Of a stretch of 64,000 bases of DNA, positions 1 through 64,000 are shown in pieces. The number at the start of each line of letters is the position of its first letter. Within the stretch, counting starts at the first letter, position 1. Below the pieces are notes generated by a model. The model saw nothing but the letters and a program-made list of their open reading frames with translations, was not told the DNA's origin and searched no databases. The position numbers and the translations under genes are program-made. Origin of the DNA: Fimbriimonadaceae bacterium (GTDB taxonomy: Bacteria; Armatimonadota; Fimbriimonadia; Fimbriimonadales; Fimbriimonadaceae); the NCBI GenBank assembly GCA_019454145.1, contig CP075366.1:475564-539563 (forward strand), given 5' to 3'.

Positions 1-1
1 G

Positions 2-646
2 GTTCCTTTGGTAGTTCGTGGCCCGGGTGGAGCAGCTAAGCAGCTTTCTGCCCAACACACTCACTGCTTGGAAGGCTGGTATGCGCATGCTCCTGGCCTC
101 AAAGTTGTCGCTCCGGCAACTGCGGTTGACGCATACGGAATGCTCCGCACGGCGATTCGGGATGATAACCCGGTTATCTTCACAGAAAACCCAGGTCTTT
201 ACACGATCAAAGGAGAAATTCCTGATGACAAAGATTTCTCAATACCTTTCGGAAAGGCACAGATACTTCACGAAGGGAATGATGTCAGCTTGATCGGTTA
301 TTCGCGAATGACCCAGGTCAACCTTGCGGCAGCGGAAGCTCTGGAAAAAGACGGAATTAGTGCTGAAGTCGTTGACGTCCGCTCACTCAGTCCATTGGAC
401 ATGACTACCATCAACGCAAGCGTGGCCAAGACCCACCGCGCTGTGGTTGTGTACGAAGACTGGAAGTTCGGTGGGTTCGGTGGTGAAATTGCCGCAAGAA
501 TCGGTGAAGAAAGCTTTGATGAGCTTGATGCTCCAGTTGTCCGATGTGGGGGACTAAACGTTCCAACTCCGTATGCACGAAATCTTGAACTAGAGTGTAT
601 TCCTGACGTTGACGATGTCATCGCAGCAGTTCGGAAACTCAGTTAA
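2..646 (+). CDS. pdhB: Pyruvate dehydrogenase E1 component beta subunit (3' part)
   Basis: The open frame runs in from the window edge, so only about 214 C-terminal residues are present. The segment matches the E1-beta (transketolase-like) subunit of 2-oxoacid dehydrogenase complexes, which with E1-alpha uses thiamine diphosphate to decarboxylate pyruvate. Visible family blocks are RGPGGAAKQLSAQHTH, GLKVVAPATAVDAYG, the acidic NPVIFTENPGLY stretch and the C-terminal transketolase domain with VVDVRSLSPLD and EDWKFGGFGGEIAARI. The end NVPTPYARNLE is also typical. A branched-chain or acetoin E1-beta cannot be excluded because E1-alpha lies outside. A strong terminator follows directly. Confidence 0.88.
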   Translation, partial: VPLVVRGPGGAAKQLSAQHTHCLEGWYAHAPGLKVVAPATAVDAYGMLRTAIRDDNPVIFTENPGLYTIKGEIPDDKDFSIPFGKAQILHEGNDVSLIGYSRMTQVNLAAAEALEKDGISAEVVDVRSLSPLDMTTINASVAKTHRAVVVYEDWKFGGFGGEIAARIGEESFDELDAPVVRCGGLNVPTPYARNLELECIPDVDDVIAAVRKLS

Positions 647-663
647 AATTTGTCGCTCGGAAG

Positions 664-699
664 AAAAAAGCTGGGCACTCGCGGGTGCCCAGCTTTTTT
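664..699 (+). terminator. Rho-independent terminator of the pdhB-like gene
   Basis: AGCTGGGCAC (669-678) and GTGCCCAGCT (685-694) form a perfect 10-bp stem with a 6-nt loop. It is preceded by a run of A and followed by a run of T, so it could act in both directions. It starts 18 bp after the stop codon of the E1-beta gene. Confidence 0.9.
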
Positions 700-855
700 A
701 CCAGTTCTAGGGAAATTGAAGGATTGTTAAACAAATCTAGTATTTTTTGGCGGCACAGCCCCATTAGCGTTGGGTTAAAATATGCACGTTGCGCTTCGTT
801 TTTGAAGCGTATTTGTTCTGAGTCTGCTTTGCAGATTTTTAGGATGGGAATTAGC

Positions 856-1869
856 ATGCAAAAAAAACTGGTTACACTTGCTTTCGCGGCTTTGTGCCTC
901 AACACTGGCGCCTTTGCCCTAAGCTTTAACTTCACAACGTCCGGAAGCGTTCCAACCAACGTACAAAACGCATTTGCCCAGGCAGGTCAACGTTGGTCCG
1001 ACTTATTTAGCGATAACTTCACAGTAAACGTAACTATCGGTTGGCAAGCCCTTCCGACTGGCGTTTTAGGGGCTGCCGGCTCATCATCTCAAAACGTAAG
1101 CCTGAGCACATTGCGCACGGCTATGATGAATGACGCGACCTCGGGCGACGATACGACTGCGGTTAACAGCCTTGGACTTGGTTCGTCCATCAACTTTTTG
1201 ACTAACCACAACTCCACCAACAGCAACGTGTATTTGGACAACAACGGTTCTACGAATAACACCACGCTGAATATTAATACGGCTAACGCAAAAGCTCTCG
1301 GAATTAGCACGACAGCTACTACCGATGCATCTATCACATTCAGTAGCTCATTCAGCTGGGATTTTGACCCTACGAACGGAATCACATCTGGTCAATACGA
1401 CCTTGTGGGTGTTGCAGCTCATGAAATCGGTCACGCCCTCGGCTTTACTAGCGGAGTAGACGGACTTGATACAGCAAATGGAAGTCAGAGCGAAGATAGC
1501 AGGTTACTAAAAACTTTGGACTTGTTCCGGTATTCAAACCGAGGTGGATTTGGTTTACAACGAGACTTCGTTGCTGATAACAACGCGAAGTTCTTCTCAA
1601 TCAATAATGGAGCTACCCTGGGATCTCAATTCTCACGAGGTATTAATCTCGGTGACGGCAACCAGGCAAGCCACTGGCGCGACAACTCCGGAATCGGCAT
1701 TATGGATCCGACCGCTGCTCCTGGAGAACTCATGGTAATCAGTGCTAATGACATTCAAGCGTTTGATGTTATTGGCTACAATCTGAAAGCAGTACCAGAA
1801 CCATTCAGCATGGTTGGCCTCGGAGTCGCAGCACTGGCAATTGCACGACGCAAGCGAAAGAACAGCTAA
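856..1869 (+). CDS. PEP-CTERM-anchored zinc metalloprotease
   Basis: A 337-aa exported protein. It has a signal peptide (MQKKLVTLAFAALCLNTGAFA), a body rich in Ser/Thr/Asn, and the zinc site HEIGHALGF with metal-binding His near residues 189 and 193 and catalytic Glu 190. The C-terminus is a PEP-CTERM sorting tag: VPEP, a hydrophobic segment, then the basic tail ARRKRKNS. This resembles the NF038122-type PEP-CTERM metalloproteases. The tag implies processing by an exosortase or archaeosortase-like enzyme encoded elsewhere. ATG 856 is preferred over ATG 844 because it starts a normal signal peptide and GGGA lies 6 nt upstream. It is a single-gene unit with a terminator on each side. Confidence 0.8.
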   Translation: MQKKLVTLAFAALCLNTGAFALSFNFTTSGSVPTNVQNAFAQAGQRWSDLFSDNFTVNVTIGWQALPTGVLGAAGSSSQNVSLSTLRTAMMNDATSGDDTTAVNSLGLGSSINFLTNHNSTNSNVYLDNNGSTNNTTLNINTANAKALGISTTATTDASITFSSSFSWDFDPTNGITSGQYDLVGVAAHEIGHALGFTSGVDGLDTANGSQSEDSRLLKTLDLFRYSNRGGFGLQRDFVADNNAKFFSINNGATLGSQFSRGINLGDGNQASHWRDNSGIGIMDPTAAPGELMVISANDIQAFDVIGYNLKAVPEPFSMVGLGVAALAIARRKRKNS

Positions 1870-1893
1870 CCCAAGAAAACCAGTAAACCCTTG

Positions 1894-1924
1894 GCGGGCA
1901 AATCAGCTAGTCTAGTTTGCCCGC
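1894..1924 (+). terminator. Hairpin between convergent genes
   Basis: GCGGGCAAA (1894-1902) pairs perfectly with TTTGCCCGC (1916-1924). It is followed by a weak T-rich stretch. It lies after the PEP-CTERM gene and overlaps the last codons of the opposing GNAT gene, so it may end both transcripts. Confidence 0.6.
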
Positions 1925-2314
1925 TTGATTTTGGTAATTACGTTTGCACATCGCCGTCATTGCGCTCATACCCATGCTCAGATAAAACGGGCGGAGTTCT
2001 GAATCGCAAGTGACGTCAATCATGTACAAATCTCCTAATTTAAGAAGCATAAGCCGCACAAGTTCTTTACCAACCCCTTGGCGCCGATAATCAGGCAGCA
2101 CTTCGAGCAACGGAACATAAGCACACAAAACATTGTCGCTAACCGCAGTAATGAACCCGATGATGCGGTCACCATCTTTGGCTAGCACAACATGGCTACT
2201 TTGTTTGAGGATGCGCAGGTGGGTTGCTTGATCTGGGTGCTCGGGCCAGCCTTCAAAGAAACCGACGAGTTGACTGGCCGCAATTCCGTCAACCTGATCC
2301 GTATATGTAACCAT
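1907..2314 (-). CDS. GNAT-family N-acetyltransferase
   Basis: A 135-aa single-domain acetyltransferase. The acetyl-CoA pyrophosphate loop is YRRQGVGKELVRLML (R/Q-x-x-G-x-G/A), preceded by the beta-4 strand VPLLEVLPD. The C-terminal FYLSMGMSAM matches the usual GNAT end. The substrate cannot be deduced. The start is ATG 2314 with AGGGG close upstream. It is convergent with the PEP-CTERM gene and divergent from mqnD, and the 96-bp divergent gap must carry both promoters. Confidence 0.75.
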   Translation of the reverse strand: MVTYTDQVDGIAASQLVGFFEGWPEHPDQATHLRILKQSSHVVLAKDGDRIIGFITAVSDNVLCAYVPLLEVLPDYRRQGVGKELVRLMLLKLGDLYMIDVTCDSELRPFYLSMGMSAMTAMCKRNYQNQAGKLD

Positions 2315-2410
2315 CAGCCCCTATTTTGCCAGATGAAGCCGAGGTTTGGTTGTTCTTTCAACGAGATGTCCCCAAGGACAATTCGCCCAGGTTGGTAGAT
2401 TGAAGGAAGT

Positions 2411-3256
2411 ATGAAGATTCGTCTTGGTCACTCGCCAGATTCCGATGATGCGTTTATGTTCTGGGGGCTTGCGAGCGGAGAAGTGAAAAGCGACTACGAA
2501 TTCGAGCATATTTTGCGAGATATTCAAACCTTAAATGACTGGGCGAAAGACGGCAAACTAGAAAGCAGTGCGGTCAGTGTTCATGCTTTTGCTTATGTCA
2601 GCGATAAATATGCTCTTCTCCGGCATGGCGGCTCGTTTGGCGAAGATTACGGCCCGATGATCGTTGCCGAGAATATGATCAGCAACGAAGATTTGAAGGA
2701 CACCGTTATCGCTGTTCCAGGCACGCTTACATCTGCATTCCTTCAGTTGAATTTGTGGTTTGAAGATCAATTTGGCCCGGATGTTAAGCCTAAATTTGAG
2801 GTTGTTCCGTTCGACGAGATCATTCCTCAAATCAAAGCAGGGAATTACAAAGCTGGCCTCATCATTCACGAAGGCCAACTCACCTACGCTGAAGAAGGCA
2901 TGGTTGAAATTGCCAATATGGGTAAGTGGTGGAAAGAGAAAACGAACGGTCTGCCTTTGCCTCTCGGCGTAAACGTTGTTCGTAAGGATTTGGGGGACGA
3001 TGCTTGCCTGGAAGTTAGCCGCTGTATGCGAGAGTCAATCGAAGCCAGTCTCAACAACCGCGACCGTGCACTGGATTACGCACTCTCATTTGCTCGCGGA
3101 ATGGACGTTGATACAAGCGATACATTTGTTGGCATGTACGTCAACGAGCGAACTCGCGATATGGGCGATGATGGAATCAAAGCGATCCGCCTGCTCTTAA
3201 GCGAAGGGGCCAGAATCGGCCTCGTTCCTGCGGTCGAAGTCGCAGTAATTGACTAA
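2411..3256 (+). CDS. mqnD: 1,4-dihydroxy-6-naphthoate synthase
   Basis: MqnD performs the last committed step of the futalosine route to menaquinone, converting cyclic dehypoxanthinyl futalosine to 1,4-dihydroxy-6-naphthoate. The 281-aa protein has the periplasmic-binding-protein-like fold typical of MqnA/MqnD. It opens with the hallmark LGHSPDSDDAFMFWGL and carries the usual AVSVHAFAYVSDKYALLRHG and GLIIHEGQLTY blocks. GAAGGAAG upstream of ATG 2411 is one of the clearest Shine-Dalgarno sites in the window. No other mqn gene is adjacent. Its stop overlaps the opposing DUF389 gene by 4 bp. Confidence 0.9.
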   Translation: MKIRLGHSPDSDDAFMFWGLASGEVKSDYEFEHILRDIQTLNDWAKDGKLESSAVSVHAFAYVSDKYALLRHGGSFGEDYGPMIVAENMISNEDLKDTVIAVPGTLTSAFLQLNLWFEDQFGPDVKPKFEVVPFDEIIPQIKAGNYKAGLIIHEGQLTYAEEGMVEIANMGKWWKEKTNGLPLPLGVNVVRKDLGDDACLEVSRCMRESIEASLNNRDRALDYALSFARGMDVDTSDTFVGMYVNERTRDMGDDGIKAIRLLLSEGARIGLVPAVEVAVID

Positions 3257-4482
3257 GTTCCTTCCGTAACCGGAGGAACAATTCCGCTTGCTCCGTCCCC
3301 GCCACTTCGGGAAGGCGGAGTTTGCGTTGGTATTGACCCACTGACCTCAGTTTCAGGGTTATTTAGCCCCTTGGAGTCGCCAGGGAACCGAAGGGAGTCG
3401 GTGTCTGGGTTATCAACTGTATCCTGCTGATGAAGCCATCCCGAACTGCTGGCTTCTTTAGTAATGATGCTTCTTACAAAGAGATTGATGCGCTTTGCAG
3501 AAGTTGTTTGAAGTATTTTCTCAGTCGCTGATACTTGATCTGGACTGAATGAAATCGGCGACCTCACCACAGTAAAGATGTTTATGACGCCGTCCCTATC
3601 TTCTATACGAAAGTCGGCAACCGCCGCGCCTTCTTGCTTTGCTCGGATCAACATAGAAACCATATCTTTGAGCCGAAGCTCGCGAGTGGTTTTCTCGACT
3701 GAGGATTGAAATGTAAATAGGAGAAATCCCCCAAGGATAACAATCAAGCCAAGCGAAATACCGTTCCTGCGGCAGAGCTCTATCAAACCTTGATCGGCTG
3801 ATCGAATCGGTGCATGTAAACCTCTGAACCAGAAAACCGCGCTGGCTGCTGCCTGAATGGTGACGAGGTTAGTGAAGAAGAGAAGGAACGCTCCCAACGC
3901 AAGTCGCATATTGTCGCCGCCACCGCGGGCAACTAAGATTCCGCATGTGGAAAGCGGTGGAACCAAAGCCGTTGCAATCGCCACGCCAACCGCCCCTGAT
4001 TGCAGTTTAGGAGAGATTAGCGCATAGGCTCCAGCTGCTCCTCCTGCGAGGGCAATAAATAAATCGAGGATATTCGGCTGCGTTCGCGCAAGCACTTCAC
4101 TACCTAAGGGAATATCGGCGTGCATTCGCCCGATCACCATCGAAGCGGCGAGCACAACCCCAACTCCAAGTGCTTCAGAAATTCCCGCTTTACGAAGCAG
4201 ACCCCAGTTACTGTCATTAAGGGCAAGAGCCAGCCCGTTGATTGGACCAAGCAACATGGCAATAATCATCGCGCCGATGACCACGGCTGTGCTGTTTTGA
4301 ATAAGTCCGTATGAGGCAACAATTGTTGCCAGCAGATTCATGACGAGATACTCTGGAGTTAACGTAGCATTCTCCGAAATCATTTCGCGGATCTTTTGCA
4401 ACCGGGTTTGCTGACCGTCAGACGCCGTTCCGCCTGGGCCGTCGCCTATATCCTTGACACCTAGATGATCCACTTGAGCCAA
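3253..4482 (-). CDS. DUF389 (TIGR00341-type) integral membrane protein
   Basis: A 409-aa membrane protein. The DUF389 core lies at about residues 40-240 and contains several membrane segments, including LVMNLLATIVASYGLIQNS, AVVIGAMIIAMLLGPI, a Gly/Ala-rich LFIALAGGAAGAYALISP and AIATALVPPLS. A further membrane segment near 245-265 precedes a cytoplasmic or periplasmic domain and a Pro/Ser/Gly-rich tail. The function of the family is unknown. The first codon is TTG 4482; GTG 4473 is an alternative. No good ribosome binding site is visible. Confidence 0.8.
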   Translation of the reverse strand: MAQVDHLGVKDIGDGPGGTASDGQQTRLQKIREMISENATLTPEYLVMNLLATIVASYGLIQNSTAVVIGAMIIAMLLGPINGLALALNDSNWGLLRKAGISEALGVGVVLAASMVIGRMHADIPLGSEVLARTQPNILDLFIALAGGAAGAYALISPKLQSGAVGVAIATALVPPLSTCGILVARGGGDNMRLALGAFLLFFTNLVTIQAAASAVFWFRGLHAPIRSADQGLIELCRRNGISLGLIVILGGFLLFTFQSSVEKTTRELRLKDMVSMLIRAKQEGAAVADFRIEDRDGVINIFTVVRSPISFSPDQVSATEKILQTTSAKRINLFVRSIITKEASSSGWLHQQDTVDNPDTDSLRFPGDSKGLNNPETEVSGSIPTQTPPSRSGGDGASGIVPPVTEGT

Positions 4483-4506
4483 TTATGGCCTATGGAGTCA
4501 GACTTA

Positions 4507-5049
4507 CTACTTGATACGCTTATATTCGATTCGCCAGGAAAGTGCCCACTCATCGCCTTTCTTCGCTTCCCAAAGCCAAGTAAAGGAATCTTTAGTGATG
4601 TTCTGAAATCTCATTCGTTGAATCGTATTAGGGTAGCTGGTTGTCAGGATGAATTCATCACCTACCATGCCGCCACTGAGGACTATGTAGTTTCCCGCAT
4701 CATCTACCCAGGTTTGTCGCCAGGTTTTATCTTTAGGCATATACATGCTCCAACTTTCACCGGTGAAACCGGGGGATTTGAAATCTTCGTGAATAACTTT
4801 ATTGCCCTTGATCTTTGAAATCGTATTGGTTCCAGCTTTGAGTGCTTCTACCATTGTTCCATCAGGCTTTGGAGTGTAAGAGTTCACTTCCCACGTACCA
4901 ACCCAGAAGTCCATTGACTTTTCGTTTGTCTCTTTTGTGAGGGGAATATTCATGGCACTGTGCATGACCATAAGAGCGGACAGCATAATTGCAAATGCTG
5001 GCATAGGGAATATTGCGAATCCGTATGACACTGACCTAGCAAATCGCAT
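4507..5049 (-). CDS. Exported DUF1579-like protein
   Basis: A protein of about 180 aa with a hydrophobic N-terminal region (a putative signal peptide around MPAFAIMLSALMV) and then a lipocalin-like domain that begins MDFWVGTWEV. The pattern of Trp, Gly and charged pairs (WRQTWVDDAGNY, GDEFILTT, TWLWEAKKGDEW) resembles DUF1579-type domains of unknown function. The open frame extends to GTG 5118, but that would leave almost no room for the promoter of the divergent gene at 5141; starts at 5049 or 5004 are more plausible. None has a clear ribosome binding site. Confidence 0.6.
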   Translation of the reverse strand: MRFARSVSYGFAIFPMPAFAIMLSALMVMHSAMNIPLTKETNEKSMDFWVGTWEVNSYTPKPDGTMVEALKAGTNTISKIKGNKVIHEDFKSPGFTGESWSMYMPKDKTWRQTWVDDAGNYIVLSGGMVGDEFILTTSYPNTIQRMRFQNITKDSFTWLWEAKKGDEWALSWRIEYKRIK

Positions 5050-5140
5050 GACAATTACGGGGTATCTGCCTAGGCTTTCATACCGGAACTTTTTGCAGGT
5101 TAAATTCAGTACAAGCACTAAGGATTGAATTGGGGAAATA

Positions 5141-7363
5141 ATGATCAGCGCACTTGTTATGGTTTTGGTTGGCGGAAAACAAGCCGACCCTCTGGCAACT
5201 CAGATTCCAGAACTTAAAATTACGGCACAAACGGTGCAACAGGCCGCTAGCAAAATCGGTGACGCCGCAAGAGTAAAACTGCTGGTTCCCGGCAAACTCG
5301 GGAGCGAAATTATGTTCGCGTCTCTAAAGAACAAATCAGCTAAAGAGTGCATGGATTATATGGCTGGCGTTTCATACGGTGAATGGAAGTTCGAGAACGG
5401 TGTTTACACGCTGGCACGGAATCAATCTGCTCAAGCTGCCGAAGCAAAAGCACAAAGTGCAGAAGTCGAACAGCTGAGAAAGCAACTCAAAGATAAAGCC
5501 GCAGAATTGAAGCAACCAGCTTGGTCAAAAGACGCAGCAAAAAAATATGTTGATGGTCTGTATGCGCTTCAAAAATCGTTACTGAAAAATTTCAGGGTGG
5601 GTGAAAACGAGCGAGCACAGGTGACGATCGAAGGTCCATCAGTTGCCGGGCCAGCCTACGATTTGCTTTCCACTGTCATTCAAAACCTTGATCCATCTGA
5701 ACTGATAGCAATTCCAAAAGGGGGCCGCATGGTTTATAGCACTAGCCCAAACCGAATGCAAAAACCTTTGCGAATGAATCTCGGCACAGCGATTCAGCAA
5801 TACGTATTACACATGAATGATGTTTATGATGCGAGCCGAGAAAACTCATATTCTGATCTCGGCGCGGACTTTCATGGAAGCGTAGGTTTCCCCAAAGGGA
5901 AAACCGGGGCCGTAGCTAAAGCAAACGTGACTATTTACAACGGACAAGACGGATACATAATTGGCGTTCAACTTGTCGGGATGAGCGGAGAAGAAATAGC
6001 GCAAACATCGTCAAACCTCAATCCTGGAACCGAGTTTGATCCAAATGAGCCTACCGAGCCAAGAACCCCGGAAACAGTTGCAGATCCAGTCAAATTGTCT
6101 AATATCTCTTCCGAATTTTTGAGTTATATTACGATTTTTGGTTTAGGTGGTGGTTCAACAAGGTCAATTGGAGTGTTCATGGACGGTGCACCAGTATTTG
6201 TTTCCGCTGGTCAAGCGGCAAGAAACATCAGTCCGTCAGCCGATTTAAATAAAATACTCCTGACACCAGCGCAACATGATCCGCTGAATTTAGTGGTTCC
6301 TGAATCATTGGCGGCTCTATACGGAGATAAAAATTACATTGCCATTATTCCAGACGCGATATGGGAAGACTTATCTCCTGCCCAGGTAACACAACTGAGC
6401 CAAAAAAGAGTGAAGGATGTTCTCGGCTCTTTATGTGATATCAAGGAAGAAAATGGCGTTACTACGGTTCGACCGCTTAGGCCAATATTGTCCGAGTCAA
6501 CTCGCATGAACCGTTCAGCAATGGAGCGGTTGGTTTCACAAGTCAACAGCCGCGGATTTGCCCATTTGTCCGAGCTTGCTGAATACGCAACCGCCCGCAA
6601 TGATATGTCGTTTAGTCAGACCCTGGATATGCTGATTCTGGGGATTTCAGTTCCGTTTGCGGCGCAAGATATTCGAGGCGGCTTTGGCTTCAATTATTGG
6701 ATGGCACCGATTATCGCAAGTCAGAAAAAGACCGTTGATTCATTACCCGATGGTGACTTTTACTTGATTTACGGGCGGATGAATGCAGTCGAAAAACAAG
6801 CATTGGAGCGACTGATTTTTGATGAACCCATTAGTGCTCAGATTGCTTCTGGAAACATGAGCATTAGTGTTAACACCGAACCCAATACAACTGTTGCGAT
6901 GGCGAAGGATAGCGAGCCTACTGAACGGTTTCCGAATGGTCTTCCCGCTGATGTCGGACTCAAGTTAACTGCAAAATCTCAGGAGGGAGTTCTTGGAAAG
7001 CTCAGTAAAAGCCGCAACGGTCGGCTGATGAGTGCCACTCAGTTGGGTGCAATCCTTGGCATGATTGATGGCGAGGGTGGCAGTGATGGCGAGATGAAGA
7101 TTACGGCTTACGAAATCTACCAACTCGCAACGGTTAAAGAAATCCAAGCATCTGTCGAAAAAGGGCAAGGCGGCAATTCAGTGAGAGGCGGGCAACAGTT
7201 TACGGATGGGGAATTAAAGCCGGGTAGTCCGCTGACTTTGAATCAGCTTCCTTCAGACATGATCGGACGGATTCAATCTGCTCGTAAACAATTGCGAGAC
7301 ATGATGGAGCAAATGAATTCGGGCGGCCGCGGGGGAACACGCACTCCACCGCCGCTACACTAA
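5141..7363 (+). CDS. Unrecognised 740-aa exported protein
   Basis: I do not recognise this protein. The N-terminus is a very short hydrophobic stretch (MISALVMVLVGG) without a basic n-region. Residues 25-85 (LKITAQTVQQAASKIG, then KLGSEIMFASLKNKSAKECM) resemble the short secretin/TonB N-terminal (STN) fold. A coiled coil follows near 98-126, then a long mixed alpha/beta region without known motifs and a basic, Gly-rich C-terminus. GGGGA 6 nt before ATG 5141 supports the start. It may share a transcript with the BNR gene downstream. Confidence 0.7.
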   Translation: MISALVMVLVGGKQADPLATQIPELKITAQTVQQAASKIGDAARVKLLVPGKLGSEIMFASLKNKSAKECMDYMAGVSYGEWKFENGVYTLARNQSAQAAEAKAQSAEVEQLRKQLKDKAAELKQPAWSKDAAKKYVDGLYALQKSLLKNFRVGENERAQVTIEGPSVAGPAYDLLSTVIQNLDPSELIAIPKGGRMVYSTSPNRMQKPLRMNLGTAIQQYVLHMNDVYDASRENSYSDLGADFHGSVGFPKGKTGAVAKANVTIYNGQDGYIIGVQLVGMSGEEIAQTSSNLNPGTEFDPNEPTEPRTPETVADPVKLSNISSEFLSYITIFGLGGGSTRSIGVFMDGAPVFVSAGQAARNISPSADLNKILLTPAQHDPLNLVVPESLAALYGDKNYIAIIPDAIWEDLSPAQVTQLSQKRVKDVLGSLCDIKEENGVTTVRPLRPILSESTRMNRSAMERLVSQVNSRGFAHLSELAEYATARNDMSFSQTLDMLILGISVPFAAQDIRGGFGFNYWMAPIIASQKKTVDSLPDGDFYLIYGRMNAVEKQALERLIFDEPISAQIASGNMSISVNTEPNTTVAMAKDSEPTERFPNGLPADVGLKLTAKSQEGVLGKLSKSRNGRLMSATQLGAILGMIDGEGGSDGEMKITAYEIYQLATVKEIQASVEKGQGGNSVRGGQQFTDGELKPGSPLTLNQLPSDMIGRIQSARKQLRDMMEQMNSGGRGGTRTPPPLH

Positions 7364-7382
7364 TTCGCAAAGAATCTTAAAT

Positions 7383-7420
7383 CACTTTTACCTAAATGAT
7401 CTTCTCGTTAGGTAAAAGTG
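7383..7420 (+). repeat. 13-bp perfect inverted repeat abutting a start codon
   Basis: CACTTTTACCTAA (7383-7395) and TTAGGTAAAAGTG (7408-7420) are exact inverse complements separated by 12 nt. The right arm ends 4 nt before ATG 7425 and contains the only AGG-like ribosome-binding candidate. No T-run follows, so it is not a normal terminator. It could be an operator or an mRNA hairpin that masks the start of the BNR gene. Confidence 0.7.
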
Positions 7421-7424
7421 AAAA

Positions 7425-10400
7425 ATGGTTCGCACTTTCCGTGCTCATATTGCTTTTGCTATTGCATTAGCTACGCTTACCACTTGCTTGGCACCAGCTA
7501 TTGCCAATGCGCAAATTGATAAGCCAACCCACCCGATACTTGCTGACTTAAAATGGCGATCAGTCGGCCCTTATAAAGGAGGGCGATCATCCGCAGTGAG
7601 TGGGGTGATAGGTGACCCGAAAACGTTCTACATGGGCACCACTGGTGGTGGACTTTGGAAAACCACCGATGAAGGTGAAACATGGGCGTGTATATCCGAT
7701 GGCTATTTCAGGACTGGCACGGTCGGTTCAATAGCCGTGGCTCCTTCAAACACGAACATTATTTATGTCGGCATGGGCGAACACGCGATCCGAGGAAACA
7801 TCACTCACGGCGACGGCATCTATAAATCCGAAGATGCCGGCAAAACCTGGAAGCACATGGGTTTGGAGAAAACTCAGTACACGGGCCGAATTCGAGTGCA
7901 TCCAACTAACCCGGATATTGTATGGGTAGCCGCCCTTGGGCCAGTGTTCGGCAAAAGCCCAGATCGAGGAATTTACAAGTCAACCGACGGCGGAAAAACC
8001 TGGAAGAAAACTCTTTACGTCGGTGATGAAACCGGCGGAATTGACCTCACCATAGACCCCAAAAACCCTGACAACATGTATGCTGCGATGTGGGAGATGA
8101 ATCGCCGTCCGTGGACATTCAATTCTGGCGGTAAGGGAAGCGGACTTTGGTATTCGAAGGACGGCGGCGTGAAATGGGAAGATGTGAGTCGCCGACCTGG
8201 TCTTCCGAAGGGTCTGCTAGGAAAGATCGGCATCGCGTACAGTCCGGTTGACAACACCCGGATGTACTCTGTGATCGAATCTACCGACGGCAATGCGATT
8301 TATTCTAGTGACGACTCGGGCAAGACCTGGACAAAAACTTCTGATAATCCGAATTTGCTACAACGGCCTTGGTACTACAACTACATCTACGCTGATCCAG
8401 TTGATAAAGAAACGGTGTATGTACTTAATGTTGCTTATGGCAAATCCACAAATGGCGGAAAAACTTTCTCCACTGGTGTAGCCGGGCACAGCGATCACCA
8501 CGATATGTGGATTGACCCTAAAGATAATAGCCGCTTAATAATGGGCAATGATGGCGGTGCGGCTGTTTCCATTAACGGCGGTCGAGCATGGTCTGCTCAA
8601 GATTTTCCGACGGGGCAGTTTTATCATGTGACGGTTGACAACGCTTTTCCTTACAATCTTTTAGGCGCACAGCAAGATAACTCCACCGTTAGAGTTCCCA
8701 GCCGCACAACTGGAGTCGGTATTACATCCGATGATTGGACAAATACAGCGGGTGGTGAAAGTGGTTATGCCGTAGCAAAGCCCGATAATCCTGACATCGT
8801 TATCGGTGCCAACTACGGCGGTTCTATGGTTGTTCGTGACCACAGAACGAATATGAACTGGTCTATTGACCCTTGGCCAGATAATCCTCTCGGAAGAGGC
8901 GCGTTTGAGGCGGTAGAGCGATTCCAATGGACTTATCCGATTGTGTTTAGCCCGCATAACCCCAATGTCATCTATGTGGGCAGCCAGCATGTACTGAAAA
9001 GCACGAATATGGGCCAGAGCTGGCAACGTATCTCCCCTGACCTCACAACCAACGATGTCAGCAAAATGCAGCCAGCTGGAGGTCAGATCACGCAAGACAG
9101 CACTGGGGTCGAAGTTTATTGCACCGTATTTACTATCGCGGAATCTCCGATTACTCGAGGACTCATATGGGCGGGCAGTGATGATGGTTTGATCCACGTC
9201 ACCAAGAACGACGGCGCAAATTGGATAAACGTGACTCCAAAAGGGATGCCGAAGAATGGTCGTGTGAGCATGATCGAAGCGTCTCCATTTCACCCTGGCA
9301 CAGCGTACGCTGCAGTTAACAACTATCAACAGAATGACTTTAAGCCGTACATTTTCGTCACAAATGATTACGGTTCGACTTGGACAGAAATGGTAGCTGG
9401 AATCGCTACCGATGACTTTGTAAGAGCGGTTAGAGAAGACCCCTCAGCAGAAGGCGTTCTTTATGCGGCAACTGAAGTCGGAGTCTATACATCGTCATCA
9501 GGTTCTTCGTGGTCGAAAATGGGTGGCTTGCCAGAGGTTCCGGTGCATGATTTGGTTGTTAAAGGTAACGATCTTGTGATCGCTACGCATGGTAGAGGTT
9601 TCTACATTCTTGACAACTTGATGCCTGTCCGAAACTTGGCAACTGCCAATGTCAACAAAGTCACAGTTTTTCCTGCATTTGGTAATCCAACTAGGGTTGG
9701 GCCAGTAGGAGCAGGAGACGTTGGGAAGAATCCAAGTGGAAGCGGATTGCAAGTTCAATTCTGGAGCCCAGATGAAGCGGATACAGCCCAAGTAGTAGTA
9801 AAGGATCAAGATGGGTTTGCGGTGGCAAGCACCAAAACTTCTGTCCGCAAAGGATTGAATACGGTCTACTTGATGCCTAACTATCCCGGAATGCAGAGCT
9901 TTAGAGGACTGCTCATGTGGAGCGGCTACACAGGTTCGCTCAAAGCACCCCCAGGCCAATATAAAACGCAAATTAAGATCGGAGAAAGCACCTATGAAGG
10001 CGTTGCGGTCTGGTCGAACAATCCGGCAAGTACTGCGAGCGATGAAGAAATGGTCGCTAAGTATAAGTTGTCACGAGAAGTCGCTGATGCTACAACGGAA
10101 GCCAACCGAATCGTACTTCGATGCCGAGGATGGCGATCTGCGATTCAGGAATCGGTTAAGGGCAGTTCCAACTTGGAAAAAACGGCTAAGCCGATTCTGG
10201 AGATGCTTGATCAAATAGAGAATGCTCTTCACCAAGGAAAAGCTAAATCGGGCCAAGATTTCTTGAACTACCCCATGCAGTTAAACAATCGTCTTGCCGC
10301 GCTTATTGGAAACGTGCAGTCGGGAGACTTTGGCCCAACCAAACAGAGCTATGATGTGTTCGCAATCCTCAAAGCCTTGCTGGATGTTGAAGTAGCAAGA

Positions 10401-10574
10401 ATCAATGCTGTAGAAAGGAATCTTGTGCCTGAACTCAACTCGGTTCTAAAGGCAAATGGACGACCAGAACTAGCTCCTAAGTTTGAAGAACTCATGCCCG
10501 CACGGGGCGGAGCGAGCGACGCAAATCCGTTTCAAGAATATGAACTACCAACGGGCGATGGCGACGGGGATTAA
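7425..10574 (+). CDS. Secreted BNR/sortilin (VPS10)-type beta-propeller protein
   Basis: A 1049-aa exported protein. The signal peptide (about 1-29) ends IANAQ. The body carries many Asp-box (S-x-D-x-G-x-T-W) turns, for example KTTDEGETW, KSEDAGKTW, KSTDGGKTW and SSDDSGKTW, as in VPS10/sortilin and WD40/YVTN/BNR-like propellers often labelled glycosyl hydrolases. The conserved HSDHHDMWIDP and SDDGLIHVTKNDG blocks also occur in the paralogue at 25.4-28.1 kb. The C-terminal 300 residues are an immunoglobulin-like and then a helical region. No glycosidase catalytic site can be assigned. A perfect inverted repeat sits just before the start. Confidence 0.82.
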   Translation: MVRTFRAHIAFAIALATLTTCLAPAIANAQIDKPTHPILADLKWRSVGPYKGGRSSAVSGVIGDPKTFYMGTTGGGLWKTTDEGETWACISDGYFRTGTVGSIAVAPSNTNIIYVGMGEHAIRGNITHGDGIYKSEDAGKTWKHMGLEKTQYTGRIRVHPTNPDIVWVAALGPVFGKSPDRGIYKSTDGGKTWKKTLYVGDETGGIDLTIDPKNPDNMYAAMWEMNRRPWTFNSGGKGSGLWYSKDGGVKWEDVSRRPGLPKGLLGKIGIAYSPVDNTRMYSVIESTDGNAIYSSDDSGKTWTKTSDNPNLLQRPWYYNYIYADPVDKETVYVLNVAYGKSTNGGKTFSTGVAGHSDHHDMWIDPKDNSRLIMGNDGGAAVSINGGRAWSAQDFPTGQFYHVTVDNAFPYNLLGAQQDNSTVRVPSRTTGVGITSDDWTNTAGGESGYAVAKPDNPDIVIGANYGGSMVVRDHRTNMNWSIDPWPDNPLGRGAFEAVERFQWTYPIVFSPHNPNVIYVGSQHVLKSTNMGQSWQRISPDLTTNDVSKMQPAGGQITQDSTGVEVYCTVFTIAESPITRGLIWAGSDDGLIHVTKNDGANWINVTPKGMPKNGRVSMIEASPFHPGTAYAAVNNYQQNDFKPYIFVTNDYGSTWTEMVAGIATDDFVRAVREDPSAEGVLYAATEVGVYTSSSGSSWSKMGGLPEVPVHDLVVKGNDLVIATHGRGFYILDNLMPVRNLATANVNKVTVFPAFGNPTRVGPVGAGDVGKNPSGSGLQVQFWSPDEADTAQVVVKDQDGFAVASTKTSVRKGLNTVYLMPNYPGMQSFRGLLMWSGYTGSLKAPPGQYKTQIKIGESTYEGVAVWSNNPASTASDEEMVAKYKLSREVADATTEANRIVLRCRGWRSAIQESVKGSSNLEKTAKPILEMLDQIENALHQGKAKSGQDFLNYPMQLNNRLAALIGNVQSGDFGPTKQSYDVFAILKALLDVEVARINAVERNLVPELNSVLKANGRPELAPKFEELMPARGGASDANPFQEYELPTGDGDGD

Positions 10575-10577
10575 CCG

Positions 10578-11216
10578 TTGATCATCGCGCCTGGGTCGAG
10601 CCTGCTCTTTGTTGGCGATAGCATTACGGATTGCGGGAGGGCTCGACCTGTTGGCGAATCTTCCAGTGGCTTAGGGAACGGCTACGTTTCGCTAGTAGAT
10701 GCTTATCTCAAAGCTAAACGCCCGAGTTCTCGCATTCGTGTTCAGAACATGGGCGTTAGCGGCGACACAGTACGGCATCTGGCAAGCCGTTGGGAAACCG
10801 ACGTCATAGATCAGGAGCCAGACTGGGTGTGCATTATGATCGGCGTCAACGATGTATGGAGGCAGCTTGACCGTTATTTGGAAGTTGAACAGCATGTGCG
10901 ATTGCCCGAATATCGCTCTACGCTAGCAAATTTGGTAGAGAGAACTCTTGAGCAATCTAAGGTTGTGCTTATGACTCCGTTTATCGTCGAGCCTAACATC
11001 GAAGACCCCATGCGCTCATTGTTAGATGACTATGGAGCTTCTGTGCAAGAAATCGCCAACGCACATGGCGCTGAGTTTGTTGATACGCAATCAATATTCG
11101 ATGAAATGACGGTGAGCATTCCTGCAATGGCTCTTTGCTCCGATCGTATACATGTAGGTACCGCTGGTCACATGGCATTAGCATTGGCATTTCTAGAAAC
11201 CATCAGAGCTATATGA
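10578..11216 (+). CDS. SGNH/GDSL-family hydrolase
   Basis: A 212-aa esterase/lipase-like hydrolase without a signal peptide. All SGNH blocks are present: block I FVGDSITD (nucleophile Ser), block II Gly in NMGVSGDTV, block III IGVNDVW and block V DRIHVGTAGH (Asp and His). It starts with TTG 10578, only 3 nt after the BNR stop, with GGGGA 8 nt upstream, so it is co-transcribed with that propeller protein. The acyl ester or sugar substrate is unknown. Confidence 0.85.
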   Translation: MIIAPGSSLLFVGDSITDCGRARPVGESSSGLGNGYVSLVDAYLKAKRPSSRIRVQNMGVSGDTVRHLASRWETDVIDQEPDWVCIMIGVNDVWRQLDRYLEVEQHVRLPEYRSTLANLVERTLEQSKVVLMTPFIVEPNIEDPMRSLLDDYGASVQEIANAHGAEFVDTQSIFDEMTVSIPAMALCSDRIHVGTAGHMALALAFLETIRAI

Positions 11217-11222
11217 AAAGAA

Positions 11223-11248
11223 TGGGCGACCCTCGTTAGGATCGCCCA
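11223..11248 (+). terminator. Hairpin between convergent units
   Basis: TGGGCGA (11223-11229) pairs with TCGCCCA (11242-11248), with partial pairing inside the loop. It lies between the SGNH gene and the end of the secretion operon. No clear T-tract is present on either side, so its efficiency is uncertain. Confidence 0.45.
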
Positions 11249-11273
11249 ATATCAATCAAGGAACTTGCTGTGG

Positions 11274-12056
11274 CTAGTTGCCGCCGCCACCGCCGCGTCC
11301 ACCTCGACCGAAGTTGCGCATAGCTTCATCGTCTTTGGGGTCGCGGGTGAACTTGGCACCTTGCATTTCTTTTAACTTTGCCTTTTGGTCGTCAGTTAAA
11401 ACCTTTTCAAATTCAGCATCAAGTGCTTTGTTGTTTTGCTCCATGAGCGGGCCCATTTCTTCACGGCTGATTTCGCCGTCTCGGGCTCGTTGCATAATGG
11501 TTGCATTTGCTGCTTGTTGCTGCTCTTGCAGTTCATCTAGTCGCTTCTTTTGGTCAGCCTTCATGCCGAGTTCCTTTTGGATTTCCGGCTTGAGGATGAC
11601 TCGCATACCGTCGAACTGCATTTGGATTTGACCAAGTCGGGTTTGTTGTTCTTTAGTAAGAACCTTCATCGCCGCTTCGTCAGCTTCCTTCGACATTTTT
11701 TCGAACTCTTCTCGAATAGCAGTGAAGTCTCCACCGCCACCACCGCCGTTTCGCAATTCTTCCATACGGGCTTGCATCTTGGCGCGTTGGTCAGCTTGAG
11801 CCTTTTCAAGGGCTGCCTTTTGTTCAGCAGTGATCTTAAGATCCTTTTGAACGTCGTTTCGACCGAGGAGCATTGACTTAGTCACGCTCATCATGCCTAT
11901 GCCGCCACGTTGCTGACCAAAGCCACCGCCGCCACCTTGTCGCTGACCACCACCAGCTCCGCCACCTTGTTGTCGGTTTTGGGCTTCAGCGGTCATAGGG
12001 AGAGCAAGCAGACCGAGAAGGGCTGCGCTTGCAATAATCAGATTGATCTTTTTCAT
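11274..12056 (-). CDS. Secreted Gly/Gln-rich Spy-like protein
   Basis: A 260-aa exported protein with a clear signal peptide (MKKINLIIASAALLGLLA to TAEAQ). It has a low-complexity GGG/QR-rich segment (about 27-55), a helical region with two LTxxQ-like repeats (LKITAEQKAALEKAQ and LGMKADQKKRLDELQ), and a Gly-rich C-terminus. The repeats recall Spy/CpxP periplasmic chaperones. It overlaps gspD by 4 bp and is the last gene of the secretion operon, so it may be an assembly factor or a substrate; this is inference. Confidence 0.7.
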   Translation of the reverse strand: MKKINLIIASAALLGLLALPMTAEAQNRQQGGGAGGGQRQGGGGGFGQQRGGIGMMSVTKSMLLGRNDVQKDLKITAEQKAALEKAQADQRAKMQARMEELRNGGGGGGDFTAIREEFEKMSKEADEAAMKVLTKEQQTRLGQIQMQFDGMRVILKPEIQKELGMKADQKKRLDELQEQQQAANATIMQRARDGEISREEMGPLMEQNNKALDAEFEKVLTDDQKAKLKEMQGAKFTRDPKDDEAMRNFGRGGRGGGGGN

Positions 12057-14476
12057 TTTCCGATGTCCTTTTTCGGTCCGGTTTTAATTCCCGAACCATT
12101 TGTTCCGGTGGGAGGTTGTGCCTTTTGCATAGCCTTTTGGCTTTCCTCACTCAACCGCTTCTTTTCATCTGCCGTGAGCCGAGCGCCTTCTTCTGGATTC
12201 CGCACAATTCGCGGCGTCAAGAAGACAAGTAACTCGGTTTTGACTTCGTTTTTATCTCGGGTCTTAAATAACTCACCGAGAAGAGGGATATCACCGAGCA
12301 GAGGCAGTTTCTTGACTTTGCTGGTGACTGTTGATCGCATCATTCCACCAAGAACGATCGTTTCGCCATCGTTAACAGAAACGGTGGTAAAAGCTTGTCG
12401 TTGGTTGACGATTGGTGCGTTAAAGTCGGTAAAGCCCTGCAGGTCGTTCGCAGTTTGTGTGACGTCCATGGTGACCGTACCATTTTGGGTAATGCGTGGC
12501 ACAACGTTGAGAACAATCCCAACGTCTTGGAACGCATAGTTGTAAGTCAGGTTGCCGTTAGCATCTTCTCGGGTGGAGAGAATGTAAGGAATACTCTGAC
12601 TGATATTAATTTCTGCTTCAACGTTGTTACTGGTGAAAATTCGTGGGGTGCTGAGAACCTGGAATTTATCGTCCGTCGCAAGGGCGTTGAGGAAGGAAGT
12701 CAATGCACCGCTCGTATAGGTGTATCGAAGCCCTTGCAATGACGGACTTGCGTTTTGCAATCCGTAAGCAGTTGCAGCACTACCATTTGAACCTTGGTTG
12801 TAGTTCCATTCGACACCTAGCTTCAGTGCTTTATCGAGAGTTGCCTCTACGATCAGGGTTTCGATCATCACTTGCTCAGGAATCCGGTCAATTTGACCAA
12901 GGATCGAACGAATCAAATCCATGTTTTCTGGAGCTGTGACAATGATGAGGCTGTTTGTGTTCGGATCAGGAATGATCGTGACTTGGCCGCCGAGGTCACG
13001 AACATTAACTAGCCGGCCATCTGCATTACGGGCGACGTTGCTTGTTCCGCCACCTTGCTGAGTTCGACCCTGGTTACCAAAACCAAAGTTGCCTTGCTGA
13101 GTTCGGACTTGAGTGTAGAGTTCGCCTTCAACTCCGCCATCTTCAAAGTCCATAACAACTTCGCCGCCACCCTTTCCATCGGGTACTACTCGAGTTGGGC
13201 CGTCATCAATTCCTCGACCACCACCGCCTCCGCCACCTGTGTTGCGGTTGCCACCACCTCCAGTATTGCGGTTATTATTGTTGCCCGTTCGGTTGTTGTT
13301 ATTACCTGTCCGGTTGCCAGTGTTGCGGGTGCCAAAAGCATTGTTGAGCAAGTCAGCAACGTTATCAGCACGGGCGTTATCTAGAGGAATGACGAATGTT
13401 GTATTTTCGACTTCAACTTGCTGGTCAAGTTCTTTTATCAAGCTTTCGACAACTTTCATAGCCGCTTCGGTCGCGGAAATGATCAGGCTGTTTGAGCGTG
13501 TATCAGCTGCAACGTTGGCTTCACCTGAGCCGGGGCCGGAGATTCGACGAATAAAGCTGTTAAAGCCGCCTTGGTTGTTTTGGCCTGTGTTTCCGCGCCC
13601 GGTTGGCGCATTTGCCGTGAGAACCGTTTGAACAGTTGTCACCAGATCACTTGCAGCTGCGTATTCTAGAGGGAATACTTTTGTTTGCAGTGGCGCATCA
13701 GTGAGTTTGTCGATTTCTTCAATCAATGCTTCAACATCGTGTTGTTTATCCCGCGGAGCGTTGACAATAACACTGTTACTGAAATCATCGGAAGAAGCGC
13801 GGATGGACGATCCTTGCTGCTGACCAAAGTTAAGCCCGCCGAAGTTAAATCCACCGCGACCGCCACGTTGGTTGTTTCGCCCACCACCGCCAAACTGGAA
13901 CTGCTGGAACGGATTATTGGCTTGTTCTTGCTGGGCAAAAACTTCGTTGATCACTCGGGCGACCTCTGAAGCACTTGCATAAGTGATGCGGTAGACCTTC
14001 AACTCAACTTTTGGAGTCTGAGGTTGCATCATTGCGGCAATTTGTTCAGGAGTCATATTTCCAAAGCCACCACTATCCTGTCGCTTTGGCTTGATGACAA
14101 TCAGAGATCCCTGTTTTTCCATTTGGAAGTTACGGAGACCAAGGGCCGCGTTAAGGATTTCAAAGGCTTGCTTAATGGGTACAGCTTTTGGGCTGCTGAC
14201 CGTCATTGGCTCTTTCAACGAAGGATCTTTGACAATGGTGATGCCTGAAACCTTCATGAATAAGTCAAGCACCAAGTCAACGTTTGCGTTGCGGAAGTTT
14301 AACTGGACTGTCTTGTTGGGCAGCTCAAACTGTTCCCACGCTGGTTTATTATTTTGTTGGCCTCCGCCCATTGAGGGGCCACCCGTCGTGAATTGGGCAC
14401 TGGCAAGCGGCGGAGCTACCATTGTCATGGCTATTGCCAGGGTACTAACGAGGAGAGTTCTGCGCATCTTTTTCAC
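12053..14476 (-). CDS. gspD: Type II secretion secretin GspD
   Basis: The outer-membrane secretin channel of the pathway, 807 aa. A signal peptide (about 1-28) is followed by an N0/STN domain (about 55-130, VQLNFRNANVDLVLDLFMKV), N-domain repeats (KVYRITYASASEVARVI, KVFPLEYAAASDLVTTV, FVIPLDNARADNVADLL) and the secretin core to about 770 (LSTPRIFTSNN, SQSIPYI, LPLLGDIPLLGELF, ELLVFLTPRIV). A low-complexity Asn/Gly/Arg tract near 380-420 interrupts the last N repeat. The C-terminal lysine-rich tail has no typical pilotin signal. It overlaps both neighbours in the operon. Confidence 0.93.
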   Translation of the reverse strand: MKKMRRTLLVSTLAIAMTMVAPPLASAQFTTGGPSMGGGQQNNKPAWEQFELPNKTVQLNFRNANVDLVLDLFMKVSGITIVKDPSLKEPMTVSSPKAVPIKQAFEILNAALGLRNFQMEKQGSLIVIKPKRQDSGGFGNMTPEQIAAMMQPQTPKVELKVYRITYASASEVARVINEVFAQQEQANNPFQQFQFGGGGRNNQRGGRGGFNFGGLNFGQQQGSSIRASSDDFSNSVIVNAPRDKQHDVEALIEEIDKLTDAPLQTKVFPLEYAAASDLVTTVQTVLTANAPTGRGNTGQNNQGGFNSFIRRISGPGSGEANVAADTRSNSLIISATEAAMKVVESLIKELDQQVEVENTTFVIPLDNARADNVADLLNNAFGTRNTGNRTGNNNNRTGNNNNRNTGGGGNRNTGGGGGGGRGIDDGPTRVVPDGKGGGEVVMDFEDGGVEGELYTQVRTQQGNFGFGNQGRTQQGGGTSNVARNADGRLVNVRDLGGQVTIIPDPNTNSLIIVTAPENMDLIRSILGQIDRIPEQVMIETLIVEATLDKALKLGVEWNYNQGSNGSAATAYGLQNASPSLQGLRYTYTSGALTSFLNALATDDKFQVLSTPRIFTSNNVEAEINISQSIPYILSTREDANGNLTYNYAFQDVGIVLNVVPRITQNGTVTMDVTQTANDLQGFTDFNAPIVNQRQAFTTVSVNDGETIVLGGMMRSTVTSKVKKLPLLGDIPLLGELFKTRDKNEVKTELLVFLTPRIVRNPEEGARLTADEKKRLSEESQKAMQKAQPPTGTNGSGIKTGPKKDIGK

Positions 14477-15158
14477 TTATGTTTGTGTTGTCAGTGTCCA
14501 AAACTGTTGGACCATTGGTGGAAGAAATTGTTGGAACAATGCTGGTACTGATCGAGCCGCCTTCTGGGCCTTTACCGATGTTGCCTTGCATCGGATTAAA
14601 CGGAGCATTGCTGCTTGCTGAGATTTCTCGATCCGTAACTATTGGACGATTCTCAAGCAGGATTAATCGTTTGACTTCGCCATTAGGGCCAGCTAAAGTC
14701 ACGCTATTGTTGGTGATATCCATAACGGTGGCGGAGCCGATAGTCTGACCTACCCGCAGATATTCGCCCTGTCCGTTACTGCTATTTTCGATTAACACCA
14801 TTGTTGAACCATCAAACGATACTGTTCCTGTGTAGTACCAAGTGGTTTCGCCGTTCACAAATCCAGGTGGAACTTGATTGGGAACGTTCCTGTCTCCAGC
14901 TTTGCGCGCACCACTTTCAACTACACTAGGTTTAAACGCATTTGAAATGGGTTCGTTCAGTGGATCAAATCGAGCTAGTTCATCTTCTTCCGTGAAAACT
15001 GAAACCTTTTGTCCGCGAGTGCTTGAACTGGTGCTTTTTGGTCGAACAGCAGGTTCAATAGTGCTCGTTTTCTTGGGAGGTTCGGTTAAAACGAAGCCAG
15101 CGATTGCTACCGCAAGAACCCCTCCGTAAATCAGCATTCGATTATTCTTTCGTGCCAT
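14445..15158 (-). CDS. PilP/GspC-like pilus or secretion assembly protein
   Basis: A 237-aa single-pass inner-membrane protein with the membrane segment MLIYGGVLAVAIAGFVL near residues 8-24. A Ser/Thr/Pro linker leads to a small beta domain around 108-170 (WYYTGTVSFDGSTMVLIE, GEYLRVGQTIGSATV, NSVTLAGPNGEVKRLIL), as in GspC/PilP homology regions that contact the secretin. The open frame extends further upstream, but ATG 15158 has AGAGGAG at good spacing and overlaps the PilO-like gene by only 17 bp. It overlaps gspD by 32 bp. Confidence 0.7.
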   Translation of the reverse strand: MARKNNRMLIYGGVLAVAIAGFVLTEPPKKTSTIEPAVRPKSTSSSTRGQKVSVFTEEDELARFDPLNEPISNAFKPSVVESGARKAGDRNVPNQVPPGFVNGETTWYYTGTVSFDGSTMVLIENSSNGQGEYLRVGQTIGSATVMDITNNSVTLAGPNGEVKRLILLENRPIVTDREISASSNAPFNPMQGNIGKGPEGGSISTSIVPTISSTNGPTVLDTDNTNISEKDAQNSPR

Positions 15159-15777
15159 TAGTTTTCTCCTCTGAATTTGTTGTATCTGTATTGTTTGCCG
15201 GCCTTGGTTTAACCGTATTCGTCGTACTGGGTCGCCGATTGGTTGCAACGACTTGTGGTGCCTTAATATAGGCGACGATTCCGATGGTGGCATTGACCAT
15301 ATCGGACTCCTGATCAGCCGAGGCAATCTGCACAACGTTAGTGCCGATCTTGGTCGAATTAGATTCCAGGGCCTTCATGAAAGCCGCCATATTGGGGAAT
15401 TTGCCATCGGCAAGGATAACAAAGTGCGCTCGAATCGTATCTCCATCCGAAACAGGGCTTTGTGGTCGGAAACTTTTTAGGTTGACGTTGTGCGCAGAAG
15501 CCAGTTGAGAAACCGTTTGCAGGATTTTTGGAGTTACCACTTCTTGGTCGCCTTCCCAAGTTCCGGTTTCAGCAAGGATGAGTTCTTGCAAGTAATCCTC
15601 ATCAGTTTTGATTTTGCGTTCAAGTTCGTTAACTTGCTGGTGCCGGTTTGCTTTTTCTTTTGCCTCAGTTGGCTTGGGTACGAACATATCGGCAAGGGCG
15701 ATAACAAGCATCAAAACAAGCGCAAGCGCACAGACCGCGTTCCAGGTCTTCCTATTGTTTCCAATCTCTAGGTTCAT
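15142..15777 (-). CDS. PilO/GspM-like assembly protein
   Basis: A 211-aa protein with a short cytoplasmic N-terminus, one membrane helix (about 14-32, AVCALALVLMLVIALADMF), a coiled coil (about 42-65) and a periplasmic ferredoxin-like domain. This is the PilO/GspM plan. Its position directly after the GspL/PilMN gene and before the PilP-like gene copies the usual L-M-C or M-N-O-P order. Identity rests mainly on architecture and context. Confidence 0.68.
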   Translation of the reverse strand: MNLEIGNNRKTWNAVCALALVLMLVIALADMFVPKPTEAKEKANRHQQVNELERKIKTDEDYLQELILAETGTWEGDQEVVTPKILQTVSQLASAHNVNLKSFRPQSPVSDGDTIRAHFVILADGKFPNMAAFMKALESNSTKIGTNVVQIASADQESDMVNATIGIVAYIKAPQVVATNRRPSTTNTVKPRPANNTDTTNSEEKTNGTKE

Positions 15778-17039
15778 TTACGTTTACGCTCCTTCTTAGG
15801 GTCAATTAGCGGCATATTGCCAACCACATGGGCTTTGATCGAAAACTGCACTACCGGAATTTCGCCAATGGCGTTGTTGTTGCTGAAAACAAGCTCAACA
15901 TCTCGCAGACGGGAAGAGGCGGACAAAGCATCAACCATGCCAGCGACTAATGCGTTGCTTTTTGCGGTTCCGCGCAAGGTGATGTCTTTCCCCCGTTCCA
16001 GAGTCATTCCAGTGAGCCAGAGTCCCTCCGGTACTGAATTCACCGCTACCGTCACGACGTCACTGAGGGATTGCCGTGGTTCAAGACCATCGCGCACCAT
16101 AGTAGATTCCGTCTCATACTTGGCAAGTTGGGAGGTAATCAAACTGTGTTTGTCTTTCAGCCGATTGACAACGCGAGTAGTTTCCGCCCGTTCTTTCGCA
16201 ACTTTGCGTTCTGCATCGTCACGATCCCACCAAGCAAGTGCGGCGACACAAAAGAGCGCGCACAGCAGTAACACTGCCAACTGACGCCGCCCCATGACCG
16301 CCTTATTTAATTCCTTGGCGATATCTTCAGGAAGCCGAAGATTGATGTTTGGGTGCCGCTGGCTCAAGACCTCAAGTGGGTGTTGGTCGGCGAGAGGAGT
16401 GTTAGAAGAAACTAACTCTCGCAAAGCTGTATGAACCACGGTTCGCGCTTGATCTACATCCGCACTGGCAATCGCCCGTGCGACTTCGCTATCAATTTCA
16501 GCCTGGGTGGTGACGTGGTTGGCAACCCGGCTGTAAAGCAGGGCTCCATGGTCGATAACGTCAAAGGATGTTCCGTCGGAAGACGAAGCAACTAATACTG
16601 TTGTTGGTTCGATCTCAGCAATGAACGAAGCTCCCAAGCTCGCCGGTATAACTTGCTCCACCTTAGCGCCAGCATGGGCAAAGAGGGCAGTAGTTTGGCG
16701 GACGGTTTCACTTTTTGCTGCAAAAACTACAGCTAAGCGGCCTTCAGAATTCTTATCATCGGTGAAAACGAGGTCGTATGCAATTTCGTGCGCGGGAAGA
16801 GGGAACAGTTCTTCTATGCGGAACCTAAGAAGATTTTTAGCCTCTTCTGTACTCACATCAGGAAGCCGAAGCGTTTTGACAAAAATTTGCCGCCGACCAA
16901 GTGCAAGGACAACCTTTTTCGGTCGCCCTAGAGCAGAGAGTGCTTCTACTGGAGTTGTAGCGCTGTGAACTCGGTGGGTGGAGGGATCCAGATAGAGGCA
17001 CGACTCGGGCGACCATTCAATGATTGGAAGGTGACTCAT
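15774..17039 (-). CDS. GspL-like inner-membrane platform protein (PilM + PilN architecture)
   Basis: A 421-aa protein. Residues 1-200 look like the actin-like cytoplasmic domain of GspL/PilM (VVLALGRRQIFVKTLRLPDV, RFRIEELFPLPAHEIAYDLVF). A membrane helix lies at about 253-271 (LAVLLLCALFCVAALAWW). After it come a coiled coil and a PilN-like periplasmic domain (PEGLWLTGMTLERGKDITLRGTA). This makes a natural GspL-type fusion of the PilM and PilN modules. In the secretion system it would couple the GspE ATPase to the periplasmic parts. It overlaps the PilO-like gene by 4 bp. Confidence 0.75.
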   Translation of the reverse strand: MSHLPIIEWSPESCLYLDPSTHRVHSATTPVEALSALGRPKKVVLALGRRQIFVKTLRLPDVSTEEAKNLLRFRIEELFPLPAHEIAYDLVFTDDKNSEGRLAVVFAAKSETVRQTTALFAHAGAKVEQVIPASLGASFIAEIEPTTVLVASSSDGTSFDVIDHGALLYSRVANHVTTQAEIDSEVARAIASADVDQARTVVHTALRELVSSNTPLADQHPLEVLSQRHPNINLRLPEDIAKELNKAVMGRRQLAVLLLCALFCVAALAWWDRDDAERKVAKERAETTRVVNRLKDKHSLITSQLAKYETESTMVRDGLEPRQSLSDVVTVAVNSVPEGLWLTGMTLERGKDITLRGTAKSNALVAGMVDALSASSRLRDVELVFSNNNAIGEIPVVQFSIKAHVVGNMPLIDPKKERKRK

Positions 17040-17040
17040 T

Positions 17041-18282
17041 TTAATTGGCCTCCATCAAAGTGGACGTTGTCGTCGGATCTGCATCCCAGCCCCAAACGAG
17101 TTGGGGGTCGCGGTAGATTGGGCGATTCATTTTTATGACTTTTGCTTGTCCGTCAGAGACGGTTACGATTGCTTCGAGAAATGTGAAAGCGGTGTTGCGT
17201 CGCCCTTTGAGGCGCACGAGATAGGTTTGGCTACCGATGCAGAAGTAATCCGCAAAGTCGCGCAAGGTGTTGGTCGAGAATCCGTTGATTTGGGCAAGTT
17301 CGCCTAGCTGTTCAAACGTTCCTTGCCGGCTAATGATTCCTTGAATTTGGTCTTCTGTCATATCCGGAATCGTACGAAGGACTTCTTCAGAAACTGTGTT
17401 GATATTGAGTTTCCCTGTGACGAAAGTTTCACCTGTTACTGTTCCGATATTGAGTATCACTTCTGCATCTTGAAGGTTCAAACCCGGAACTGTAAACACT
17501 TGACCAAGTGTCGTGAACTGGCCTTGCGTTTGGCGGCGCTGAATAATAGCTTGAGCGGCCTGATTTCGGAAACCAGCTTGAACCATTTGAGCGTTGCTGG
17601 CCACGTTGAGGTTCAATCGTGCGCTTCCATCAGCACGAAGGTTGGCGGTAGTTGAATCAGTGGTGATTAACTCTGCCATAGGGGGTTGGTCTTCAATGTT
17701 TCCTGTACTAAGGGCTGTTCCGCTAAGGTTGGAAGGTGGTTCAAACAGTGTTTTCGGCGTAAATCCTTTCACCAATAGAAGTTCGCTGACTGTATCAAAT
17801 CCGCGAAGCTTGACGTTGTAAGGCGTTTCGAGCGCATTATAGTATTCGTCCTTTGCACCTTGAAGGCGAGGCTGGAGTTCGGTATTACGCCAATCCAGAA
17901 GAGAAGCAATCTGCTCGTCGGTGAGATTGAATTGCCGAAGTTGCTCCTCATTGACAACGTTTAAATTCACGAATCGCGTGGTATCTAAAATCTGAACGCG
18001 GAATTGAGATTCACCAACCGTGAATTCCTCGGCTCCGTTATTGCCAAGCGAATACCACTCGTCGTCAGTGGAGGTCACATTAACATCCGCTAACGCTAGT
18101 GCCGCCATCGCTCTGGCGAGTCCAGCCTGAGCGGCAAGTTCGGCTTTTCGCCGTTCAAGTCGAAGAGTTTCGGTCTTTAGGTGAGAGTCCAAACGAATAC
18201 TAAAACTTGTGATGATGAGGGTCATGACAAGCATGGTGATGAGAGCCAACATGAAGGCACTTCCAGCTTGAAGCCGTCTCAT
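17041..18282 (-). CDS. gspK: Type II secretion minor pseudopilin GspK
   Basis: A 413-aa protein with the GspK layout. The N-terminal prepilin-like segment (GSAFMLALITMLVMTLIIT) lacks Glu5, as is normal for GspK, and is followed by a large inserted domain. Helix-hairpin-helix-type repeats are visible (LNLNVASNAQMVQAGF, LNINTVSEEVLRTIPDMTEDQIQGI, FEQLGELAQINGF). It would cap the pseudopilus tip with GspI and GspJ. Its start overlaps the gspJ stop by 4 bp. Confidence 0.85.
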   Translation of the reverse strand: MRRLQAGSAFMLALITMLVMTLIITSFSIRLDSHLKTETLRLERRKAELAAQAGLARAMAALALADVNVTSTDDEWYSLGNNGAEEFTVGESQFRVQILDTTRFVNLNVVNEEQLRQFNLTDEQIASLLDWRNTELQPRLQGAKDEYYNALETPYNVKLRGFDTVSELLLVKGFTPKTLFEPPSNLSGTALSTGNIEDQPPMAELITTDSTTANLRADGSARLNLNVASNAQMVQAGFRNQAAQAIIQRRQTQGQFTTLGQVFTVPGLNLQDAEVILNIGTVTGETFVTGKLNINTVSEEVLRTIPDMTEDQIQGIISRQGTFEQLGELAQINGFSTNTLRDFADYFCIGSQTYLVRLKGRRNTAFTFLEAIVTVSDGQAKVIKMNRPIYRDPQLVWGWDADPTTTSTLMEAN

Positions 18283-18995
18283 GTTCCGCCACCCCCACTT
18301 TCCTGAGTAATCGGATTTTCCGCCGTTACATCGCTGAGGGGAAGCCGGAACACCATGATTTCTGGGTCACCTTCTTCTCGCTCCAATGTAATCCGAACAG
18401 CGGCGGGGAGACGGCGCGAACCACCATTAATCGTGTCCCAAGTGGTGATCCATTGAGTGCCATCCCAAAATTCATAGGTAGCACTCGTGATATCAGGAAT
18501 GAGAAGTCGTTCAGTTCCGCCCTGAGTTGAATCGCCGTCGGCTGGAGTTTGGATTCTGAGGAATAACCCTTGCTTATCACCCGCATCGCCGACTGGGTTG
18601 ATGCTGAGCGAAACTTCTGAGTTACCACCTTGCGGGCCGTATTGACTATGAAGCTCTTCAAAGTCATCACTATCAGAAATCAAGAATCCACCCTCGGGAT
18701 TGCGGCTGGTCGTGACCCAAGTAATAGAATCAGGATCACCCACTTGACCACCAGAATTTGCCGCGATGAAGTAAGACATCCGATCATCTGCATCGGTTGT
18801 TAGAAATGCGCCGGTAAATAAGCCTTCCAGAGTTCGCCTGATTTGAATTTCTGACTGAAATGCAGATAGCCGAGCGGGCGTGGATTCTGCGTAGTCAAGA
18901 GTCAAACGATATGCTGTTCCAATAGCTCCGATGATAATGACAGTCATCCCCATCGCGACGATGAGTTCTAATAACGTGAAACCGCGGCGCTTCAA
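18279..18995 (-). CDS. gspJ: Type II secretion pseudopilin GspJ
   Basis: A 238-aa minor pseudopilin with a canonical type IV prepilin leader KRRG cleaved before FTLLELIVAMGM, carrying Glu5. The globular domain is rich in acidic residues and beta strands. The assignment as GspJ follows from the order I-J-K and from its length. It overlaps gspI and gspK by 4 bp each. Confidence 0.8.
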   Translation of the reverse strand: MKRRGFTLLELIVAMGMTVIIIGAIGTAYRLTLDYAESTPARLSAFQSEIQIRRTLEGLFTGAFLTTDADDRMSYFIAANSGGQVGDPDSITWVTTSRNPEGGFLISDSDDFEELHSQYGPQGGNSEVSLSINPVGDAGDKQGLFLRIQTPADGDSTQGGTERLLIPDITSATYEFWDGTQWITTWDTINGGSRRLPAAVRITLEREEGDPEIMVFRLPLSDVTAENPITQESGGGGT

Positions 18996-19381
18996 GTTCC
19001 ACCTCCGTTTCCACCAGTTGCAGTCGCGGGGGTGTAGACGATAGTTGAAACGACGGTATTGCCTTTGGCAACACTGGAAACAGTTAGCCTGATGCCCGTA
19101 AGAGTGTCTACTCCCACGTTGACTTCTTCGATACTCCAGGTGTAATCGCGGAGCCGTTCGTCATCGAATGAACCGCCGCTTTGCGAAACCCACGCTTGAG
19201 TGGCGACGACTTCTTCGAGCTTCTCGTGCGCGATTTTGTCAACAAAGTCTTTTTCGGCCACTGCCCGTTCAGCTCGGGTCAGCCCAGTGAGAGCTCCCAT
19301 CATCGCAGTAATACCAACGGCAAGCATAAACGTTGCGATCAGGACTTCGACCAATGTGAACGCACGATTCTTAGCCGACAC
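18992..19381 (-). CDS. gspI: Type II secretion pseudopilin GspI
   Basis: A 129-aa minor pseudopilin. The prepilin motif is NRA followed by FTLVEVLIATFMLAVGI, with Glu5. The residue before the predicted cleavage is Ala rather than the usual Gly. A short globular domain with KDFVDKIAHEKLEEVVA follows, typical of GspI. It overlaps gspH by 11 bp. Confidence 0.8.
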   Translation of the reverse strand: MSAKNRAFTLVEVLIATFMLAVGITAMMGALTGLTRAERAVAEKDFVDKIAHEKLEEVVATQAWVSQSGGSFDDERLRDYTWSIEEVNVGVDTLTGIRLTVSSVAKGNTVVSTIVYTPATATGGNGGGT

Positions 19382-19949
19382 GACGTTCTATCTCCCCGGC
19401 TTCCCAGCCTTCACCTTCGTAATCGTCGAGAGTGCCTTCAACTACGCTACTTGCTCCATTGAGCGGGCTGATAATCAATAAATAAGAACGCCCATCTTGA
19501 GTGAACTCTGCCACGGCTCGGTCTGCGGTTCCATCCGGGAAAAACCCAACCTGCCATTCAGACTGATTTTCATCTAGCTTATTGCGACGGAACTCCGTAA
19601 ATTCAGTGTTTTCAACTAAAGAAATACCATTGCGGACTTGCCCAAGTTCAAGAGACTCTTCTTCCTGAACCGCTGAATTTTCAGATTGAGTATCGGTTTC
19701 AGTTGGTTCCTCAACGTAATCCCAGCCGATCTGGTTATCACTGCCAAATTTCAGAACGGTTGCCCTGTTTTGGAGCACAGCTTGCCTTCTTGCGATTTGC
19801 GCAACGTTTTCGAGCCCGATTCGAAAACCAGAAGCAGCCTGGCTCCTCTGAACCGCTATAACCGAAGGGAACACAATCGCGGAGAACATGATAATCATAA
19901 TGATTACCAAGACCATCTCCACAAATGTGAACCCTCGATTACGCTTCAT
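19371..19949 (-). CDS. gspH: Type II secretion pseudopilin GspH
   Basis: A 192-aa pseudopilin with leader KRNRG cut before FTFVEMVLVIIMIIMF (Glu5 present). The region SQAASGFRIGLENVAQIARRQAVLQNRA resembles the GspH helix. A Glu/Thr/Ser-rich loop near 75-95 is longer than in typical homologues. It lies between gspG and gspI, which fits GspH. Confidence 0.78.
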   Translation of the reverse strand: MKRNRGFTFVEMVLVIIMIIMFSAIVFPSVIAVQRSQAASGFRIGLENVAQIARRQAVLQNRATVLKFGSDNQIGWDYVEEPTETDTQSENSAVQEEESLELGQVRNGISLVENTEFTEFRRNKLDENQSEWQVGFFPDGTADRAVAEFTQDGRSYLLIISPLNGASSVVEGTLDDYEGEGWEAGEIERRVG

Positions 19950-19971
19950 TGCTCAGTCTCCAGTCAGTTAT

Positions 19972-20412
19972 TTATTCGCCAGATTCGATAATGTCGGCTG
20001 ATTCCGTGTCTTCAACCCCACCTGGGTTGCCATCGGAACCGTAGCTAAGAAGTACGAAGGAGTCATCTCCATCTGGGCCTGGCCATTCGTAGATGTAATC
20101 ACGACCCCATGGATCAAGCGGGATCGGTTTGGTCACATAAGGCCCCTTCCATCCGTTTGCATCTGCAGGTTGAGTGCGGAGCGCTTCTAGGCCTTCATCG
20201 GTGGTTGGGTAGTAACCCACGTCCAGCCGGTATGTATCGAGCATCTTTCGCAAGTTGACAAGGTCGCTACGGGCCGCACCGATCTTGGCTTCTGCTTGCC
20301 GGCTGATGATACGGGGCACGATCATCGCCGCAAGGATCGCGATGATCATGATGACGACGAGGAGTTCGATAAGCGTAAACGCTTTAAGTTTTCGGTTTGT
20401 TCGACTAATCAT
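19972..20412 (-). CDS. gspG: Major pseudopilin GspG
   Basis: A 146-aa major pseudopilin. Prepilin motif LKA then FTLIELLVVIMIIAILAAMIVP with Glu5; the residue before cleavage is Ala instead of Gly. The C-terminal half has the diagnostic GspG signature (YYPTTDEGLEALRTQP, GWKGPYV, PLDPWGRDYIYEWPG, FVLLSYGSDGNPGG) with acidic residues that bind calcium in homologues. It overlaps gspF by 4 bp. Confidence 0.93.
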   Translation of the reverse strand: MISRTNRKLKAFTLIELLVVIMIIAILAAMIVPRIISRQAEAKIGAARSDLVNLRKMLDTYRLDVGYYPTTDEGLEALRTQPADANGWKGPYVTKPIPLDPWGRDYIYEWPGPDGDDSFVLLSYGSDGNPGGVEDTESADIIESGE

Positions 20413-21632
20413 TTGACGAGTTCCTGAGCTTGGAAAATTGGCAGCATAACGCTGAGAACGACGAAGGCAACGAATCCACCCATAAAGAGAAGGATCATTG
20501 GTTCGAGCGAAGATGTAAGTCGGCGAAGGCCTTGTTCGACTTCAAAGTCGAGGCTGTTAGAAACTCGACCGAGCATTTTGGGGAGATCCCCAGTTTCTTC
20601 ACCGATCGCAACCATGTGAGTAAGTACGGGAGGGAATTCACCTGTATCTTTCATTGCCTGGGCGATGGGGACACCTTCGCGGACGTTGGAAACCACTTGC
20701 GCACTGATATTGGAGAAAACACGGTTACCGGCGGCTTTACCTGCGAGTTCTAGTGCTTCTAGGATGGGAACTCCGCCATTCACTAGAGTTCCGAGAACCC
20801 GTGAGTACCGACTGATGATTCCTCGCTTAATAAGCGATCCAGCCAAGGGAAGTTTGAGGAGCATTCTGTCGCGGGAAAGAGCGCCAGCCGGGGTCGCCAC
20901 CCATGCCTTGTAACCAAAAAATGCGCCAACAATCGCCACGATGATCAGCACTGCATTGTTTGTGAGCGCATCAGAAAAGGCAAGCAGCATTTTAGTGGTC
21001 ACAGGCAAAGAGTCACCTAGACCATCGAAAACAACTGCGAGTTTAGGGAATACGAATGTGAGCAATGCAACAATAACAAGAATCGCAACGCCAGTCAAAA
21101 CCGCTGGATAGATCATTGCGGAAATAACTAAGCTACGGCGAGCTACTTCGTTTTCAAGTAGATCAGCCATACGCTCAGCCGCATCGGCGAACTGACCACT
21201 GGCTTCACCGGATCGTAAGGTTTGAACGTAAACCTCAGGAAACAGCTTGTTTCCTTGCATAGCAAGGGCGTCGCTGATCGCCATACCGCCGCGGACTTCT
21301 TCAAGCGCCGCTTCTGCTGCGTGGGCAAGTGGGAGTGCTTCGGTTTGTTCGGAAAGAACTTGGAGAACCCGGTCTAAGGGCAAGCCGGAACTGCTGAGGT
21401 CGGCTAGTCGCCGAGTGAAAAGAGCCAGGTCAGCCCGGTTAGATTTATTACGTTTCTTCTCACCATCGCTTGAGCGTTGAACTGCCGCAGCGGTGGCTTG
21501 CTCATGAATTTCGAGCAGAAACTTGCCTTCGTTCGCTAATGCAGAAACTGCCGCCGCTTCGCTGGGAGCTTCCATGACTCCATTGCGTTTGCGGCCCGAC
21601 GGTTCAACCGCAGAGTATGCGTAGGTTGGCAA
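20409..21632 (-). CDS. gspF: Type II secretion inner-membrane platform protein GspF
   Basis: A 407-aa protein with two T2SSF domains, each carrying the G-E-x(2)-G motif (SGEASGQFADAAERMADLL near 137 and GEETGDLPKMLGRVSNSL near 342). It has three hydrophobic segments, two in the middle (AVLTGVAILVIVALLTFVFP and AVLIIVAIVGAFFG) and one C-terminal (MILLFMGGFVAFVVLSVMLP). The N-terminus MPTYAYSAVEPSGRKRNGVME is typical. It sits 3 bp after gspE. Confidence 0.93.
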   Translation of the reverse strand: MPTYAYSAVEPSGRKRNGVMEAPSEAAAVSALANEGKFLLEIHEQATAAAVQRSSDGEKKRNKSNRADLALFTRRLADLSSSGLPLDRVLQVLSEQTEALPLAHAAEAALEEVRGGMAISDALAMQGNKLFPEVYVQTLRSGEASGQFADAAERMADLLENEVARRSLVISAMIYPAVLTGVAILVIVALLTFVFPKLAVVFDGLGDSLPVTTKMLLAFSDALTNNAVLIIVAIVGAFFGYKAWVATPAGALSRDRMLLKLPLAGSLIKRGIISRYSRVLGTLVNGGVPILEALELAGKAAGNRVFSNISAQVVSNVREGVPIAQAMKDTGEFPPVLTHMVAIGEETGDLPKMLGRVSNSLDFEVEQGLRRLTSSLEPMILLFMGGFVAFVVLSVMLPIFQAQELVK

Positions 21633-21635
21633 AGG

Positions 21636-23204
21636 TTAGATGTCCTCCCGTTGGCAAACTCGCAGAACTTCTTCCGCAGTAGTTGTGCCTTCAAGAACCG
21701 CTAAGCGGCCTTCGCCGAGCAGAGTTCGCATGTTTTGAACTGCCAAGGCGTGATCCTTGATAGAACTTGCCGGAGCGCGTTCAACCGTCATGCGGCGAAC
21801 TTCTTCATCCACGGTCATGAGCTCGTAAAGTCCACGACGGCCTTTGAATCCAGTGTTGCCGCACTTTTCGCATCCGCGTCCAACACGGAACGGAGGATTA
21901 GCCGGATCGTAATCAGCTTCAGTGATTCCAAGAGCGGCTAGGATTTCGGGTTTTTCTTCGTGCGGAACCGAGCAGTGGATACAGTTGGTTCGCAAGAGTC
22001 GTTGAGCAAGAACGCCGACGATCGAAGAAGCGGCAAGGTAAGGTTCAACGCCCATATCAAGCAATCGGGTGATCGCACTCGGAGCATCATTCGTGTGCAG
22101 GGTGCTGAAAACCAAGTGACCAGTCAAAGCCGCGTGGATAGCGATTTCTGCCGTTTCATGGTCGCGGATTTCACCAACCATGATTACATCAGGGTCTTGG
22201 CGGACAATAGAACGAAGGCCGTTCGCAAAGGTTAAACCAATGTTGGCCCGTACTTGAATCTGCCCGATTCCCGCAACTTGATATTCGACGGGGTCTTCGA
22301 TAGTTAGAATGTTGAGTTTCGGCGTGTAGATTTCTTGCAGAGCCGCGTAAAGCGTGGTGGACTTACCAGAACCAGTTGGACCAGTAACCAGAATCATCCC
22401 GTAAGGAATGCTGATGAGCTTACGGAAAATTGCAAAGGTGTCCTGCCGCATCCCGAGTTCAGGAAGGGTGAACATCCCGGTTCCTTTGTCCAGGATACGC
22501 ATAACCGCACGTTCGCCGTGGACGGTAGGAACGATGGAAAGACGAACGTCAATCTGACGCGCACCGACGGTGAGCTTAATGCGACCATCTTGAGGGAGTC
22601 GCCGTTCGGCGATGTTCAGTTCAGCAAGAATTTTGAGGCGGGAAGTCAACGCCGCATGCATTCGGCGGGCGGGCGACATTGCTTCTTTTAGAATCCCATC
22701 AATACGGAAGCGAACTTTGAGTTCCTTTTCGTAAGGTTCGATGTGGATGTCGCTAACGCCATCGCGAACTGCTTGGGCGAACATGACGTTCACCATTTGC
22801 ACGACTGCGGCTTCACCAGCCAACTTCTGAAGGTCGGCAAGGTCGCTGACATCCTCTGCGTCAATAACCGTTTCTTCAGAACCAGGAATATCGCTGAGCA
22901 TCCCTTCAAGGAATCGTTTTTCAAGGATGTCGCGAATGAACTGGGGATCAGCAAGAACAACCTTGACTTCTTTGTCAATGAGAACCGCAAGGTCGTCGGT
23001 TGCGGGGAGACCTTTCAAAGAGCCAATAGCAACAGTTACTGAACCATTGTTGGTTTCGATAGGAAGGACTTGGTTCTTGAGGGCGAATTCGCGCGGTACT
23101 AAGTCAATCGCTTCTGCGTTGGGTTTCGCATCTTCGAGATTGACATAGCTAAATCCAAGTTCAGCCGCTTGCGAGGAATTAGGAGTTACCGCCACCAATT
23201 GCAC
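21636..23204 (-). CDS. gspE: Type II secretion ATPase GspE
   Basis: A 522-aa cytoplasmic secretion ATPase. It has an N-terminal MshEN-like domain (about 10-100), the SDIHIEPYEKELKVRFRIDG block, Walker A GPTGSGKST (about 275-283), the Asp box NILTIEDPVEYQ, a Walker B region (VIMVGEIRDHETAEI), the His box LVFSTLHTND and a C-x2-C ... C-x2-C zinc motif (CIHC and CEKC) near the C-terminus. It is the first gene of the operon gspE-F-G-H-I-J-K-(L)-(M)-(C)-D. The start is GTG 23204; the ribosome binding site is weak. Confidence 0.93.
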   Translation of the reverse strand: MQLVAVTPNSSQAAELGFSYVNLEDAKPNAEAIDLVPREFALKNQVLPIETNNGSVTVAIGSLKGLPATDDLAVLIDKEVKVVLADPQFIRDILEKRFLEGMLSDIPGSEETVIDAEDVSDLADLQKLAGEAAVVQMVNVMFAQAVRDGVSDIHIEPYEKELKVRFRIDGILKEAMSPARRMHAALTSRLKILAELNIAERRLPQDGRIKLTVGARQIDVRLSIVPTVHGERAVMRILDKGTGMFTLPELGMRQDTFAIFRKLISIPYGMILVTGPTGSGKSTTLYAALQEIYTPKLNILTIEDPVEYQVAGIGQIQVRANIGLTFANGLRSIVRQDPDVIMVGEIRDHETAEIAIHAALTGHLVFSTLHTNDAPSAITRLLDMGVEPYLAASSIVGVLAQRLLRTNCIHCSVPHEEKPEILAALGITEADYDPANPPFRVGRGCEKCGNTGFKGRRGLYELMTVDEEVRRMTVERAPASSIKDHALAVQNMRTLLGEGRLAVLEGTTTAEEVLRVCQREDI

Positions 23205-23303
23205 CTATAAATCAACTTGGGTTGAGACGGATAAGAGACTATTCCGTTCACTAAAAAACCAAACGTCCTTTTGAATCTACGTCTATCCCAAGGTAGATAC
23301 GTA

Positions 23304-23328
23304 AAAACGGCAGGATTAGTGCCGTTTT
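23304..23328 (-). terminator. Terminator of msrA
   Basis: AAAACGGCA (23304-23312) and TGCCGTTTT (23320-23328) form a perfect 9-bp stem with a 7-nt loop. On the minus strand it follows the msrA stop and ends in a T-run; T residues follow on the plus side too. It separates msrA from the promoter of the gsp operon. Confidence 0.82.
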
Positions 23329-23361
23329 CTTTTATGAATTGTGCCGTTTAGCGACTCCGAG

Positions 23362-23853
23362 TTATCTGCCGATAGGCCGACGGATATGACATCCGTGCCC
23401 GCCATTCTTTGAAAAATACTCTTGGTGATAATCTTCAGCTGGATAAAAAGCGGTTGCTTCGGTGATTTCAGTCACGATAGGATGCTGGAAGAATTGCTGC
23501 GCCCATTCTTTACTTTCCTTTGCTTGTTCCATTTGCTCAGGTGAGTGGGTGAAGATGGCTGACCGGTACTGAGTACCGATATCTGGCCCTTGACGGTTGA
23601 GGGTTACAGGGTTATGGATTTCCCAAAAATAATGAAGGATTTCCGGATAGGTGATCACGTCAGGGTCGTAGGTGACCTGCACGACTTCCGCATGACCAGT
23701 TAATCCCGTGCAGACTTCGCGGTAGGTTACGTTTTCTACATGTCCCCCCATGTAGCCCGAGATCGCCGACTTAACTCCAGGCAACTTGTGGAAGAGGTCT
23801 TCAATGCCCCAAAAACATCCCCCACCTACGGTTGCGATTTCTAAGTTAGCCAT
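23362..23853 (-). CDS. msrA: Peptide methionine sulfoxide reductase MsrA
   Basis: A 163-aa enzyme that reduces methionine-S-sulfoxide in proteins. The catalytic GGGCFWG motif lies at residues 10-16. Also visible are GYMGGHVENVTYREVCTGLTGHAEVV, YFWEIHNPVTLNRQGPDIGTQYRSAIF and the C-terminal EDYHQEYF. A TAGAAT box 8 nt before the start codon suggests a promoter with almost no leader. It is a single-gene unit. Confidence 0.95.
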   Translation of the reverse strand: MANLEIATVGGGCFWGIEDLFHKLPGVKSAISGYMGGHVENVTYREVCTGLTGHAEVVQVTYDPDVITYPEILHYFWEIHNPVTLNRQGPDIGTQYRSAIFTHSPEQMEQAKESKEWAQQFFQHPIVTEITEATAFYPAEDYHQEYFSKNGGHGCHIRRPIGR

Positions 23854-23910
23854 GTCGTTCTATTCTAAGGATTTTTTGCGCCTAATTGTTGCAGAGGCCC
23901 AATGGTTTTA

Positions 23911-25326
23911 TTACTTGGAGAACTCTTCCGATTCTTCAGCCTCTTCATCCTTGGCTGACTTACCCGCCGCAAGTGCTTCGTCCGGGTCTAGCTTCACATC
24001 TGGCACTGCTACATTCGACATTGGGCGAGCAACATACGCACCTGTTTTTGCTTTATCACGCACACGGAGCATTTCAGCTCGTTCTCTCGCGCCAGGTGAG
24101 ATTGGCCAAAGGGTTCGTTCTGCCCAGTAGGAGGTCAAGAACTCCTGCCAAATGCGGTCGTATACGGCGATGGTCTGATCGGCTATCAGTCCCCAATCAA
24201 AGTCCGTATCTAATCGCTCGTCTGCTTTCGATTTGAGCTCTGCGGCAAGTTCCGGATTTCGGAGAACCCGCAGGATTCCCCAGGCGAGTGATTCTGGGTT
24301 GCCCGCCCAACTAGAAGTTCCAGTTTCATCGTGGAGAACAACTTCCTTAAGTCCACCCGCATCGGAAGCGACAACGGCGGCTCCGGCAGCCATACCTTCG
24401 AGCGCAACAATACCGAACGGTTCGTAAAGACTAGGGAAGACAGCTACATCAGCGCACCGATAAAGCTGATGGAGCGATCGGTTTGCCATAAATCCAGTGA
24501 AAAGAACTTTATCCTTCAACCCATACCAGTTCACAAACTTTTCAAGTTGCTCGCGGTTACCGCCACCAACAATAACGAACTTGGTTTTAGGTTCATTCGC
24601 GAGCACAACCGAGGCCGCATTAAGTAATACATGAATGCCTTTCTCACGGACAAACCGCCCGACATACATGACGATTTTCTCATCGGGATTGGCTAGCTTT
24701 CCTCGCCAAACGGCACGCTCTTCTTCAGTCCAGTCAAATCGAAACTTATTTGCATCCACACCGTTGTAGATCACATCGACTTTGTCAGTCGGGCAGTTGA
24801 AATAGCGGTTCACTTCTGCCTTCATGAACTCAGTGCAGACTATTACTCGCCAGGCTTCATAGGTGAGCCAGTATTCGGATTCGTGGATATAACGCTGAAG
24901 GTCGTTGAAGATTCCGTTGTTCCGCCCTTGTTCGGTGGCGTGAACGGTTGCCAACATCGGCAGTTGGTACTCGTACTTTAGGCTCCGTGCAGAATCCAAT
25001 GAGAGCCAATCATGAGCATGAAAAACTGTGGGTTTTCCTTCCTCGCGCCAATCTTCTAAAAGCTGACGGCAACGGAGGTCGGTGGCTTTGTTCAGCAATT
25101 GAATTTCATGAACAAAGTTATCAGGTTCCTTTTCCAAGTGCACTCGGTGAACATGAACACCTGAAGGTTCGACTTCTTCATCGGGAGCAAGTGGAGTGCA
25201 CTTTGTGACAACGTGAACTTCCACACCACGATCTGCGAGTTTTTTGGAAAGTTCGTAAACGTGCGGGCTGATGCCTCCCACAATCCGGGGTGGGTATTCC
25301 CAAGAGAGCATCACTACTCGCATCAT
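23911..25326 (-). CDS. GT4-family glycosyltransferase (glycogen synthase-like)
   Basis: A cytoplasmic glycosyltransferase of about 471 aa. The N-terminal domain starts RVVMLSWEYPPRIVGGISPHV, a starch/glycogen-synthase-like opening with the GG loop. The C-terminal GT-B domain has YVGRFVREKGIHVLLNAA and the EPFGIVALEGMAAGAAVVASD retaining-transferase signature. An acidic Glu/Asp-rich tail (last 30 residues) is unusual. It may be an alpha-1,4-glucan synthase, but GT4 specificity is hard to read from sequence. The first codons are TTG-ATG-ATG; ATG 25326 is preferred. Confidence 0.82.
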   Translation of the reverse strand: MMRVVMLSWEYPPRIVGGISPHVYELSKKLADRGVEVHVVTKCTPLAPDEEVEPSGVHVHRVHLEKEPDNFVHEIQLLNKATDLRCRQLLEDWREEGKPTVFHAHDWLSLDSARSLKYEYQLPMLATVHATEQGRNNGIFNDLQRYIHESEYWLTYEAWRVIVCTEFMKAEVNRYFNCPTDKVDVIYNGVDANKFRFDWTEEERAVWRGKLANPDEKIVMYVGRFVREKGIHVLLNAASVVLANEPKTKFVIVGGGNREQLEKFVNWYGLKDKVLFTGFMANRSLHQLYRCADVAVFPSLYEPFGIVALEGMAAGAAVVASDAGGLKEVVLHDETGTSSWAGNPESLAWGILRVLRNPELAAELKSKADERLDTDFDWGLIADQTIAVYDRIWQEFLTSYWAERTLWPISPGARERAEMLRVRDKAKTGAYVARPMSNVAVPDVKLDPDEALAAGKSAKDEEAEESEEFSK

Positions 25327-25438
25327 CAACTATTGTGGCTGATCGTGAGATAAGTTAACCGTCGGATAGGTGAAACGCCGATACTCCCTGCACTCAAATC
25401 ATTCTGAGCACAAGGAGTATGAGAAGCAAAAGAATGAG

Positions 25439-28099
25439 CTATTCGAGAATGCTAAACGATCCTTCCGCAGAATGATCGCCCATCTTGAGCTTGACCTTGT
25501 ACTTGCCTGGCCGGGCAAAGAACTTGTTCATCATCATTTCTTCGCTCTTATCCGCGAGCTTGTGCCACTCATCTGGTTCGAGATTCCAGACAGACCGGTT
25601 GAAACCAGGGGCATTGCTTCCCGATAGTTTCTTCATCACAACACCCTTGTCATTTTCGATAGAAATACTCACGTCGTCGCCCGTGTATTCATTCACCCAA
25701 TAGTCGATGTAAACACCGCGTGGTGCATTGGGAGCCCGGAACATCTTGTGCGACCAGAGTCCGTTGTATTCAAGCTTCCAGATCGGCTTAACATCTCGGA
25801 GCGAGAATAGGTGCAGAGCTTTACTAAGAACATCACTTGTTGCTTCGCCTAGCCAGTTCCCATTGTCAAGTACCCACACAGATCGGCCGTGAGTTGCTGC
25901 GACGAGGTCACGATCACGAGCATGCTGTTTTATATCGTATACCGGAACTGTGGGCAATCCTTTTCCGTGCATCTTCACCCAATTTGCGCCGCCGTTAATG
26001 CTTACGTAGATTGCATTTTCGGTTCCGCAGTACAGAACGTTGGGATTGGCATCATCATCGCGAACCACCATCACGCTGTGAGTTTTAGGCAGGTCACCCG
26101 TGATATCGCGCCAAGATTTGCCAAAGTCATCCGTTGCGTAGATATATGGCTTCATGTCATCTGATCGGTGACCGTCAATACTTGCAAAGCATCCGCTTTC
26201 TTTATGGCTACTGGCGTGAAGCCGACTGACATACAAGCCATTGACTTGCTTGGGAGTGACATTCGCCCAGTCTTTTCCATCATTAGTCGTGACGTGGATC
26301 AACCCGTCATCGGAACCCGCCCACAGAAGACCTGCTTTCAACGGAGACTCACTGAGGCTTACGATGGTGCAGAAATTTTCGGCATTTGAACCAGCGGTGG
26401 TCATTTTCGCGCCATCGGCTGTGGTGAGATCAGGGCTGATTTTTGCCCATTTGTCACCTTGCTCAGTGAGTTTGAAAACCATATTTCCACCCAGATAAAT
26501 GGCATTCGGTTTGTGCTGGCTCACAAAAAACGGAGCGTTCCAGTTAAAGCGGTGTTTGGGTTCGCCTTCACGGGCTTCTGGGATACACCACCGTTTTTCG
26601 CCAGTTTTGAGATTGACACGGGTGAGGTTTCCACCTTGCCACTCAGCGTAGACAACATTTGGGTCTTCTGCATCGAAATCGCCGTGGAATCCGTCGCCCC
26701 AATTTACGAATTCTATGTCGGCATTAGTTAAACCAGTCGCAGGCGTACGACAGGCTTTATCTTCCGCGACTTCTCTGATTCCCGAACTGGGCCACACCCA
26801 AGTCCCGTTATCTTGCAAACCGCCAATGATGCGGTACGGCTCGCTGTTGTCCAAGCTGATGTTATAGAACTGTCCAACCGCGATTGTGTTGAGGAAATCC
26901 CAGTTTTCACCCTTGTCAAAGGTCAGATACGCGCCACCGTCCGTGCCAACGATGATATGGGTTGGATCATTGGGGTCAACAATGATCGCATGGTGGTCGG
27001 CGTGGAGAATATCTCCCCAGCCGCCCCGGAATGTTTCGCCGCCATCGTCGCTGACTTCGGTTGTCCACCCGAGCATATAAATGCGGTTGTCATCCGCTGA
27101 ATCGAACTTGATCTTGCTGAAATAGAACGCCCTTGGAGAACGGTGTGAACATCTACGCCACGATTCACCACCGTCGTCTGATCGGAAAACCCCGCCACCG
27201 CGCATTCGGTCGTCACGAATCGAGTTGGCACCGCCATCGGTTGCCTCAACCACTGCGACAAGCTTTTTTGTGTCGCCAAGGAAAATATCTAGACCAATTC
27301 GTCCAGTGTTAGTCGGCAACCCTTTTTTGAGTTGCTTCCAGGTTTTGCCCCCGTCTGTGGATTTGAAAATGCCACCTTTCTTGCCACCGCTAACAAAGCT
27401 GTGGGCAGAGCGGAGCCGAGCATAGAACGCGGCATAAACTGTGTCTGGATTTTTGGGGTCAATAGCAACGTCGCAACAGCCAGTTTCTTTATCAATGCCA
27501 AGAACCTTGTCCCAGGTTTTGCCACCGTCTGATGTTTTGTAGAGGCCCCGTTCTTCATTAGTGCCCCACAGGTGACCAAGTGCCGCAACGTAGCAGACAT
27601 CTGGATTTCTCGGGTCTACGACAAGGCGCGGAATATCGTGACTCTCGGCAAGTCCGCAGTGCTCCCAAGATTTTCCGGAGTTCACAGATCGGTAAACACC
27701 GTCGCCCCATGAACTCGAGTTCCGACCATTGCCTTCGCCTGTGCCAACCCAAAGAATTTTCTGTTTGCCTTTTTCTAAACGCTCAGATTTCTTGATTTCC
27801 TTATCCCAGCCTTCCCAATCAGCTGGCGCGTCGCAAACAGCGATTGCCCCAATCGCAGAGGTGACTTCTTTGTCGAATATCGGTTCAAACGTGGTGCCGT
27901 GGTTTTTTGTTCGCCACACGCCACCCGTTGCATAACCAACGTAAAACGTTTTTGTGTCGCCAGGGGCAAAACACATATCGGAAATGCGACCGCCCATAAT
28001 CGCAGGGCCAACTGATCGCCAGGGAAGTCGTTTGAGGTCGTTTTCGGTGAGGGTGCGCTTGGGTGCGGGTGTCGTGGAACTCTCTGCCTTTTTGGCCAT
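25439..28099 (-). CDS. BNR/sortilin-type beta-propeller protein without signal peptide
   Basis: An 886-aa paralogue of the propeller protein at 7.4-10.6 kb. It has many Asp-box turns (KTSDGGKTW, KSTDGGKTW, RSDDGGESW) and the shared blocks AGSDDGLIHVTTNDGKDW and ISPDLTT. Unlike the paralogue, its N-terminus (MAKKAESSTTPAPKR) is basic and hydrophilic, so no signal peptide is seen. ATG 28099 is chosen over GTG 28117 because a TATACT box ends 7 nt before it and overlaps the longer reading. It ends in an immunoglobulin-like domain. Enzymatic activity is unassigned. Confidence 0.8.
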   Translation of the reverse strand: MAKKAESSTTPAPKRTLTENDLKRLPWRSVGPAIMGGRISDMCFAPGDTKTFYVGYATGGVWRTKNHGTTFEPIFDKEVTSAIGAIAVCDAPADWEGWDKEIKKSERLEKGKQKILWVGTGEGNGRNSSSWGDGVYRSVNSGKSWEHCGLAESHDIPRLVVDPRNPDVCYVAALGHLWGTNEERGLYKTSDGGKTWDKVLGIDKETGCCDVAIDPKNPDTVYAAFYARLRSAHSFVSGGKKGGIFKSTDGGKTWKQLKKGLPTNTGRIGLDIFLGDTKKLVAVVEATDGGANSIRDDRMRGGGVFRSDDGGESWRRCSHRSPRAFYFSKIKFDSADDNRIYMLGWTTEVSDDGGETFRGGWGDILHADHHAIIVDPNDPTHIIVGTDGGAYLTFDKGENWDFLNTIAVGQFYNISLDNSEPYRIIGGLQDNGTWVWPSSGIREVAEDKACRTPATGLTNADIEFVNWGDGFHGDFDAEDPNVVYAEWQGGNLTRVNLKTGEKRWCIPEAREGEPKHRFNWNAPFFVSQHKPNAIYLGGNMVFKLTEQGDKWAKISPDLTTADGAKMTTAGSNAENFCTIVSLSESPLKAGLLWAGSDDGLIHVTTNDGKDWANVTPKQVNGLYVSRLHASSHKESGCFASIDGHRSDDMKPYIYATDDFGKSWRDITGDLPKTHSVMVVRDDDANPNVLYCGTENAIYVSINGGANWVKMHGKGLPTVPVYDIKQHARDRDLVAATHGRSVWVLDNGNWLGEATSDVLSKALHLFSLRDVKPIWKLEYNGLWSHKMFRAPNAPRGVYIDYWVNEYTGDDVSISIENDKGVVMKKLSGSNAPGFNRSVWNLEPDEWHKLADKSEEMMMNKFFARPGKYKVKLKMGDHSAEGSFSILE

Positions 28100-28106
28100 G
28101 CTGACC

Positions 28107-28112
28107 AGTATA
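28107..28112 (-). promoter_or_regulatory. -10 box of a putative leaderless promoter
   Basis: TATACT on the minus strand, 7 nt before ATG 28099. At the usual 6-8 nt to the transcription start, the mRNA would begin at or next to the start codon. No clear -35 box or ribosome binding site is seen. Confidence 0.5.
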
Positions 28113-28203
28113 CGCACGGAGGTAGCGGGTGAATTCCTTTATCTGAAAATTTTCTGTTCGGGACTTTGTGACAAGCCGATCCGTAGTTACACTAGGTGAA
28201 GAT

Positions 28204-29694
28204 ATGGCGGGGCTGACAGATCGGCAGAAAATAGGGCACCTTTTGCGGCGTTTTGGATTTGGGGCATCTCTTGCCGAAATGGAAATCTATGTTCCTTTGG
28301 GAGTGCGGGGCACGATTGATAAGCTGTTAGATATTTCAACTTCAACCGATGTACTCCACCCTTTGAATTACGCATTTAAGGACGATAAAACTGAAGCAGA
28401 GCCTGGAGGATACAGATTCAGAATCTGGTGGGCTCTTCAGATGGTGATGTCAGAAACTCCATTACGTGAGAAAATGGCGCTCTTCTGGCACGACCACTTT
28501 GCCGTAAATGAAGAAGATGTTGCCCATGGCCTGGCGATGTACGACTATTTGGAACGGCTTCGCGAGAATCCGCTGGGTAAGTTCAAAGATATTCTTGGAC
28601 GGTTCGCAAAAAGCCCGGCAGTTTTGCGGCAACTCAACGTTGAGCTGCTCAGCAAAGTCACACCAAACGAGAACTTTGCCCGTGAACTGATGGAGCTTTA
28701 CACGCTTGGCGAAGGCAATTACAGCGAAAAGGATATCAAAGGAATCTCTCGAGCCCTCACTGGCTGGGCGCATATTGATGTCTATTGGCGCATGGGCAAA
28801 ACCAATGACGAACGACTCCGCAATATGATGGTTGCAGGAACATCGGGTGTGTTCTATATTTACGCACCAGATATCAATATTAAGGGCAAAAAGCAGGTTC
28901 TGGGCAAGCAAGTCGAAACTGGCGATGACGTTTTAGATTTACTGGCCCACCATCCGCAAACCGCGCGGTACATCTGCACGAAACTGTGGGAATTCTTTGT
29001 TTATGCCAAGCCAGAAAAATCTGTGATCGACCGCCTCGCAAAACGATTCATTGACTTAGATGGCGAAATCAAGCTTGTTCTGAAAGAAATGGCGCAGATG
29101 GATGAGTTTTATGGGGAAAAGAGCTACCGCAAACTCATCAAAAGCCCGACTGATTACGTTCTTGGAATAGCCCGCGCTATGCGCTGCGGCGAGCGGTTCA
29201 AAAAGGATCTACCTAAAGATATGAACTTTGATCAACCAGTACCAAAGCCGGTTTGGGATCAATCGGCAGGGGTTTTCTACCAAATCAGTCAGTCTGGGCA
29301 GGATATTTTCTATCCACCGACCGTAGCCGGGTGGGATTGGCATGAAGGCTGGATCAGCACGAACATCCTCTTACGCCGAAAGGAAGTCGTTGGTGTTTAC
29401 ACCTGGTATCCGGTTAAAGAAGAAGGGAAAGATACGATTTGGCATCCCGATGAGCCAGTGAAGTACGTGGTCAATGAAATCCGGAAACGCCAGCCAACAA
29501 GCGCAGAAGACATCGTCAATTATTTCTGCACAGTTTACGATTGTCCACTGTCGCCGACCCAGCAGCAAGTATTAACCCAGCACTTTACAAAGATGGGAGC
29601 CTTGCAAAACCTCAACAAAGATCGTGAATTCGGATGGGCTTGCACGACTGCGCTTAAACTATTAGGCTCAGCCCCCGAATTCCAACTTTGCTAA
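28204..29694 (+). CDS. DUF1800 family protein
   Basis: A 496-aa protein of the DUF1800 family. Typical blocks are HLLRRFGFGAS near the N-terminus, PLREKMALFWHDHFAVN, the RENPLGKFKDILGRFAKSPAVL stretch and NENFARELMELYTLGEGNYSEKDI, later PPTVAGWDWHEGWIS. Function is unknown; family members are usually paired with a DUF1501 protein, which is absent here. No signal peptide is visible. ATG 28204 is preferred over GTG 28168 because AGGTGAAG lies just upstream. Confidence 0.85.
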   Translation: MAGLTDRQKIGHLLRRFGFGASLAEMEIYVPLGVRGTIDKLLDISTSTDVLHPLNYAFKDDKTEAEPGGYRFRIWWALQMVMSETPLREKMALFWHDHFAVNEEDVAHGLAMYDYLERLRENPLGKFKDILGRFAKSPAVLRQLNVELLSKVTPNENFARELMELYTLGEGNYSEKDIKGISRALTGWAHIDVYWRMGKTNDERLRNMMVAGTSGVFYIYAPDINIKGKKQVLGKQVETGDDVLDLLAHHPQTARYICTKLWEFFVYAKPEKSVIDRLAKRFIDLDGEIKLVLKEMAQMDEFYGEKSYRKLIKSPTDYVLGIARAMRCGERFKKDLPKDMNFDQPVPKPVWDQSAGVFYQISQSGQDIFYPPTVAGWDWHEGWISTNILLRRKEVVGVYTWYPVKEEGKDTIWHPDEPVKYVVNEIRKRQPTSAEDIVNYFCTVYDCPLSPTQQQVLTQHFTKMGALQNLNKDREFGWACTTALKLLGSAPEFQLC

Positions 29695-29734
29695 CCCAGG
29701 GTCTTAGCCCTTTCGGTGGTAAGTTCAATTTGTT

Positions 29735-30112
29735 ATGAACGCCGTTCGATGGTCGATGCTGATTTACGGGTTGTGCTTGATTGCAATGGGAGTGCAGGCG
29801 TATTTCTTCCCAATGCCAGGGAGCAAAGTGTCCCCAATTAGCTTGATTGCCGCAGGAACTCTTGGAGTAACCGCTTTAGGTTTCACTTATCTTTCGGTCA
29901 AAGCGCGCAGTCCACGCGGCGCATATATCGGAACAGTCATTCTTTGTTTGATCGTTATCGGCCAATTCATGGGCAAAGTAGTTAAAGGCGAGGCATCGTT
30001 CTACCCGCATATCCTTACAATCATCCTCTCAGTTGCGATGATCGTAATTCTTGGGATGGGGCATATGATGGCAATGAAACGCAAAGAAGCCGAAGCTACT
30101 TCCTACGAGTAA
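29735..30112 (+). CDS. Small integral membrane protein, four helices
   Basis: A 125-aa protein with four hydrophobic segments (about 5-24, 36-53, 64-80 and 88-110), Gly-rich and with small residues, and a charged tail. The pattern recalls TMEM14/UPF0136-like proteins but I cannot confirm this. It starts 40 bp after the DUF1800 stop on the same strand, and its last 17 bp overlap the 3' end of the opposing ygfZ gene. Confidence 0.62.
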   Translation: MNAVRWSMLIYGLCLIAMGVQAYFFPMPGSKVSPISLIAAGTLGVTALGFTYLSVKARSPRGAYIGTVILCLIVIGQFMGKVVKGEASFYPHILTIILSVAMIVILGMGHMMAMKRKEAEATSYE

Positions 30113-30956
30113 GCGGGAAGTGTTTAACGGTCGCTATTTCTGACCCAACACGTACTTGAGCGCCTTGTTCAGTAGCAGAGTTCTTTAACATCGCGGTCGC
30201 GATAAATCCAAGTTCGGGGTGTTCAGTAGAGCGAAGAACCGTGCCAACTTCATCGCCTTCAAAAATCACTTTCTCTCCAATGGGCAAGAGACTGGTAGAA
30301 AGTAGCCCGACCCAAGTTTTGTTCGTATGACCACGTGAATGAATACGCTGAAGCACTTCTTGCCCCGCATAACACCCTTTTTGATAGTGAATATAAGTTG
30401 AATCAAACTGAGGCCCGAGTTCTGGCGGAAGGGTTTTTGCAGTTGTATCAACGCCAAGCTTGGGGATGCCAGCGGCGATTTCTATCGGTTCAAGAAATGT
30501 TGGATTTAGCGTCTGGTAATTGAGATCGTTTTCTCGTGGATTGAGAACATCAAAGCCCCCGAAATCAGTCCGATCTCGCGGCAAATAGTGTTCTCCAAGA
30601 TTTTCTGCGCCCTTGCCCTGAACCGATACCAATGAACTAGCCATAATTCTTGCTGTCACATCCTCCATGATCACAAAATTTTCAACAAGGTTAAGAATCA
30701 CTTGAGGATGAGGCGTGACAAGTAACATTTTTCCCGACCGCAGGTAAATGTGAGCAATGGTAAGCAATTGTCCGGTGGGCGAACAGATGCAAGAAGCAAC
30801 ATGGTCACCCTCGGATAACGAGCTAATGTCTTGCGTGATTTGACCTTGCAGCCAGCCCTTTGCATCATCGCCAGAAAGCTCAATAACTGACTCGTCAACT
30901 GGTGTGAGCAATAGGGCACTCGCGTGCAACTTATTCAAAGTTTCCTGCAAATCCAT
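30096..30956 (-). CDS. ygfZ: YgfZ/IBA57-type folate-binding protein for Fe-S cluster maturation
   Basis: A 286-aa member of the COG0354 family, related to the GcvT aminomethyltransferase, which helps maturation or repair of some 4Fe-4S enzymes with tetrahydrofolate. The diagnostic motif KGCYAGQEVLQRIHSRG (K-G-C-Y-x-G-Q-E) is present near residues 198-214. The N-terminal LSGDDAKGWLQGQITQD is also typical. It is divergent from the LmeA-like gene at 31015. Confidence 0.9.
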   Translation of the reverse strand: MDLQETLNKLHASALLLTPVDESVIELSGDDAKGWLQGQITQDISSLSEGDHVASCICSPTGQLLTIAHIYLRSGKMLLVTPHPQVILNLVENFVIMEDVTARIMASSLVSVQGKGAENLGEHYLPRDRTDFGGFDVLNPRENDLNYQTLNPTFLEPIEIAAGIPKLGVDTTAKTLPPELGPQFDSTYIHYQKGCYAGQEVLQRIHSRGHTNKTWVGLLSTSLLPIGEKVIFEGDEVGTVLRSTEHPELGFIATAMLKNSATEQGAQVRVGSEIATVKHFPLTRRK

Positions 30957-31014
30957 TGGTTCGATTCAGCATACGGTGCAACGGAATGGGTTGTTCGGGG
31001 CTAAGCTAAAAGAG

Positions 31015-31827
31015 ATGAGTCTTCTGGGAATGTTTTTGGTGGGTGGCGGGATATTTTTCGCCGACCAAGAGCGGGTTCGCTTTGAAAACCGAGCCGCCGA
31101 AGACATCCGGGCAAAACTTAACAATGTTCAAGGGGAAGTGAAGGTCAAGGTTCAACCAAGTGGGCTGGCCGCCGCATGGGGCGAACTCGATACCGCTACC
31201 ATCTCTGCCAATAACTTTTCGATCAACGAACTTCCGCTTTTCACTGAACCAGATCGACGGACAAGCGGCAAGATCGGAATGCTTCAGTTGCGGCTCACGG
31301 ACTTCACCCTGAAACGGCTCAAATGTGCGGAATTGCAAGCAGATATTCCCGGTTGCCGCTACGACTATGGCTTAGCGAAAAATGAGAAACAGATTCGACT
31401 CAGCCGAAGCGCTATCGGTACCGGGTGGGTTCGGATAAGAGAAGCCGACTTAGCGGAGTATCTGGTCAAGAAATTTGCCGAGATCAAAACATGCACCGTC
31501 AAGTTGCACGGAAGCACCGTTTGGGTGGAAGGCTATGGCGAGTTTCTAGTCGTCAATACGAACTTTGCGGTGATCGCTGACTTAGGAATTGAAGACGGCA
31601 CCAAACTGTATCTTAAGAATGCAAAGGTGTTTTTTGACTGGATTCGCGCCGATGGCCCGGCAGTGGATGTGCTGTTAAAGACTTTGAATCCCGTTGTTGA
31701 TCTCAAAAAAGATATGGGGCTTTATGATGCAGTTTATGTTGAAAAAGTTATTATCAAGGATGGCGAGCTAAAGGCTATCGGCATGACGAAAATCCCGACA
31801 AAGCCAACTAGCGAACCAGCAAAGTAA
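31015..31827 (+). CDS. LmeA-like (DUF2993) protein
   Basis: A 270-aa protein with an N-terminal hydrophobic segment (MSLLGMFLVGGGIFFA) and one DUF2993/LmeA-like lipid-binding-type domain. Strand patterns such as ADLAEYLVKKFAEIKTCTVKLHGSTVWVEG and FAVIADLGIEDGTKLYLKNAKVFFD fit the family; members in other phyla bind phospholipids or affect envelope lipids. A longer frame from 30904 exists, but ATG 31015 gives the signal-like start and has TAAGCT 7 nt upstream. Confidence 0.68.
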   Translation: MSLLGMFLVGGGIFFADQERVRFENRAAEDIRAKLNNVQGEVKVKVQPSGLAAAWGELDTATISANNFSINELPLFTEPDRRTSGKIGMLQLRLTDFTLKRLKCAELQADIPGCRYDYGLAKNEKQIRLSRSAIGTGWVRIREADLAEYLVKKFAEIKTCTVKLHGSTVWVEGYGEFLVVNTNFAVIADLGIEDGTKLYLKNAKVFFDWIRADGPAVDVLLKTLNPVVDLKKDMGLYDAVYVEKVIIKDGELKAIGMTKIPTKPTSEPAK

Positions 31828-31845
31828 TGCCGATTATTACGGGAG

Positions 31846-32619
31846 ATGATCCCATTTATTGTCGCATTCTCTTCGGCAACTGCGTTTCCGAGTGAACCGA
31901 TCACATCCGAAGTTGAACTCGGGCGGAAGATTGCTATGCGCCGCGATCAAAATAACTGGGAGCGCAGAATAGATTTCCCTCCAACAACCGCCGAACTCGC
32001 GAAGATCGATGAGGTTTATCGAGATGATCGAATTGTGCTCGGAACTTGGAACGAAGGTGTTCGAGATTTGGATGTGGAATGGGCGATCCGGCTTTCGCCT
32101 CCACTTATGTCACGGTGGTGCGGGTTCCTTGAAGCCCGGGAATTGTGGCCGACCAACGAATTAAATACACGGTGGAATTCAATTTCGAATGGCCTTGGGC
32201 GCAAACCCGTTTACGTAATCATTCTAAGTGCTTTTCCGAAGAAAACAGTCTTCGGGCTTGGTGATGACCAAAAACCAACGCTAGACGAAATTGAGGAAGT
32301 GAGGATCGTTTTTGAATCAAATGGGCGGTTGATCGAATCTAGCTCATTTGAGATTTACCGACAGCGTGCGAAAACGAGATCGGAACTTGACCAAGTCCCT
32401 TGGTGGACATTCACTCGACTCTCTAACGAACTCACCCAAAAGTTTGAAAAGCCGTTTGAACCCCCGATCATCCAGCGCGGCAATTACTATCGAATCTGGC
32501 GATGGGTCACGCCAAACGAAGACTTGGGAACTGGGCCAGTGACCATTAAGATTGCGAGTCGGCGGAAGATTCGCTCGGCGACGTTTGGGCCGCCTTTTCT
32601 TTCCAACCCCGGTACTTGA
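31846..32619 (+). CDS. Unrecognised exported protein
   Basis: A 257-aa protein I do not recognise. It begins with a short hydrophobic stretch (MIPFIVAFSSATAFP) lacking basic residues. The mature part is rich in Trp, Arg and Pro, with a final strand-like region (GNYYRIWRWVTPNEDLGTGPVTIKIAS). GGGA precedes ATG 31846. It lies 18 bp after the LmeA-like gene, probably in one transcript. Its last 74 bp overlap the 3' end of the opposing GT2 gene. Confidence 0.6.
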   Translation: MIPFIVAFSSATAFPSEPITSEVELGRKIAMRRDQNNWERRIDFPPTTAELAKIDEVYRDDRIVLGTWNEGVRDLDVEWAIRLSPPLMSRWCGFLEARELWPTNELNTRWNSISNGLGRKPVYVIILSAFPKKTVFGLGDDQKPTLDEIEEVRIVFESNGRLIESSSFEIYRQRAKTRSELDQVPWWTFTRLSNELTQKFEKPFEPPIIQRGNYYRIWRWVTPNEDLGTGPVTIKIASRRKIRSATFGPPFLSNPGT

Positions 32620-33295
32620 ACAAAGTCAAAAACGCCTCGGGTGCATCTGTCCAGCGGATTTTCTTACCAGCTTCCTTGTTGCGAGGAACATAGGTGATAG
32701 GCAACTCTTGGATTTCTTCGTCCATCCGAATTGCCTTGGCCGTAACCTCGGGGCAGAATTCAAACCTCTGGCAATCTAGGTTCATGCGAACCAATAAATC
32801 ACGCCGAAACGCTTTATAGCAAGTGGCTTCATCGGTGAGCTTACGCCCAAACAGAACTTTAACCGCCAACCGCAGAAGTAGGTTTACTATCTTGTTGGGC
32901 AACGCCATTTGAGGATGCAATCCGTTTAAGAACCGCGTGCCATAAACTACGTTAACTTTGCCCTGAGTGATTGGTTCAATCAAGAGAGGGATTTCCTCGG
33001 GGCGGTATTCTAAATCAGCGTCTTGCACGATCACCGCGTGGCCAATGCAGTGGGGAAGAGCTTTGCGAATGGCGTTCCCTTTTCCACCGGGTTTTTCGTT
33101 GGCAAGACTTTTAATTCGGTCACCGAACTCGGCAATGATTTCGCCCGTTTTATCGGTGCTACCATCGTTGATAACCACTACTTCTAAACTAATTGGAAGG
33201 GCCAGCAGGCGTTCAATGACTTCGCGAATCGTGTTCTCTTCGTTGTAAGCGGGCACGATGACGGAAACATCCGGAACCGAGCCAGGAGAAGTCAT
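32546..33295 (-). CDS. Family 2 glycosyltransferase (dolichol-phosphate-sugar synthase-like)
   Basis: A 249-aa cytoplasmic GT-A enzyme. VSVIVPAYNEENTIREVIERLL and VVVINDGSTDKTGEI form the nucleotide-sugar site, VIVQDADLEY the DxD-like metal site. The YGTRFLNGLHP and ATCYKAFRR blocks match undecaprenyl/dolichol-phosphate glucose or mannose transferases. No C-terminal membrane domain is present. TATCAT 6 nt before ATG 33295 suggests a leaderless transcript. Confidence 0.85.
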   Translation of the reverse strand: MTSPGSVPDVSVIVPAYNEENTIREVIERLLALPISLEVVVINDGSTDKTGEIIAEFGDRIKSLANEKPGGKGNAIRKALPHCIGHAVIVQDADLEYRPEEIPLLIEPITQGKVNVVYGTRFLNGLHPQMALPNKIVNLLLRLAVKVLFGRKLTDEATCYKAFRRDLLVRMNLDCQRFEFCPEVTAKAIRMDEEIQELPITYVPRNKEAGKKIRWTDAPEAFLTLFKYRGWKEKAAQTSPSESSADSQS

Positions 33296-33301
33296 TACCT
33301 A

Positions 33302-33307
33302 ATGATA
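33302..33307 (-). promoter_or_regulatory. -10 box of a putative leaderless promoter
   Basis: TATCAT on the minus strand ends 6 nt before ATG 33295 of the GT2 gene. No ribosome binding site fits in the gap. Confidence 0.5.
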
Positions 33308-33360
33308 CCGTCCGGCTATCAACCACTTTAGGGGATTATTAGACGTGGAGTTCGTAAGCC

Positions 33361-34689
33361 GTGCAGTTTGATACGATTATTAAAGGGGGAACTGTGGTCA
33401 GTTCCTTGGGCCAACAACGTGTTGACGTTGGAATTTTAAATGAGCAAATCTATGCAGTGGATGACCTAAGCGATGCTCCGGCAGAAACTGTTGTTGATGC
33501 GACCGGACTACATATTCTGCCCGGCGCAATCGACACACAGGTTCACTTCCGAGAACCAGGCTTAGAACAGAAAGAAGATTTGGAATCTGGCACTCGGTCG
33601 GCGATTTGTGGTGGCGTGACCACGATTTTTGAAATGCCGAATACGAATCCTTCCACGGTAACTGCAGGGGCATTGCAAGATAAGCTGAATCGAGCGAATG
33701 GACGGGCTTCCTGTGATTATTCGTTTTTTGTTGGTGCGGCGACGACGAACCTGGACAATCTCTTTGAACTCGAAATGCTCCCTGGAACGCCAGGCATCAA
33801 GATGTTCGCCGGGAGTTCAACTGGAGACTTGCTAGTTGACGTTGAAGAGCATCAACGCAAGGTAATGCAACATGGTAAGCGACCGATGGCGGTTCATTCG
33901 GAAGACGAAGCGAGACTCCGAGAAAGGAAAGGACTATTTGGCGATCATCCTCATGTCCGCAAGCATTGGGAAATCCGAGATGCTGAGGCTGCAGTGATCA
34001 GCACCAAACGGATGATCAGGCTATCTGCCGAAACTGGGCAGGCGGTTCACATCCTCCATATTTCCACAATGGAAGAACTACCGCTACTTGCTGAAGCAAA
34101 AGCGAATGGCATCAACATCACCTGCGAAGTAACGCCCCACCATCTCACCTTGAATAGCGACGCTTACGAATCTCTTGGGACGCTCGTGCAGATGAACCCA
34201 CCCGTAAGAAGCGAGGAACACAGACTGGCGATCTGGCAAGCCGTTAAAGATGGCTTATTTGATGTGTTCGGCAGCGACCATGCCCCGCATACATTGTTTG
34301 AAAAGGCAAACCCGTATCCGAAATCTCCCAGCGGAATGCCCGGCGTCCAAACACTACTGCCGATCATGCTGGATTGGGCAAACAAGGGGCAAATAAAGGT
34401 TGAAACAGTCGTGAAGATGCTCATGGAACGACCAGCCGAACTCTACGGTATCAAGAACAAGGGAAGTGTCAGCGCTGGATTTGATGCCGATTTAGTTCTT
34501 GTTGACATGAGTAAGCAGTGGACGATTCTCAACTCTTGGGTGCAAAGCAAATGCGGATGGACGCCTTACCACGGCAAGCAAGTTCAGGGATCAATTGAAC
34601 ACGTTTTCCTGCGCGGCAACCACGTTGTAAAAGATGGCATTTACCAAGAAAAGCGAATCGGAAAAGCGGTGGAATTTGATTGGAAGTAA
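33361..34689 (+). CDS. pyrC: Dihydroorotase (PyrC-type amidohydrolase)
   Basis: A 442-aa cyclic amidohydrolase of the pyrimidine pathway (carbamoyl-aspartate to dihydroorotate). Family blocks: LPGAIDTQVHFREPGLEQKEDLE, GGVTTIFEMPNT, a central His in MAVHSEDEAR, HILHISTMEELPL, CEVTPHHL, MNPPVRSEE and the catalytic Asp in FGSDHAPHT. The usual first metal-binding His of HxH is Gln (QVH), a variant found in a subset of this family, so substrate or metal site may differ. It starts with GTG 33361; GGAG is about 10 nt upstream. No other pyr genes are adjacent. Confidence 0.8.
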   Translation: MQFDTIIKGGTVVSSLGQQRVDVGILNEQIYAVDDLSDAPAETVVDATGLHILPGAIDTQVHFREPGLEQKEDLESGTRSAICGGVTTIFEMPNTNPSTVTAGALQDKLNRANGRASCDYSFFVGAATTNLDNLFELEMLPGTPGIKMFAGSSTGDLLVDVEEHQRKVMQHGKRPMAVHSEDEARLRERKGLFGDHPHVRKHWEIRDAEAAVISTKRMIRLSAETGQAVHILHISTMEELPLLAEAKANGINITCEVTPHHLTLNSDAYESLGTLVQMNPPVRSEEHRLAIWQAVKDGLFDVFGSDHAPHTLFEKANPYPKSPSGMPGVQTLLPIMLDWANKGQIKVETVVKMLMERPAELYGIKNKGSVSAGFDADLVLVDMSKQWTILNSWVQSKCGWTPYHGKQVQGSIEHVFLRGNHVVKDGIYQEKRIGKAVEFDWK

Positions 34690-34716
34690 TTCACTCCATT
34701 GGCCTTAGGACGTCAT

Positions 34717-34722
34717 TAGAGT
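34717..34722 (+). promoter_or_regulatory. -10 box of a putative leaderless promoter
   Basis: TAGAGT ends 6 nt before ATG 34729 of a GNAT gene. The intervening GAAAGC is too close to serve as a normal ribosome binding site. Confidence 0.45.
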
Positions 34723-34728
34723 GAAAGC

Positions 34729-35256
34729 ATGACTCTGGATGAAAACTATAACGAGAAATATAAAACTCCAGATGGTCGAGAGGTCACTCTCCGGCTAGTG
34801 CGTCCCGATGACAAGTTGGCTTTCGTTATTGGTTTAGAGGAATGCTCGCCGCAGACAATCTACAACCGGTTTATGGGAGCAAAACCACGATTTACTCGGG
34901 CAGAGCTTGAATACCTCACCGAATGCGACCATCAAAACCATCTTGCTATTGTTGCCTTCCATGGAGATTTACTCATCGGGGTCGCACGCGCAATTCGATA
35001 CAAAGATCGGCCCGAGGCCGCTGATTTTGGGTTAATCGTCGCAGATTGCTTTCAGCGACAAGGAGTTGGTCGCAAGTTGCTCAATCGGCTAATCGAAGGA
35101 GTCAGTGAACGAAACATTCAATATCTTTGTGCGGAAATGTTTGCTACCAACAACCGAGTCTTTGCGATGATTGATGACCTTGTGTATGTCACGGATTGGA
35201 TCCGAATCGGGTCAACCGTTAGCTTTGAAATTGATCTCACTACAAAACGAGGGTGA
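34729..35256 (+). CDS. GNAT-family N-acetyltransferase
   Basis: A 175-aa acetyltransferase. The domain has LRLVRPDDKLAFVIGLEECSPQTIYNRFM at its start, similar to the GNAT domain of Pat-type protein acetyltransferases, the beta-4 strand ADFGLIVADCFQ and the acetyl-CoA loop RQGVGRKLLNRLI. The C-terminal AEMFATNNRVFAMIDDL replaces the usual Asn/Tyr region. A regulatory cyclic-nucleotide domain is absent. It overlaps the promoter of the next gene. Confidence 0.75.
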   Translation: MTLDENYNEKYKTPDGREVTLRLVRPDDKLAFVIGLEECSPQTIYNRFMGAKPRFTRAELEYLTECDHQNHLAIVAFHGDLLIGVARAIRYKDRPEAADFGLIVADCFQRQGVGRKLLNRLIEGVSERNIQYLCAEMFATNNRVFAMIDDLVYVTDWIRIGSTVSFEIDLTTKRG

Positions 35257-35282
35257 CATTTTGCGTACTTTCTGCGTATGAT
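35253..35282 (+). promoter_or_regulatory. Promoter giving a leaderless S9 peptidase mRNA
   Basis: GTGACA (35253-35258) and TATGAT (35277-35282) are separated by 18 nt and each matches the sigma-70 consensus in five of six positions. The -10 box ends 6 nt before ATG 35289, so transcription should start on or next to the start codon. The -35 box overlaps the stop of the upstream GNAT gene. Confidence 0.62.
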
Positions 35283-35288
35283 CGTTTC

Positions 35289-37649
35289 ATGCGTTTGAAG
35301 TGGGTCTCCATTCTTGCTGTCGCTAGCCTGGCAGCATTCTCTTTTGCCGATACCGGTCTTGAACGAGCAACCTCCCGGGAAAAGAATCTCAAGTTCGATG
35401 ATTTATTTCCCCGAAGGTCGTTGCTCGGCAAAACCGCGCGAACCATGGGTTGGTCGCCAGACGATCGCTACCTTGCCTATGCTTGGAACAGCTACAAAGA
35501 TCAAGGTTCTGATTTGTGGCTTTTCGATTCCAAAACTGGAAAATCAACCCGAATCACAACCCCTGACTTATTTATGCAGTTTGATGGCGATATCAAAGAA
35601 GCGGTCAGGCAGTATCAAGAAGATCAAGAGCGCTGGGAGAAGTGGGAGAAGCTTTCTGACCAGGATTACCGCGAAGCTGTTCAGCAGTATCAAGAAGAAC
35701 AAAAGAAAGACAAAACCCCACGCAAGAATTACGGCGGGGTTGGTTCAATCAGTTGGGCAAACAAATCGAATGAATTCCTGATGAACTACAAGGGCGATAT
35801 CTATCGCTGGAAAGTTGGCGATAAAGAACCAACTCGGTTAACGGATACTTCAGATTCTGAGTCTAATATCGAATATCTGCCCGACGACAAAGGATTTATG
35901 TTCCAGCGAGGCGGGGCGGTCTATCGGATGCGGTTTGACAGTCCACTTACCGTGCAGGTAACCCCTGTACTTAAAGATGGAAAGAACTTCGCCGGATTTA
36001 CTATTTCACCGCAGGGCGACAAGATGCTCCTGTTTGCATCTAAAGCTGGGCCACCAGAACGGCAAGTTGATTACATCACTTACCGCGAACGATTTGCTAA
36101 GGCCATGAAAACCTCGCGAGGCGTAGCGGACGATGATTTTTCTGGCGAAACATATATTTACCTTGTTGATATCCGCGAAGATACGATCAAAGACAAGAGC
36201 AAAGAAAACGAACCACTTGAAATCTGGAATTGGAAAGGTGGCGAAGAGTGGCAACAAACTTCCATTGATAGCAATCCATGGTCGAAAGACGGGGAACGGT
36301 TTGTTTTTGCAACCTGGAAACGGGATGTCAGAGAATTCAAAGTTCTCGAAGCGAACCTCACCACGAAGAAAATCGACACGATTTACACGGGAACAAGTAA
36401 GGGTGAGCATGGCACGCCGGGATTAGCCAGCCCGTTCTATGCGGGCGACGATAAATCAGTAATCGCTCTTTTAGACAAATCAGGTTGGCGGCAGGCGCAT
36501 ATCCTAGATAGCAAAGGTGGAGAAAGGCAACTCACCGTGGGGAACTTTGAATCTTATCCACTCAAGTTATCGGCGGACGGTAAGAACTTGCTCGTTCGCA
36601 GCAGTAAAGAAAACCTTGCCCAATTCGATGTTTACAAAGTGAATATTGACACTGGCTCAATGGAAAGACTTTCCAAAAATCATGGTGTTACCACTCTTCC
36701 TGATTTTGCTGAGAAAACGGATAAATACGCAGCAATCTTTAATTCATGGAAAGACTTGCGCGAAATGGTTATCAACGATGGCAGGACTGAAACAAAGGTA
36801 ACCAGTTCCCACCGTTCTGAAGAGTTCTGGAAGAACGTCGTATATCAGCCGGAGTTGTTCACGTTCAAAAACAGAAATAACCAAGATATTCATGCCTTCC
36901 AAATGCTACCAAAAGATATGAAGCCCGGCGAAAAGCGCCCTCTGTTCATTTACGTTTACGGTGGCCCGCTTGGTATTGATAAATCGGTTGTTGATGGCTC
37001 GTTCGGTTCTACTAACTACATGTTCGCGCAGTACCTGACAGATGTGCTTGGTTACATTACGGTCACGATTGATCCTCGCGGACAAAGCGGATACAGTGCA
37101 GAATTTGGTGGGGCTAACTGGGAGCAAGTCGGAAAACCACAAGCAGAAGACATCGTGGACTTGATCAAGTATTACGATGCCAAAGGCATGGTAGACCGCA
37201 CTAGGGTGGGCCTAAATGGTTGGTCTTTTGGTGGGTTCCAAACGCAATACACCATGTACACGCAACCAGGGTGGGTGACTCTTGGGATTGCAGGGGCTGG
37301 CCCAACTGAATGGCAAAACTATAACAACTGGTACACGGGAGGTGTTATCTTCAACACTCCAAAAAATAAGCCGGAAGAAATGGATAAGTTCAGCTTGACC
37401 CACCTTGCAAAGAATCTAACCCATCCGCTTCTACTCCTGCACGGAATTGAAGACACGAACGTTCTGTTCCAGGATACGATTCATGTCTACCAGAAGCTTT
37501 TGCAAGCCGGTAAAGGCCCACTTGTAGAGCTAGCTCTTGATCCAACTGGGGGACACAGCATGGGCGGAGATATGAACACAAGGGATCGTCACGCTATCTA
37601 TCTGGCGTTCATCCTCAAGCACTGGGAATCTGACCGACCTATGCCGTAA
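35289..37649 (+). CDS. Exported S9-family prolyl oligopeptidase / dipeptidyl peptidase
   Basis: A 786-aa serine peptidase. It has a signal peptide (MRLKWVSILAVASLAAFSFA), an N-terminal beta-propeller-like region (about 50-520; repeats with WSPDDRYLAYAW, WSKDGERFVFATW) and a C-terminal alpha/beta-hydrolase domain. The nucleophile is in GWSFGGFQT, Asp in HGIEDTNVLF and His in GGHSMGG. A Glu/Lys/Gln-rich helical insertion lies at about 105-145. ATG 35289 fits both the signal peptide and the promoter. It probably trims peptides outside the cytoplasm. Confidence 0.87.
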   Translation: MRLKWVSILAVASLAAFSFADTGLERATSREKNLKFDDLFPRRSLLGKTARTMGWSPDDRYLAYAWNSYKDQGSDLWLFDSKTGKSTRITTPDLFMQFDGDIKEAVRQYQEDQERWEKWEKLSDQDYREAVQQYQEEQKKDKTPRKNYGGVGSISWANKSNEFLMNYKGDIYRWKVGDKEPTRLTDTSDSESNIEYLPDDKGFMFQRGGAVYRMRFDSPLTVQVTPVLKDGKNFAGFTISPQGDKMLLFASKAGPPERQVDYITYRERFAKAMKTSRGVADDDFSGETYIYLVDIREDTIKDKSKENEPLEIWNWKGGEEWQQTSIDSNPWSKDGERFVFATWKRDVREFKVLEANLTTKKIDTIYTGTSKGEHGTPGLASPFYAGDDKSVIALLDKSGWRQAHILDSKGGERQLTVGNFESYPLKLSADGKNLLVRSSKENLAQFDVYKVNIDTGSMERLSKNHGVTTLPDFAEKTDKYAAIFNSWKDLREMVINDGRTETKVTSSHRSEEFWKNVVYQPELFTFKNRNNQDIHAFQMLPKDMKPGEKRPLFIYVYGGPLGIDKSVVDGSFGSTNYMFAQYLTDVLGYITVTIDPRGQSGYSAEFGGANWEQVGKPQAEDIVDLIKYYDAKGMVDRTRVGLNGWSFGGFQTQYTMYTQPGWVTLGIAGAGPTEWQNYNNWYTGGVIFNTPKNKPEEMDKFSLTHLAKNLTHPLLLLHGIEDTNVLFQDTIHVYQKLLQAGKGPLVELALDPTGGHSMGGDMNTRDRHAIYLAFILKHWESDRPMP

Positions 37650-37690
37650 GGCTGGGTAACGGAACGCACGAAGCCGCATCGTTGTCTTAC

Positions 37691-38314
37691 ATGAACATGA
37701 AGCAGCGACGCGGCTTTCGTTTACTCCCTTGGATTGCAGTTATCGGAGTACTAGCTATCGGATTCTCCCTCGGGCGAATCGGACACTCCACTAAAATCAT
37801 CACGCCGGCACCAGTTGTCCTGCAGCAAGTACGGTCACTCGGCGAACTGCATCTAGTTGAACACAAATACCAAACCGTCATGACGATGGAAAGTCATCGA
37901 GACGCCGCTGAGTGGACTCAAGGTGTGCCGATGCTCAGTAATTTCGTATCTGGAGCAGTTGAAGCGGCAACCAAAAATGAAGCTTTGGTGACAGTTACTG
38001 GTTCGGTGGAAGCAGGAGTTGATATGAGCCAGGCTTCGATCATTCAATCGGCGGATAAAGTTCTAGTAACCCTCCCTCAGCCAAAAATTTATCCGGCAAA
38101 CGTGGATGCACAGCTACATTCACAAAAACGAGCGATTGGCTGGGATGACAGAAACCTTGGTCTGAAAGCACGTCGAGAAGGTGCAAGTCGGTTTGAAGCA
38201 GCGAGCATCAAAGCAGGCATTCTCAGCCAAGCCAAAAGTGAGGCAAAAGACCAAGTCGTTGATTTGTTCAAGAGCGCAGGCGTAAACTCGGTTGAAATTC
38301 GGTTTCTTGACTGA
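37691..38314 (+). CDS. DUF4230 membrane-anchored protein
   Basis: A 207-aa protein with basic N-terminus (MNMKQRRGFR) and one membrane helix (LLPWIAVIGVLAIGFSLG). The soluble part matches DUF4230 in layout: LGELHLVEHKYQTVMTME, ALVTVTGSVEAGVDMSQ, SADKVLVTLPQPKIYPANVD and a C-terminal helix with VVDLFKSAGVNSVEIRF. Function is unknown. The frame starts at TTG 37682; ATG 37691 or 37697 is more likely. It lies 41 bp after the S9 peptidase and may be co-transcribed. Confidence 0.75.
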   Translation: MNMKQRRGFRLLPWIAVIGVLAIGFSLGRIGHSTKIITPAPVVLQQVRSLGELHLVEHKYQTVMTMESHRDAAEWTQGVPMLSNFVSGAVEAATKNEALVTVTGSVEAGVDMSQASIIQSADKVLVTLPQPKIYPANVDAQLHSQKRAIGWDDRNLGLKARREGASRFEAASIKAGILSQAKSEAKDQVVDLFKSAGVNSVEIRFLD

Positions 38315-38348
38315 TTTTTAACACTTTAGGGGAGAGTTTTACGTTCAA

Positions 38349-39149
38349 ATGCCAACGATATTAAACATGGTGAGATTGAGTGCGCTTTTTGTCTCATCTT
38401 GCATTTGTGGGATAGCCATGGCTCAGCGCGGGCCAACCGTGCTCATGCCCAGCGAATTCACAATTGAAGGCGTGACATTTGCGAGTGATAAAGGGGCAGT
38501 CTACGTTCCAGTTATGGAGTTGGAAGATGCACTTGAAATCGGTACGGATTGGGATACAAAAAAACAATCTCTATCAGTCGGCGAAAAAACTCTGAGCAAA
38601 TCAAGTATCCGCACTTTATTCGACGGAACTTTGCTGGTTGACATAAATGATCTGCAAGGAACTGGAATCACAAATAAATTTGATGATGAAAGTGACGAGT
38701 ACGTTCTTTCGAGCGGTCATCGCGAAACGTACGTGACAGTTGGCAAACATTGGGTTGAAATTGACCTCACTTCTCAGAGGCTACGTGGATTTCAAGGTGA
38801 GAGATTGATTATCGACACTAAGATCAGTTCTGGAAAGAAAGGCATGTCCACTCCGACTGGTAGCTATAAAGCGGGGCCTGAGAAAAGTAAGTATCGCACT
38901 TCTAGCCTGTACGAAGATGCCCCTATGCCGTTTTCTGTGCAGTTTCAAGGGAATTACTTCATCCACGGGTCATCAAGTGTGCCGAATTATCCCGCATCGC
39001 ATGGATGTATCCGAATGCCGCTCACCGGGCAAAATGCGGCTAAGTTCTTTTTTGAATGGGTGAACATTGGCAGTGAAGTTGAAATCCGCCGAGGATGGTC
39101 GGAAAAAGTTCAGGCTTTGATAACGCCAAAGCTCGATGCTAACCGGTAA
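38349..39149 (+). CDS. Exported L,D-transpeptidase (YkuD domain)
   Basis: A 266-aa cell-wall enzyme that makes 3-3 crosslinks or anchors proteins to peptidoglycan. Signal peptide about 1-25 (to IAMAQ). Residues 30-120 resemble a copper-amine-oxidase-N-like or stalk domain (VYVPVMELEDAL, LLVDINDLQGTG). The YkuD domain (about 132-250) has YFIHGSSSVPNYPASHGCIRM with the catalytic Cys in SHGCIRM, and STPTGSY upstream. Start ATG 38349 has GGGGAGA somewhat far (12 nt) upstream. Confidence 0.88.
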   Translation: MPTILNMVRLSALFVSSCICGIAMAQRGPTVLMPSEFTIEGVTFASDKGAVYVPVMELEDALEIGTDWDTKKQSLSVGEKTLSKSSIRTLFDGTLLVDINDLQGTGITNKFDDESDEYVLSSGHRETYVTVGKHWVEIDLTSQRLRGFQGERLIIDTKISSGKKGMSTPTGSYKAGPEKSKYRTSSLYEDAPMPFSVQFQGNYFIHGSSSVPNYPASHGCIRMPLTGQNAAKFFFEWVNIGSEVEIRRGWSEKVQALITPKLDANR

Positions 39150-39312
39150 ATCTCATCCGCATTGAACCCACCATTGAGCGTTTTCTTAGCAAATCGCTCA
39201 ATTTGAGAATAAGAGACCAAGCAAATCTGACGATCCGCACTAAAGTTTCAATTGATGTCACCAATGCCGCGAGCATCATGATCGTTTTTATGAGTTTTGC
39301 GATCCCAACCAT
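39139..39312 (-). CDS. Possible 57-aa membrane peptide
   Basis: A short frame after the nitrilase gene on the same strand encodes a basic, hydrophobic peptide (VGIAKLIKTIMMLAALVTSI, then VRFAWSLILKLSDLL). It could start at TTG 39339 or ATG 39312. No good ribosome binding site is seen and its end overlaps the opposing L,D-transpeptidase gene by 11 bp. It may be non-coding; listed because the 3' space of the nitrilase unit is otherwise empty. Confidence 0.25.
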   Translation of the reverse strand: MVGIAKLIKTIMMLAALVTSIETLVRIVRFAWSLILKLSDLLRKRSMVGSMRMRFTG

Positions 39313-39353
39313 ATTTACTTTAACTCTGAACTTAAACAAATGGTTGCAGATGC

Positions 39354-40205
39354 TTAGTTAGGAAGAATTCGCCAGTCGCCCTTGTGGCGATCATGCCAGT
39401 TACGAACATCATCGTTGCTTCGCGCGAATTCGATCATATTCAGTTCTAATTCCGCGACAACAATCGCTTCTTGATTAAGCGGAGTTTCCGCCAAAATTCC
39501 GCTCTCTGGGAACGGGGAGACGTGAGGACAGATAATCGCGGATGAGCCGTACGTTTGCTTGACTGGTTCGAATCCTAGTGAACCAACCAAAGCTGAGTGA
39601 ATCACAAAGACTTGGTTTTCAATGGCACGGGCAAACGCACTTCGCCTAACCCGGTTGAACCCTCTTTCGTACTCGTTGTAAGCTGGAATCGCAATAATCT
39701 GGGCTCCTGCTTCGCAGAGTGTCTGGCAGGCTGGCGGGAATTCTGAGTCGTAGCAGACCAATGCTCCCAGCGGCATATGCGGTGTAACCCTAAGCCCTCG
39801 CCCGTCACTGATGCACCATTCAGCTACTTCCCACTGCGTAAGGATATTTTTATCCTGGTGCGTGAATCCGCCTGGCCAACAGATCAAAACTGAGTTGATC
39901 ACTACTCCGTTAACCTCTCGTAAGTGAGATCCGGCAACGATAGTAACGATGTGATGATCTGCCAGTTGTTGAAAATGTTCTTGCACTTTTGGGTAGTCAG
40001 GGACGAGTACGCCAGGCACCTCGGGGGCGGGAACGAAACCGTGGTAAGCCATCCGCTCAAGGTCTATTGATTCAGGCAACACCACGAGCGCAGCTCCACA
40101 CGACGCAGCCTCCTCAACCAACGAAGTAGCATGGTCAAGGTATTCGTCGAGCGAAGAAGCCATCCTGACTTCCCAACTCACAGCCGCAACGGTTATGGAA
40201 TCCAT
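39354..40205 (-). CDS. Carbon-nitrogen hydrolase (nitrilase superfamily)
   Basis: A 283-aa cytoplasmic amidase-type enzyme. The Glu-Lys-Cys triad is visible: Glu in ALVVLPESIDLE, Lys in GGFTHQDKNILTQWE, Cys in LGALVCYDSEFP. The later AIPAYNEYERGFNRVRRSAFARAIENQVFVI is also typical of the family. The substrate is unknown. It overlaps the upstream GNAT gene by 13 bp, an arrangement seen in other bacteria where an acetyltransferase and an omega-amidase/nitrilase are linked or fused. Confidence 0.87.
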   Translation of the reverse strand: MDSITVAAVSWEVRMASSLDEYLDHATSLVEEAASCGAALVVLPESIDLERMAYHGFVPAPEVPGVLVPDYPKVQEHFQQLADHHIVTIVAGSHLREVNGVVINSVLICWPGGFTHQDKNILTQWEVAEWCISDGRGLRVTPHMPLGALVCYDSEFPPACQTLCEAGAQIIAIPAYNEYERGFNRVRRSAFARAIENQVFVIHSALVGSLGFEPVKQTYGSSAIICPHVSPFPESGILAETPLNQEAIVVAELELNMIEFARSNDDVRNWHDRHKGDWRILPN

Positions 40206-40801
40206 TTGAGAATTGCCCCGGTGTTATCTGATTCGGGGTCTTCCATGTAACCAGATATAAGTCCACAGTAAGTGAGACCGATCTTAAGCAGGGGCGTGAG
40301 GGTTTGATCTCTCAACTCAGCAGCGACCACCTTTTGTGCGTATTCGGCAATAGTTTTCACGCCAGATTGAGAAAAGCCAGGGAGTCGGCAAACGGTTGCG
40401 TATTGCCAGTTTTTAGATTCTGCGAGTTCAATTCTGGCTTTGTAGAGACCGCGTGCTATGCATTGTCCTCTGAACTTTGGGTGAACACTGATGTCAATTC
40501 CGTACATCACTGTTCCGTGCGGGTTGTGCCGCTTGAGTGAGAGTCCTCCGGTCAAAGATTCCCAGTCAAGATGGGCGTTCCACGTTTGTTCGCTCACCAG
40601 AATGTTGGTGCAACTTGCGATAACTTTGCCTTCTTGGACAGCGACAAACTGGCCCTCTCGAAACCTTTGCAAATGGCTGATGATGTGCTCGGGTTGCCAA
40701 AGAAGATCATCGGGAAAGGGCGGCGGGAAGCAGTCTCGCTGGAGTGCGACTATGCCCGCAATATCCGCAGGATTTGCGAGTCTTATTTCGAACTCTGGCA
40801 C
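40193..40801 (-). CDS. GNAT-family N-acetyltransferase linked to nitrilase
   Basis: A 202-aa acetyltransferase. The N-terminal FEIRLANPADIAGIVALQRDCFP and the GIDISVHPKFRGQCIARGLYKARIELA acetyl-CoA site fit GNAT. It precedes and overlaps the nitrilase gene, so the two likely act on one small molecule. The start is taken as GTG 40801, since TATAAT lies exactly 6 nt upstream and leaves no room for a leader. Confidence 0.75.
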   Translation of the reverse strand: MPEFEIRLANPADIAGIVALQRDCFPPPFPDDLLWQPEHIISHLQRFREGQFVAVQEGKVIASCTNILVSEQTWNAHLDWESLTGGLSLKRHNPHGTVMYGIDISVHPKFRGQCIARGLYKARIELAESKNWQYATVCRLPGFSQSGVKTIAEYAQKVVAAELRDQTLTPLLKIGLTYCGLISGYMEDPESDNTGAILKWIP

Positions 40802-40807
40802 CAAATT

Positions 40808-40813
40808 ATTATA
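40808..40813 (-). promoter_or_regulatory. -10 box of a putative leaderless promoter
   Basis: A consensus TATAAT on the minus strand ends 6 nt before GTG 40801. The gap to the divergent gene at 40838 is only 36 bp, so both promoters share this short space. No clear -35 box is visible. Confidence 0.58.
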
Positions 40814-40837
40814 ACTTGATGTATATCAATGGTGTAA

Positions 40838-41743
40838 ATGGCAGTTTCCCCTAGTTTAGCGGCCCCCTATTTCGACTACCGATTACCGGGCGGAGTGCGA
40901 AATATCACCTCCAGCCCCAACGGTCAGATCATCGCTTGCGGTGCCCGGAGCGGCGAGGTTGCCGTTTTTGCAAACCAGAATTTGGTAAGTGAATTCGATG
41001 TTCAACCCATCCGCATGAAGAATAAGGCGGAGGCAGAACTGCAAATGCTCTGTCTAGGGAAATCAGGAGATCTAACTTACTGCGCAACTTCGGTTGATGT
41101 TCTAGCAATCAATACCAATGCAGCAGATATCGCCTGGGAATACCAACAGCGTCGGCAATGGGGATTTCTTTCCAGCATTCCGCAAGGCACCTATTTGACA
41201 GATGACGAAAACATCGTGATCACCTACTCAAGCGGGGAGATGACAATGTTAGATCGCAAAGCTCGGGTAATCGAGACCGGTTACTTTAACAATGCGCCAA
41301 AGTTTTTGGTTTCCCAGCCTAATATTGCCAATGTTTATGGATCCGATGGCAATTACATCTACTCATGGGACAGACAAAGATTAGCCGGCAATGTAAATCA
41401 AATCAGCAAAATGCGGTGCTACAGTCTTGGACTAAGTGGCGATGGCTCTACTTTGGTGTCACGTACTGATAGCCGCCTAGTATGCATCGACACCAAAACG
41501 AAAGAGCATAAATTTGAATTTGAAGTCCCTGGCGGTCTGCCAGCAATTGCCGTGGACGAATTCGGCAGCGAAATTGCTCATCTCACAGAAGACAGAATTC
41601 TTTTGCGCTCAATAGATGGCACGGTTAATCGAGAAATCGCTTTTGAAGACGATTTCGCACTTTCTTTGATGGCGCTAAAGACAGGTGAAGGTTTCTTGGT
41701 CGGTATGCGATCAGGCTATGTTTACTACGAACCTTGGTCATAG
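40838..41743 (+). CDS. WD40-like beta-propeller protein
   Basis: A 301-aa cytoplasmic protein without signal peptide. Repeated segments such as GGVRNITSSPNGQIIACGARSG, LSGDGSTLVSRTDSRL and AVDEFGSEIAHLTED look like WD40/PQQ-like propeller blades with about 40-residue periods. No catalytic site is visible; likely a scaffold or sensor. It diverges from the GNAT-nitrilase pair and its end overlaps the nitroreductase gene by 6 bp. Confidence 0.65.
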   Translation: MAVSPSLAAPYFDYRLPGGVRNITSSPNGQIIACGARSGEVAVFANQNLVSEFDVQPIRMKNKAEAELQMLCLGKSGDLTYCATSVDVLAINTNAADIAWEYQQRRQWGFLSSIPQGTYLTDDENIVITYSSGEMTMLDRKARVIETGYFNNAPKFLVSQPNIANVYGSDGNYIYSWDRQRLAGNVNQISKMRCYSLGLSGDGSTLVSRTDSRLVCIDTKTKEHKFEFEVPGGLPAIAVDEFGSEIAHLTEDRILLRSIDGTVNREIAFEDDFALSLMALKTGEGFLVGMRSGYVYYEPWS

Positions 41744-42409
41744 GAAGAAATCACTAATTTCGTTGAGCGGTTTCCTTGCTAAGTCAGGGACTAAACATTC
41801 CGGGTGAGGATATCCGACTGGCATCAGAACAAACGGCTTTTCGTGCGCTGGTCGCTGGCAGATATCCCGTAGGAAGTTCATTGGCGCGGGCGTGTGAGTG
41901 AGAGTAGCAAGCCCGGCTCGGTGCAATGTCTGAATTAGAAATCCAACCGCAATGCCAACGCTTTCCGTCATGTAATAGTTTTTTTGCCGAGTGCCGTCTT
42001 CTAATACATCGTAGTCGCGCCGGAACACAACAATCAACCAAGGAGCAGTAATAATGTGTTCTTTTACGAAGTCTGTACCGAGGGGTGCTAATGCTTCAAG
42101 CCATTCGGGAGTCGCCCGGCGGGAATAAAATTCGCGTTCTTCTTTTTCTGCCGCCTCGCGAATCTGTTCTTTAATCACAGGGTTGCTGATCGCAACAAAA
42201 TGCCACGGCTGGCGGTGTGCCCCGCTAGGAGCCGTGCCAGCTATCCTGATTGCAGTTTCGATGACTTCACGAGGAACAGGATCGCTCGAAAAATGCCGAA
42301 CCGTGCGCCTTGCATCCGCTACCTCATAATCGCTCTTGATGATTCGTAAAGTCTCCTCTTCAGGCTTGCGCTCCGGTTGATAATGAACAAATTTGTGGTC
42401 GGCGGGCAT
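41738..42409 (-). CDS. Nitroreductase family flavoprotein
   Basis: A 223-aa FMN-dependent oxidoreductase-like protein. Signature stretches: DARRTVRHFSSDPVPREVIETAIRIAGTAPSGAHRQPWHFVAI (FMN-binding), the middle NYYMTESVGIAVGFLIQTLHRAGL and the C-terminal MPVGYPHPECLVP. The length and the IYD/BluB-like spacing suggest the iodotyrosine-deiodinase-like subgroup, but this is uncertain. The frame extends to 42544, but ATG 42409 fits the family and is preceded by TAGATT 7 nt upstream. Confidence 0.82.
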   Translation of the reverse strand: MPADHKFVHYQPERKPEEETLRIIKSDYEVADARRTVRHFSSDPVPREVIETAIRIAGTAPSGAHRQPWHFVAISNPVIKEQIREAAEKEEREFYSRRATPEWLEALAPLGTDFVKEHIITAPWLIVVFRRDYDVLEDGTRQKNYYMTESVGIAVGFLIQTLHRAGLATLTHTPAPMNFLRDICQRPAHEKPFVLMPVGYPHPECLVPDLARKPLNEISDFFL

Positions 42410-42441
42410 GGAGGGAAATCTACCAGGTAATTTCGGGCAAG

Positions 42442-43395
42442 ATGCTTGCAACGATTGCCGCAACCGTCCTGTTTTCAAACCAAACGATGAGCACCCTCCC
42501 CAGTGAATTAGATCAAATTGCTGAGAGCGCATTTGCCTCGGCACAACAAAAATTTCCTAATGATTCGCTAAAAGCTGAAGATGTTGGCATTTCAATTTTT
42601 GAAATCAATCGACAGGAAAACAAATGGGTGAGTGGAGTATTCCGGGGAGATCAGCAGATGTATCCGGCAAGCGTCGTCAAGATGTTCTTTTTGGCTTATG
42701 CCGCTCATCAACTAGATGCTGGAGCAGTCACTTTGTCAGACGAAATGCAACGGGCCGCACGAGACATGATTGTGGATTCGAACAACGATGCAACGGGCTA
42801 CATAGTTGACAAAATCTGCGGCACAACTCCTGGCCCTGAGTTGTCGGATGAAGAACTAAAAGCATTTGGCGAAAAACGCAGTGTTGTCAATCGCTGGTTT
42901 GAATCTCTACACTATCCAAAAATCAACGCAGTTCAGCGAACTTATAACGAAGGCCCGTACGGACGAGAGGCGCAGTGGGTTGGCGCGGATTATTCAAATC
43001 GCAATTCGCTTTGCGCAGATGCCTGTAGCCGTCTGATGGCAGATATTGCACTCAATCGGCATTGGCGCAAAGAGCGTAATGAATGGATGAAATCGATCCT
43101 AAATCGAGCCAATCCGCAAGATGATTTCGACAAAACAGACGACCAAGCCAGAGCATATATTGGCCGAGTGATCCCAAAAGGCACGAAATTATATTCAAAA
43201 GCTGGATGGGTGACTAAACAAAGACACGATTCGGCTTGGCTTGTTATGCCCGATGGGCGAGAGTTCGCCATTACAATTTTCACGCAGAAGGGAAGCAATA
43301 TGCAGTTGGTGAGCTTTATTGCGGCAAAGATTCTGCAATCACTGGGATATGACGTGAAGGAGCCAGTGGGCGACCCAATAGAAGCACCGCTCTAA
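42442..43395 (+). CDS. Beta-lactamase-like serine hydrolase (class A fold)
   Basis: A 317-aa exported protein. The class A motifs are recognisable: the S-x-x-K catalytic motif in YPASVVKMF, SNN in place of SDN in VDSNNDATG, and KAG in place of KTG in YSKAGWVTK. The N-terminus is a very short hydrophobic leader (MLATIAATVLFSN). Such proteins may be beta-lactamases or peptidoglycan carboxypeptidase-like enzymes; the altered motifs make real lactamase activity doubtful. It is divergent from the nitroreductase across a 32-bp gap. Confidence 0.75.
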   Translation: MLATIAATVLFSNQTMSTLPSELDQIAESAFASAQQKFPNDSLKAEDVGISIFEINRQENKWVSGVFRGDQQMYPASVVKMFFLAYAAHQLDAGAVTLSDEMQRAARDMIVDSNNDATGYIVDKICGTTPGPELSDEELKAFGEKRSVVNRWFESLHYPKINAVQRTYNEGPYGREAQWVGADYSNRNSLCADACSRLMADIALNRHWRKERNEWMKSILNRANPQDDFDKTDDQARAYIGRVIPKGTKLYSKAGWVTKQRHDSAWLVMPDGREFAITIFTQKGSNMQLVSFIAAKILQSLGYDVKEPVGDPIEAPL

Positions 43396-44336
43396 AGTGT
43401 TTCTGTGACTTTCTTCAGGTTTTGAGCACGATCAGGGTCAATTCCTCTTGCTCGTGCCGCCAGCAGGGAAAGCCACTGACCGAATTGAATGTTCCAGAGT
43501 GGCGCCCAAACGCCGACATCTGCGGAAGGTGCCGAGATCACGGTTGCACCCGTAGCCGCGAGATCATCTGGCACTTCGCCGTACAAAATGCAAGCAGTTG
43601 CCGGGTTCGCCAAAGCTTTTGGTCCGTGGTGGAAATCGGCAATGCTATAACTCTTCGCCGCAATGAGCGCGCACTCCATGAGTTTAAGGGCGGTTTCTAC
43701 GGCAGTGCAATAGCTGTATCCTCTCCCTAAAGAAAAAATCGGAGATGACCTGACGACGTGACCGCTGTTTGCGAGGGCCTCATCGTGCACTCTCTCTAAC
43801 CAATCATTATCTGGCAGTTGGATAGATTCCAATTCACCGCCCATTGCCCGCACCATCTGAGCCAACGCCAGCAGGGAAGCAGAGTATGTTTTTGTTGCCG
43901 CGATGCTTTTTTCAATCCCAGTTTCTAGCAAAAGAGTATGGTCGGCTTCGCTTGAGAGTCGACTACCGGCCGTATTTGTGATCGCGAGGGTATCGTGCCC
44001 CTGGCCTTTCATATAGGCGATGACTTCACTTACATCGGGCGCCGCACCCGATTGGCTGATCCCGACCGCTAAACACTTTGGATAGCGAATCTGGCTCTTG
44101 TGCTTTGTAATCACTGAGGGAGCGGCAAGACTGACCGGGATTCTCAGGTGTATTTCGATAAGATATCGCGCAAACAACGCCGCATTATCACTGCTTCCCC
44201 GAGCGGCAAGGAGCACCATATCGAACGACTTGCCCTCTAGGTATTGCTTCAACTCCGCGAGATACCGACCTGCGTTACTAGCCAGCACCTCCGGTTGCTG
44301 CCGGATCTCTTGCTCCATGTGATAACCTAGGGCCAT
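43392..44336 (-). CDS. Double SIS-domain sugar isomerase/deaminase (GlmS-C/NagB-II-like)
   Basis: A 314-aa cytoplasmic protein with two SIS domains and no glutaminase domain. Visible features: MEQEIRQQPEVL, VLLAARGSSDNAALFARYLIE (first SIS), VGISQSGAAPDVSEVIAYMKGQG, and in the second SIS FSLGRGYSYCTAVETALKLME and FHHGPKALAN. This matches the isomerase half of GlmS, as in NagB-II/AgaS-type glucosamine-6-phosphate deaminases. ATG 44336 is preceded by TAGTCT at 7 nt. It overlaps the end of the convergent hydrolase by 4 bp. Confidence 0.82.
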   Translation of the reverse strand: MALGYHMEQEIRQQPEVLASNAGRYLAELKQYLEGKSFDMVLLAARGSSDNAALFARYLIEIHLRIPVSLAAPSVITKHKSQIRYPKCLAVGISQSGAAPDVSEVIAYMKGQGHDTLAITNTAGSRLSSEADHTLLLETGIEKSIAATKTYSASLLALAQMVRAMGGELESIQLPDNDWLERVHDEALANSGHVVRSSPIFSLGRGYSYCTAVETALKLMECALIAAKSYSIADFHHGPKALANPATACILYGEVPDDLAATGATVISAPSADVGVWAPLWNIQFGQWLSLLAARARGIDPDRAQNLKKVTETL

Positions 44337-44343
44337 TCCGACA

Positions 44344-44349
44344 AGACTA
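44344..44349 (-). promoter_or_regulatory. -10 box of a putative leaderless promoter
   Basis: TAGTCT on the minus strand ends 7 nt before ATG 44336 of the SIS gene. No ribosome binding site is present between them. Confidence 0.42.
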
Positions 44350-44446
44350 CCCATCTGAGGTAGCGTGAGTTTGGCCCAATGGTCAGCTTAGGCGAAGCGT
44401 CGCCCGGGCATGACGCGTCTTGAACCATTAAGGAATTGAATTGGTT

Positions 44447-45463
44447 ATGGTGATCCCTTTTATTGCAACGGTGTTGGCATTTCAGGCAAACGATGTCAAG
44501 GTTTACGAAAGTAAACCAACTGACCTTAAATTTAGCTATCCTGCCGACTGGAAACTCAAAAAGGATCGCCTTTACGATGAGTTTTCGTTTGAAATTGAAG
44601 GGAAGCCTGTCACCGTTCAGGTGATGGTCACACAGATGAACTATCCCAAGGATCACTGGCAGACTGTGAACCGGGAAGTCAACGAAAACAACTACCGGCA
44701 AGTTCTTAAGCAGTGGGAAGAAGAATTGCTCGGTGTTCCTCTGCTCCTTCTGCGTGTTCGAGATACGGCTAAGGCGGAGCCGCAGATCATTGTCACCGGA
44801 TTGCTGTACAGTGCTCGGCAAGACAAAATGCTATTCCGCCTCAATGCGAACGAAAGCGTAGCGGCTCAAGCGGAAAACATTTGGACCAATGTTTTGCTCA
44901 GCTCAAACACGATCTCAGGGGTTCTGCCAAATGTTCCGAATGGTGGCACAACTGAAAATGTGCCAGTCAATACCTCTGGGGGAGATTCCAACGTTCAGGT
45001 CATCGCTCCGCCAACAAATAAGCCCGATAAATCTGTCCGCGGCGAGGCCAAAGTTAAAATCGATCAATCCAGCGGATTGATGATGTTTTTCCCAACTACA
45101 TGGAGCTTTAAAGACAATTCACTAGCACGGGAGGCCACGAAAGTAACGGTTACTCATGGAATCGGTGACGAACGTGTTGCTCGATCTGCTTGGCTAAAAG
45201 TTTGTGGGAACGCACTTAATAGAATCAATGCCGTAGTCAGCCGAAAAGAAACTGAACCCAAATACACAAAGGCGGGCTTCAAAGGCTCGGTCATGACCCG
45301 AACAGGTGCGGTCGGTGACTACGAGGAATTCCAGTGGATTGCCTACGGTTCGTCAAGTGGATACTTCTACACGCTTGAATGGAGTGGCACTCCAGCTGAC
45401 TTCGAAAAAGTCAAAGACTCGCTAACCGAACTTTATCAACTTACTGCGGTAGCCCCTGAGTGA
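44447..45463 (+). CDS. Unrecognised exported protein, PsbP/DcrB-like halves
   Basis: A 338-aa protein with a very short hydrophobic N-terminus (MVIPFIATVLAFQA). It has two similar halves (about 20-150 and 205-335) joined by a Pro/Asn/Gly linker. Each half has a FSYPADWKLKK- or FFPTTWSFKDN-type start, as in PsbP/DcrB-fold domains. No function can be assigned. Its stop overlaps the tsaB start (GTGA), so it heads the operon with tsaB and murB. Confidence 0.6.
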   Translation: MVIPFIATVLAFQANDVKVYESKPTDLKFSYPADWKLKKDRLYDEFSFEIEGKPVTVQVMVTQMNYPKDHWQTVNREVNENNYRQVLKQWEEELLGVPLLLLRVRDTAKAEPQIIVTGLLYSARQDKMLFRLNANESVAAQAENIWTNVLLSSNTISGVLPNVPNGGTTENVPVNTSGGDSNVQVIAPPTNKPDKSVRGEAKVKIDQSSGLMMFFPTTWSFKDNSLAREATKVTVTHGIGDERVARSAWLKVCGNALNRINAVVSRKETEPKYTKAGFKGSVMTRTGAVGDYEEFQWIAYGSSSGYFYTLEWSGTPADFEKVKDSLTELYQLTAVAPE

Positions 45464-46023
45464 TCCTCGCGATTTCGACATCTAGCCAATATGCGGTTGT
45501 CGCTTGGTTTTCACGCGATGAATTGGTGTGGCGAAAATCTGTGGAGAGCAAACGAGCGGCTTCTAACGCAATTCTTTCGATGATTGAAGAATCAGGCTTC
45601 AAACTGAACGAAGCTACGGAAATTTTGGTTGATGTCGGCCCGGGGAGCTTTACCGGGGTTCGAGTTGGTCTAACCCTTGCCAAAATGTGGGGCGAGTTGC
45701 TATCTGCGCCGATCTATGCAGTTAGTACATTTGATCTGGTTAATCCAAATGAGGCTGTAGCCATTCCAAGCAAGAAGTCCGAAGTATACGTTCGCATCCC
45801 AGAGCAAGAACCGACCACGATGACTCCAGACGAAGCCTTAGCAAACGGAATTAAGATTGCCGAGGAACTTGAACTGCAAAATCTGCTCAACGAGCTTCCA
45901 GACGACCATTTTCGAAAGCTAGTGAGTTCGCTAGAGTTAGTCCCCGAATACGTTTCTCAGCCCAATATCAGCATCGCTAAGCAAACTCACATCATGGGAG
46001 AAACATTCACCCATGGCCAGTAA
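45460..46023 (+). CDS. tsaB: tRNA threonylcarbamoyladenosine biosynthesis protein TsaB
   Basis: A 187-aa ASKHA-fold protein that partners TsaD in making the t6A base at tRNA position 37. The N-terminal ILAISTSSQYAVVAW (usually LAIDTS) and the diagnostic VDVGPGSFTGVRVGLTLAKMWG are present. The C-terminal part is short and divergent. It starts at GTG 45460 inside the stop of the preceding gene and overlaps murB by 11 bp. Confidence 0.87.
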   Translation: MILAISTSSQYAVVAWFSRDELVWRKSVESKRAASNAILSMIEESGFKLNEATEILVDVGPGSFTGVRVGLTLAKMWGELLSAPIYAVSTFDLVNPNEAVAIPSKKSEVYVRIPEQEPTTMTPDEALANGIKIAEELELQNLLNELPDDHFRKLVSSLELVPEYVSQPNISIAKQTHIMGETFTHGQ

Positions 46024-46984
46024 TGCGATTGAGATACACGAGCAGTACGACCTCAAGTTGCTCACCACCCTCAAAGCTGGTGGAAGGGCGTCCAAATTAT
46101 GTTTCGCCAGATCAAGGGATTCACTCGCTGAAGTTTCCAAGTTTGCTTACCAAACGGGATTGAAGCACACGGTTCTTGGTTGGGGGAGCAACGTTCTTCC
46201 TTCGGATAATGGCGTCCCAGGATTGGTGACCGTCAATTTAGCCACTCAGATTCAGATATCCCGCGATGGAACTGTAACGGCCGATTGCGGAGCTGGGCTC
46301 CAGGAACTATTCCTTAAAACGGCACAGGCTGGCTTAGGAGGTTTATCGTTTGCCGTTGGGATTCCCGGCACAGTCGGTGGCGCATTAGTGAGCAACGCTG
46401 GTGCATACCGCAGTAACGTCAGTCGCTATTTGGTGGAAATAGAGGCTATCCGTGATGGAGTACGAGAATGGCTCACACCGGAGTTCATGCAGTTCAGCTA
46501 CCGCGATTCCATACTCAGGCAAGTCAATCCACCTTCTATTACACTGCTTGCCGTAAAGCTCAAACTGGAACATGGCGATGCAAAACAGATTTACGACGAT
46601 GCTCGGGAATTCCAACGACAAAGAATCGGTAAGCAACCTCCTTCGGCTAGCGCGGGATCGTTTTTCAAGAATGTCAATGATGCCGAACTTGCCGCATCAT
46701 TGACGTCACTCCCTTTGCCACTGAAAGATGCGGGTGTTGTTCCTGCGGGATATCTTATCGAGCAATGCGGACTAAAAGGGAAGCGATTTGGCGGAGCGAT
46801 GGTAGGCGCACGTCACGCTAACTTTGTTCTCAACGTGGCGGGTGCAACTGCCAGCGAAATCCGCCGACTTGCCGAATATGTGAACGCGCAGGTTCATAAA
46901 GAATTCGGCGTTTGGCTAGAAGAAGAAGCTCTCTACTTGGGAGACTGGTCGCATTGGCAGACCACCGGGGAACTCACGGAGTAA
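46013..46984 (+). CDS. murB: UDP-N-acetylmuramate dehydrogenase MurB
   Basis: A 323-aa flavoenzyme that reduces UDP-GlcNAc-enolpyruvate in peptidoglycan synthesis. FAD-binding blocks: TTLKAGGRA, VLGWGSNVLPSDNGVPGLV, LSFAVGIPGTVGGALVSNAGAY. The substrate region has FSYRDSIL and the catalytic Ser in SASAGSFFKN, then LIEQCGLKGKRFGGAMV with HANFVLN. It ends the unit with tsaB. Confidence 0.93.
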   Translation: MASNAIEIHEQYDLKLLTTLKAGGRASKLCFARSRDSLAEVSKFAYQTGLKHTVLGWGSNVLPSDNGVPGLVTVNLATQIQISRDGTVTADCGAGLQELFLKTAQAGLGGLSFAVGIPGTVGGALVSNAGAYRSNVSRYLVEIEAIRDGVREWLTPEFMQFSYRDSILRQVNPPSITLLAVKLKLEHGDAKQIYDDAREFQRQRIGKQPPSASAGSFFKNVNDAELAASLTSLPLPLKDAGVVPAGYLIEQCGLKGKRFGGAMVGARHANFVLNVAGATASEIRRLAEYVNAQVHKEFGVWLEEEALYLGDWSHWQTTGELTE

Positions 46985-47013
46985 TCCGGGCATACTAATA
47001 CACTCATGGAAAG

Positions 47014-47174
47014 TTGCCTGTCGTCGCAACGCCGCTTGTAAAGCCACGCGATTCAGTAGTCAATCTGGTGCGCCAGAGCAATCGGTGGAAAGAATCCCGG
47101 GATAGTTGAGACAGCCACTGGCACCTACTGGTATTATTTCTGTTATCACAGCGATGAAGCTGACACGACAGCAA
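47014..47174 (+). ncRNA. Structured leader RNA upstream of glnA
   Basis: The 264-bp gap before glnA has no open frame but strong RNA structure. TTGCCTGTCGT (47014-47024) pairs with ACGACAGCAA (47165-47174) over 10 bp with one bulged base, closing about 160 nt. Inside, CTGG-TGCG-CCAG (47065-47076) is a hairpin with a UNCG-type loop. The first arm can instead fold locally (GTTGC with GCAAC), a possible switch. A strong terminator follows at once. CATACT at 46991-46996 is a candidate -10 box. It does not match the known glnA RNA motifs I can recall; a separate small RNA is an alternative. Confidence 0.5.
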
Positions 47175-47176
47175 TG

Positions 47177-47216
47177 GAGCCCCTGGGGAGTAGAGTCCCG
47201 GGGGCTCTTGTCTTTT
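47177..47216 (+). terminator. Intrinsic terminator or attenuator in the glnA leader
   Basis: GAGCCCCTGGG (47177-47187) pairs with CCCGGGGGCTC (47197-47207), with one G-T pair, followed by TTGTCTTTT. It ends 32 nt before the glnA start, so transcripts from upstream must read through it, or it ends a small RNA. Confidence 0.82.
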
Positions 47217-47248
47217 GAGTTAGCTAAAATCGTTCTGGGGAAAATAAA

Positions 47249-48658
47249 ATGACGGGAACCGAAGCACTCGATTTAATTCACAAGAACAAGGCTAAATTCG
47301 TCGATATCAGATTTACAGATCCGTTTGGTATGTGGCATCACTTCACTGTTCCATCACAAATGTTTGATCTAGATGCATTTGAAGACGGTCTGCCTTTTGA
47401 TGGTTCCAGTATCCGGGGGTTCAAATCCATCAATGAATCGGATATGTTGCTTCGTCCCGATCCAGAAAGCGTGTTCATGGATCCCTTTACCGAGCACCCT
47501 ACAGCGATTGTCATCTGCGATATTGAAGACCCAATTACCCGCGAACCATATTCCCGTGACCCTCGCTACGTTGCCCGCAAAGGCCTGGAATATCTAAAAT
47601 CCACAGGAATTGCCGACATCGCTTACTTCGGGCCAGAAGCAGAGTTCTTTGTTTTCGACAAAATGTCGTTTTCGGTAACCCCAAACAAGTCGTTCTACGA
47701 AATTGATAGCCTCGAAGCATGGTGGAACAGTGGGGCAGAGGATGCCACCGGCTACAGCCACCGTGTAAAAGGCGGATACTTCCCAACCGCGCCGGCTGAC
47801 CGCCTGAATGATATGCGCGCAAATATGTGCCTGGCTTTGGAAGATGTAGGGATCACCGTCGAAATCCACCACCACGAAGTCGGTGCCGCTGGTCAGTGCG
47901 AAATTGATGTCCGCTACGACGAGCTTCTACGCATGGCCGACAAAATGCAGAAGTACAAGTATGTGATCAAGAATGTCGCTGCTCAGTACGGATGCGCCGC
48001 GACATTCATGCCCAAGCCTGTGTTCGGCGACAACGGAAGTGGAATGCACGTTCACCAATCCCTTTGGAAGAACGGCGAAAACCTGTTCTACGATGATGCT
48101 GGTTATGCGGGTCTGAGCGATACCGCGCGCTACTACATCGGCGGATTGCTCAAGCACGCTCCAGCTCTGCTGGCGTTCACCAACCCATCCACCAACAGCT
48201 ACCGCCGATTGGTTCCTGGCTACGAAGCACCAATTAACTTGGTCTATTCCGCACGAAACCGATCCGCTTGTATCCGAATCCCGATGGTTGGCAATTCGCC
48301 CAAGGCTAAGCGTGTCGAGTTCCGAATCCCCGATCCAACCGCGAATCCTTATCTTGCGTTCACCGCAATGATGCTCGCTGGTCTGGATGGAATTCAAAAC
48401 AAGATCGAGCCACCGGCACCGGTTGACAAAGACCTGTACGAACTGGCTCCGGAAGAAAAGGCGGACATCGCGCAAACCCCGGCTTCACTGGCAGAAGTTT
48501 TGACTGCGTTGGAAGAAGATCACGAATTCCTCACCCGAGGCGACGTGTTCACCGAGGACCTCATCGAATCCTACATTGCCTTCAAGCGAGTGCATGAAGT
48601 CGAAGCGGTGGCTCTGCGACCCCACCCGATGGAGTTCTATCTCTACAACGACTGCTAA
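47249..48658 (+). CDS. glnA: Glutamine synthetase type I
   Basis: A 469-aa ammonia-assimilation enzyme, normal length for GSI. Key blocks: [97 protein letters not shown] and [17 protein letters not shown]. The DLYELAPEE segment carries the tyrosine used for adenylylation in GSI-beta enzymes. GGGGAAAATAAA precedes ATG 47249. The upstream structured RNA and terminator suggest control by attenuation. Confidence 0.96.
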
Positions 48659-48667
48659 ACTACGACA

Positions 48668-48809
48668 CACTGGTTAAAACCAGTGCCAGCCACCAAGGCA
48701 TATTTTGGTGCTAATCCTCCCTCCCCAGTAGTTTGGGGAGGGAAGGGCGGGGTTGTTCCATGTTTATTGACAACCCTCCTCTTAGTCTCCTCCCAAACTT
48801 GGGAGGAGA
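48668..48809 (+). repeat. REP-like hairpin array, copy 1
   Basis: Between glnA and nrdB lie an 18-bp perfect palindrome with 8-bp arms (48668-48685), CACCAA/TTGGTG (48691-48710), CCCTCCCCA/TGGGGAGGG (48719-48742), GGTTGT/ACAACC (48751-48775) and an 11-bp perfect stem with 2-nt loop (48786-48809). CACTGGTTAAA and the TTTGGGGA...AGGG.GGGGTTG segment recur at 52983-53060. The first hairpins may also end glnA transcription. Confidence 0.6.
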
Positions 48810-48863
48810 GAGCGCAAAAGCAATTCTGCATTTAATTCAGAAGCAACTCAGCATGACAAAACC

Positions 48864-49038
48864 CTGTTACTTTTACCGGGTGGAAAAGCGGTGAGAATCA
48901 TCCCGCAAAAAGCATGAATCAAACGGCGATTTCGGCTCGTCTGGAACCCCGCATGTTGTAACCTGAACATGCTATCAACCCCACATCTTGTAGCGGGAAG
49001 AATACAAGAGCAATAGTCGGAGTCATGTAGAAATACAG
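48864..49038 (+). promoter_or_regulatory. Candidate cobalamin-type riboswitch before nrdB
   Basis: About 175 nt closed by CTGTTACTTTTAC (48864-48876) with GTAGAAATACAG (49027-49038). In order it contains GGTGAGAATC (48890-48899) inside GCGG/CCGC, a GCATGTT/AACATGC hairpin (48951-48972), GCGGGAAG (48993-49000) and AGTCGG (49015-49020). These recall the GGTGxxAATCC, GGTGGGAAG and AGYCxG elements of adenosylcobalamin riboswitches, in the same order and near the same distances, but the 3' ACCTGCC box is degenerate. Cobalamin riboswitches are known before class I ribonucleotide reductase genes in other bacteria. It ends 72 nt before the nrdB start. Confidence 0.38.
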
Positions 49039-49110
49039 CGATAACGAGTGGGTAATATAGACAAGCGTCTACTGGGACGCAAAGGCAGATTCACTCTGGG
49101 AAATCATCGA

Positions 49111-50199
49111 ATGGATACGATTCAAATTAAAGTAGGCGAAAGGTCGTTCACCCTCGACCGAGAAAAAGCAGAAGCCGCGCAAGTCGCTAAGTCCGTCATC
49201 AACGGTCGCGAAACCATGACGTTCAACCTTCTGCCGCTCAAATACACCTGGGCGTACACGCTTTACCGGACGATGAAGGCCAACCACTGGGAGCCGGAAG
49301 ATATCCCCATGCAGCGCGACATCGAGCAATGGCGCAGCGATAACGACCTCAGCGACGTTGACCGCTGGGTCATCCGCATGGCGATAGGCTACTTCAGCGC
49401 GGCGGAAGGAATCGTAGGCGACAACATCCTGCACGTTGTTCGCGAAAATGTCACCGCCAGCGAGCTCAAATTGGTGCTCGGACGCCACGCCCACGAAGAA
49501 AATATCCACGCCGACAGCCTGCTTTACATGATTTCCAGCCTAGGCATCAATCCGCACGAATGCGAGGCGATGTTCGAAGACGTTCCCACCATCAAGCGCA
49601 AAAACGAATTTGTCACCCGCATCAGCCAGAGTATGCGGCGCGATATTGACCTCACCAAAACCGAAAACAAGCAGTTACTCGCACGCAACATTTTTATGTT
49701 CGGTCAGTGCATGGAAGGCACCCAGTTCTACGGCTTATTCGGCATGGTTCTCAGCCTGTACCGCCAGGGCAAGTTCCCAGGCATCGGGCAAATGTTCAGC
49801 TACACCTTGCGCGACGAAAGTAACCATATCGAGCTGTTCCGCCAACTGCTCATGGAACTCGTGGACGAAAACCCCGATATCTGGACGAGCGAATTCAAAC
49901 TAGAACTCGTGAATACGATGAAGGAAGCGGTGAACCTCGAAAAAGAGTTCATCCGCGACTGCCTTCCAGTTGCCGCTGTCGGCCTGAGCGCTGAGGAGTT
50001 CATGCAATACATTGATTACATCGCCGACCGCCGGCTGGAAGGCTGTGGCCTACCCGCCATGAACCCCGGCATCGCCAATCCTCTGCCTTGGCTCGCGGAA
50101 ATGATGGACATCAAGAAAGAGAAGAACTTCTTTGAAGGCCGGGTGACGGAATATCAAAAGTCATCGGCTCTGAATGCAGTCGATGACGACGAGTTGTAA
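49111..50199 (+). CDS. nrdB: Ribonucleotide reductase small subunit, class Ic-like
   Basis: A 362-aa R2 subunit that supplies the radical or high-valent metal site for deoxyribonucleotide synthesis. Metal ligands can be placed at Glu99 (FSAAEG), Glu130 and His133 (HEENIH), Glu202, Glu236 and His239 (RDESNHIE). The usual radical Tyr (His+4) is Leu137, with Tyr139 at His+6, and the first ligand is Glu instead of Asp. This matches the Chlamydia-type class Ic (Mn/Fe) pattern. The frame opens at GTG 49048, but ATG 49111 fits the family. The large subunit gene is not adjacent. The 3' end is duplicated at 51715-51732. Confidence 0.9.
   Translation: MDTIQIKVGERSFTLDREKAEAAQVAKSVINGRETMTFNLLPLKYTWAYTLYRTMKANHWEPEDIPMQRDIEQWRSDNDLSDVDRWVIRMAIGYFSAAEGIVGDNILHVVRENVTASELKLVLGRHAHEENIHADSLLYMISSLGINPHECEAMFEDVPTIKRKNEFVTRISQSMRRDIDLTKTENKQLLARNIFMFGQCMEGTQFYGLFGMVLSLYRQGKFPGIGQMFSYTLRDESNHIELFRQLLMELVDENPDIWTSEFKLELVNTMKEAVNLEKEFIRDCLPVAAVGLSAEEFMQYIDYIADRRLEGCGLPAMNPGIANPLPWLAEMMDIKKEKNFFEGRVTEYQKSSALNAVDDDEL
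50182..50199 (+). repeat. Direct repeat, left copy (3' end of nrdB)
   Basis: GATGACGACGAGTTGTAA, the last five codons and stop of nrdB, recurs at 51715-51732 with one change. The two copies flank 1.5 kb holding the PIN gene and a RAYT fragment. Confidence 0.75.
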
Positions 50200-50229
50200 A
50201 CATTAATCGACTTAACGCAGAATAATGAA

Positions 50230-51549
50230 ATGACGTCAATGCACGATCTGTTCAGGCATCATTATCGGCTTAACGAGTCTGAAAAACAGTCACTTTGGGA
50301 AAATTGTGAATTTGCTTTAGACGCGAATGTACTCCTAAACGTGTACAGATATGATGATGAAACCCGCGAAGCTTTTTTCGAAATTCTCGCTGCCCTGAAG
50401 GATCGTATTTGGATACCTCACCAGTCTGCCAAAGAATTTTTCGAAAACCGCATTTCAGTGATTCAGGAGCCAGTTAAACAGTTTGAGGAACTAAGTGTAA
50501 CTCTCGATAAACTGACTGAAAAAATAAATATTGCTAAGTATTCAAAAAGTACTCATCTGAATGTTGAAAATATTGTAGATATAATAGAAAGAGCAGTAGC
50601 TGATGCTAAAAGTAGCATTTCCTCTCATAAGGATCGTCACAGAGACTTGATACGAGACGATTCCTATTTAACCAAATTAACGAGTTTAATTTCTGAACGA
50701 ATAGGCCAACCATATGACGAAAATGAATTGAATAAAATTTTAAAAATTGCTCAGCAGAGAATAAACAATTCCACACCTCCAGGGTATAAAGATGCTGGTA
50801 AAGGCGAGCCTGAATGTTATGGAGATACCATTGTTTGGTTTCAACTAATATCAAGAGCAAAAGAAACAAAACGACCAATTATTCTAATTACTGATGACAA
50901 AAAAGAAGACTGGTGGGAAATCATTAAGGGCGAAAGGCTGGGGCCCAGGCCGGAACTGCGAGCTGAGATGTTTGCTGAAGCACAAGTGGATTTCGGGACT
51001 ATTAATTCTGCTAACTTTTTCGAACATAGTGGAAAGGGGTTGTCCATAAACGTTAAAAAGGCTAGTGTGGAAAATGCAAAGGATGTATCTGCTGGTATCG
51101 ATAGTAGTCTGCTGAGCCATTGGTATACTAATTTCGACGTTGAGCCACCTGATAAATCAGCAATATGGATTAAAAGTTTTGAATACGCAATAATCAATTC
51201 CTTGGCAAAAAAAGGGCTATTTCTTCAAACAAGTAAATATTCCTTTTGTGATTATGAGGCAATTCAAAATGATGCAAGTATCTTTTTTAGCTTTAAGCGC
51301 ATTCAGGAAATTCGCACTATGTATAATCATATACAAATGTTTGCAAAGCACATATATGGTCTAGATCAATCTAAAGCCGAATTTAGATTGTATTTCGTTT
51401 TTGATAATGAAGAAAGTGGGCTGCAGGCAATAGATAGCGTTTACGCATTAGCAAACTTCAAGGGATCTTTCTTCAGAGTGCATATAGGCTTTCTAACCGA
51501 GTTTTCAGGTTACCAAGAGATTGGATTCTTATATCTAGGAAGTCCGTAA
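50230..51549 (+). CDS. PIN-like domain (PIN_8 type) protein
   Basis: A 439-aa protein. The N-terminal region (about 25-225) looks like the PIN_8 nuclease-like domain: FALDANVLLNVYRYDDETRE with the first acidic residue, RIWIPHQSAKEFFENR, a conserved acidic KGEPECYGDTIVWFQLI and PIILITDDKKEDWWE. The remaining 200 residues match nothing I recognise and may be a target or sensor domain. It is clearly more AT-rich than its neighbours and is enclosed by a direct repeat of the nrdB end, both signs of acquisition. PIN_8 proteins are often found in mobile or defence settings; a defence role is only a possibility. Confidence 0.78.
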   Translation: MTSMHDLFRHHYRLNESEKQSLWENCEFALDANVLLNVYRYDDETREAFFEILAALKDRIWIPHQSAKEFFENRISVIQEPVKQFEELSVTLDKLTEKINIAKYSKSTHLNVENIVDIIERAVADAKSSISSHKDRHRDLIRDDSYLTKLTSLISERIGQPYDENELNKILKIAQQRINNSTPPGYKDAGKGEPECYGDTIVWFQLISRAKETKRPIILITDDKKEDWWEIIKGERLGPRPELRAEMFAEAQVDFGTINSANFFEHSGKGLSINVKKASVENAKDVSAGIDSSLLSHWYTNFDVEPPDKSAIWIKSFEYAIINSLAKKGLFLQTSKYSFCDYEAIQNDASIFFSFKRIQEIRTMYNHIQMFAKHIYGLDQSKAEFRLYFVFDNEESGLQAIDSVYALANFKGSFFRVHIGFLTEFSGYQEIGFLYLGSP

Positions 51550-51603
51550 AGAACTATATGGTACTTTGAATATATGTCAAGTGTGCGTGGATATAGGAAT
51601 CTA

Positions 51604-51713
51604 ATGAGGTGGCAGAACTTCTCAGTCTAGCGAGGACGTCTCCGACACTAGCGGGCGGATGGAGTCCAGTATTACGCAAGTTCCGCCACAAACACCCACT
51701 CGAAGTACACGGG
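51604..51713 (+). pseudogene. Truncated RAYT gene fragment
   Basis: About 110 bp that closely match the first codons of the intact RAYT gene at 52504, from GGTGGCAGAACTTCTCA to the ACAAACACCCACTCGAAG region. It has an in-frame TAG where the intact gene has TGG, a 1-bp deletion near 51677, and stops abruptly at the second copy of the nrdB tail. Upstream TGTCAAGTG is shared too, so the duplicated piece began before the start codon. Confidence 0.82.
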
Positions 51714-51714
51714 G

Positions 51715-51732
51715 GATGACGACGAGTTATAA
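51715..51732 (+). repeat. Direct repeat, right copy (duplicated nrdB tail)
   Basis: GATGACGACGAGTTATAA repeats the nrdB 3' end with 17 of 18 bases identical. It joins the RAYT fragment on its left to the terminator hairpin on its right. Confidence 0.75.
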
Positions 51733-51736
51733 GAAG

Positions 51737-51765
51737 AATTAGGCGGACAAAGCGTCCGCCTAATT
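51737..51765 (-). terminator. Terminator of the papain-like peptidase gene
   Basis: AATTAGGCGGAC (51737-51748) and GTCCGCCTAATT (51754-51765) form a perfect 12-bp stem with a 5-nt loop. On the minus strand it lies 6 nt after the peptidase stop and is followed by CTTCTTAT. It may also have ended nrdB transcription before the insertion. Confidence 0.8.
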
Positions 51766-51771
51766 CCAACC

Positions 51772-52455
51772 TCATTCTTCTTCAAATTCAAAGAAGGCAT
51801 ACTCTAAGCCCGTTCCAGCAGGCACTCTCTGATTACTGAAAGTCAGTGCCCAACCTTGTGGCGTCGGTTGCAATTGCCCCGATCCTCTTATAGGATCAAA
51901 AATTCTCAATGAACTTGGGTATTTGTAACCATTTGAATCTTCCTGGTACGACATTCCGGAAATAGCATAAATATGAGCTGTAGTGAACGACTGGTCGTTC
52001 CATAAGCTGAGGAGCACAGGCGTTTTTCTTTCCTTAATAGATTCAACAATTGAATCAAAGTCACTAGCCATATCCATTGGGTCACTCTTCACAACGGGTG
52101 TCACATCCAAAGACATCGTGAATCGCTTATTCTTGTTATTAACGAAAACACACTCTGTTAGTGGCTCAAATTCCTGGAAGCTCTTGATGGTTGTCACAAG
52201 AGAATCGCCATATACGATTTTTACAATATTAGCTTGGGAGACTGGTAGTTTCTCGTCATCTCCGAATTCGATACTTTTAATATTCATGGTTGCAAGAACC
52301 ATCTCCATGCCAGCCGCCCAGCACCAAACTAATGTTTCCTGGTAACGTTTTTTTGAAACAAAATTGGAAATTTGAACATTTTTAGTTGGTGGAGGAGCGT
52401 ATTGCTGAAGAGAGGATGATTGTAGAGTCAAGGCAAGAATGGTGCTTATTATCAT
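51772..52455 (-). CDS. Exported papain-like cysteine peptidase
   Basis: A 227-aa protein with a short hydrophobic N-terminus (MIISTILALTLQSSS) and a C39/C70-type papain-like fold. The catalytic Cys is in TLVWCWAAGMEMVLA, the His in TTAHIYAISGMSY and the Asp in LRIFDPIRGSG. Family members cleave peptides or act as secreted effectors; the substrate is unknown. It is somewhat AT-rich and lies between the RAYT fragment and the intact RAYT gene. Confidence 0.72.
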   Translation of the reverse strand: MIISTILALTLQSSSLQQYAPPPTKNVQISNFVSKKRYQETLVWCWAAGMEMVLATMNIKSIEFGDDEKLPVSQANIVKIVYGDSLVTTIKSFQEFEPLTECVFVNNKNKRFTMSLDVTPVVKSDPMDMASDFDSIVESIKERKTPVLLSLWNDQSFTTAHIYAISGMSYQEDSNGYKYPSSLRIFDPIRGSGQLQPTPQGWALTFSNQRVPAGTGLEYAFFEFEEE

Positions 52456-52503
52456 TTCCTAATTTATATATCAGAAATACAGTCGGTTGTCAAGTGAATA
52501 TAT

Positions 52504-52977
52504 ATGGCTAAGTGGCAGAACTTCTCAATTTGGCGGGGACGCCTCCCGCACTGGCGTGCGGATGGAGTCCAGTATTACGCCACCTTCCGCCACAAACGCC
52601 CGCTAGAAGACGCAGAGATAAACCTGCTGTTCCAGCGGTTGATGCGCGCGCAGAGGCGCAAGTTCGACTACCACATCCTGTGCGTGTTGCCCGAAAAAAC
52701 CGAGATGATCTTCACGGTCAACGAATCCCCCGATGGTTCGCCTTACGAACTCACGGACGTGATCGAAAAAGCCAAACGCCAGGCGGGGAACGCGATCATC
52801 AAAAAGAGCCAGGAGCGGTGGCCCCCGTTCTACACTGAGTGTTATGATCGCATCATCCGCGACGAAGCCGAGTTTGAATCCACTTGGGAAGCGATCCTAA
52901 GTTCACCCGTGGATACTGAACTCGTCGAAGACCCGAGCGATTGGTGGACAATCTTCGTCCCCGATGCACCGGAGTAA
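52504..52977 (+). CDS. RAYT-like Y1 transposase relative lacking the HUH motif
   Basis: A 157-aa protein homologous to REP-associated tyrosine transposases. The N-terminal WRGRLPHWRADGVQYYATFRHKRPL corresponds to the usual GHLPHW...YFVTFRL opening. The middle DYHILCVLPEKTEMIFTV aligns with the family's VVMPNHVHLL, but both histidines of the metal-binding HUH motif are gone (PEKTE). The tyrosine region FYTECYDRIIRDEAEF is retained. This suggests a domesticated or catalytically altered protein. A REP-like array begins 6 bp after the stop and another lies before nrdB. A broken copy lies at 51604. Confidence 0.8.
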   Translation: MAKWQNFSIWRGRLPHWRADGVQYYATFRHKRPLEDAEINLLFQRLMRAQRRKFDYHILCVLPEKTEMIFTVNESPDGSPYELTDVIEKAKRQAGNAIIKKSQERWPPFYTECYDRIIRDEAEFESTWEAILSSPVDTELVEDPSDWWTIFVPDAPE

Positions 52978-52982
52978 TAAAT

Positions 52983-53094
52983 ACACTGGTTAAACCCCAA
53001 TCTAAGAATTAACAGTAATTGCCCTCACCAAGTTTGGGGAAAGTTAGGGTGGGGTTGATCAATTCCCCCTACCTTTGTCAAACAAAGGTAGGGG
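52983..53094 (+). repeat. REP-like hairpin array, copy 2
   Basis: It begins ACACTGGTTAAA right after the RAYT-like gene, as in copy 1. It continues with CCCTCACCAAGTTTGGGGA and AGGGTGGGGTTG, and ends in a perfect 13-bp stem, CCCCTACCTTTGT (53066-53078) with its inverse at 53082-53094. The strong terminal stem has the same place as in copy 1 but a different sequence. It may also terminate transcription. Confidence 0.62.
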
Positions 53095-53113
53095 CACAAG
53101 CACAAGCGTGTAG

Positions 53114-53587
53114 TTACTCCTGTTTGTTATATGGCGGGTGTTTTCCTTTGACAGTGTCAAACTCTTGGTCAAACAAAGCATTAACTTCGGAGTTCTTCAG
53201 GTGAGTTCCCGTGAGAACGCGAACACGATCTCCCGTTAATAACCGGACTTTAGCCCAATCCCCTTCTTTTGTTATCAGAATAACTGTCCATTCATCAATA
53301 AGATCAGCGTCGGCCAGCGCCTTGATTTTTTCCCAAGATTCGGTGAGTCTTCCTTCACCTACATAGCTCGGGCGATCAGTTTCAACTGCAATCAATTTTT
53401 CGGCCTCTATTGGCAGGCCGTCGGCCGTAAGATGGTTTTCGAATTGTTCAAAGTGTTGCGCATTAGGAGGCGGAAACATGACATCGTCGAAAACCTTGAA
53501 TGCAAATACCGGAATAGCAATGATCACAACGATAAGCAGGATCAATGAAACAGTCATACAACCTTGCGATCTGAGCAATTTCAGCAT
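53114..53587 (-). CDS. Unrecognised single-pass membrane protein
   Basis: A 157-aa protein with an N-terminal membrane helix (VSLILLIVVIIAIPVFAF) and an acidic soluble domain. The stretch IDEWTVILITKEGDWAKVRLLTGDRVRVLTG looks like a small beta domain. I do not recognise the family. The start is ATG 53587. It stands alone between the REP-like array and leuA. Confidence 0.6.
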   Translation of the reverse strand: MLKLLRSQGCMTVSLILLIVVIIAIPVFAFKVFDDVMFPPPNAQHFEQFENHLTADGLPIEAEKLIAVETDRPSYVGEGRLTESWEKIKALADADLIDEWTVILITKEGDWAKVRLLTGDRVRVLTGTHLKNSEVNALFDQEFDTVKGKHPPYNKQE

Positions 53588-53659
53588 CTATTTCTCATAT
53601 TGCTAACGATTGCTAAACCCCTTCTAAATCTGCGCCGACAGGCGAGGAAATCTTAATTA

Positions 53660-54802
53660 CTACTTCTTGACCAACTCATACAGATCACCGTCCCCGACTT
53701 CTGTGCGGGTATCCGCCATTTCCAGGAAGTAGGTGTACAGTTCTTCAAATCGTTCGGCAGGGAAGCTGAAGCCAAGTTCGCTTAGTCGATGCTTGAGCCC
53801 ATGTCGACCAGAGCGTGCTGTGAGGATAATCTCGCTCTTTTCTGCCCCAACCAGGGATGGATCAATAATTTCGTAGGTGCTGCGCTCTTTGAGCACGCCG
53901 TCTTGGTGGATGCCGCTACTGTGAGCGTAGGCGTTGGCTCCAACCACGGCTTTGTTGCGCTGAACAAGCATTCCGGTGAGTTCGCTCACCATTTTGGAAA
54001 TCGCCAGCAGTTTTTTCGTATCGATCGAGGTTTCTAATCCGAATTTGTCTTCGCGGATGTGCAAGGCCATCACTACTTCTTCCAGGGAAGTATTGCCCGC
54101 TCGTTCGCCGATACCGTTGACTGTGACTTCAACCTGACGCGCACCGCCGATCACGCCGCCCAGAGTGTTTGCCGTTGCCATTCCGAGGTCGTTGTGGCAG
54201 TGGCAACTGAAAACGGCTTTATCGCTATTAGGAACATTGCTAATGAGGTCTGCGAATAGCTGTTGATATTCATCCGGGGTGGTGTATCCGGTTGTATCGG
54301 GAACGTTGATAACCGTTGCGCCCGCGCTAATCACCGCTTCGACAACTCGGTAAAGATATTCCTTTTTCGCTCGACCGGAGTCTTCCATGAAATATTCGAC
54401 ATCGTCGGTGAACTGCCGCGCCAGCTTGACCGCAGCAACTCCTTTTTCGAGCGCTTGGTCTTCGGTCATGCGAAGTTTGTTGACCAGGTGGTTTTCACTC
54501 ACACCTAGCCCAGTGTGGATGCGGCGTCGTTCTGCTGGTTTGAGTGCTTCTGCCGCACATTCGATATCTTTGGCAACCGCGCGGGTTAAGCCACAAATAG
54601 TGACTCCTTTGAGTTCGGTTGCAAGGGTATGAACGCTTTCAAAATCGCCGGGCGAGGAAATAGGGAAGCCCGCTTCAATAATATTCACACCTAAGTCAAC
54701 CAGAGCGCGACCGATCTGCAACTTCTGATCCATGTTCAGGCGCACACCGGGGCTTTGTTCACCATCGCGGAGAGTTGTATCGAAGATGTGCACTTGGTTC
54801 AT
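53660..54802 (-). CDS. leuA: 2-isopropylmalate synthase, short form
   Basis: A 380-aa enzyme of leucine synthesis (acetyl-CoA plus 2-oxoisovalerate). The catalytic TIM barrel has IFDTTLRDGEQSPGVRLN, INVPDTTGYTTPDEY, FSCHCHNDLGMATANTLGG and GIGERAGNTSLEEVVMAL. It ends just after the linker domain (RSGRHGLKHRLSELGF, VGDGDLYELVKK), so the C-terminal leucine-binding regulatory domain of full-length LeuA (about 500 aa) is missing. The product may escape leucine feedback, or it may be a related citramalate or homocitrate synthase. ATG 54802 is preferred; ATG 54820 is possible. Confidence 0.88.
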   Translation of the reverse strand: MNQVHIFDTTLRDGEQSPGVRLNMDQKLQIGRALVDLGVNIIEAGFPISSPGDFESVHTLATELKGVTICGLTRAVAKDIECAAEALKPAERRRIHTGLGVSENHLVNKLRMTEDQALEKGVAAVKLARQFTDDVEYFMEDSGRAKKEYLYRVVEAVISAGATVINVPDTTGYTTPDEYQQLFADLISNVPNSDKAVFSCHCHNDLGMATANTLGGVIGGARQVEVTVNGIGERAGNTSLEEVVMALHIREDKFGLETSIDTKKLLAISKMVSELTGMLVQRNKAVVGANAYAHSSGIHQDGVLKERSTYEIIDPSLVGAEKSEIILTARSGRHGLKHRLSELGFSFPAERFEELYTYFLEMADTRTEVGDGDLYELVKK

Positions 54803-54862
54803 GTTTGTTTTCCGGAGCATGCGGGAACCTGCCCGCCGATATACTTTCAGGGTACCGAAAAG

Positions 54863-54891
54863 TTGACCAATTTGTATGCCGAACCTAAGAT
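54863..54891 (+). promoter_or_regulatory. Sigma-70-like promoter of the NIL-domain operon
   Basis: TTGACC (54863-54868) and TAAGAT (54886-54891) are spaced by 17 nt. Expected transcription start near 54898 gives a leader of about 45 nt, in contrast to the leaderless arrangement seen at many other genes here. Confidence 0.55.
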
Positions 54892-54942
54892 GTTGGGTCG
54901 GTATTCATATCGCAATGCCAGGAGCGGTAATATCTTTAGGCA

Positions 54943-55182
54943 ATGGTCAGTATTGATGTGAACCTCACCGCCCGCGATCAACAGGTCGGCGAACCATGGA
55001 TTTGTCGCCTCTGCAAAGATTTCGACCTTCGGGTAACAATTCTAAAGGCGAACGTTGATACAGATTTCGGTTACATGCTCATCAATATCACCGGTGAGCT
55101 AGAAGAAGCCCAACGTGCAATCTCCTGGTTGATGACAACCGGACTCCATGTAGATTCTGAACAGCGCGCCGTCGGGGCATGA
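54943..55182 (+). CDS. NIL-domain (ferredoxin-like) small protein
   Basis: A 79-aa protein made of one NIL domain, the ACT-like fold found at the C-terminus of MetN-type methionine transporters and in some ferredoxins. The pattern EPWICRLCKDFDLRVTILKANVDTDFGYMLINITGELEEAQRAISWL is characteristic. It may bind an amino acid or act as a regulatory subunit. It overlaps the next gene by 4 bp and is divergent from leuA. Confidence 0.75.
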   Translation: MVSIDVNLTARDQQVGEPWICRLCKDFDLRVTILKANVDTDFGYMLINITGELEEAQRAISWLMTTGLHVDSEQRAVGA

Positions 55183-56084
55183 GCGACCACTCAGACCTAC
55201 TCAAACCTTACGTTCCGCCTGGCTTTGAGCCGTTTTGGCGGGAAACCACAGAAGAAGCCTTTGCCGCCGAGTTGGATTGGCAACGTACTCCACAAACTGA
55301 GTACCAATCCGACACCCACACTATAGAAACGTTCTCGTTCCGGGGAATTGACGGAGCAACTCGTTATGGCTGGTTGGCCCTACCCCATTTAGATGTCGCA
55401 CCCGGAATGGTCTGGCTCGCGCCTTATTCTCGGTGGTCGATGCTTCCGAACGAGTACGGCACTCGCGCTGGAATGGCGAGCATCAGCTTCAACTTCCACG
55501 GAGAGTCCGCATTCCACCAAGAAGAATACAAACCGGAGCGCGGTTATTTTGCGGAAGGGGCTTTGGATAAGCGAACCTGGATATTTCGCCGCATGTACCA
55601 GGATGCAGTAATCGTGACCCGGCTTTTTGAATCGCTGCCTCAAGTCGATTCCAGCAAAATCGTTGCCGCCGGGATGTCGCAAGGTGGCGGAATGGCAATC
55701 TGGCTCGGTGCGTGGTGCAAGTTGATTCGCGCTGTTGTGGCTGATGAACCATTTTTGGGCGCAATGCCGTTCGTTCTCACGGCAAAGGCCTTCCGATATC
55801 CTCTCAAAGAGTTGGCTGACCTCGCATTCTCTTCACTGGAGAATGAAGCGAGTGTCCGCAAAACTCTGAGCTATTTCGATACTCTCAACCAGGCCGCATT
55901 CTGTGAAAAACCAACTCGAGTAACTCTCGGGCTGAAAGATCCGGCAGTGAAGCCAGACCAAGTTCGTGCCATTTACGAAGCTTTGCCGGGGAAACGGCAA
56001 TTGGAAGAAATTGACTGGGGACATGACTGGCATCCACGCATGATCGAAGGTGCGAAAGAGTTCCTTGAACCGATCCTCAGATAA
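55179..56084 (+). CDS. Acetylxylan esterase-like alpha/beta hydrolase (CE7 type)
   Basis: A 301-aa cytoplasmic hydrolase. The opening DLLKPYVPPGFEPFWRETTEEAF and the fold order match the CE7/AXE1 family of acetylxylan esterases and cephalosporin C deacetylases. The nucleophile is in AAGMSQGGGMAIW, the Asp likely in LGLKDPAVKP and the His in WGHDWHPRM. Its start overlaps the NIL-domain gene (ATGA), so the pair is co-translated. Confidence 0.82.
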   Translation: MSDHSDLLKPYVPPGFEPFWRETTEEAFAAELDWQRTPQTEYQSDTHTIETFSFRGIDGATRYGWLALPHLDVAPGMVWLAPYSRWSMLPNEYGTRAGMASISFNFHGESAFHQEEYKPERGYFAEGALDKRTWIFRRMYQDAVIVTRLFESLPQVDSSKIVAAGMSQGGGMAIWLGAWCKLIRAVVADEPFLGAMPFVLTAKAFRYPLKELADLAFSSLENEASVRKTLSYFDTLNQAAFCEKPTRVTLGLKDPAVKPDQVRAIYEALPGKRQLEEIDWGHDWHPRMIEGAKEFLEPILR

Positions 56085-56087
56085 AAT
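56082..56087 (+). promoter_or_regulatory. -10 box of a putative leaderless promoter
   Basis: TAAAAT ends exactly 6 nt before GTG 56094. It overlaps the stop of the esterase gene. No ribosome binding site is visible. Confidence 0.5.
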
Positions 56088-56093
56088 CTATTA

Positions 56094-57095
56094 GTGATTT
56101 CACAACTGCTTGCTTTGGTGTTGGCGGCACCAGCAATCCCCGTCTCCACGAAATCGGTCAACGTCAACGGACGATCAATTTCTGCCACCGTAGCGAGTAT
56201 AGACTCCAAGCTCTACCAAGCCAAGGTCGTGACCGGAACTGGCCGAATTGGATCACTTGCGACACTGGAAAGCATGTCGCAGCAAGTGGGCGGAGTAGCC
56301 GCTATCAACGGGGCGTTTTTTGATGCGTATAGCGATAACAAAATCCGCAATACAGTTCAGACCCTCATATCTAACCGACGCCCAATAAACGCGAGCGATA
56401 TTGGTTGCGTGTTTGGAATGGGAGCGAGCGGTGACTACCGGATAGACCGGCTCAAGATCAGGGTTCGGGGCACGGTTGATCGGCAAAGTTGGTATGTGTA
56501 CCGATTCAACAACGATCCGGTGAGTGCCAGCGTCGCAATGGAATTCAATTCGGCATGGGGAAGGGAAACTGGATTTGATGGCGGATTGCAGGTTCAAGTC
56601 CGAGGCGAAAAAGTCACTTGGATCAGCCGAACTTCAACCTCCATTCCCACTGATGGATATGTACTTTTCTTTAAAGGAACAGAAGAATCCCAAGGGAAAA
56701 AGTTTAAGATGGGTTCTAGCGTCACCAGAACAGTTAACATTGATGCCCCGGATAAATCTTGGTGGGCTAATTGTCAAGAAGGAGTGGGAGCAGGTCCGAC
56801 TTTGGTCAAGCAAGGAAAAGTTGTTCTTGATGCAGAGGAAGAAGGATTCACAGATCCCAAGATTCTCACCGCCAGCGGCGCTAGAAGCATGATAGGCATC
56901 AATAAAGAAGGGAATGTGTTACTCGTTACCTCAAGCGGAACAGTTGCCCAGATGGCGGTTCTGATGAAGGAGTTGGGCTGTGTAGACGCAATGAACCTCG
57001 ACGGTGGAGCCAGTAGCGGGCTTTATGCCAACGGTAAAGCTGTTCGAAAAGAGGGCCGACTTCTCACCAACGCACTTGTGTTCACCCGCAAGTAA
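56094..57095 (+). CDS. Exported phosphodiester glycosidase (NAGPA) domain protein
   Basis: A 333-aa protein with a short hydrophobic leader (MISQLLALVLAAPAIPVS) and a NAGPA (GDSL-independent phosphodiester glycosidase) domain. Diagnostic segments are GVAAINGAFFD, GAGPTLVKQGKVV, ASGARSMIGINKEGNVLLVT and the C-terminal AVLMKELGCVDAMNLDGGASSGLYANGK. Family members remove sugar phosphodiesters from wall polymers or exopolysaccharides. It starts at GTG 56094. Confidence 0.84.
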   Translation: MISQLLALVLAAPAIPVSTKSVNVNGRSISATVASIDSKLYQAKVVTGTGRIGSLATLESMSQQVGGVAAINGAFFDAYSDNKIRNTVQTLISNRRPINASDIGCVFGMGASGDYRIDRLKIRVRGTVDRQSWYVYRFNNDPVSASVAMEFNSAWGRETGFDGGLQVQVRGEKVTWISRTSTSIPTDGYVLFFKGTEESQGKKFKMGSSVTRTVNIDAPDKSWWANCQEGVGAGPTLVKQGKVVLDAEEEGFTDPKILTASGARSMIGINKEGNVLLVTSSGTVAQMAVLMKELGCVDAMNLDGGASSGLYANGKAVRKEGRLLTNALVFTRK

Positions 57096-57151
57096 TTAAT
57101 TTTTGGTGACTCAGTGCCACCTAATCCGCTTTGGTATCGTACTGATTAATT

Positions 57152-57871
57152 ATGATCAGCACTTCGTTTGCTCTTTTTGCTGCTATCGCAACGGCTAAGC
57201 CATCTATTGCAGAATACACAGTTGCCTGGAAACCAAAGGTCAACGAAACAACCAAGCTCAACATGAAGTTCACCATGCAAGTGGATGCTGGCGGACAAAT
57301 GATGGAAATCATCGCCATGTTCAATATCAGTTCCAAAACCACCAAGATAGATGGTGATAAGGTAACTGAAGAAGGCTCAATGTCTGACTTCAAACTTCTG
57401 ATGAACGGTCAGGAAATGGGTGACATGGGCGGCGATACTCCGCCGGAAGGGGAAAAGACCACGATCGTCCGAAAACTGAACGGAGAAGTCGTCAGCGATT
57501 CGACTCCCGTTGAAATGGGTGGTGGAGAAAGAATGCAGCGATTCAACGCGTTCTATTTCCCAGAAAAACCAGTCAACTTTGGCGATTCATGGACTCACGA
57601 ATGGGCGGCTGACAAAGCGAAAGGACTCCAAAGCGCAAAAGCTAAATGGACTCTGGAAGGAGAAGAAGTGAAAAACAGAGTGGACTGCTGGAAGATTTCA
57701 GTCGTGTTTGCGGAATTGGACTCTAGCAGCGGAATGAGCAACATGGGAACGATTTGGCTCGAAAAGGCAAACGGAAACTTGGTTTATTCAAAGATGAACT
57801 TCCAAAACGTGTCTTTCCAAGAAGGAATGCCGCCAACCAACGGCGTAGCAGAAATCACACGCATTAAGTAA
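57152..57871 (+). CDS. Unrecognised exported protein (DUF6263-like)
   Basis: A 239-aa protein with a very short hydrophobic N-terminus (MISTSFALFAAIATA) and a mainly beta mature region. The pattern KLNMKFTMQVDAGGQMMEIIAMFNI, then the PEKPVNFGDSWTHEW block and a final GTIWLEKANGNLVYSKMNF, resembles DUF6263-type exported domains of unknown function. Its end overlaps the opposing DUF817 gene by 8 bp. Confidence 0.6.
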   Translation: MISTSFALFAAIATAKPSIAEYTVAWKPKVNETTKLNMKFTMQVDAGGQMMEIIAMFNISSKTTKIDGDKVTEEGSMSDFKLLMNGQEMGDMGGDTPPEGEKTTIVRKLNGEVVSDSTPVEMGGGERMQRFNAFYFPEKPVNFGDSWTHEWAADKAKGLQSAKAKWTLEGEEVKNRVDCWKISVVFAELDSSSGMSNMGTIWLEKANGNLVYSKMNFQNVSFQEGMPPTNGVAEITRIK

Positions 57872-58700
57872 TCGCACTATCAAAGGCGTCTATAGTACTG
57901 ATACTTCGGACGCCTTCTAATTGGGAAAGTCGCCTTTTGTATTCCGCGACAATTACCAGGCTGACCATCATGAGAAGTGTCCAGCTAATTATTTTCATTG
58001 CATGAACTGGTTGCCATTGTTCAAGTTGATAAGGGTATTTCCAAGCTCCAAAGTAGGTGGCCAAATTTTCAGCGATCCAGATCATAATCCCAATGAGAAC
58101 AAAAGCAACGGCCATCGGCATTCGCCATACTTTGCTAATGACCGTGTAATGAACCTGCGAACGACCAAAAATAACACACACCGCTACTAGCATCGCGATT
58201 CTCAGCAAGGTTGGCCACGAAGGGAAGAAGAATTGTGCGTATACAATTGCAGCGGTGGTCAAAGCTGTCATTGGCGTTGGCCAGTCAGTGCTTTTGAGAT
58301 CAAATTTCTTCCAAGCTAAACACATATAACTTGCCACGCTTGCGTGCATAAATCCGCTGTAAAGAGGCGCGCCAGCAATCTTCAATACGGAATGCTCCGG
58401 GTAGCTCCAGCTACCTTGATTCACCTTGTAAATCTCAAGCAAGAGACCGAGAAGATGAAAAATTGCTACAACTGAGGCATCGCGCCAAGTTTCTAGCTTT
58501 ATTTTCACCATCACAAACTGCACAAGTACGCATAAGAGAAAGAGTAAATCGTATCGAGCGATAGGCAGATGAGGCAAGAATTTTGTGATGGCAATAAGAG
58601 CAACTAATGTAAACGGAAAGCTACAAGCAATGATCTGGATGCGAACGAAATCCCAAAGGAAGTTAAGTCGCTCGCCTTTTCCAGGAAAATAAGCCCCCAT
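57864..58700 (-). CDS. DUF817 integral membrane protein
   Basis: A protein of about 278 aa with eight or so hydrophobic helices. Characteristic DUF817 stretches are NFLWDFVRIQIIACSFPF, GSWSYPEHSVLKIAGAPLYSGFMHASVASYM and ENLATYFGAWKYPYQLEQWQPVHAMKIISWTLLMMVSLVIVA. The function of the family is not known. TTG 58712 or ATG 58700 may be the start; no clear ribosome binding site distinguishes them. Confidence 0.85.
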   Translation of the reverse strand: MGAYFPGKGERLNFLWDFVRIQIIACSFPFTLVALIAITKFLPHLPIARYDLLFLLCVLVQFVMVKIKLETWRDASVVAIFHLLGLLLEIYKVNQGSWSYPEHSVLKIAGAPLYSGFMHASVASYMCLAWKKFDLKSTDWPTPMTALTTAAIVYAQFFFPSWPTLLRIAMLVAVCVIFGRSQVHYTVISKVWRMPMAVAFVLIGIMIWIAENLATYFGAWKYPYQLEQWQPVHAMKIISWTLLMMVSLVIVAEYKRRLSQLEGVRSISTIDAFDSAIT

Positions 58701-58740
58701 TGGCTTTTTCAACCAGCAGGGGCAGAGTTCTGTTCCGAAT

Positions 58741-60324
58741 CTAGAAACTTATCGGGCCTTTTTGAGAGAGAACAGCATTCGCTAACTCCGATGTGTGACC
58801 ATCAAACGGAGCCGGAATCGTTACCGCCTCCCCGCTCAAAGCCGCATAAATTCCTGCCGCTCTGGCGTTGGCAAAGTTAGCAAATCGTTCGTACGCCGCC
58901 TGACCAAGTGCTCCCGTCTTTTGCGCGCGCAATTTAGCTGATTGCTCCGCCAGGCAGAGAATAGTTAGGTCGCTGATCCAGCCGAGCGTTTCTTGATCCT
59001 TGTTGAACTTTGCGTACGCCTTACCAGTGAGATCGTTGATAAACGAATCACCTGAAGCCGTCAACGAGCATTTGCCTTCATTAGCGCGGCGAACCATTCG
59101 GTCGGAAAGGAATATGCGGTTGATTTCATTTGTGCCCTCGTAGATACGGGAAATCCGGGCATCACGATAAATGCGAGCAACCGGAAATTCCTCGGTAAAC
59201 CCGTAGCCTCCGTAAACTTGCAAACAGTCATCCACAATGGCCGCTTCGAGTTCAGTAGCGAGGACTTTGCAAGCACTACACTCCACAGCAAATTCCTCTG
59301 CGGCAGCTCGGTTTCCTTCCAGAGAACCATCACTTTGAGCGAACGCGGCATCTATGTTTGCCCCCGTCCGGTAGAGAAGAGATTCGATCGCAAAATAGTA
59401 AGCCGCCATATCGGCGAACTTAGCTTGAATTAACCCGAAGTTGGAGATTGGCTGTCCGAATTGCTTCCGATCTTGAGCGTAAGCGGCTGCGTGCCCGATT
59501 GCTTGCCTCGCTGGCCCGATGCTCATTGCTCCCAGCTTAAACCTTCCCATATTCAACGCATTGAAGGCTACGTGATGTCCCTTGCCAGGCAGGTAGAGCA
59601 GATTCTCTTTAGGTATCTGAGCGTTTTCCAGTAGCAGTCGAGCCGTACTGGAACCCTTCAATCCCATCTTATGTTCTTCTCGCGCGATAGAAACGCCCGG
59701 GAAGTCCTTTTCGACCAAGAATGCTGTGACGTGTTCGCCATCAATCTTCGCCATGACGAGGAAGAAATTCGCCCACTTGGCATTACTGATCCACATCTTC
59801 GTGCCGTTGAGTAGCCAGTGATCGCCTTTATCTTCGGCTCTGGTTGACATGCTCAGCGCGTCGGAGCCCGAATTTGGCTCGCTCAGAGCATAAGCACCGA
59901 TCCATTCGCCGCTCGTGAGCTTGGGCAGATACTTTTGGCGTTGTTCCTCCGTGCCAAAAGCAATCAAACCAAAAAGACTGATGCCGCTAGTAATCCCGAC
60001 CGTGACGCTAAATGAAGCATCCAAACTGAGGTGTTCAAGAATCCGCGCCGCAAGGTTTTTGCTGAGCCCAAGCCCGCCGTATTCTTCTGGTGCATCGATG
60101 CCGCAAAAACCCAGTTGTCCAGCCTTCTTAATAAGGTTTGGCATCAAGCCTTCCTCTTGCTTTTCGAGTCGTTCTACGACGCTGAGGACTTCTTTACGTG
60201 AGAAGTCCTCAGCCATCTGAATCATCAGTTTTTCGTCGTTACTGAAGTCCTCAGGCGTAAAAGTTGAGGTTGGCGTCTGACTAAGGAACGAGCCCCCTTG
60301 CTCGGTCAGTTGAGATGCGATCAT
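58741..60324 (-). CDS. Acyl-CoA dehydrogenase
   Basis: A 527-aa FAD enzyme, longer than the usual 380 aa because of an added C-terminal helical domain (about 425-520), as in VLCAD-like or FadE-type members. Key blocks: EYGGLGLSKNLAARI, YALSEPNSGSDALSMSTRAE, LNGTKMWISNAKWANFFLVMA, DRKQFGQPISNFGLIQAKFADMA, QVYGGYGFTEEFPVARIYRDARISRIYEGTNEI with the likely catalytic Glu in YEGTNE. TATAAT lies 9 nt before ATG 60324. No other fatty-acid degradation gene is adjacent. Confidence 0.9.
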   Translation of the reverse strand: MIASQLTEQGGSFLSQTPTSTFTPEDFSNDEKLMIQMAEDFSRKEVLSVVERLEKQEEGLMPNLIKKAGQLGFCGIDAPEEYGGLGLSKNLAARILEHLSLDASFSVTVGITSGISLFGLIAFGTEEQRQKYLPKLTSGEWIGAYALSEPNSGSDALSMSTRAEDKGDHWLLNGTKMWISNAKWANFFLVMAKIDGEHVTAFLVEKDFPGVSIAREEHKMGLKGSSTARLLLENAQIPKENLLYLPGKGHHVAFNALNMGRFKLGAMSIGPARQAIGHAAAYAQDRKQFGQPISNFGLIQAKFADMAAYYFAIESLLYRTGANIDAAFAQSDGSLEGNRAAAEEFAVECSACKVLATELEAAIVDDCLQVYGGYGFTEEFPVARIYRDARISRIYEGTNEINRIFLSDRMVRRANEGKCSLTASGDSFINDLTGKAYAKFNKDQETLGWISDLTILCLAEQSAKLRAQKTGALGQAAYERFANFANARAAGIYAALSGEAVTIPAPFDGHTSELANAVLSQKGPISF

Positions 60325-60366
60325 GCTTGGTTTATTATACGGAAACCAGCTTCTACGGAATGGGTG

Positions 60367-60771
60367 TTATTCGTCGGTAGTGTTCGGCTTCTGCGCACCG
60401 TATTTTGCGAACCTGACCGGGTCTTCACCTTGTAAAACGAGTTCTAAACCACCTTGATCGGAAAGAAATACGCTATTTTCGCCCGTGACTTTATCGGACA
60501 GCGTGAGTTTGCCGTTCTCATACTTCCAGTTACCGGAAGATTCCTCGCCGTCAACAAGCATTCTCCAGTGATCATGTTCAATCACCAGCGTCGGGAGTTT
60601 TTCGAGACCACCGGCCTCTGCTACTTCATCAGGCGTGGATTTGAGGCGATATGTTCCGATGACATCTTCGGTCTGCTTGGCAGGCACAACAATGGGTTCT
60701 GACGGAGTTTTGGGTTGGCACCCGGCAACTGCCAGCACCAGTAGAACCATTGAGACGCCACGGATAACCAC
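60367..60771 (-). CDS. Small lipoprotein
   Basis: A 134-aa lipoprotein. The lipobox is VAGC near residue 18 after a hydrophobic h-region (SMVLLVLA). The mature part contains IGTYRLKSTPDEVAEAGG and HWRMLVDGEESSGNWKYENGKLTL, a small beta domain. I do not recognise the family. It starts with GTG 60771 and TACACT lies 7 nt upstream. Confidence 0.68.
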   Translation of the reverse strand: MVIRGVSMVLLVLAVAGCQPKTPSEPIVVPAKQTEDVIGTYRLKSTPDEVAEAGGLEKLPTLVIEHDHWRMLVDGEESSGNWKYENGKLTLSDKVTGENSVFLSDQGGLELVLQGEDPVRFAKYGAQKPNTTDE

Positions 60772-60778
60772 TACCTAA

Positions 60779-60784
60779 AGTGTA
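60779..60784 (-). promoter_or_regulatory. -10 box of a putative leaderless promoter
   Basis: TACACT on the minus strand ends 7 nt before GTG 60771 of the lipoprotein gene. It shares a 35-bp divergent gap with the mnmE promoter. Confidence 0.42.
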
Positions 60785-60792
60785 CTCACAAG

Positions 60793-60798
60793 TAGAAT
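60793..60798 (+). promoter_or_regulatory. -10 box of mnmE, nearly leaderless
   Basis: TAGAAT ends 8 nt before ATG 60807. The divergent lipoprotein box lies only 8 bp away, so the two promoters probably interfere or are co-regulated. Confidence 0.42.
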
Positions 60799-60806
60799 GA
60801 ACTCCA

Positions 60807-62123
60807 ATGGGAGTTGACCGTTTTGCCGATACAATCGCCGCGCCGATCACTCCTCCCGGGCGCGGGGCAGTGGCTATTGTTCGCGTTAGCGGGCCAAAGG
60901 CTTTGGAGATAGCGCATTTAGTCGCACCATTTCTGCCCAAAGAAATAACTTTTCGCCACGCATATTACGGTGCGTTTGCCCACCAAGACGATGGACTCTG
61001 TATCCTATTTGCCGCAGGCTCTAGCTTTACCGGAGAGCCTAGTGTTGAGTTCAATATTCACGGCTCACCTGAATCAGTTAAGCAACTTTTAGAAGTGTGC
61101 TATCGATCAGGAGCAAGAGCCGCCGAGCCAGGAGAATTCACTCTTAGGGCATTTATGAACGGTCAGATTGACCTTGCTCAAGCAGAAGGAATCCGTGCGA
61201 CGGTTGACGCAGCCACCGACAAACAGCTTTCTATGGCGAATAGTTTGAGGGAAGGGAATATCGGGCGAGAATTGGCTCCCATCGCGACAAACATTCGCAA
61301 AGTCCTCACAACAATTGAAGCCCTCACTGACTTTAGCGAAGAATTGGGCGAGATTCCACTCGAAGAAAAAACCGCCCCATTGGCGGAGGCAGAGCAATCT
61401 ATTGAGCGGTTTTTGGCCTTGGAGCAACTCGCTCGCCGAATTCGGGAAGGCGTTCTCGTGGTTATCGCTGGCCAGCCGAACGCAGGGAAGAGCTCACTGA
61501 TGAACGCCCTTCTCAAATATGATCGGGCGATTGTCACGCCGATTCCTGGCACAACCCGCGATAGCATCGAAGAACAGGTTTCTATTGATGGAATTCCCGT
61601 TCGCTTGGTAGACACAGCTGGGTTACGCGAATCAGACGATGAAGTTGAGCAAATCGGAATCGGACGGAGTCGTGACTTACTCAATCAAGCCCATTTAATT
61701 CTCTATCTATTCGATGCCGAAAAAGGATGGGACGACAACGATGAAAAAGTGGATCAGGAGTTCCAAAACAAAGTCATCCAAATTGCAACAAAATGCGATC
61801 TTGCTCGATCCAGCAAAGGCCATGAGATTTCTACAAAAACAGGCGAAGGGTTAGACTCATTGATAGAACTTATTCTGCGGCAGATTCAATGCTCAGACTC
61901 CAACGAGCCAACAAGCCTCATAGAACGGCATTACGAAGTGATGCGTGAAGTGAAGTCGCTTTTAGAGGAAAGCTATCAAGCGATTACAAGCCAAAACGTG
62001 CCTGATGATCTGGCGGCGGTCACTCTCCGAGCCGCATTACGAAAGATGGGAGAACTTACTGGTGAATCTGCTCCGGCGGATGTGCTAGAGCAGATTTTCA
62101 GCCAGTTTTGTATTGGAAAATAA
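60807..62123 (+). CDS. mnmE: tRNA modification GTPase MnmE
   Basis: A 438-aa GTPase that with MnmG installs the cmnm5 group on wobble uridine 34 of some tRNAs. The N-terminal folate-binding domain (about 1-115) begins DTIAAPITPPGRGAVAIVRVSG. The helical domain is split by a G domain (about 215-370) with G1 GQPNAGKSS, G2 in PGTTRDSIEE, G3 DTAGLRES and G4 TKCD. The C-terminal CIGK motif carries the essential Cys. MnmG is not adjacent. It is 2 bp from the opposing acetyltransferase. Confidence 0.95.
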   Translation: MGVDRFADTIAAPITPPGRGAVAIVRVSGPKALEIAHLVAPFLPKEITFRHAYYGAFAHQDDGLCILFAAGSSFTGEPSVEFNIHGSPESVKQLLEVCYRSGARAAEPGEFTLRAFMNGQIDLAQAEGIRATVDAATDKQLSMANSLREGNIGRELAPIATNIRKVLTTIEALTDFSEELGEIPLEEKTAPLAEAEQSIERFLALEQLARRIREGVLVVIAGQPNAGKSSLMNALLKYDRAIVTPIPGTTRDSIEEQVSIDGIPVRLVDTAGLRESDDEVEQIGIGRSRDLLNQAHLILYLFDAEKGWDDNDEKVDQEFQNKVIQIATKCDLARSSKGHEISTKTGEGLDSLIELILRQIQCSDSNEPTSLIERHYEVMREVKSLLEESYQAITSQNVPDDLAAVTLRAALRKMGELTGESAPADVLEQIFSQFCIGK

Positions 62124-62125
62124 CC

Positions 62126-63100
62126 TTAGTCAAGGATTTTCGTGGTCGAATTCCACCGACGGTAAGTTTCAAACCCAAGTTGATAATTGAGTTGAAGCAT
62201 CGGATTATTTTCTTCGTTGTCGCAATAAGCAAACTTGCCACCCAACTCTTTGGCTCGCGAAAGGTTAATCGCTTTAATCGCGGTTGCAATTCCATGCCTG
62301 CGATAATCCCGATGAACCCCAGTTAAGCCAGTTTCAAAGACCTCCGGATGCACTTTGTTCCGGAATAGCATGGTTGTCGCGATGATTTTTTCACCATCAA
62401 GAACAATGAGGATTGTATCAAATGAATGACGATCTCGCTCAAGTGCCTTCTTGTAGTTTTCAAGCGGCGGGGCGTCCATTTCCCAGGGCACGGGAATATC
62501 TGCTGAAAGTTCCTTATCTCCGTGGTAATACCGTTCGATATAGTTCTCAGGGTCTTCACGTTCAAGATCAGCAAGGGAAATAATCCGCCAAGGTTGGGAT
62601 CGTACGTAGTCAACCTTCGCCTGAAAAGGAGTGCTATCGAATTGGGTCAAGTCAAGCCGTGATTCAGGGTTCGCTTGGTCAAACGTAAACCCGTACTCGG
62701 CTAAAACTTCGTTCAGTGTAGTTGCTGTTTCCTTGTTCCAAGTGTTGAGTTTTAATGCGCCATTTTCTTTTGCAAGCTTAATCGCGTGCTCAAGCACTGC
62801 AACACATTCATCTCTACTGAGATCACCTACTTTGGAAATGTCCGCAAAGAAATTAGTATCTTCTTTCTGCCAGATATTGCGCATGACTACAAATGCAATC
62901 GTAGGTGTTCCTTCTACATCCAAAAGTAACCTTTGCCGAAACTTTCCTTCGGGAAAATTGTTATGGCGAGCCATAAAGTCATCAAACGTGTTCGCCTTAT
63001 GAGGGTCAGAATCGTTTGCGATCTGCAAGTAGGTTTTAAAGTCGTTTTCTGACTCAACCGGACGCACGACAATGCGCGATGATTTTTCAAATTGATTCAT
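62126..63100 (-). CDS. Tandem GNAT acetyltransferase
   Basis: A 324-aa protein with two GNAT modules, a layout like mycothiol synthase. The N-terminal half (about 10-150; VVRPVESENDFKTYLQIAND, TPTIAFVVMRNI) is degenerate. The C-terminal half (about 220-320) has the ETGLTGVHRDYRRHGIATAIKAINL acetyl-CoA site and ENNPMLQLNYQLGFETYRRW. The substrate is unknown. Start ATG 63100; no ribosome binding site or TANNNT box at the expected distance. Confidence 0.78.
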   Translation of the reverse strand: MNQFEKSSRIVVRPVESENDFKTYLQIANDSDPHKANTFDDFMARHNNFPEGKFRQRLLLDVEGTPTIAFVVMRNIWQKEDTNFFADISKVGDLSRDECVAVLEHAIKLAKENGALKLNTWNKETATTLNEVLAEYGFTFDQANPESRLDLTQFDSTPFQAKVDYVRSQPWRIISLADLEREDPENYIERYYHGDKELSADIPVPWEMDAPPLENYKKALERDRHSFDTILIVLDGEKIIATTMLFRNKVHPEVFETGLTGVHRDYRRHGIATAIKAINLSRAKELGGKFAYCDNEENNPMLQLNYQLGFETYRRWNSTTKILD

Positions 63101-63271
63101 TGTTTTGGCTGCGCAAATGAGGCGCAGATACTCAGTCGTTGGATATTCGTCGTCGCGCGCTTGCCAGGCGGGCGGTATGGACTGGTTGGGGGTGAGGTTT
63201 TGTTTAGGCGGGTTTGCCTCACCAAAGAGATTTGTGAAAATCTACCCTAAGTTTAAGAAAGTCCCAAAACG

Positions 63272-63616
63272 TTATGCACCGATAACAGTGCCACTAATAA
63301 ACCAGATTAACCAGATTCCGACATAAGTGCATGCTCCGGCGGTTGCCGCGGTTCGCACAAAATCTCTATGTGTATCAAAGTGTTTGACCATAACAAGCCA
63401 AGCAAGGGCCAGGGTCATGCCTTTGACGGCTGCGAATAGCCATTCACTGCGCTCAATCAACGGCTTCATTAGCGGGTTGAGTTCAACAATCAGGCCGTGG
63501 TGGTGGAGCAGGGCGGTCGAAACGAGGTCAATTATCCCGATGACCATGAGCAGTAACAAAGCTCGGGTCGGAAAGAGGGTTTTCCAAATTGACACACCAG
63601 TTCGCGTTTCTTCCAT
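63272..63616 (-). CDS. Small membrane protein, DUF5658-like
   Basis: A 114-aa protein with three hydrophobic helices. The pattern IDLVSTALLHHHGLIVELNPLMKPLIER, followed by a Lys in WLFAAVKGMTLALAW, matches the D-x-x-T, E-x-NP and K features of DUF5658-type proteins. Its first 89 bp overlap the carboxypeptidase gene in another frame unless it starts at the internal ATG 63547. Confidence 0.65.
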   Translation of the reverse strand: MEETRTGVSIWKTLFPTRALLLLMVIGIIDLVSTALLHHHGLIVELNPLMKPLIERSEWLFAAVKGMTLALAWLVMVKHFDTHRDFVRTAATAGACTYVGIWLIWFISGTVIGA

Positions 63617-64000
63617 CTTGACTCACAAATGAATTCAGTTCTTCTCGAATCACCTGCACAATCTGATCTTGTAGCTGCCGCGCTTGGGTAGCGGTCATCG
63701 AATAATGGTTCATCATTATCGAAACCACAACCGGATCGCTTTGGTCAATCCACAAGAATCCAGAAAGACAAGAAACGCTGTCCAACGTTCCGGTTTTTGC
63801 CGTGATTCTCACCCCTGCTAGCCGACTTCCGAGAGTTCCTTCGCCAGCGGCTGGTAGGGCTCGAATGTAATCATCCCGAAAGGGTTGTGAATAGACATAT
63901 CGCAAAATATGTGCCAACGTTCTTGGCGTGACCAAGTTGTGCCGACTCAAGCCACTACCATCATCTAATTTGAACCCAAATTCAGGAATCTTTACTACCT
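63528..64000 (-). CDS. dacB: D-alanyl-D-alanine carboxypeptidase, PBP4 type (3' part)
   Basis: The frame enters from the right window edge. Visible are the S-x-N motif in LDDGSGLSRHNLV and the K-T-G motif in RITAKTGTLDSVSCLSGFLW, both diagnostic of class C (PBP4/DacB) peptidoglycan carboxypeptidases/endopeptidases. The N-terminal S-x-x-K part is outside the window. The C-terminal 40 residues are unusual for the family and overlap the DUF5658-like gene. Confidence 0.86.
   Translation of the reverse strand, partial: VVKIPEFGFKLDDGSGLSRHNLVTPRTLAHILRYVYSQPFRDDYIRALPAAGEGTLGSRLAGVRITAKTGTLDSVSCLSGFLWIDQSDPVVVSIMMNHYSMTATQARQLQDQIVQVIREELNSFVSQDGRNANWCVNLENPLSDPSFVTAHGHRDN

Follow-up and report, generated by a model that had tools for sequence, protein, structure and literature searches.

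The window analysed here is a stretch of 64,000 nucleotides. Within it, the region downstream of the ribonucleotide reductase gene nrdB is occupied by the following features:

49114-50199, forward strand: nrdB, ribonucleotide reductase small chain (Pfam PF00268, E = 9e-68)
50182-50199, forward strand: nrdB tail, first repeat copy, GATGACGACGAGTTGTAA, the terminal 18 bp of the gene
50230-51549, forward strand: PIN_8-type nuclease gene, 439 aa (PF18476, E = 2e-64)
51609-51714, forward strand: decayed 5' fragment of a RAYT-like gene with two TAG stops, delimited by alignment to intact copies
51715-51732, forward strand: nrdB tail, second copy, GATGACGACGAGTTATAA, 17/18 identical, joined to the RAYT fragment at GATGA
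51736-51768, no strand assigned: hairpin with arms GAATTAGGCGGAC / GTCCGCCTAATTC
51772-52455, reverse strand: AT-rich gene whose product, with a WCWAA motif, is probably a secreted cysteine peptidase of papain-like type (weak match to Pfam C70)
52504-52977, forward strand: intact RAYT-like gene (NF047646 REP_Tyr_transpos, E = 4e-10, scoring 40 bits where the equivalog cut-off is 80)

The order along the window is thus nrdB-[PIN]-RAYT'-nrdB tail-[peptidase]-RAYT, where RAYT' is the broken copy and the hairpin lies between the second tail and the convergent peptidase gene. The nrdB-RAYT junction is present in two copies and a different foreign gene fills the spacer of each, while the duplicated material consists only of the nrdB tail and RAYT 5' sequence, with order and orientation kept. 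At their right-hand ends both spacers have TGTCAAGTG, some 35 bp ahead of the RAYT start, and no longer agree upstream of it; at their left-hand ends they diverge from the nrdB stop codon onward. Based on this comparison of the spacer ends, the PIN and peptidase genes sit in equivalent places. As the preliminary description had stated, no integrase is present, and no recombinase reading frame was recognised between 50199 and 52504.

The same description had reported that the final 18 bp of nrdB recur downstream with one base changed. A search of the whole 2.76-Mb genome that allowed up to two mismatches confirmed this pair and found just these two sites, and none for a reversed control pattern. 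The probability of a 17/18 match arising by chance in the roughly 220 bp from the PIN stop to the peptidase stop is about 2e-7 by our own estimate (222 x 55 / 4^18), in line with the earlier judgement that chance is improbable. Taken alone an 18-bp match is short, but this one is unique in the genome and is fused to a fragment of the very gene that follows nrdB in related genomes, which leaves chance resemblance or local drift a next to negligible probability. The tail at 51715-51732 is a genuine copy.

The broken RAYT fragment recognised earlier is likewise real, as it matches the intact copy of a relative with 82% identity over 113 bp (E = 1e-20). It contains two in-frame TAG stops and a 1-bp deletion, and it corresponds to the 5' part of the neighbouring gene at 52504-52977, a link that had been missed. 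The similarity may start near 51574, upstream of the gene's start, and can be traced almost to the start of the nrdB tail copy, with the last 9 bp or so before GATGA aligning only with a small indel. At the position of the join the RAYT-like genes of three relatives (G004, G001 and G002) carry GATGAAC. The nrdB tail opens with GATGACGACG, such that the 5-bp word GATGA is found both in the nrdB tail and in the RAYT-like genes of relatives. The window's own RAYT-like gene now reads GATAA there, and its ancestor would, judging from these relatives, have carried GATGA. Over 104 sites the fragment has 14 private changes; it agrees with the window RAYT alone at 5 sites and with the G004 RAYT alone at 3. 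The window and G004 differ at four-fold sites by 0.17-0.42. These values suggest that the copy was made near the split from G004, and the fragment would fit, within the few sites available, a pseudogene that was copied in the window lineage at about that time and has been free of selection since. It is a duplicate from the chromosome and not cargo of a mobile element. The earlier view that both the PIN gene and the RAYT fragment lay inside one element therefore holds for the foreign PIN gene and not for the fragment, which is part of the duplication.

Related genomes preserve the empty site. An intact RAYT-like gene follows nrdB after a spacer of 45-80 bp in G003, G004, G005 and G006, and the short contig of G007 has the same nrdB-spacer-RAYT order; these five genomes all belong to the same genus. 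The NrdB protein of G004 is 100% identical to that of the window. The PIN gene is absent from all seven other genomes of the genus, and no relative of the peptidase was found in 60 related genomes. Together with the order in the relatives, these absences point to an ancestral arrangement of nrdB, a short spacer and the RAYT-like gene. An empty site had been anticipated in the preliminary description and does exist, but nrdB runs into the intact RAYT-like gene there and not straight into the hairpin. The stretch from 50200 to about 52490 was either gained in the window lineage or lost from the others, and gain is far simpler. No genome intermediate for two insertions or for a fusion of alleles was found. 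Downstream of the RAYT-like gene in G004 (L037) lies different cargo of about 2.8 kb, with a large protein gene missing from the window, and the neighbourhood is thus variable between genomes.

Both spacer genes differ in composition from their surroundings. The PIN gene, already described as clearly AT-rich, has a GC content of 0.372 and a GC3 of 0.316, lower than any of 190 equally long segments taken by sliding along the window (mean 0.489, sd 0.024). It is horizontally acquired and foreign to the locus. The peptidase gene in the second spacer copy has a GC content of 0.409 and is foreign as well; its Pfam C70 match (E = 0.011) is below the cut-off. The hairpin after the second nrdB tail is strong (fold z = -5.8) and stands where several relatives (the spacers of G005, G006 and G007) have hairpins just after nrdB, so that it plausibly was once part of the original nrdB end. 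It had been proposed as a terminator shared between nrdB and the peptidase gene. The structure itself is real, but it has no T run and does not appear in the list from a simple scan for intrinsic terminators.

The RAYT-like gene was found in 36 of 36 other genomes searched from the same family and in 0 of 24 from the order's other families. The gene at 52504-52977 has YHILCVLPEKTEMIF at the position of the H-u-H motif (read by eye; motif as defined in PMC6006769) and thus lacks HUH, and the combination of HUH and catalytic tyrosine by which TnpA-REP is recognised was not found in it. It resembles a transposase that has been domesticated for a conserved role. A REP-like palindrome, CCTCCCC-(6-8 nt)-GGGGAGG, is located at 48720-48741 of the window and occurs 53 times in the genome (once for the reversed control), often paired. 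The same palindrome has 44 copies in G004 (control 0), one of them inside the nrdB-RAYT spacer.

An AT-rich gene missing from relatives and enclosed by a direct repeat of its neighbour's end is what would be expected if a small integrating element had brought in the PIN gene as cargo, using the nrdB 3' end as its att site and rebuilding the coding tail on entry. In genomic islands at gene 3' ends, a gene tail is likewise repeated around AT-rich foreign DNA. Here, however, the repeat includes the start of the downstream RAYT-like gene, which is chromosomal and ancestral at this locus, and no integrase is nearby. An integrating element would moreover be expected to leave a single att copy between the same two flanks in relatives, where nrdB is instead followed by the intact RAYT-like gene. 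With one exception, other PIN_8 genes do not repeat the pattern either: in a scan of 103 further loci, three had flanking repeats scoring at least 16 and 102 were without a copied neighbour tail. As the copied unit contains the start of a downstream chromosomal gene and a recombinase is lacking, we rejected att-site integration, which we regard as highly improbable. What stands of the element proposed earlier is a foreign PIN gene and a copied tail, and what falls is the att-like boundary. Another reading, that the nrdB-RAYT spacer is a landing site which captures foreign genes, the PIN and peptidase genes among them, without an integrase, would have the dispersed REP-like palindromes, of which one occupies the spacer of G004, and the RAYT-derived protein make the spacer break or pair often; we consider it very unlikely. 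Most probably, the repeated nrdB end is a trace left when the sequence that links nrdB with the RAYT-like gene was duplicated by accident, and not an att site. The one locus in the scan that resembles the copied-tail layout is L139 (2900-5789), where a PIN_8 gene is bounded on one side by the 3' end of a phage integrase gene and on the other by a degenerate repeat of that gene's tail, a possible parallel.

We infer that illegitimate recombination duplicated the nrdB-RAYT junction and that the PIN and peptidase genes entered the spacers later or jointly, a reading in which we have considerable confidence. Starting from nrdB, a short spacer and the RAYT-like gene, recombination would have taken place at GATGA, which occurs in the nrdB tail and again some 40 codons downstream of the RAYT start. 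The RAYT 5' end would thereby have been joined to a second nrdB tail, giving the junction twice, with the first spacer copy coming to carry the horizontally acquired PIN_8 gene and the second the cysteine peptidase gene; the truncated RAYT copy would then have decayed. Bacteria are known to form tandem duplications joined at short homologies or at none (PMC11111574). As in these, an adjacent ancestral block (the nrdB tail and the RAYT 5' end) was copied directly and in the same orientation, the join would fall at a few matching bases and a recombinase is lacking, whereas the copies here are old and decayed and their spacers are filled by foreign genes.

Two different foreign genes demand either two further insertions or the fusion of two alleles. 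Perhaps a junction of about 220 bp was duplicated in tandem in one genome and the PIN and peptidase genes then inserted independently, a route that we hold tentatively, at somewhat short of an even chance. Such duplications are well known in bacteria and the RAYT fragment is nearest to the window's own lineage, but both inserts occupy the interval from right behind the nrdB stop to some 35 bp short of the RAYT start, and two insertions at equivalent places would be required unless the spacer is a hot spot. Alternatively, a donor strand carrying nrdB-PIN-RAYT may have been fused in one step to a recipient nrdB-peptidase-RAYT allele by homology-facilitated illegitimate recombination (HFIR), in which one end of a linear DNA is integrated by homology and the opposite end is joined illegitimately (PMC3240628). 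Pairing would have been homologous at nrdB, with the far end joined illegitimately at GATGA and new DNA gained, and the different genes in the two spacers would be explained at once. Here only the product is seen, and neither an nrdB-PIN-RAYT donor nor an nrdB-peptidase-RAYT allele was found in the seven other genomes of the genus. Divergence from G004 along nrdB likewise shows no clear spike, the lowest 100-bp block (49955-50054) being 88% identical, and we regard fusion as a possible but rather doubtful route. The present genomes fit both routes, duplication first or allele fusion, and do not separate the one from the other. In either case, simply duplicating the junction of two genes can leave a gene-end repeat that resembles an att site, and related genomes serve to tell one origin from the other. 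Apart from its captured nuclease gene, the locus reflects ordinary genome evolution.

The PIN_8 profile matches the encoded protein with 218 bits (gathering score 26.1) over residues 28-243. The protein looks intact, and the predicted nuclease is probably active because D31, E69, D199 and D227 are invariant in 50 sequences. Within the phylum, 8 of 291 genomes (its own included) have relatives, which are also found at 77 loci on viral contigs and in 54 plasmid records. None was found in a collection of phage records, which suggests that the viral contigs are probably mostly proviruses. This patchy distribution over viral contigs and plasmids suggests an accessory RNase, probably one of anti-phage defence. 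No model of the PADLOC library matches the protein, and a literature search on PIN_8 in phage defence returned nothing. With the PIN_8 nucleases of viral contigs and plasmids it has in common all conserved acidic residues and the patchy, mobile distribution, but it differs from them as a chromosomal orphan beside nrdB whose C-terminal third is dissimilar to 110 relatives. A C-terminal half of 200 residues had been set apart from the outset, and from about residue 286 to the end the protein has no match in any of those relatives and only weak matches to replication proteins among plasmids. The structure model has low confidence from about residue 290 onward, a Foldseek comparison of this part with the PDB gave no usable match and a PDB sequence search gave only chance coiled-coil matches. 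This region might be a rapidly evolving sensor or serve to bind the target. The gene would thus add to the probable defence nucleases that chromosomes have captured. At loci L069 and L070, which come from two distant members of the phylum, a PIN_8 relative with 36% identity is located between dnaK and dnaJ.

Follow-up and report, generated by a model that had tools for sequence, protein, structure and literature searches.

The gene at positions 52504-52977 (+) of the window, by which we mean the whole 64,000-nucleotide stretch of Fimbriimonadaceae DNA analyzed here, encodes a 157-residue catalytically dead homologue (P0001) of the RAYT (TnpAREP) enzymes. It is homologous to them over its length, it has lost all four catalytic sites, its clade is monophyletic with respect to the active relatives and universal in the family, and the gene is under purifying selection, its old place on the chromosome being next to PII and DnaK. 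The first-pass annotation of this DNA had pointed to a single protein without its HUH histidines; the finding is larger, namely a family-wide clade of RAYTs in which the histidine pair, the catalytic tyrosine, and the metal-ligand asparagine are all gone. We consider it probable that this is an ancient, domesticated RAYT that would bind structured nucleic acid without cutting it.

Gene and homology

The open reading frame is intact, with an ATG start, and the protein has the opening GRLPHW...YYATFR; the first-pass annotation had described both the full-length frame and the RAYT opening correctly. Its assignment of the protein to the RAYT family also goes beyond chance. NCBIfam NF047646 (REP_Tyr_transpos) matches the window protein at E=3.8e-10 and 39.8 bits, which is below the cut-off of 80 bits, and 30 of 37 members of the dead clade match the same model at E<=0.01. 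When the profile of the dead clade is compared with that of the active relatives by hhalign, the probability is 99.9 and E=1.1e-33 over 155 columns, and the alignment crosses all catalytic sites without a gap, so that sequence homology to RAYT/TnpAREP extends across the catalytic core. Pfam Y1_Tnp (PF01797), in turn, matches neither the window protein nor any of the 37 dead-clade members, whereas it matches 11 of 11 active relatives. An identity as Phage_tail_S/TIGR01635 was set aside, as the matches are weak, under the cut-off, and found in just 2 of the 37 members.

Among named records, the closest protein, at 97% identity, comes from a Fimbriimonadaceae MAG, and that of Armatimonadetes bacterium Uphvl-Ar1 follows at 81%. 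An AlphaFold2 model built on six sequences had a pLDDT of 37.7 and was left unused.

Loss of the cleavage chemistry

In class 2 TnpAREP the catalytic tyrosine lies within the motif Y---NP, and the asparagine of that motif provides the third ligand of the metal (PMC6006769); Y115F is the catalytic mutant of E. coli TnpAREP (PMC8266576). Residues were matched to TnpAREP by running the family profile along the E. coli protein (4er8), an alignment that is weak (E=0.015) but full-length. It places VLPEHMH opposite VLPEKTE, and DYIYINPV opposite EAILSSPV of the window protein. PEKTE (residues 63-67, 52690-52704, +) takes the place of P-D-H-V-H in the active relatives, at the HUH site where the first-pass annotation had put it, with K65 at the first histidine and E67 at the second. 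The Y---NP segment has become A130-I-L-S-S134-P, so that Ala130 (52891-52893, +) takes the site of the catalytic tyrosine (TnpAREP Y115) and Ser134 (52903-52905, +) that of the metal-ligand asparagine (TnpAREP N119). With these two also replaced, all of the Y1 chemistry is gone, the histidines being only part of it.

One earlier statement has to be withdrawn. The tyrosine region was thought to be kept in CYDRIIRDE, but the catalytic tyrosine belongs to Y---NP. The tyrosine of CYDRIIRDE (Y114) aligns with TnpAREP W99, is a tyrosine in 55 orthologues and a phenylalanine in 25, and, judged by alignment, is not the catalytic residue.

These losses are shared by the clade and are not those of one copy, which settles what the first-pass annotation had left to be checked, whether a clade with a PEKTE-like replacement exists. 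Residues were counted in 79 readable orthologues (78 or 80 at some sites) and in 21 active relatives, of which 3 belong to Fimbriimonadaceae itself and the other 18 to different families of the phylum. The first histidine is found in 1/79 orthologues versus 21/21 active relatives, the second in 1/79 versus 20/21, and both together in none of the 79; the catalytic tyrosine and the metal-ligand asparagine each stand at 0/79 versus 21/21. The dead clade accordingly lacks both the HUH motif and the Tyr and Asn of Y---NP by which RAYT/TnpAREP proteins are recognized. In their place the HUH site has a consensus of its own, T or S at position 66 (79/79) and E or D at position 67 (72/79), and is therefore not drifting randomly, although the first histidine position varies (K, A, Q, R, V, T, and others). 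No second conserved HxH is found among the orthologues: of the histidines that are conserved, H16 belongs to LPHW and is common to the active relatives, and H30 is isolated. Such a motif was one of the findings named in the first-pass annotation as refuting its reading, which this check leaves standing. By its defining features the protein is RAYT-derived and, as far as sequence can tell, is not a functional Y1 HUH nuclease.

A 2018 survey of the superfamily reports HuH and Y motifs in all of its sequences, and its main text mentions neither Armatimonadetes nor Fimbriimonas (PMC6006769).

Retained and clade-specific residues

The LPHWRA motif (residues 14-19, 52543-52560, +) opens with LPH(W), common to the active RAYTs of the phylum, and continues with R18-A19, which is specific to the dead clade (78/78). 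K91 (52774-52776, +), which the alignment puts next to K82 in the DNA-binding helix of TnpAREP, is present in 79 of 80 orthologues and in all 21 active relatives. Within ECYDRIIRD (residues 112-120, 52837-52863, +), D115 (79/80) and R119 (79/79) align with TnpAREP residues 100 and 104, which are named as contacting GTAG. Other positions retained from the active type include P15, H16, and Y24 (78/78 each) and E112 (80/80), and those lost besides the catalytic four include M62, P72, A95, G106, and W109. Residues fixed in this clade specifically include F7, W10, R18, and A19 (78/78 each), E88 (78/80), and E82 and E104 (76/79 each); H30 (72/78) is clade-specific as well.

The case for a nucleic-acid binder that does not cut rests mainly on the retention of positions matching binding together with the loss of the chemistry. 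We infer nucleic-acid binding on these grounds, and the retention of K91, D115, and R119 makes single-stranded DNA of REP hairpins a candidate ligand.

Two known groups are helpful for comparison. E. coli TnpAREP (class 2 Y1 HUH, PDB 4er8) is like the dead clade in its homology over the full core and in the positions that match GTAG contacts, and RAYT/TnpAREP proteins are likewise single-copy and domesticated; unlike TnpAREP, the dead clade has no HUH pair, catalytic Tyr, metal-ligand Asn, or Pfam Y1_Tnp match (0/37). The active RAYTs of LPHW type in the phylum, read in L048 and 20 further proteins, share the LPHW opening, an ESYDRIxRD segment, equal length, and the order of elements, but they keep H-x-H, Y---NP, and the Pfam Y1_Tnp match (11/11) and are patchily distributed.

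Distribution, descent, and selection

A profile of 37 members, searched against 85 genomes of Fimbriimonadaceae, finds an orthologue in 80 of them, including 70/70 high-quality genomes and all 32 genera; the five genomes without one are all incomplete assemblies (68-89% complete). Strong matches come one per genome (in G007 the gene is divided between two contigs), and each weaker second match that was read proved to be an ordinary RAYT, its HUH and Tyr both present. In the window genome (2.76 Mb, one contig) the full-length gene occurs once, and a single broken fragment of it lies 0.9 kb upstream. In complete orthologues the frame is open over its full length, a lone TAG in G097 lying at the natural C-terminus, and the gene is retained even in family genomes of 1.5 Mb (G036, G099).

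When 291 genomes of the phylum were searched, no match outside the family had an E-value better than 1.3e-27, and other families of the same order yield three weak matches alone, which read as ordinary active-type RAYTs. In a maximum-likelihood tree of 98 rows, comprising the dead clade and active relatives, the dead clade stands apart from all active relatives with 100/100 support; the inner bootstrap values of this tree are unsettled and its inner order is rough.

Unsaturated dN/dS values come from two close pairs only, at 0.034-0.040 for G000-G004 and 0.018-0.037 for G005-G006. These values, together with the presence of the gene in all 70 high-quality genomes, answer the question of purifying selection raised by the first-pass annotation in the affirmative. 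The clade thus has the marks of a domesticated transposase: single copy, clade-wide presence, purifying selection, and an old locus.

Genomic neighborhood and a possible protein partner

Synteny was compared in 20 genomes plus the window, from 15 genera, over about 19.5 kb each. A PII (GlnB) gene lies upstream in 8 of the 15 genera; its stop overlaps the start of our gene in G028 and G021, is 6-10 nt from it in G025 and G011, and elsewhere is up to 1 kb away. DnaK is encoded downstream in 8 genomes of 7 genera, and a sensor histidine kinase gene also recurs beside the orthologues. We regard the PII/DnaK neighborhood as the old chromosomal address of the gene, which supports vertical descent. 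In the genus of the window, DnaK is still downstream in G002 and in G001, at a distance of 3.7 kb in the latter, and G000, G003, G004, G005, and G006 have a common new address after the gene for the small chain of ribonucleotide reductase, which fits one relocation. In the window genome PII is at 351 kb and our gene at 528 kb, far apart.

The close linkage to PII seen in several genera may point to a function within a PII-linked regulon; as the linkage has been lost in the window lineage, it is not obligatory. It also raises the alternative that nucleic-acid binding has been lost and only the fold kept, as a small protein-interaction partner, of PII for instance, or in proteostasis alongside DnaK. 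This would accord with the ancestral PII linkage, with gene ends overlapping or near-abutting in four genera, with the DnaK linkage, and with the many clade-specific fixed residues, several of them acidic (E82, E88, E104). We think it unlikely, because the residues matching REP contacts (K91, D115, R119) are the best kept of all, the N-terminal LPHW segment is retained with its arginines, and the window lineage does without the PII linkage.

HAIR-like inverted repeats lie upstream of dnaK at L101, L102, L107, L111, L114, L115, and L116, with a perfect CTTGAGT-N7-ACTCAAG at L102, and we take them to resemble the HAIR/HspR consensus. Their presence suggests putative HspR control of dnaK in Fimbriimonadaceae, so that dnaK is probably under a control of its own. 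The dead RAYT was considered as a regulator of dnaK and rejected, since the HspR HAIR-like repeat in several genomes would account for that control.

Compared with G004, the window has about 2.3 kb extra (50200-52503) separating the dead RAYT from the ribonucleotide reductase small-chain gene. This segment contains a gene for a PIN_8-domain protein (50230-51549) and a 227-residue open reading frame with no Pfam match (51772-52455, -). Between them, at 51609-51732, is a decayed copy of the 5' end of our gene followed by an 18-nt repeat of the 3' end of the reductase gene; the decayed part (51609-51705, +) corresponds to the first ~97 nt, at 87-88% nucleotide identity and with in-frame stops. 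The segment looks like an insertion with duplicated flanks. An Rfam search over 50000-55000 gave no match.

REP-like DNA and the other RAYTs of the genome

The first-pass annotation had placed the gene beside REP-like arrays. What stands is one exact palindrome downstream, CCCCTACCTTTG-TCAAA-CAAAGGTAGGGG (53066-53094), along with a degenerate second element; the word arrays overstated this, as both belong to dispersed families. The pattern CCCCTACCTTTG-N5-CAAAGGTAGGGG occurs in 16 copies in the genome (<=3 mismatches, loop free), versus 0 for the reversed control pattern. The second element is also palindromic and dispersed, reads about TTCCCTCCCCAAGTTTGGGGAGGGTTAGGGAGGGGTTGA (L117-L126; around window positions 53013-53060), and often adjoins the CCTACC palindrome, giving composite BIME-like units. 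The exact palindrome at 53066 is absent from the orthologous loci sampled.

Flanking cognate REP palindromes, as expected of a RAYT, are not found around the dead gene here or at the orthologous loci sampled. They are found around an HUH-intact RAYT of another type (G000:C1:467822-468250; L033, L158), which has CCCTACC...GGTAGGG palindromes on both sides. That RAYT, flanked by palindromes of the same kind, is thus the likely partner of the 53066 palindrome, and together with the dispersed palindromes it likely forms a REPtron. The palindrome was accordingly dismissed as the dead gene's own REP, being dispersed and of the kind that flanks the HUH-intact RAYT. GTAG-tagged hairpins near the gene numbered 3 among 148, with no sign of enrichment, and were rejected as a nearby target. 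Another RAYT match above the family cut-off (G000:C1:823300-823752; L034, L159) has one in-frame TAG.

The dead RAYT could also be pictured as a non-cutting antagonist of active RAYTs in the same genome, limiting the spread of REPs by occupying their hairpins or by mixing into dimers. The retained REP-contact positions would suit such a role, and the window genome has both HUH-intact RAYTs and a dispersed REP-like family. We nevertheless judge it improbable: the gene is universal whereas active RAYTs vary in number and kind among genomes, identity between the dead RAYT and the HUH-intact one in the window genome is only about 20%, and no matching REP element was found at the orthologous loci sampled.

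A changed enzyme or a dying gene

The first-pass annotation had offered an enzyme with a changed mechanism as the alternative to a domesticated DNA-binding protein. Here a new metal site, built from the conserved T66-E67 together with further clade-specific acidic residues or H30, would cut or modify nucleic acid without a tyrosine. The stability of the HUH site (T/S 79/79, E/D 72/79) and the clade-specific H30 (72/78) are in its favor, and the conserved acidity of position 67 and of several clade-specific residues keeps it alive. It is weakened by the loss of Tyr and Asn as well, which leaves no nucleophile at the tyrosine site (0/79) and no asparagine ligand (0/79), and by the variable first histidine position, and we rate it improbable. 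Simple decay of a dying copy under relaxed selection, to which the lost catalytic residues and the broken partial copy 0.9 kb upstream might lend color, is ruled out for practical purposes by the family-wide alignment, the full-length frames of complete orthologues, a dN/dS of 0.02-0.04, and a universal single copy that persists in 1.5-Mb genomes.

Interpretation and significance

The domesticated DNA binder, one of the two options originally proposed, is strongly favored over the changed enzyme; the loss is shared across the clade and selection is not relaxed. An enzyme that once served a mobile element is now probably a host protein that binds nucleic acid and does not cut it. We envisage a single capture of an LPHW-type RAYT, no later than in the ancestor of Fimbriimonadaceae. 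The protein lost its entire cleavage chemistry, the two histidines, the catalytic tyrosine, and the metal-ligand asparagine alike, and since then purifying selection has maintained the gene in single copy as part of the core genome. The protein would retain an HUH-like core fold and may use a surface formed by LPHW, K91, D115, and R119 to bind hairpins that form in single-stranded DNA or RNA. It would act by occupancy, in a structural or regulatory capacity, rather than by cutting.

TldR proteins, the nuclease-dead regulators derived from TnpB, offer a conceptual parallel, in that an IS200/IS605-type protein has been exapted as a non-cutting regulator (PMC13418256). Unlike the dead RAYT, they derive from TnpB, not TnpA, and are RNA-guided (PMC13418256). 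A tentative and rather doubtful extension is that the dead RAYT is their counterpart in the TnpA lineage, a family-wide, cleavage-dead HUH fold serving as a sequence-specific, hairpin-binding regulator (of DNA or RNA), possibly in a PII-linked nitrogen-signaling circuit.

Why bacteria retain RAYTs over the long term is an open question, and one that is usually framed around cleavage activity. A clade that is free of the chemistry, yet universal and strongly selected, suggests that a host may benefit enough from binding, or from some other function without catalysis, and makes that proposition testable.
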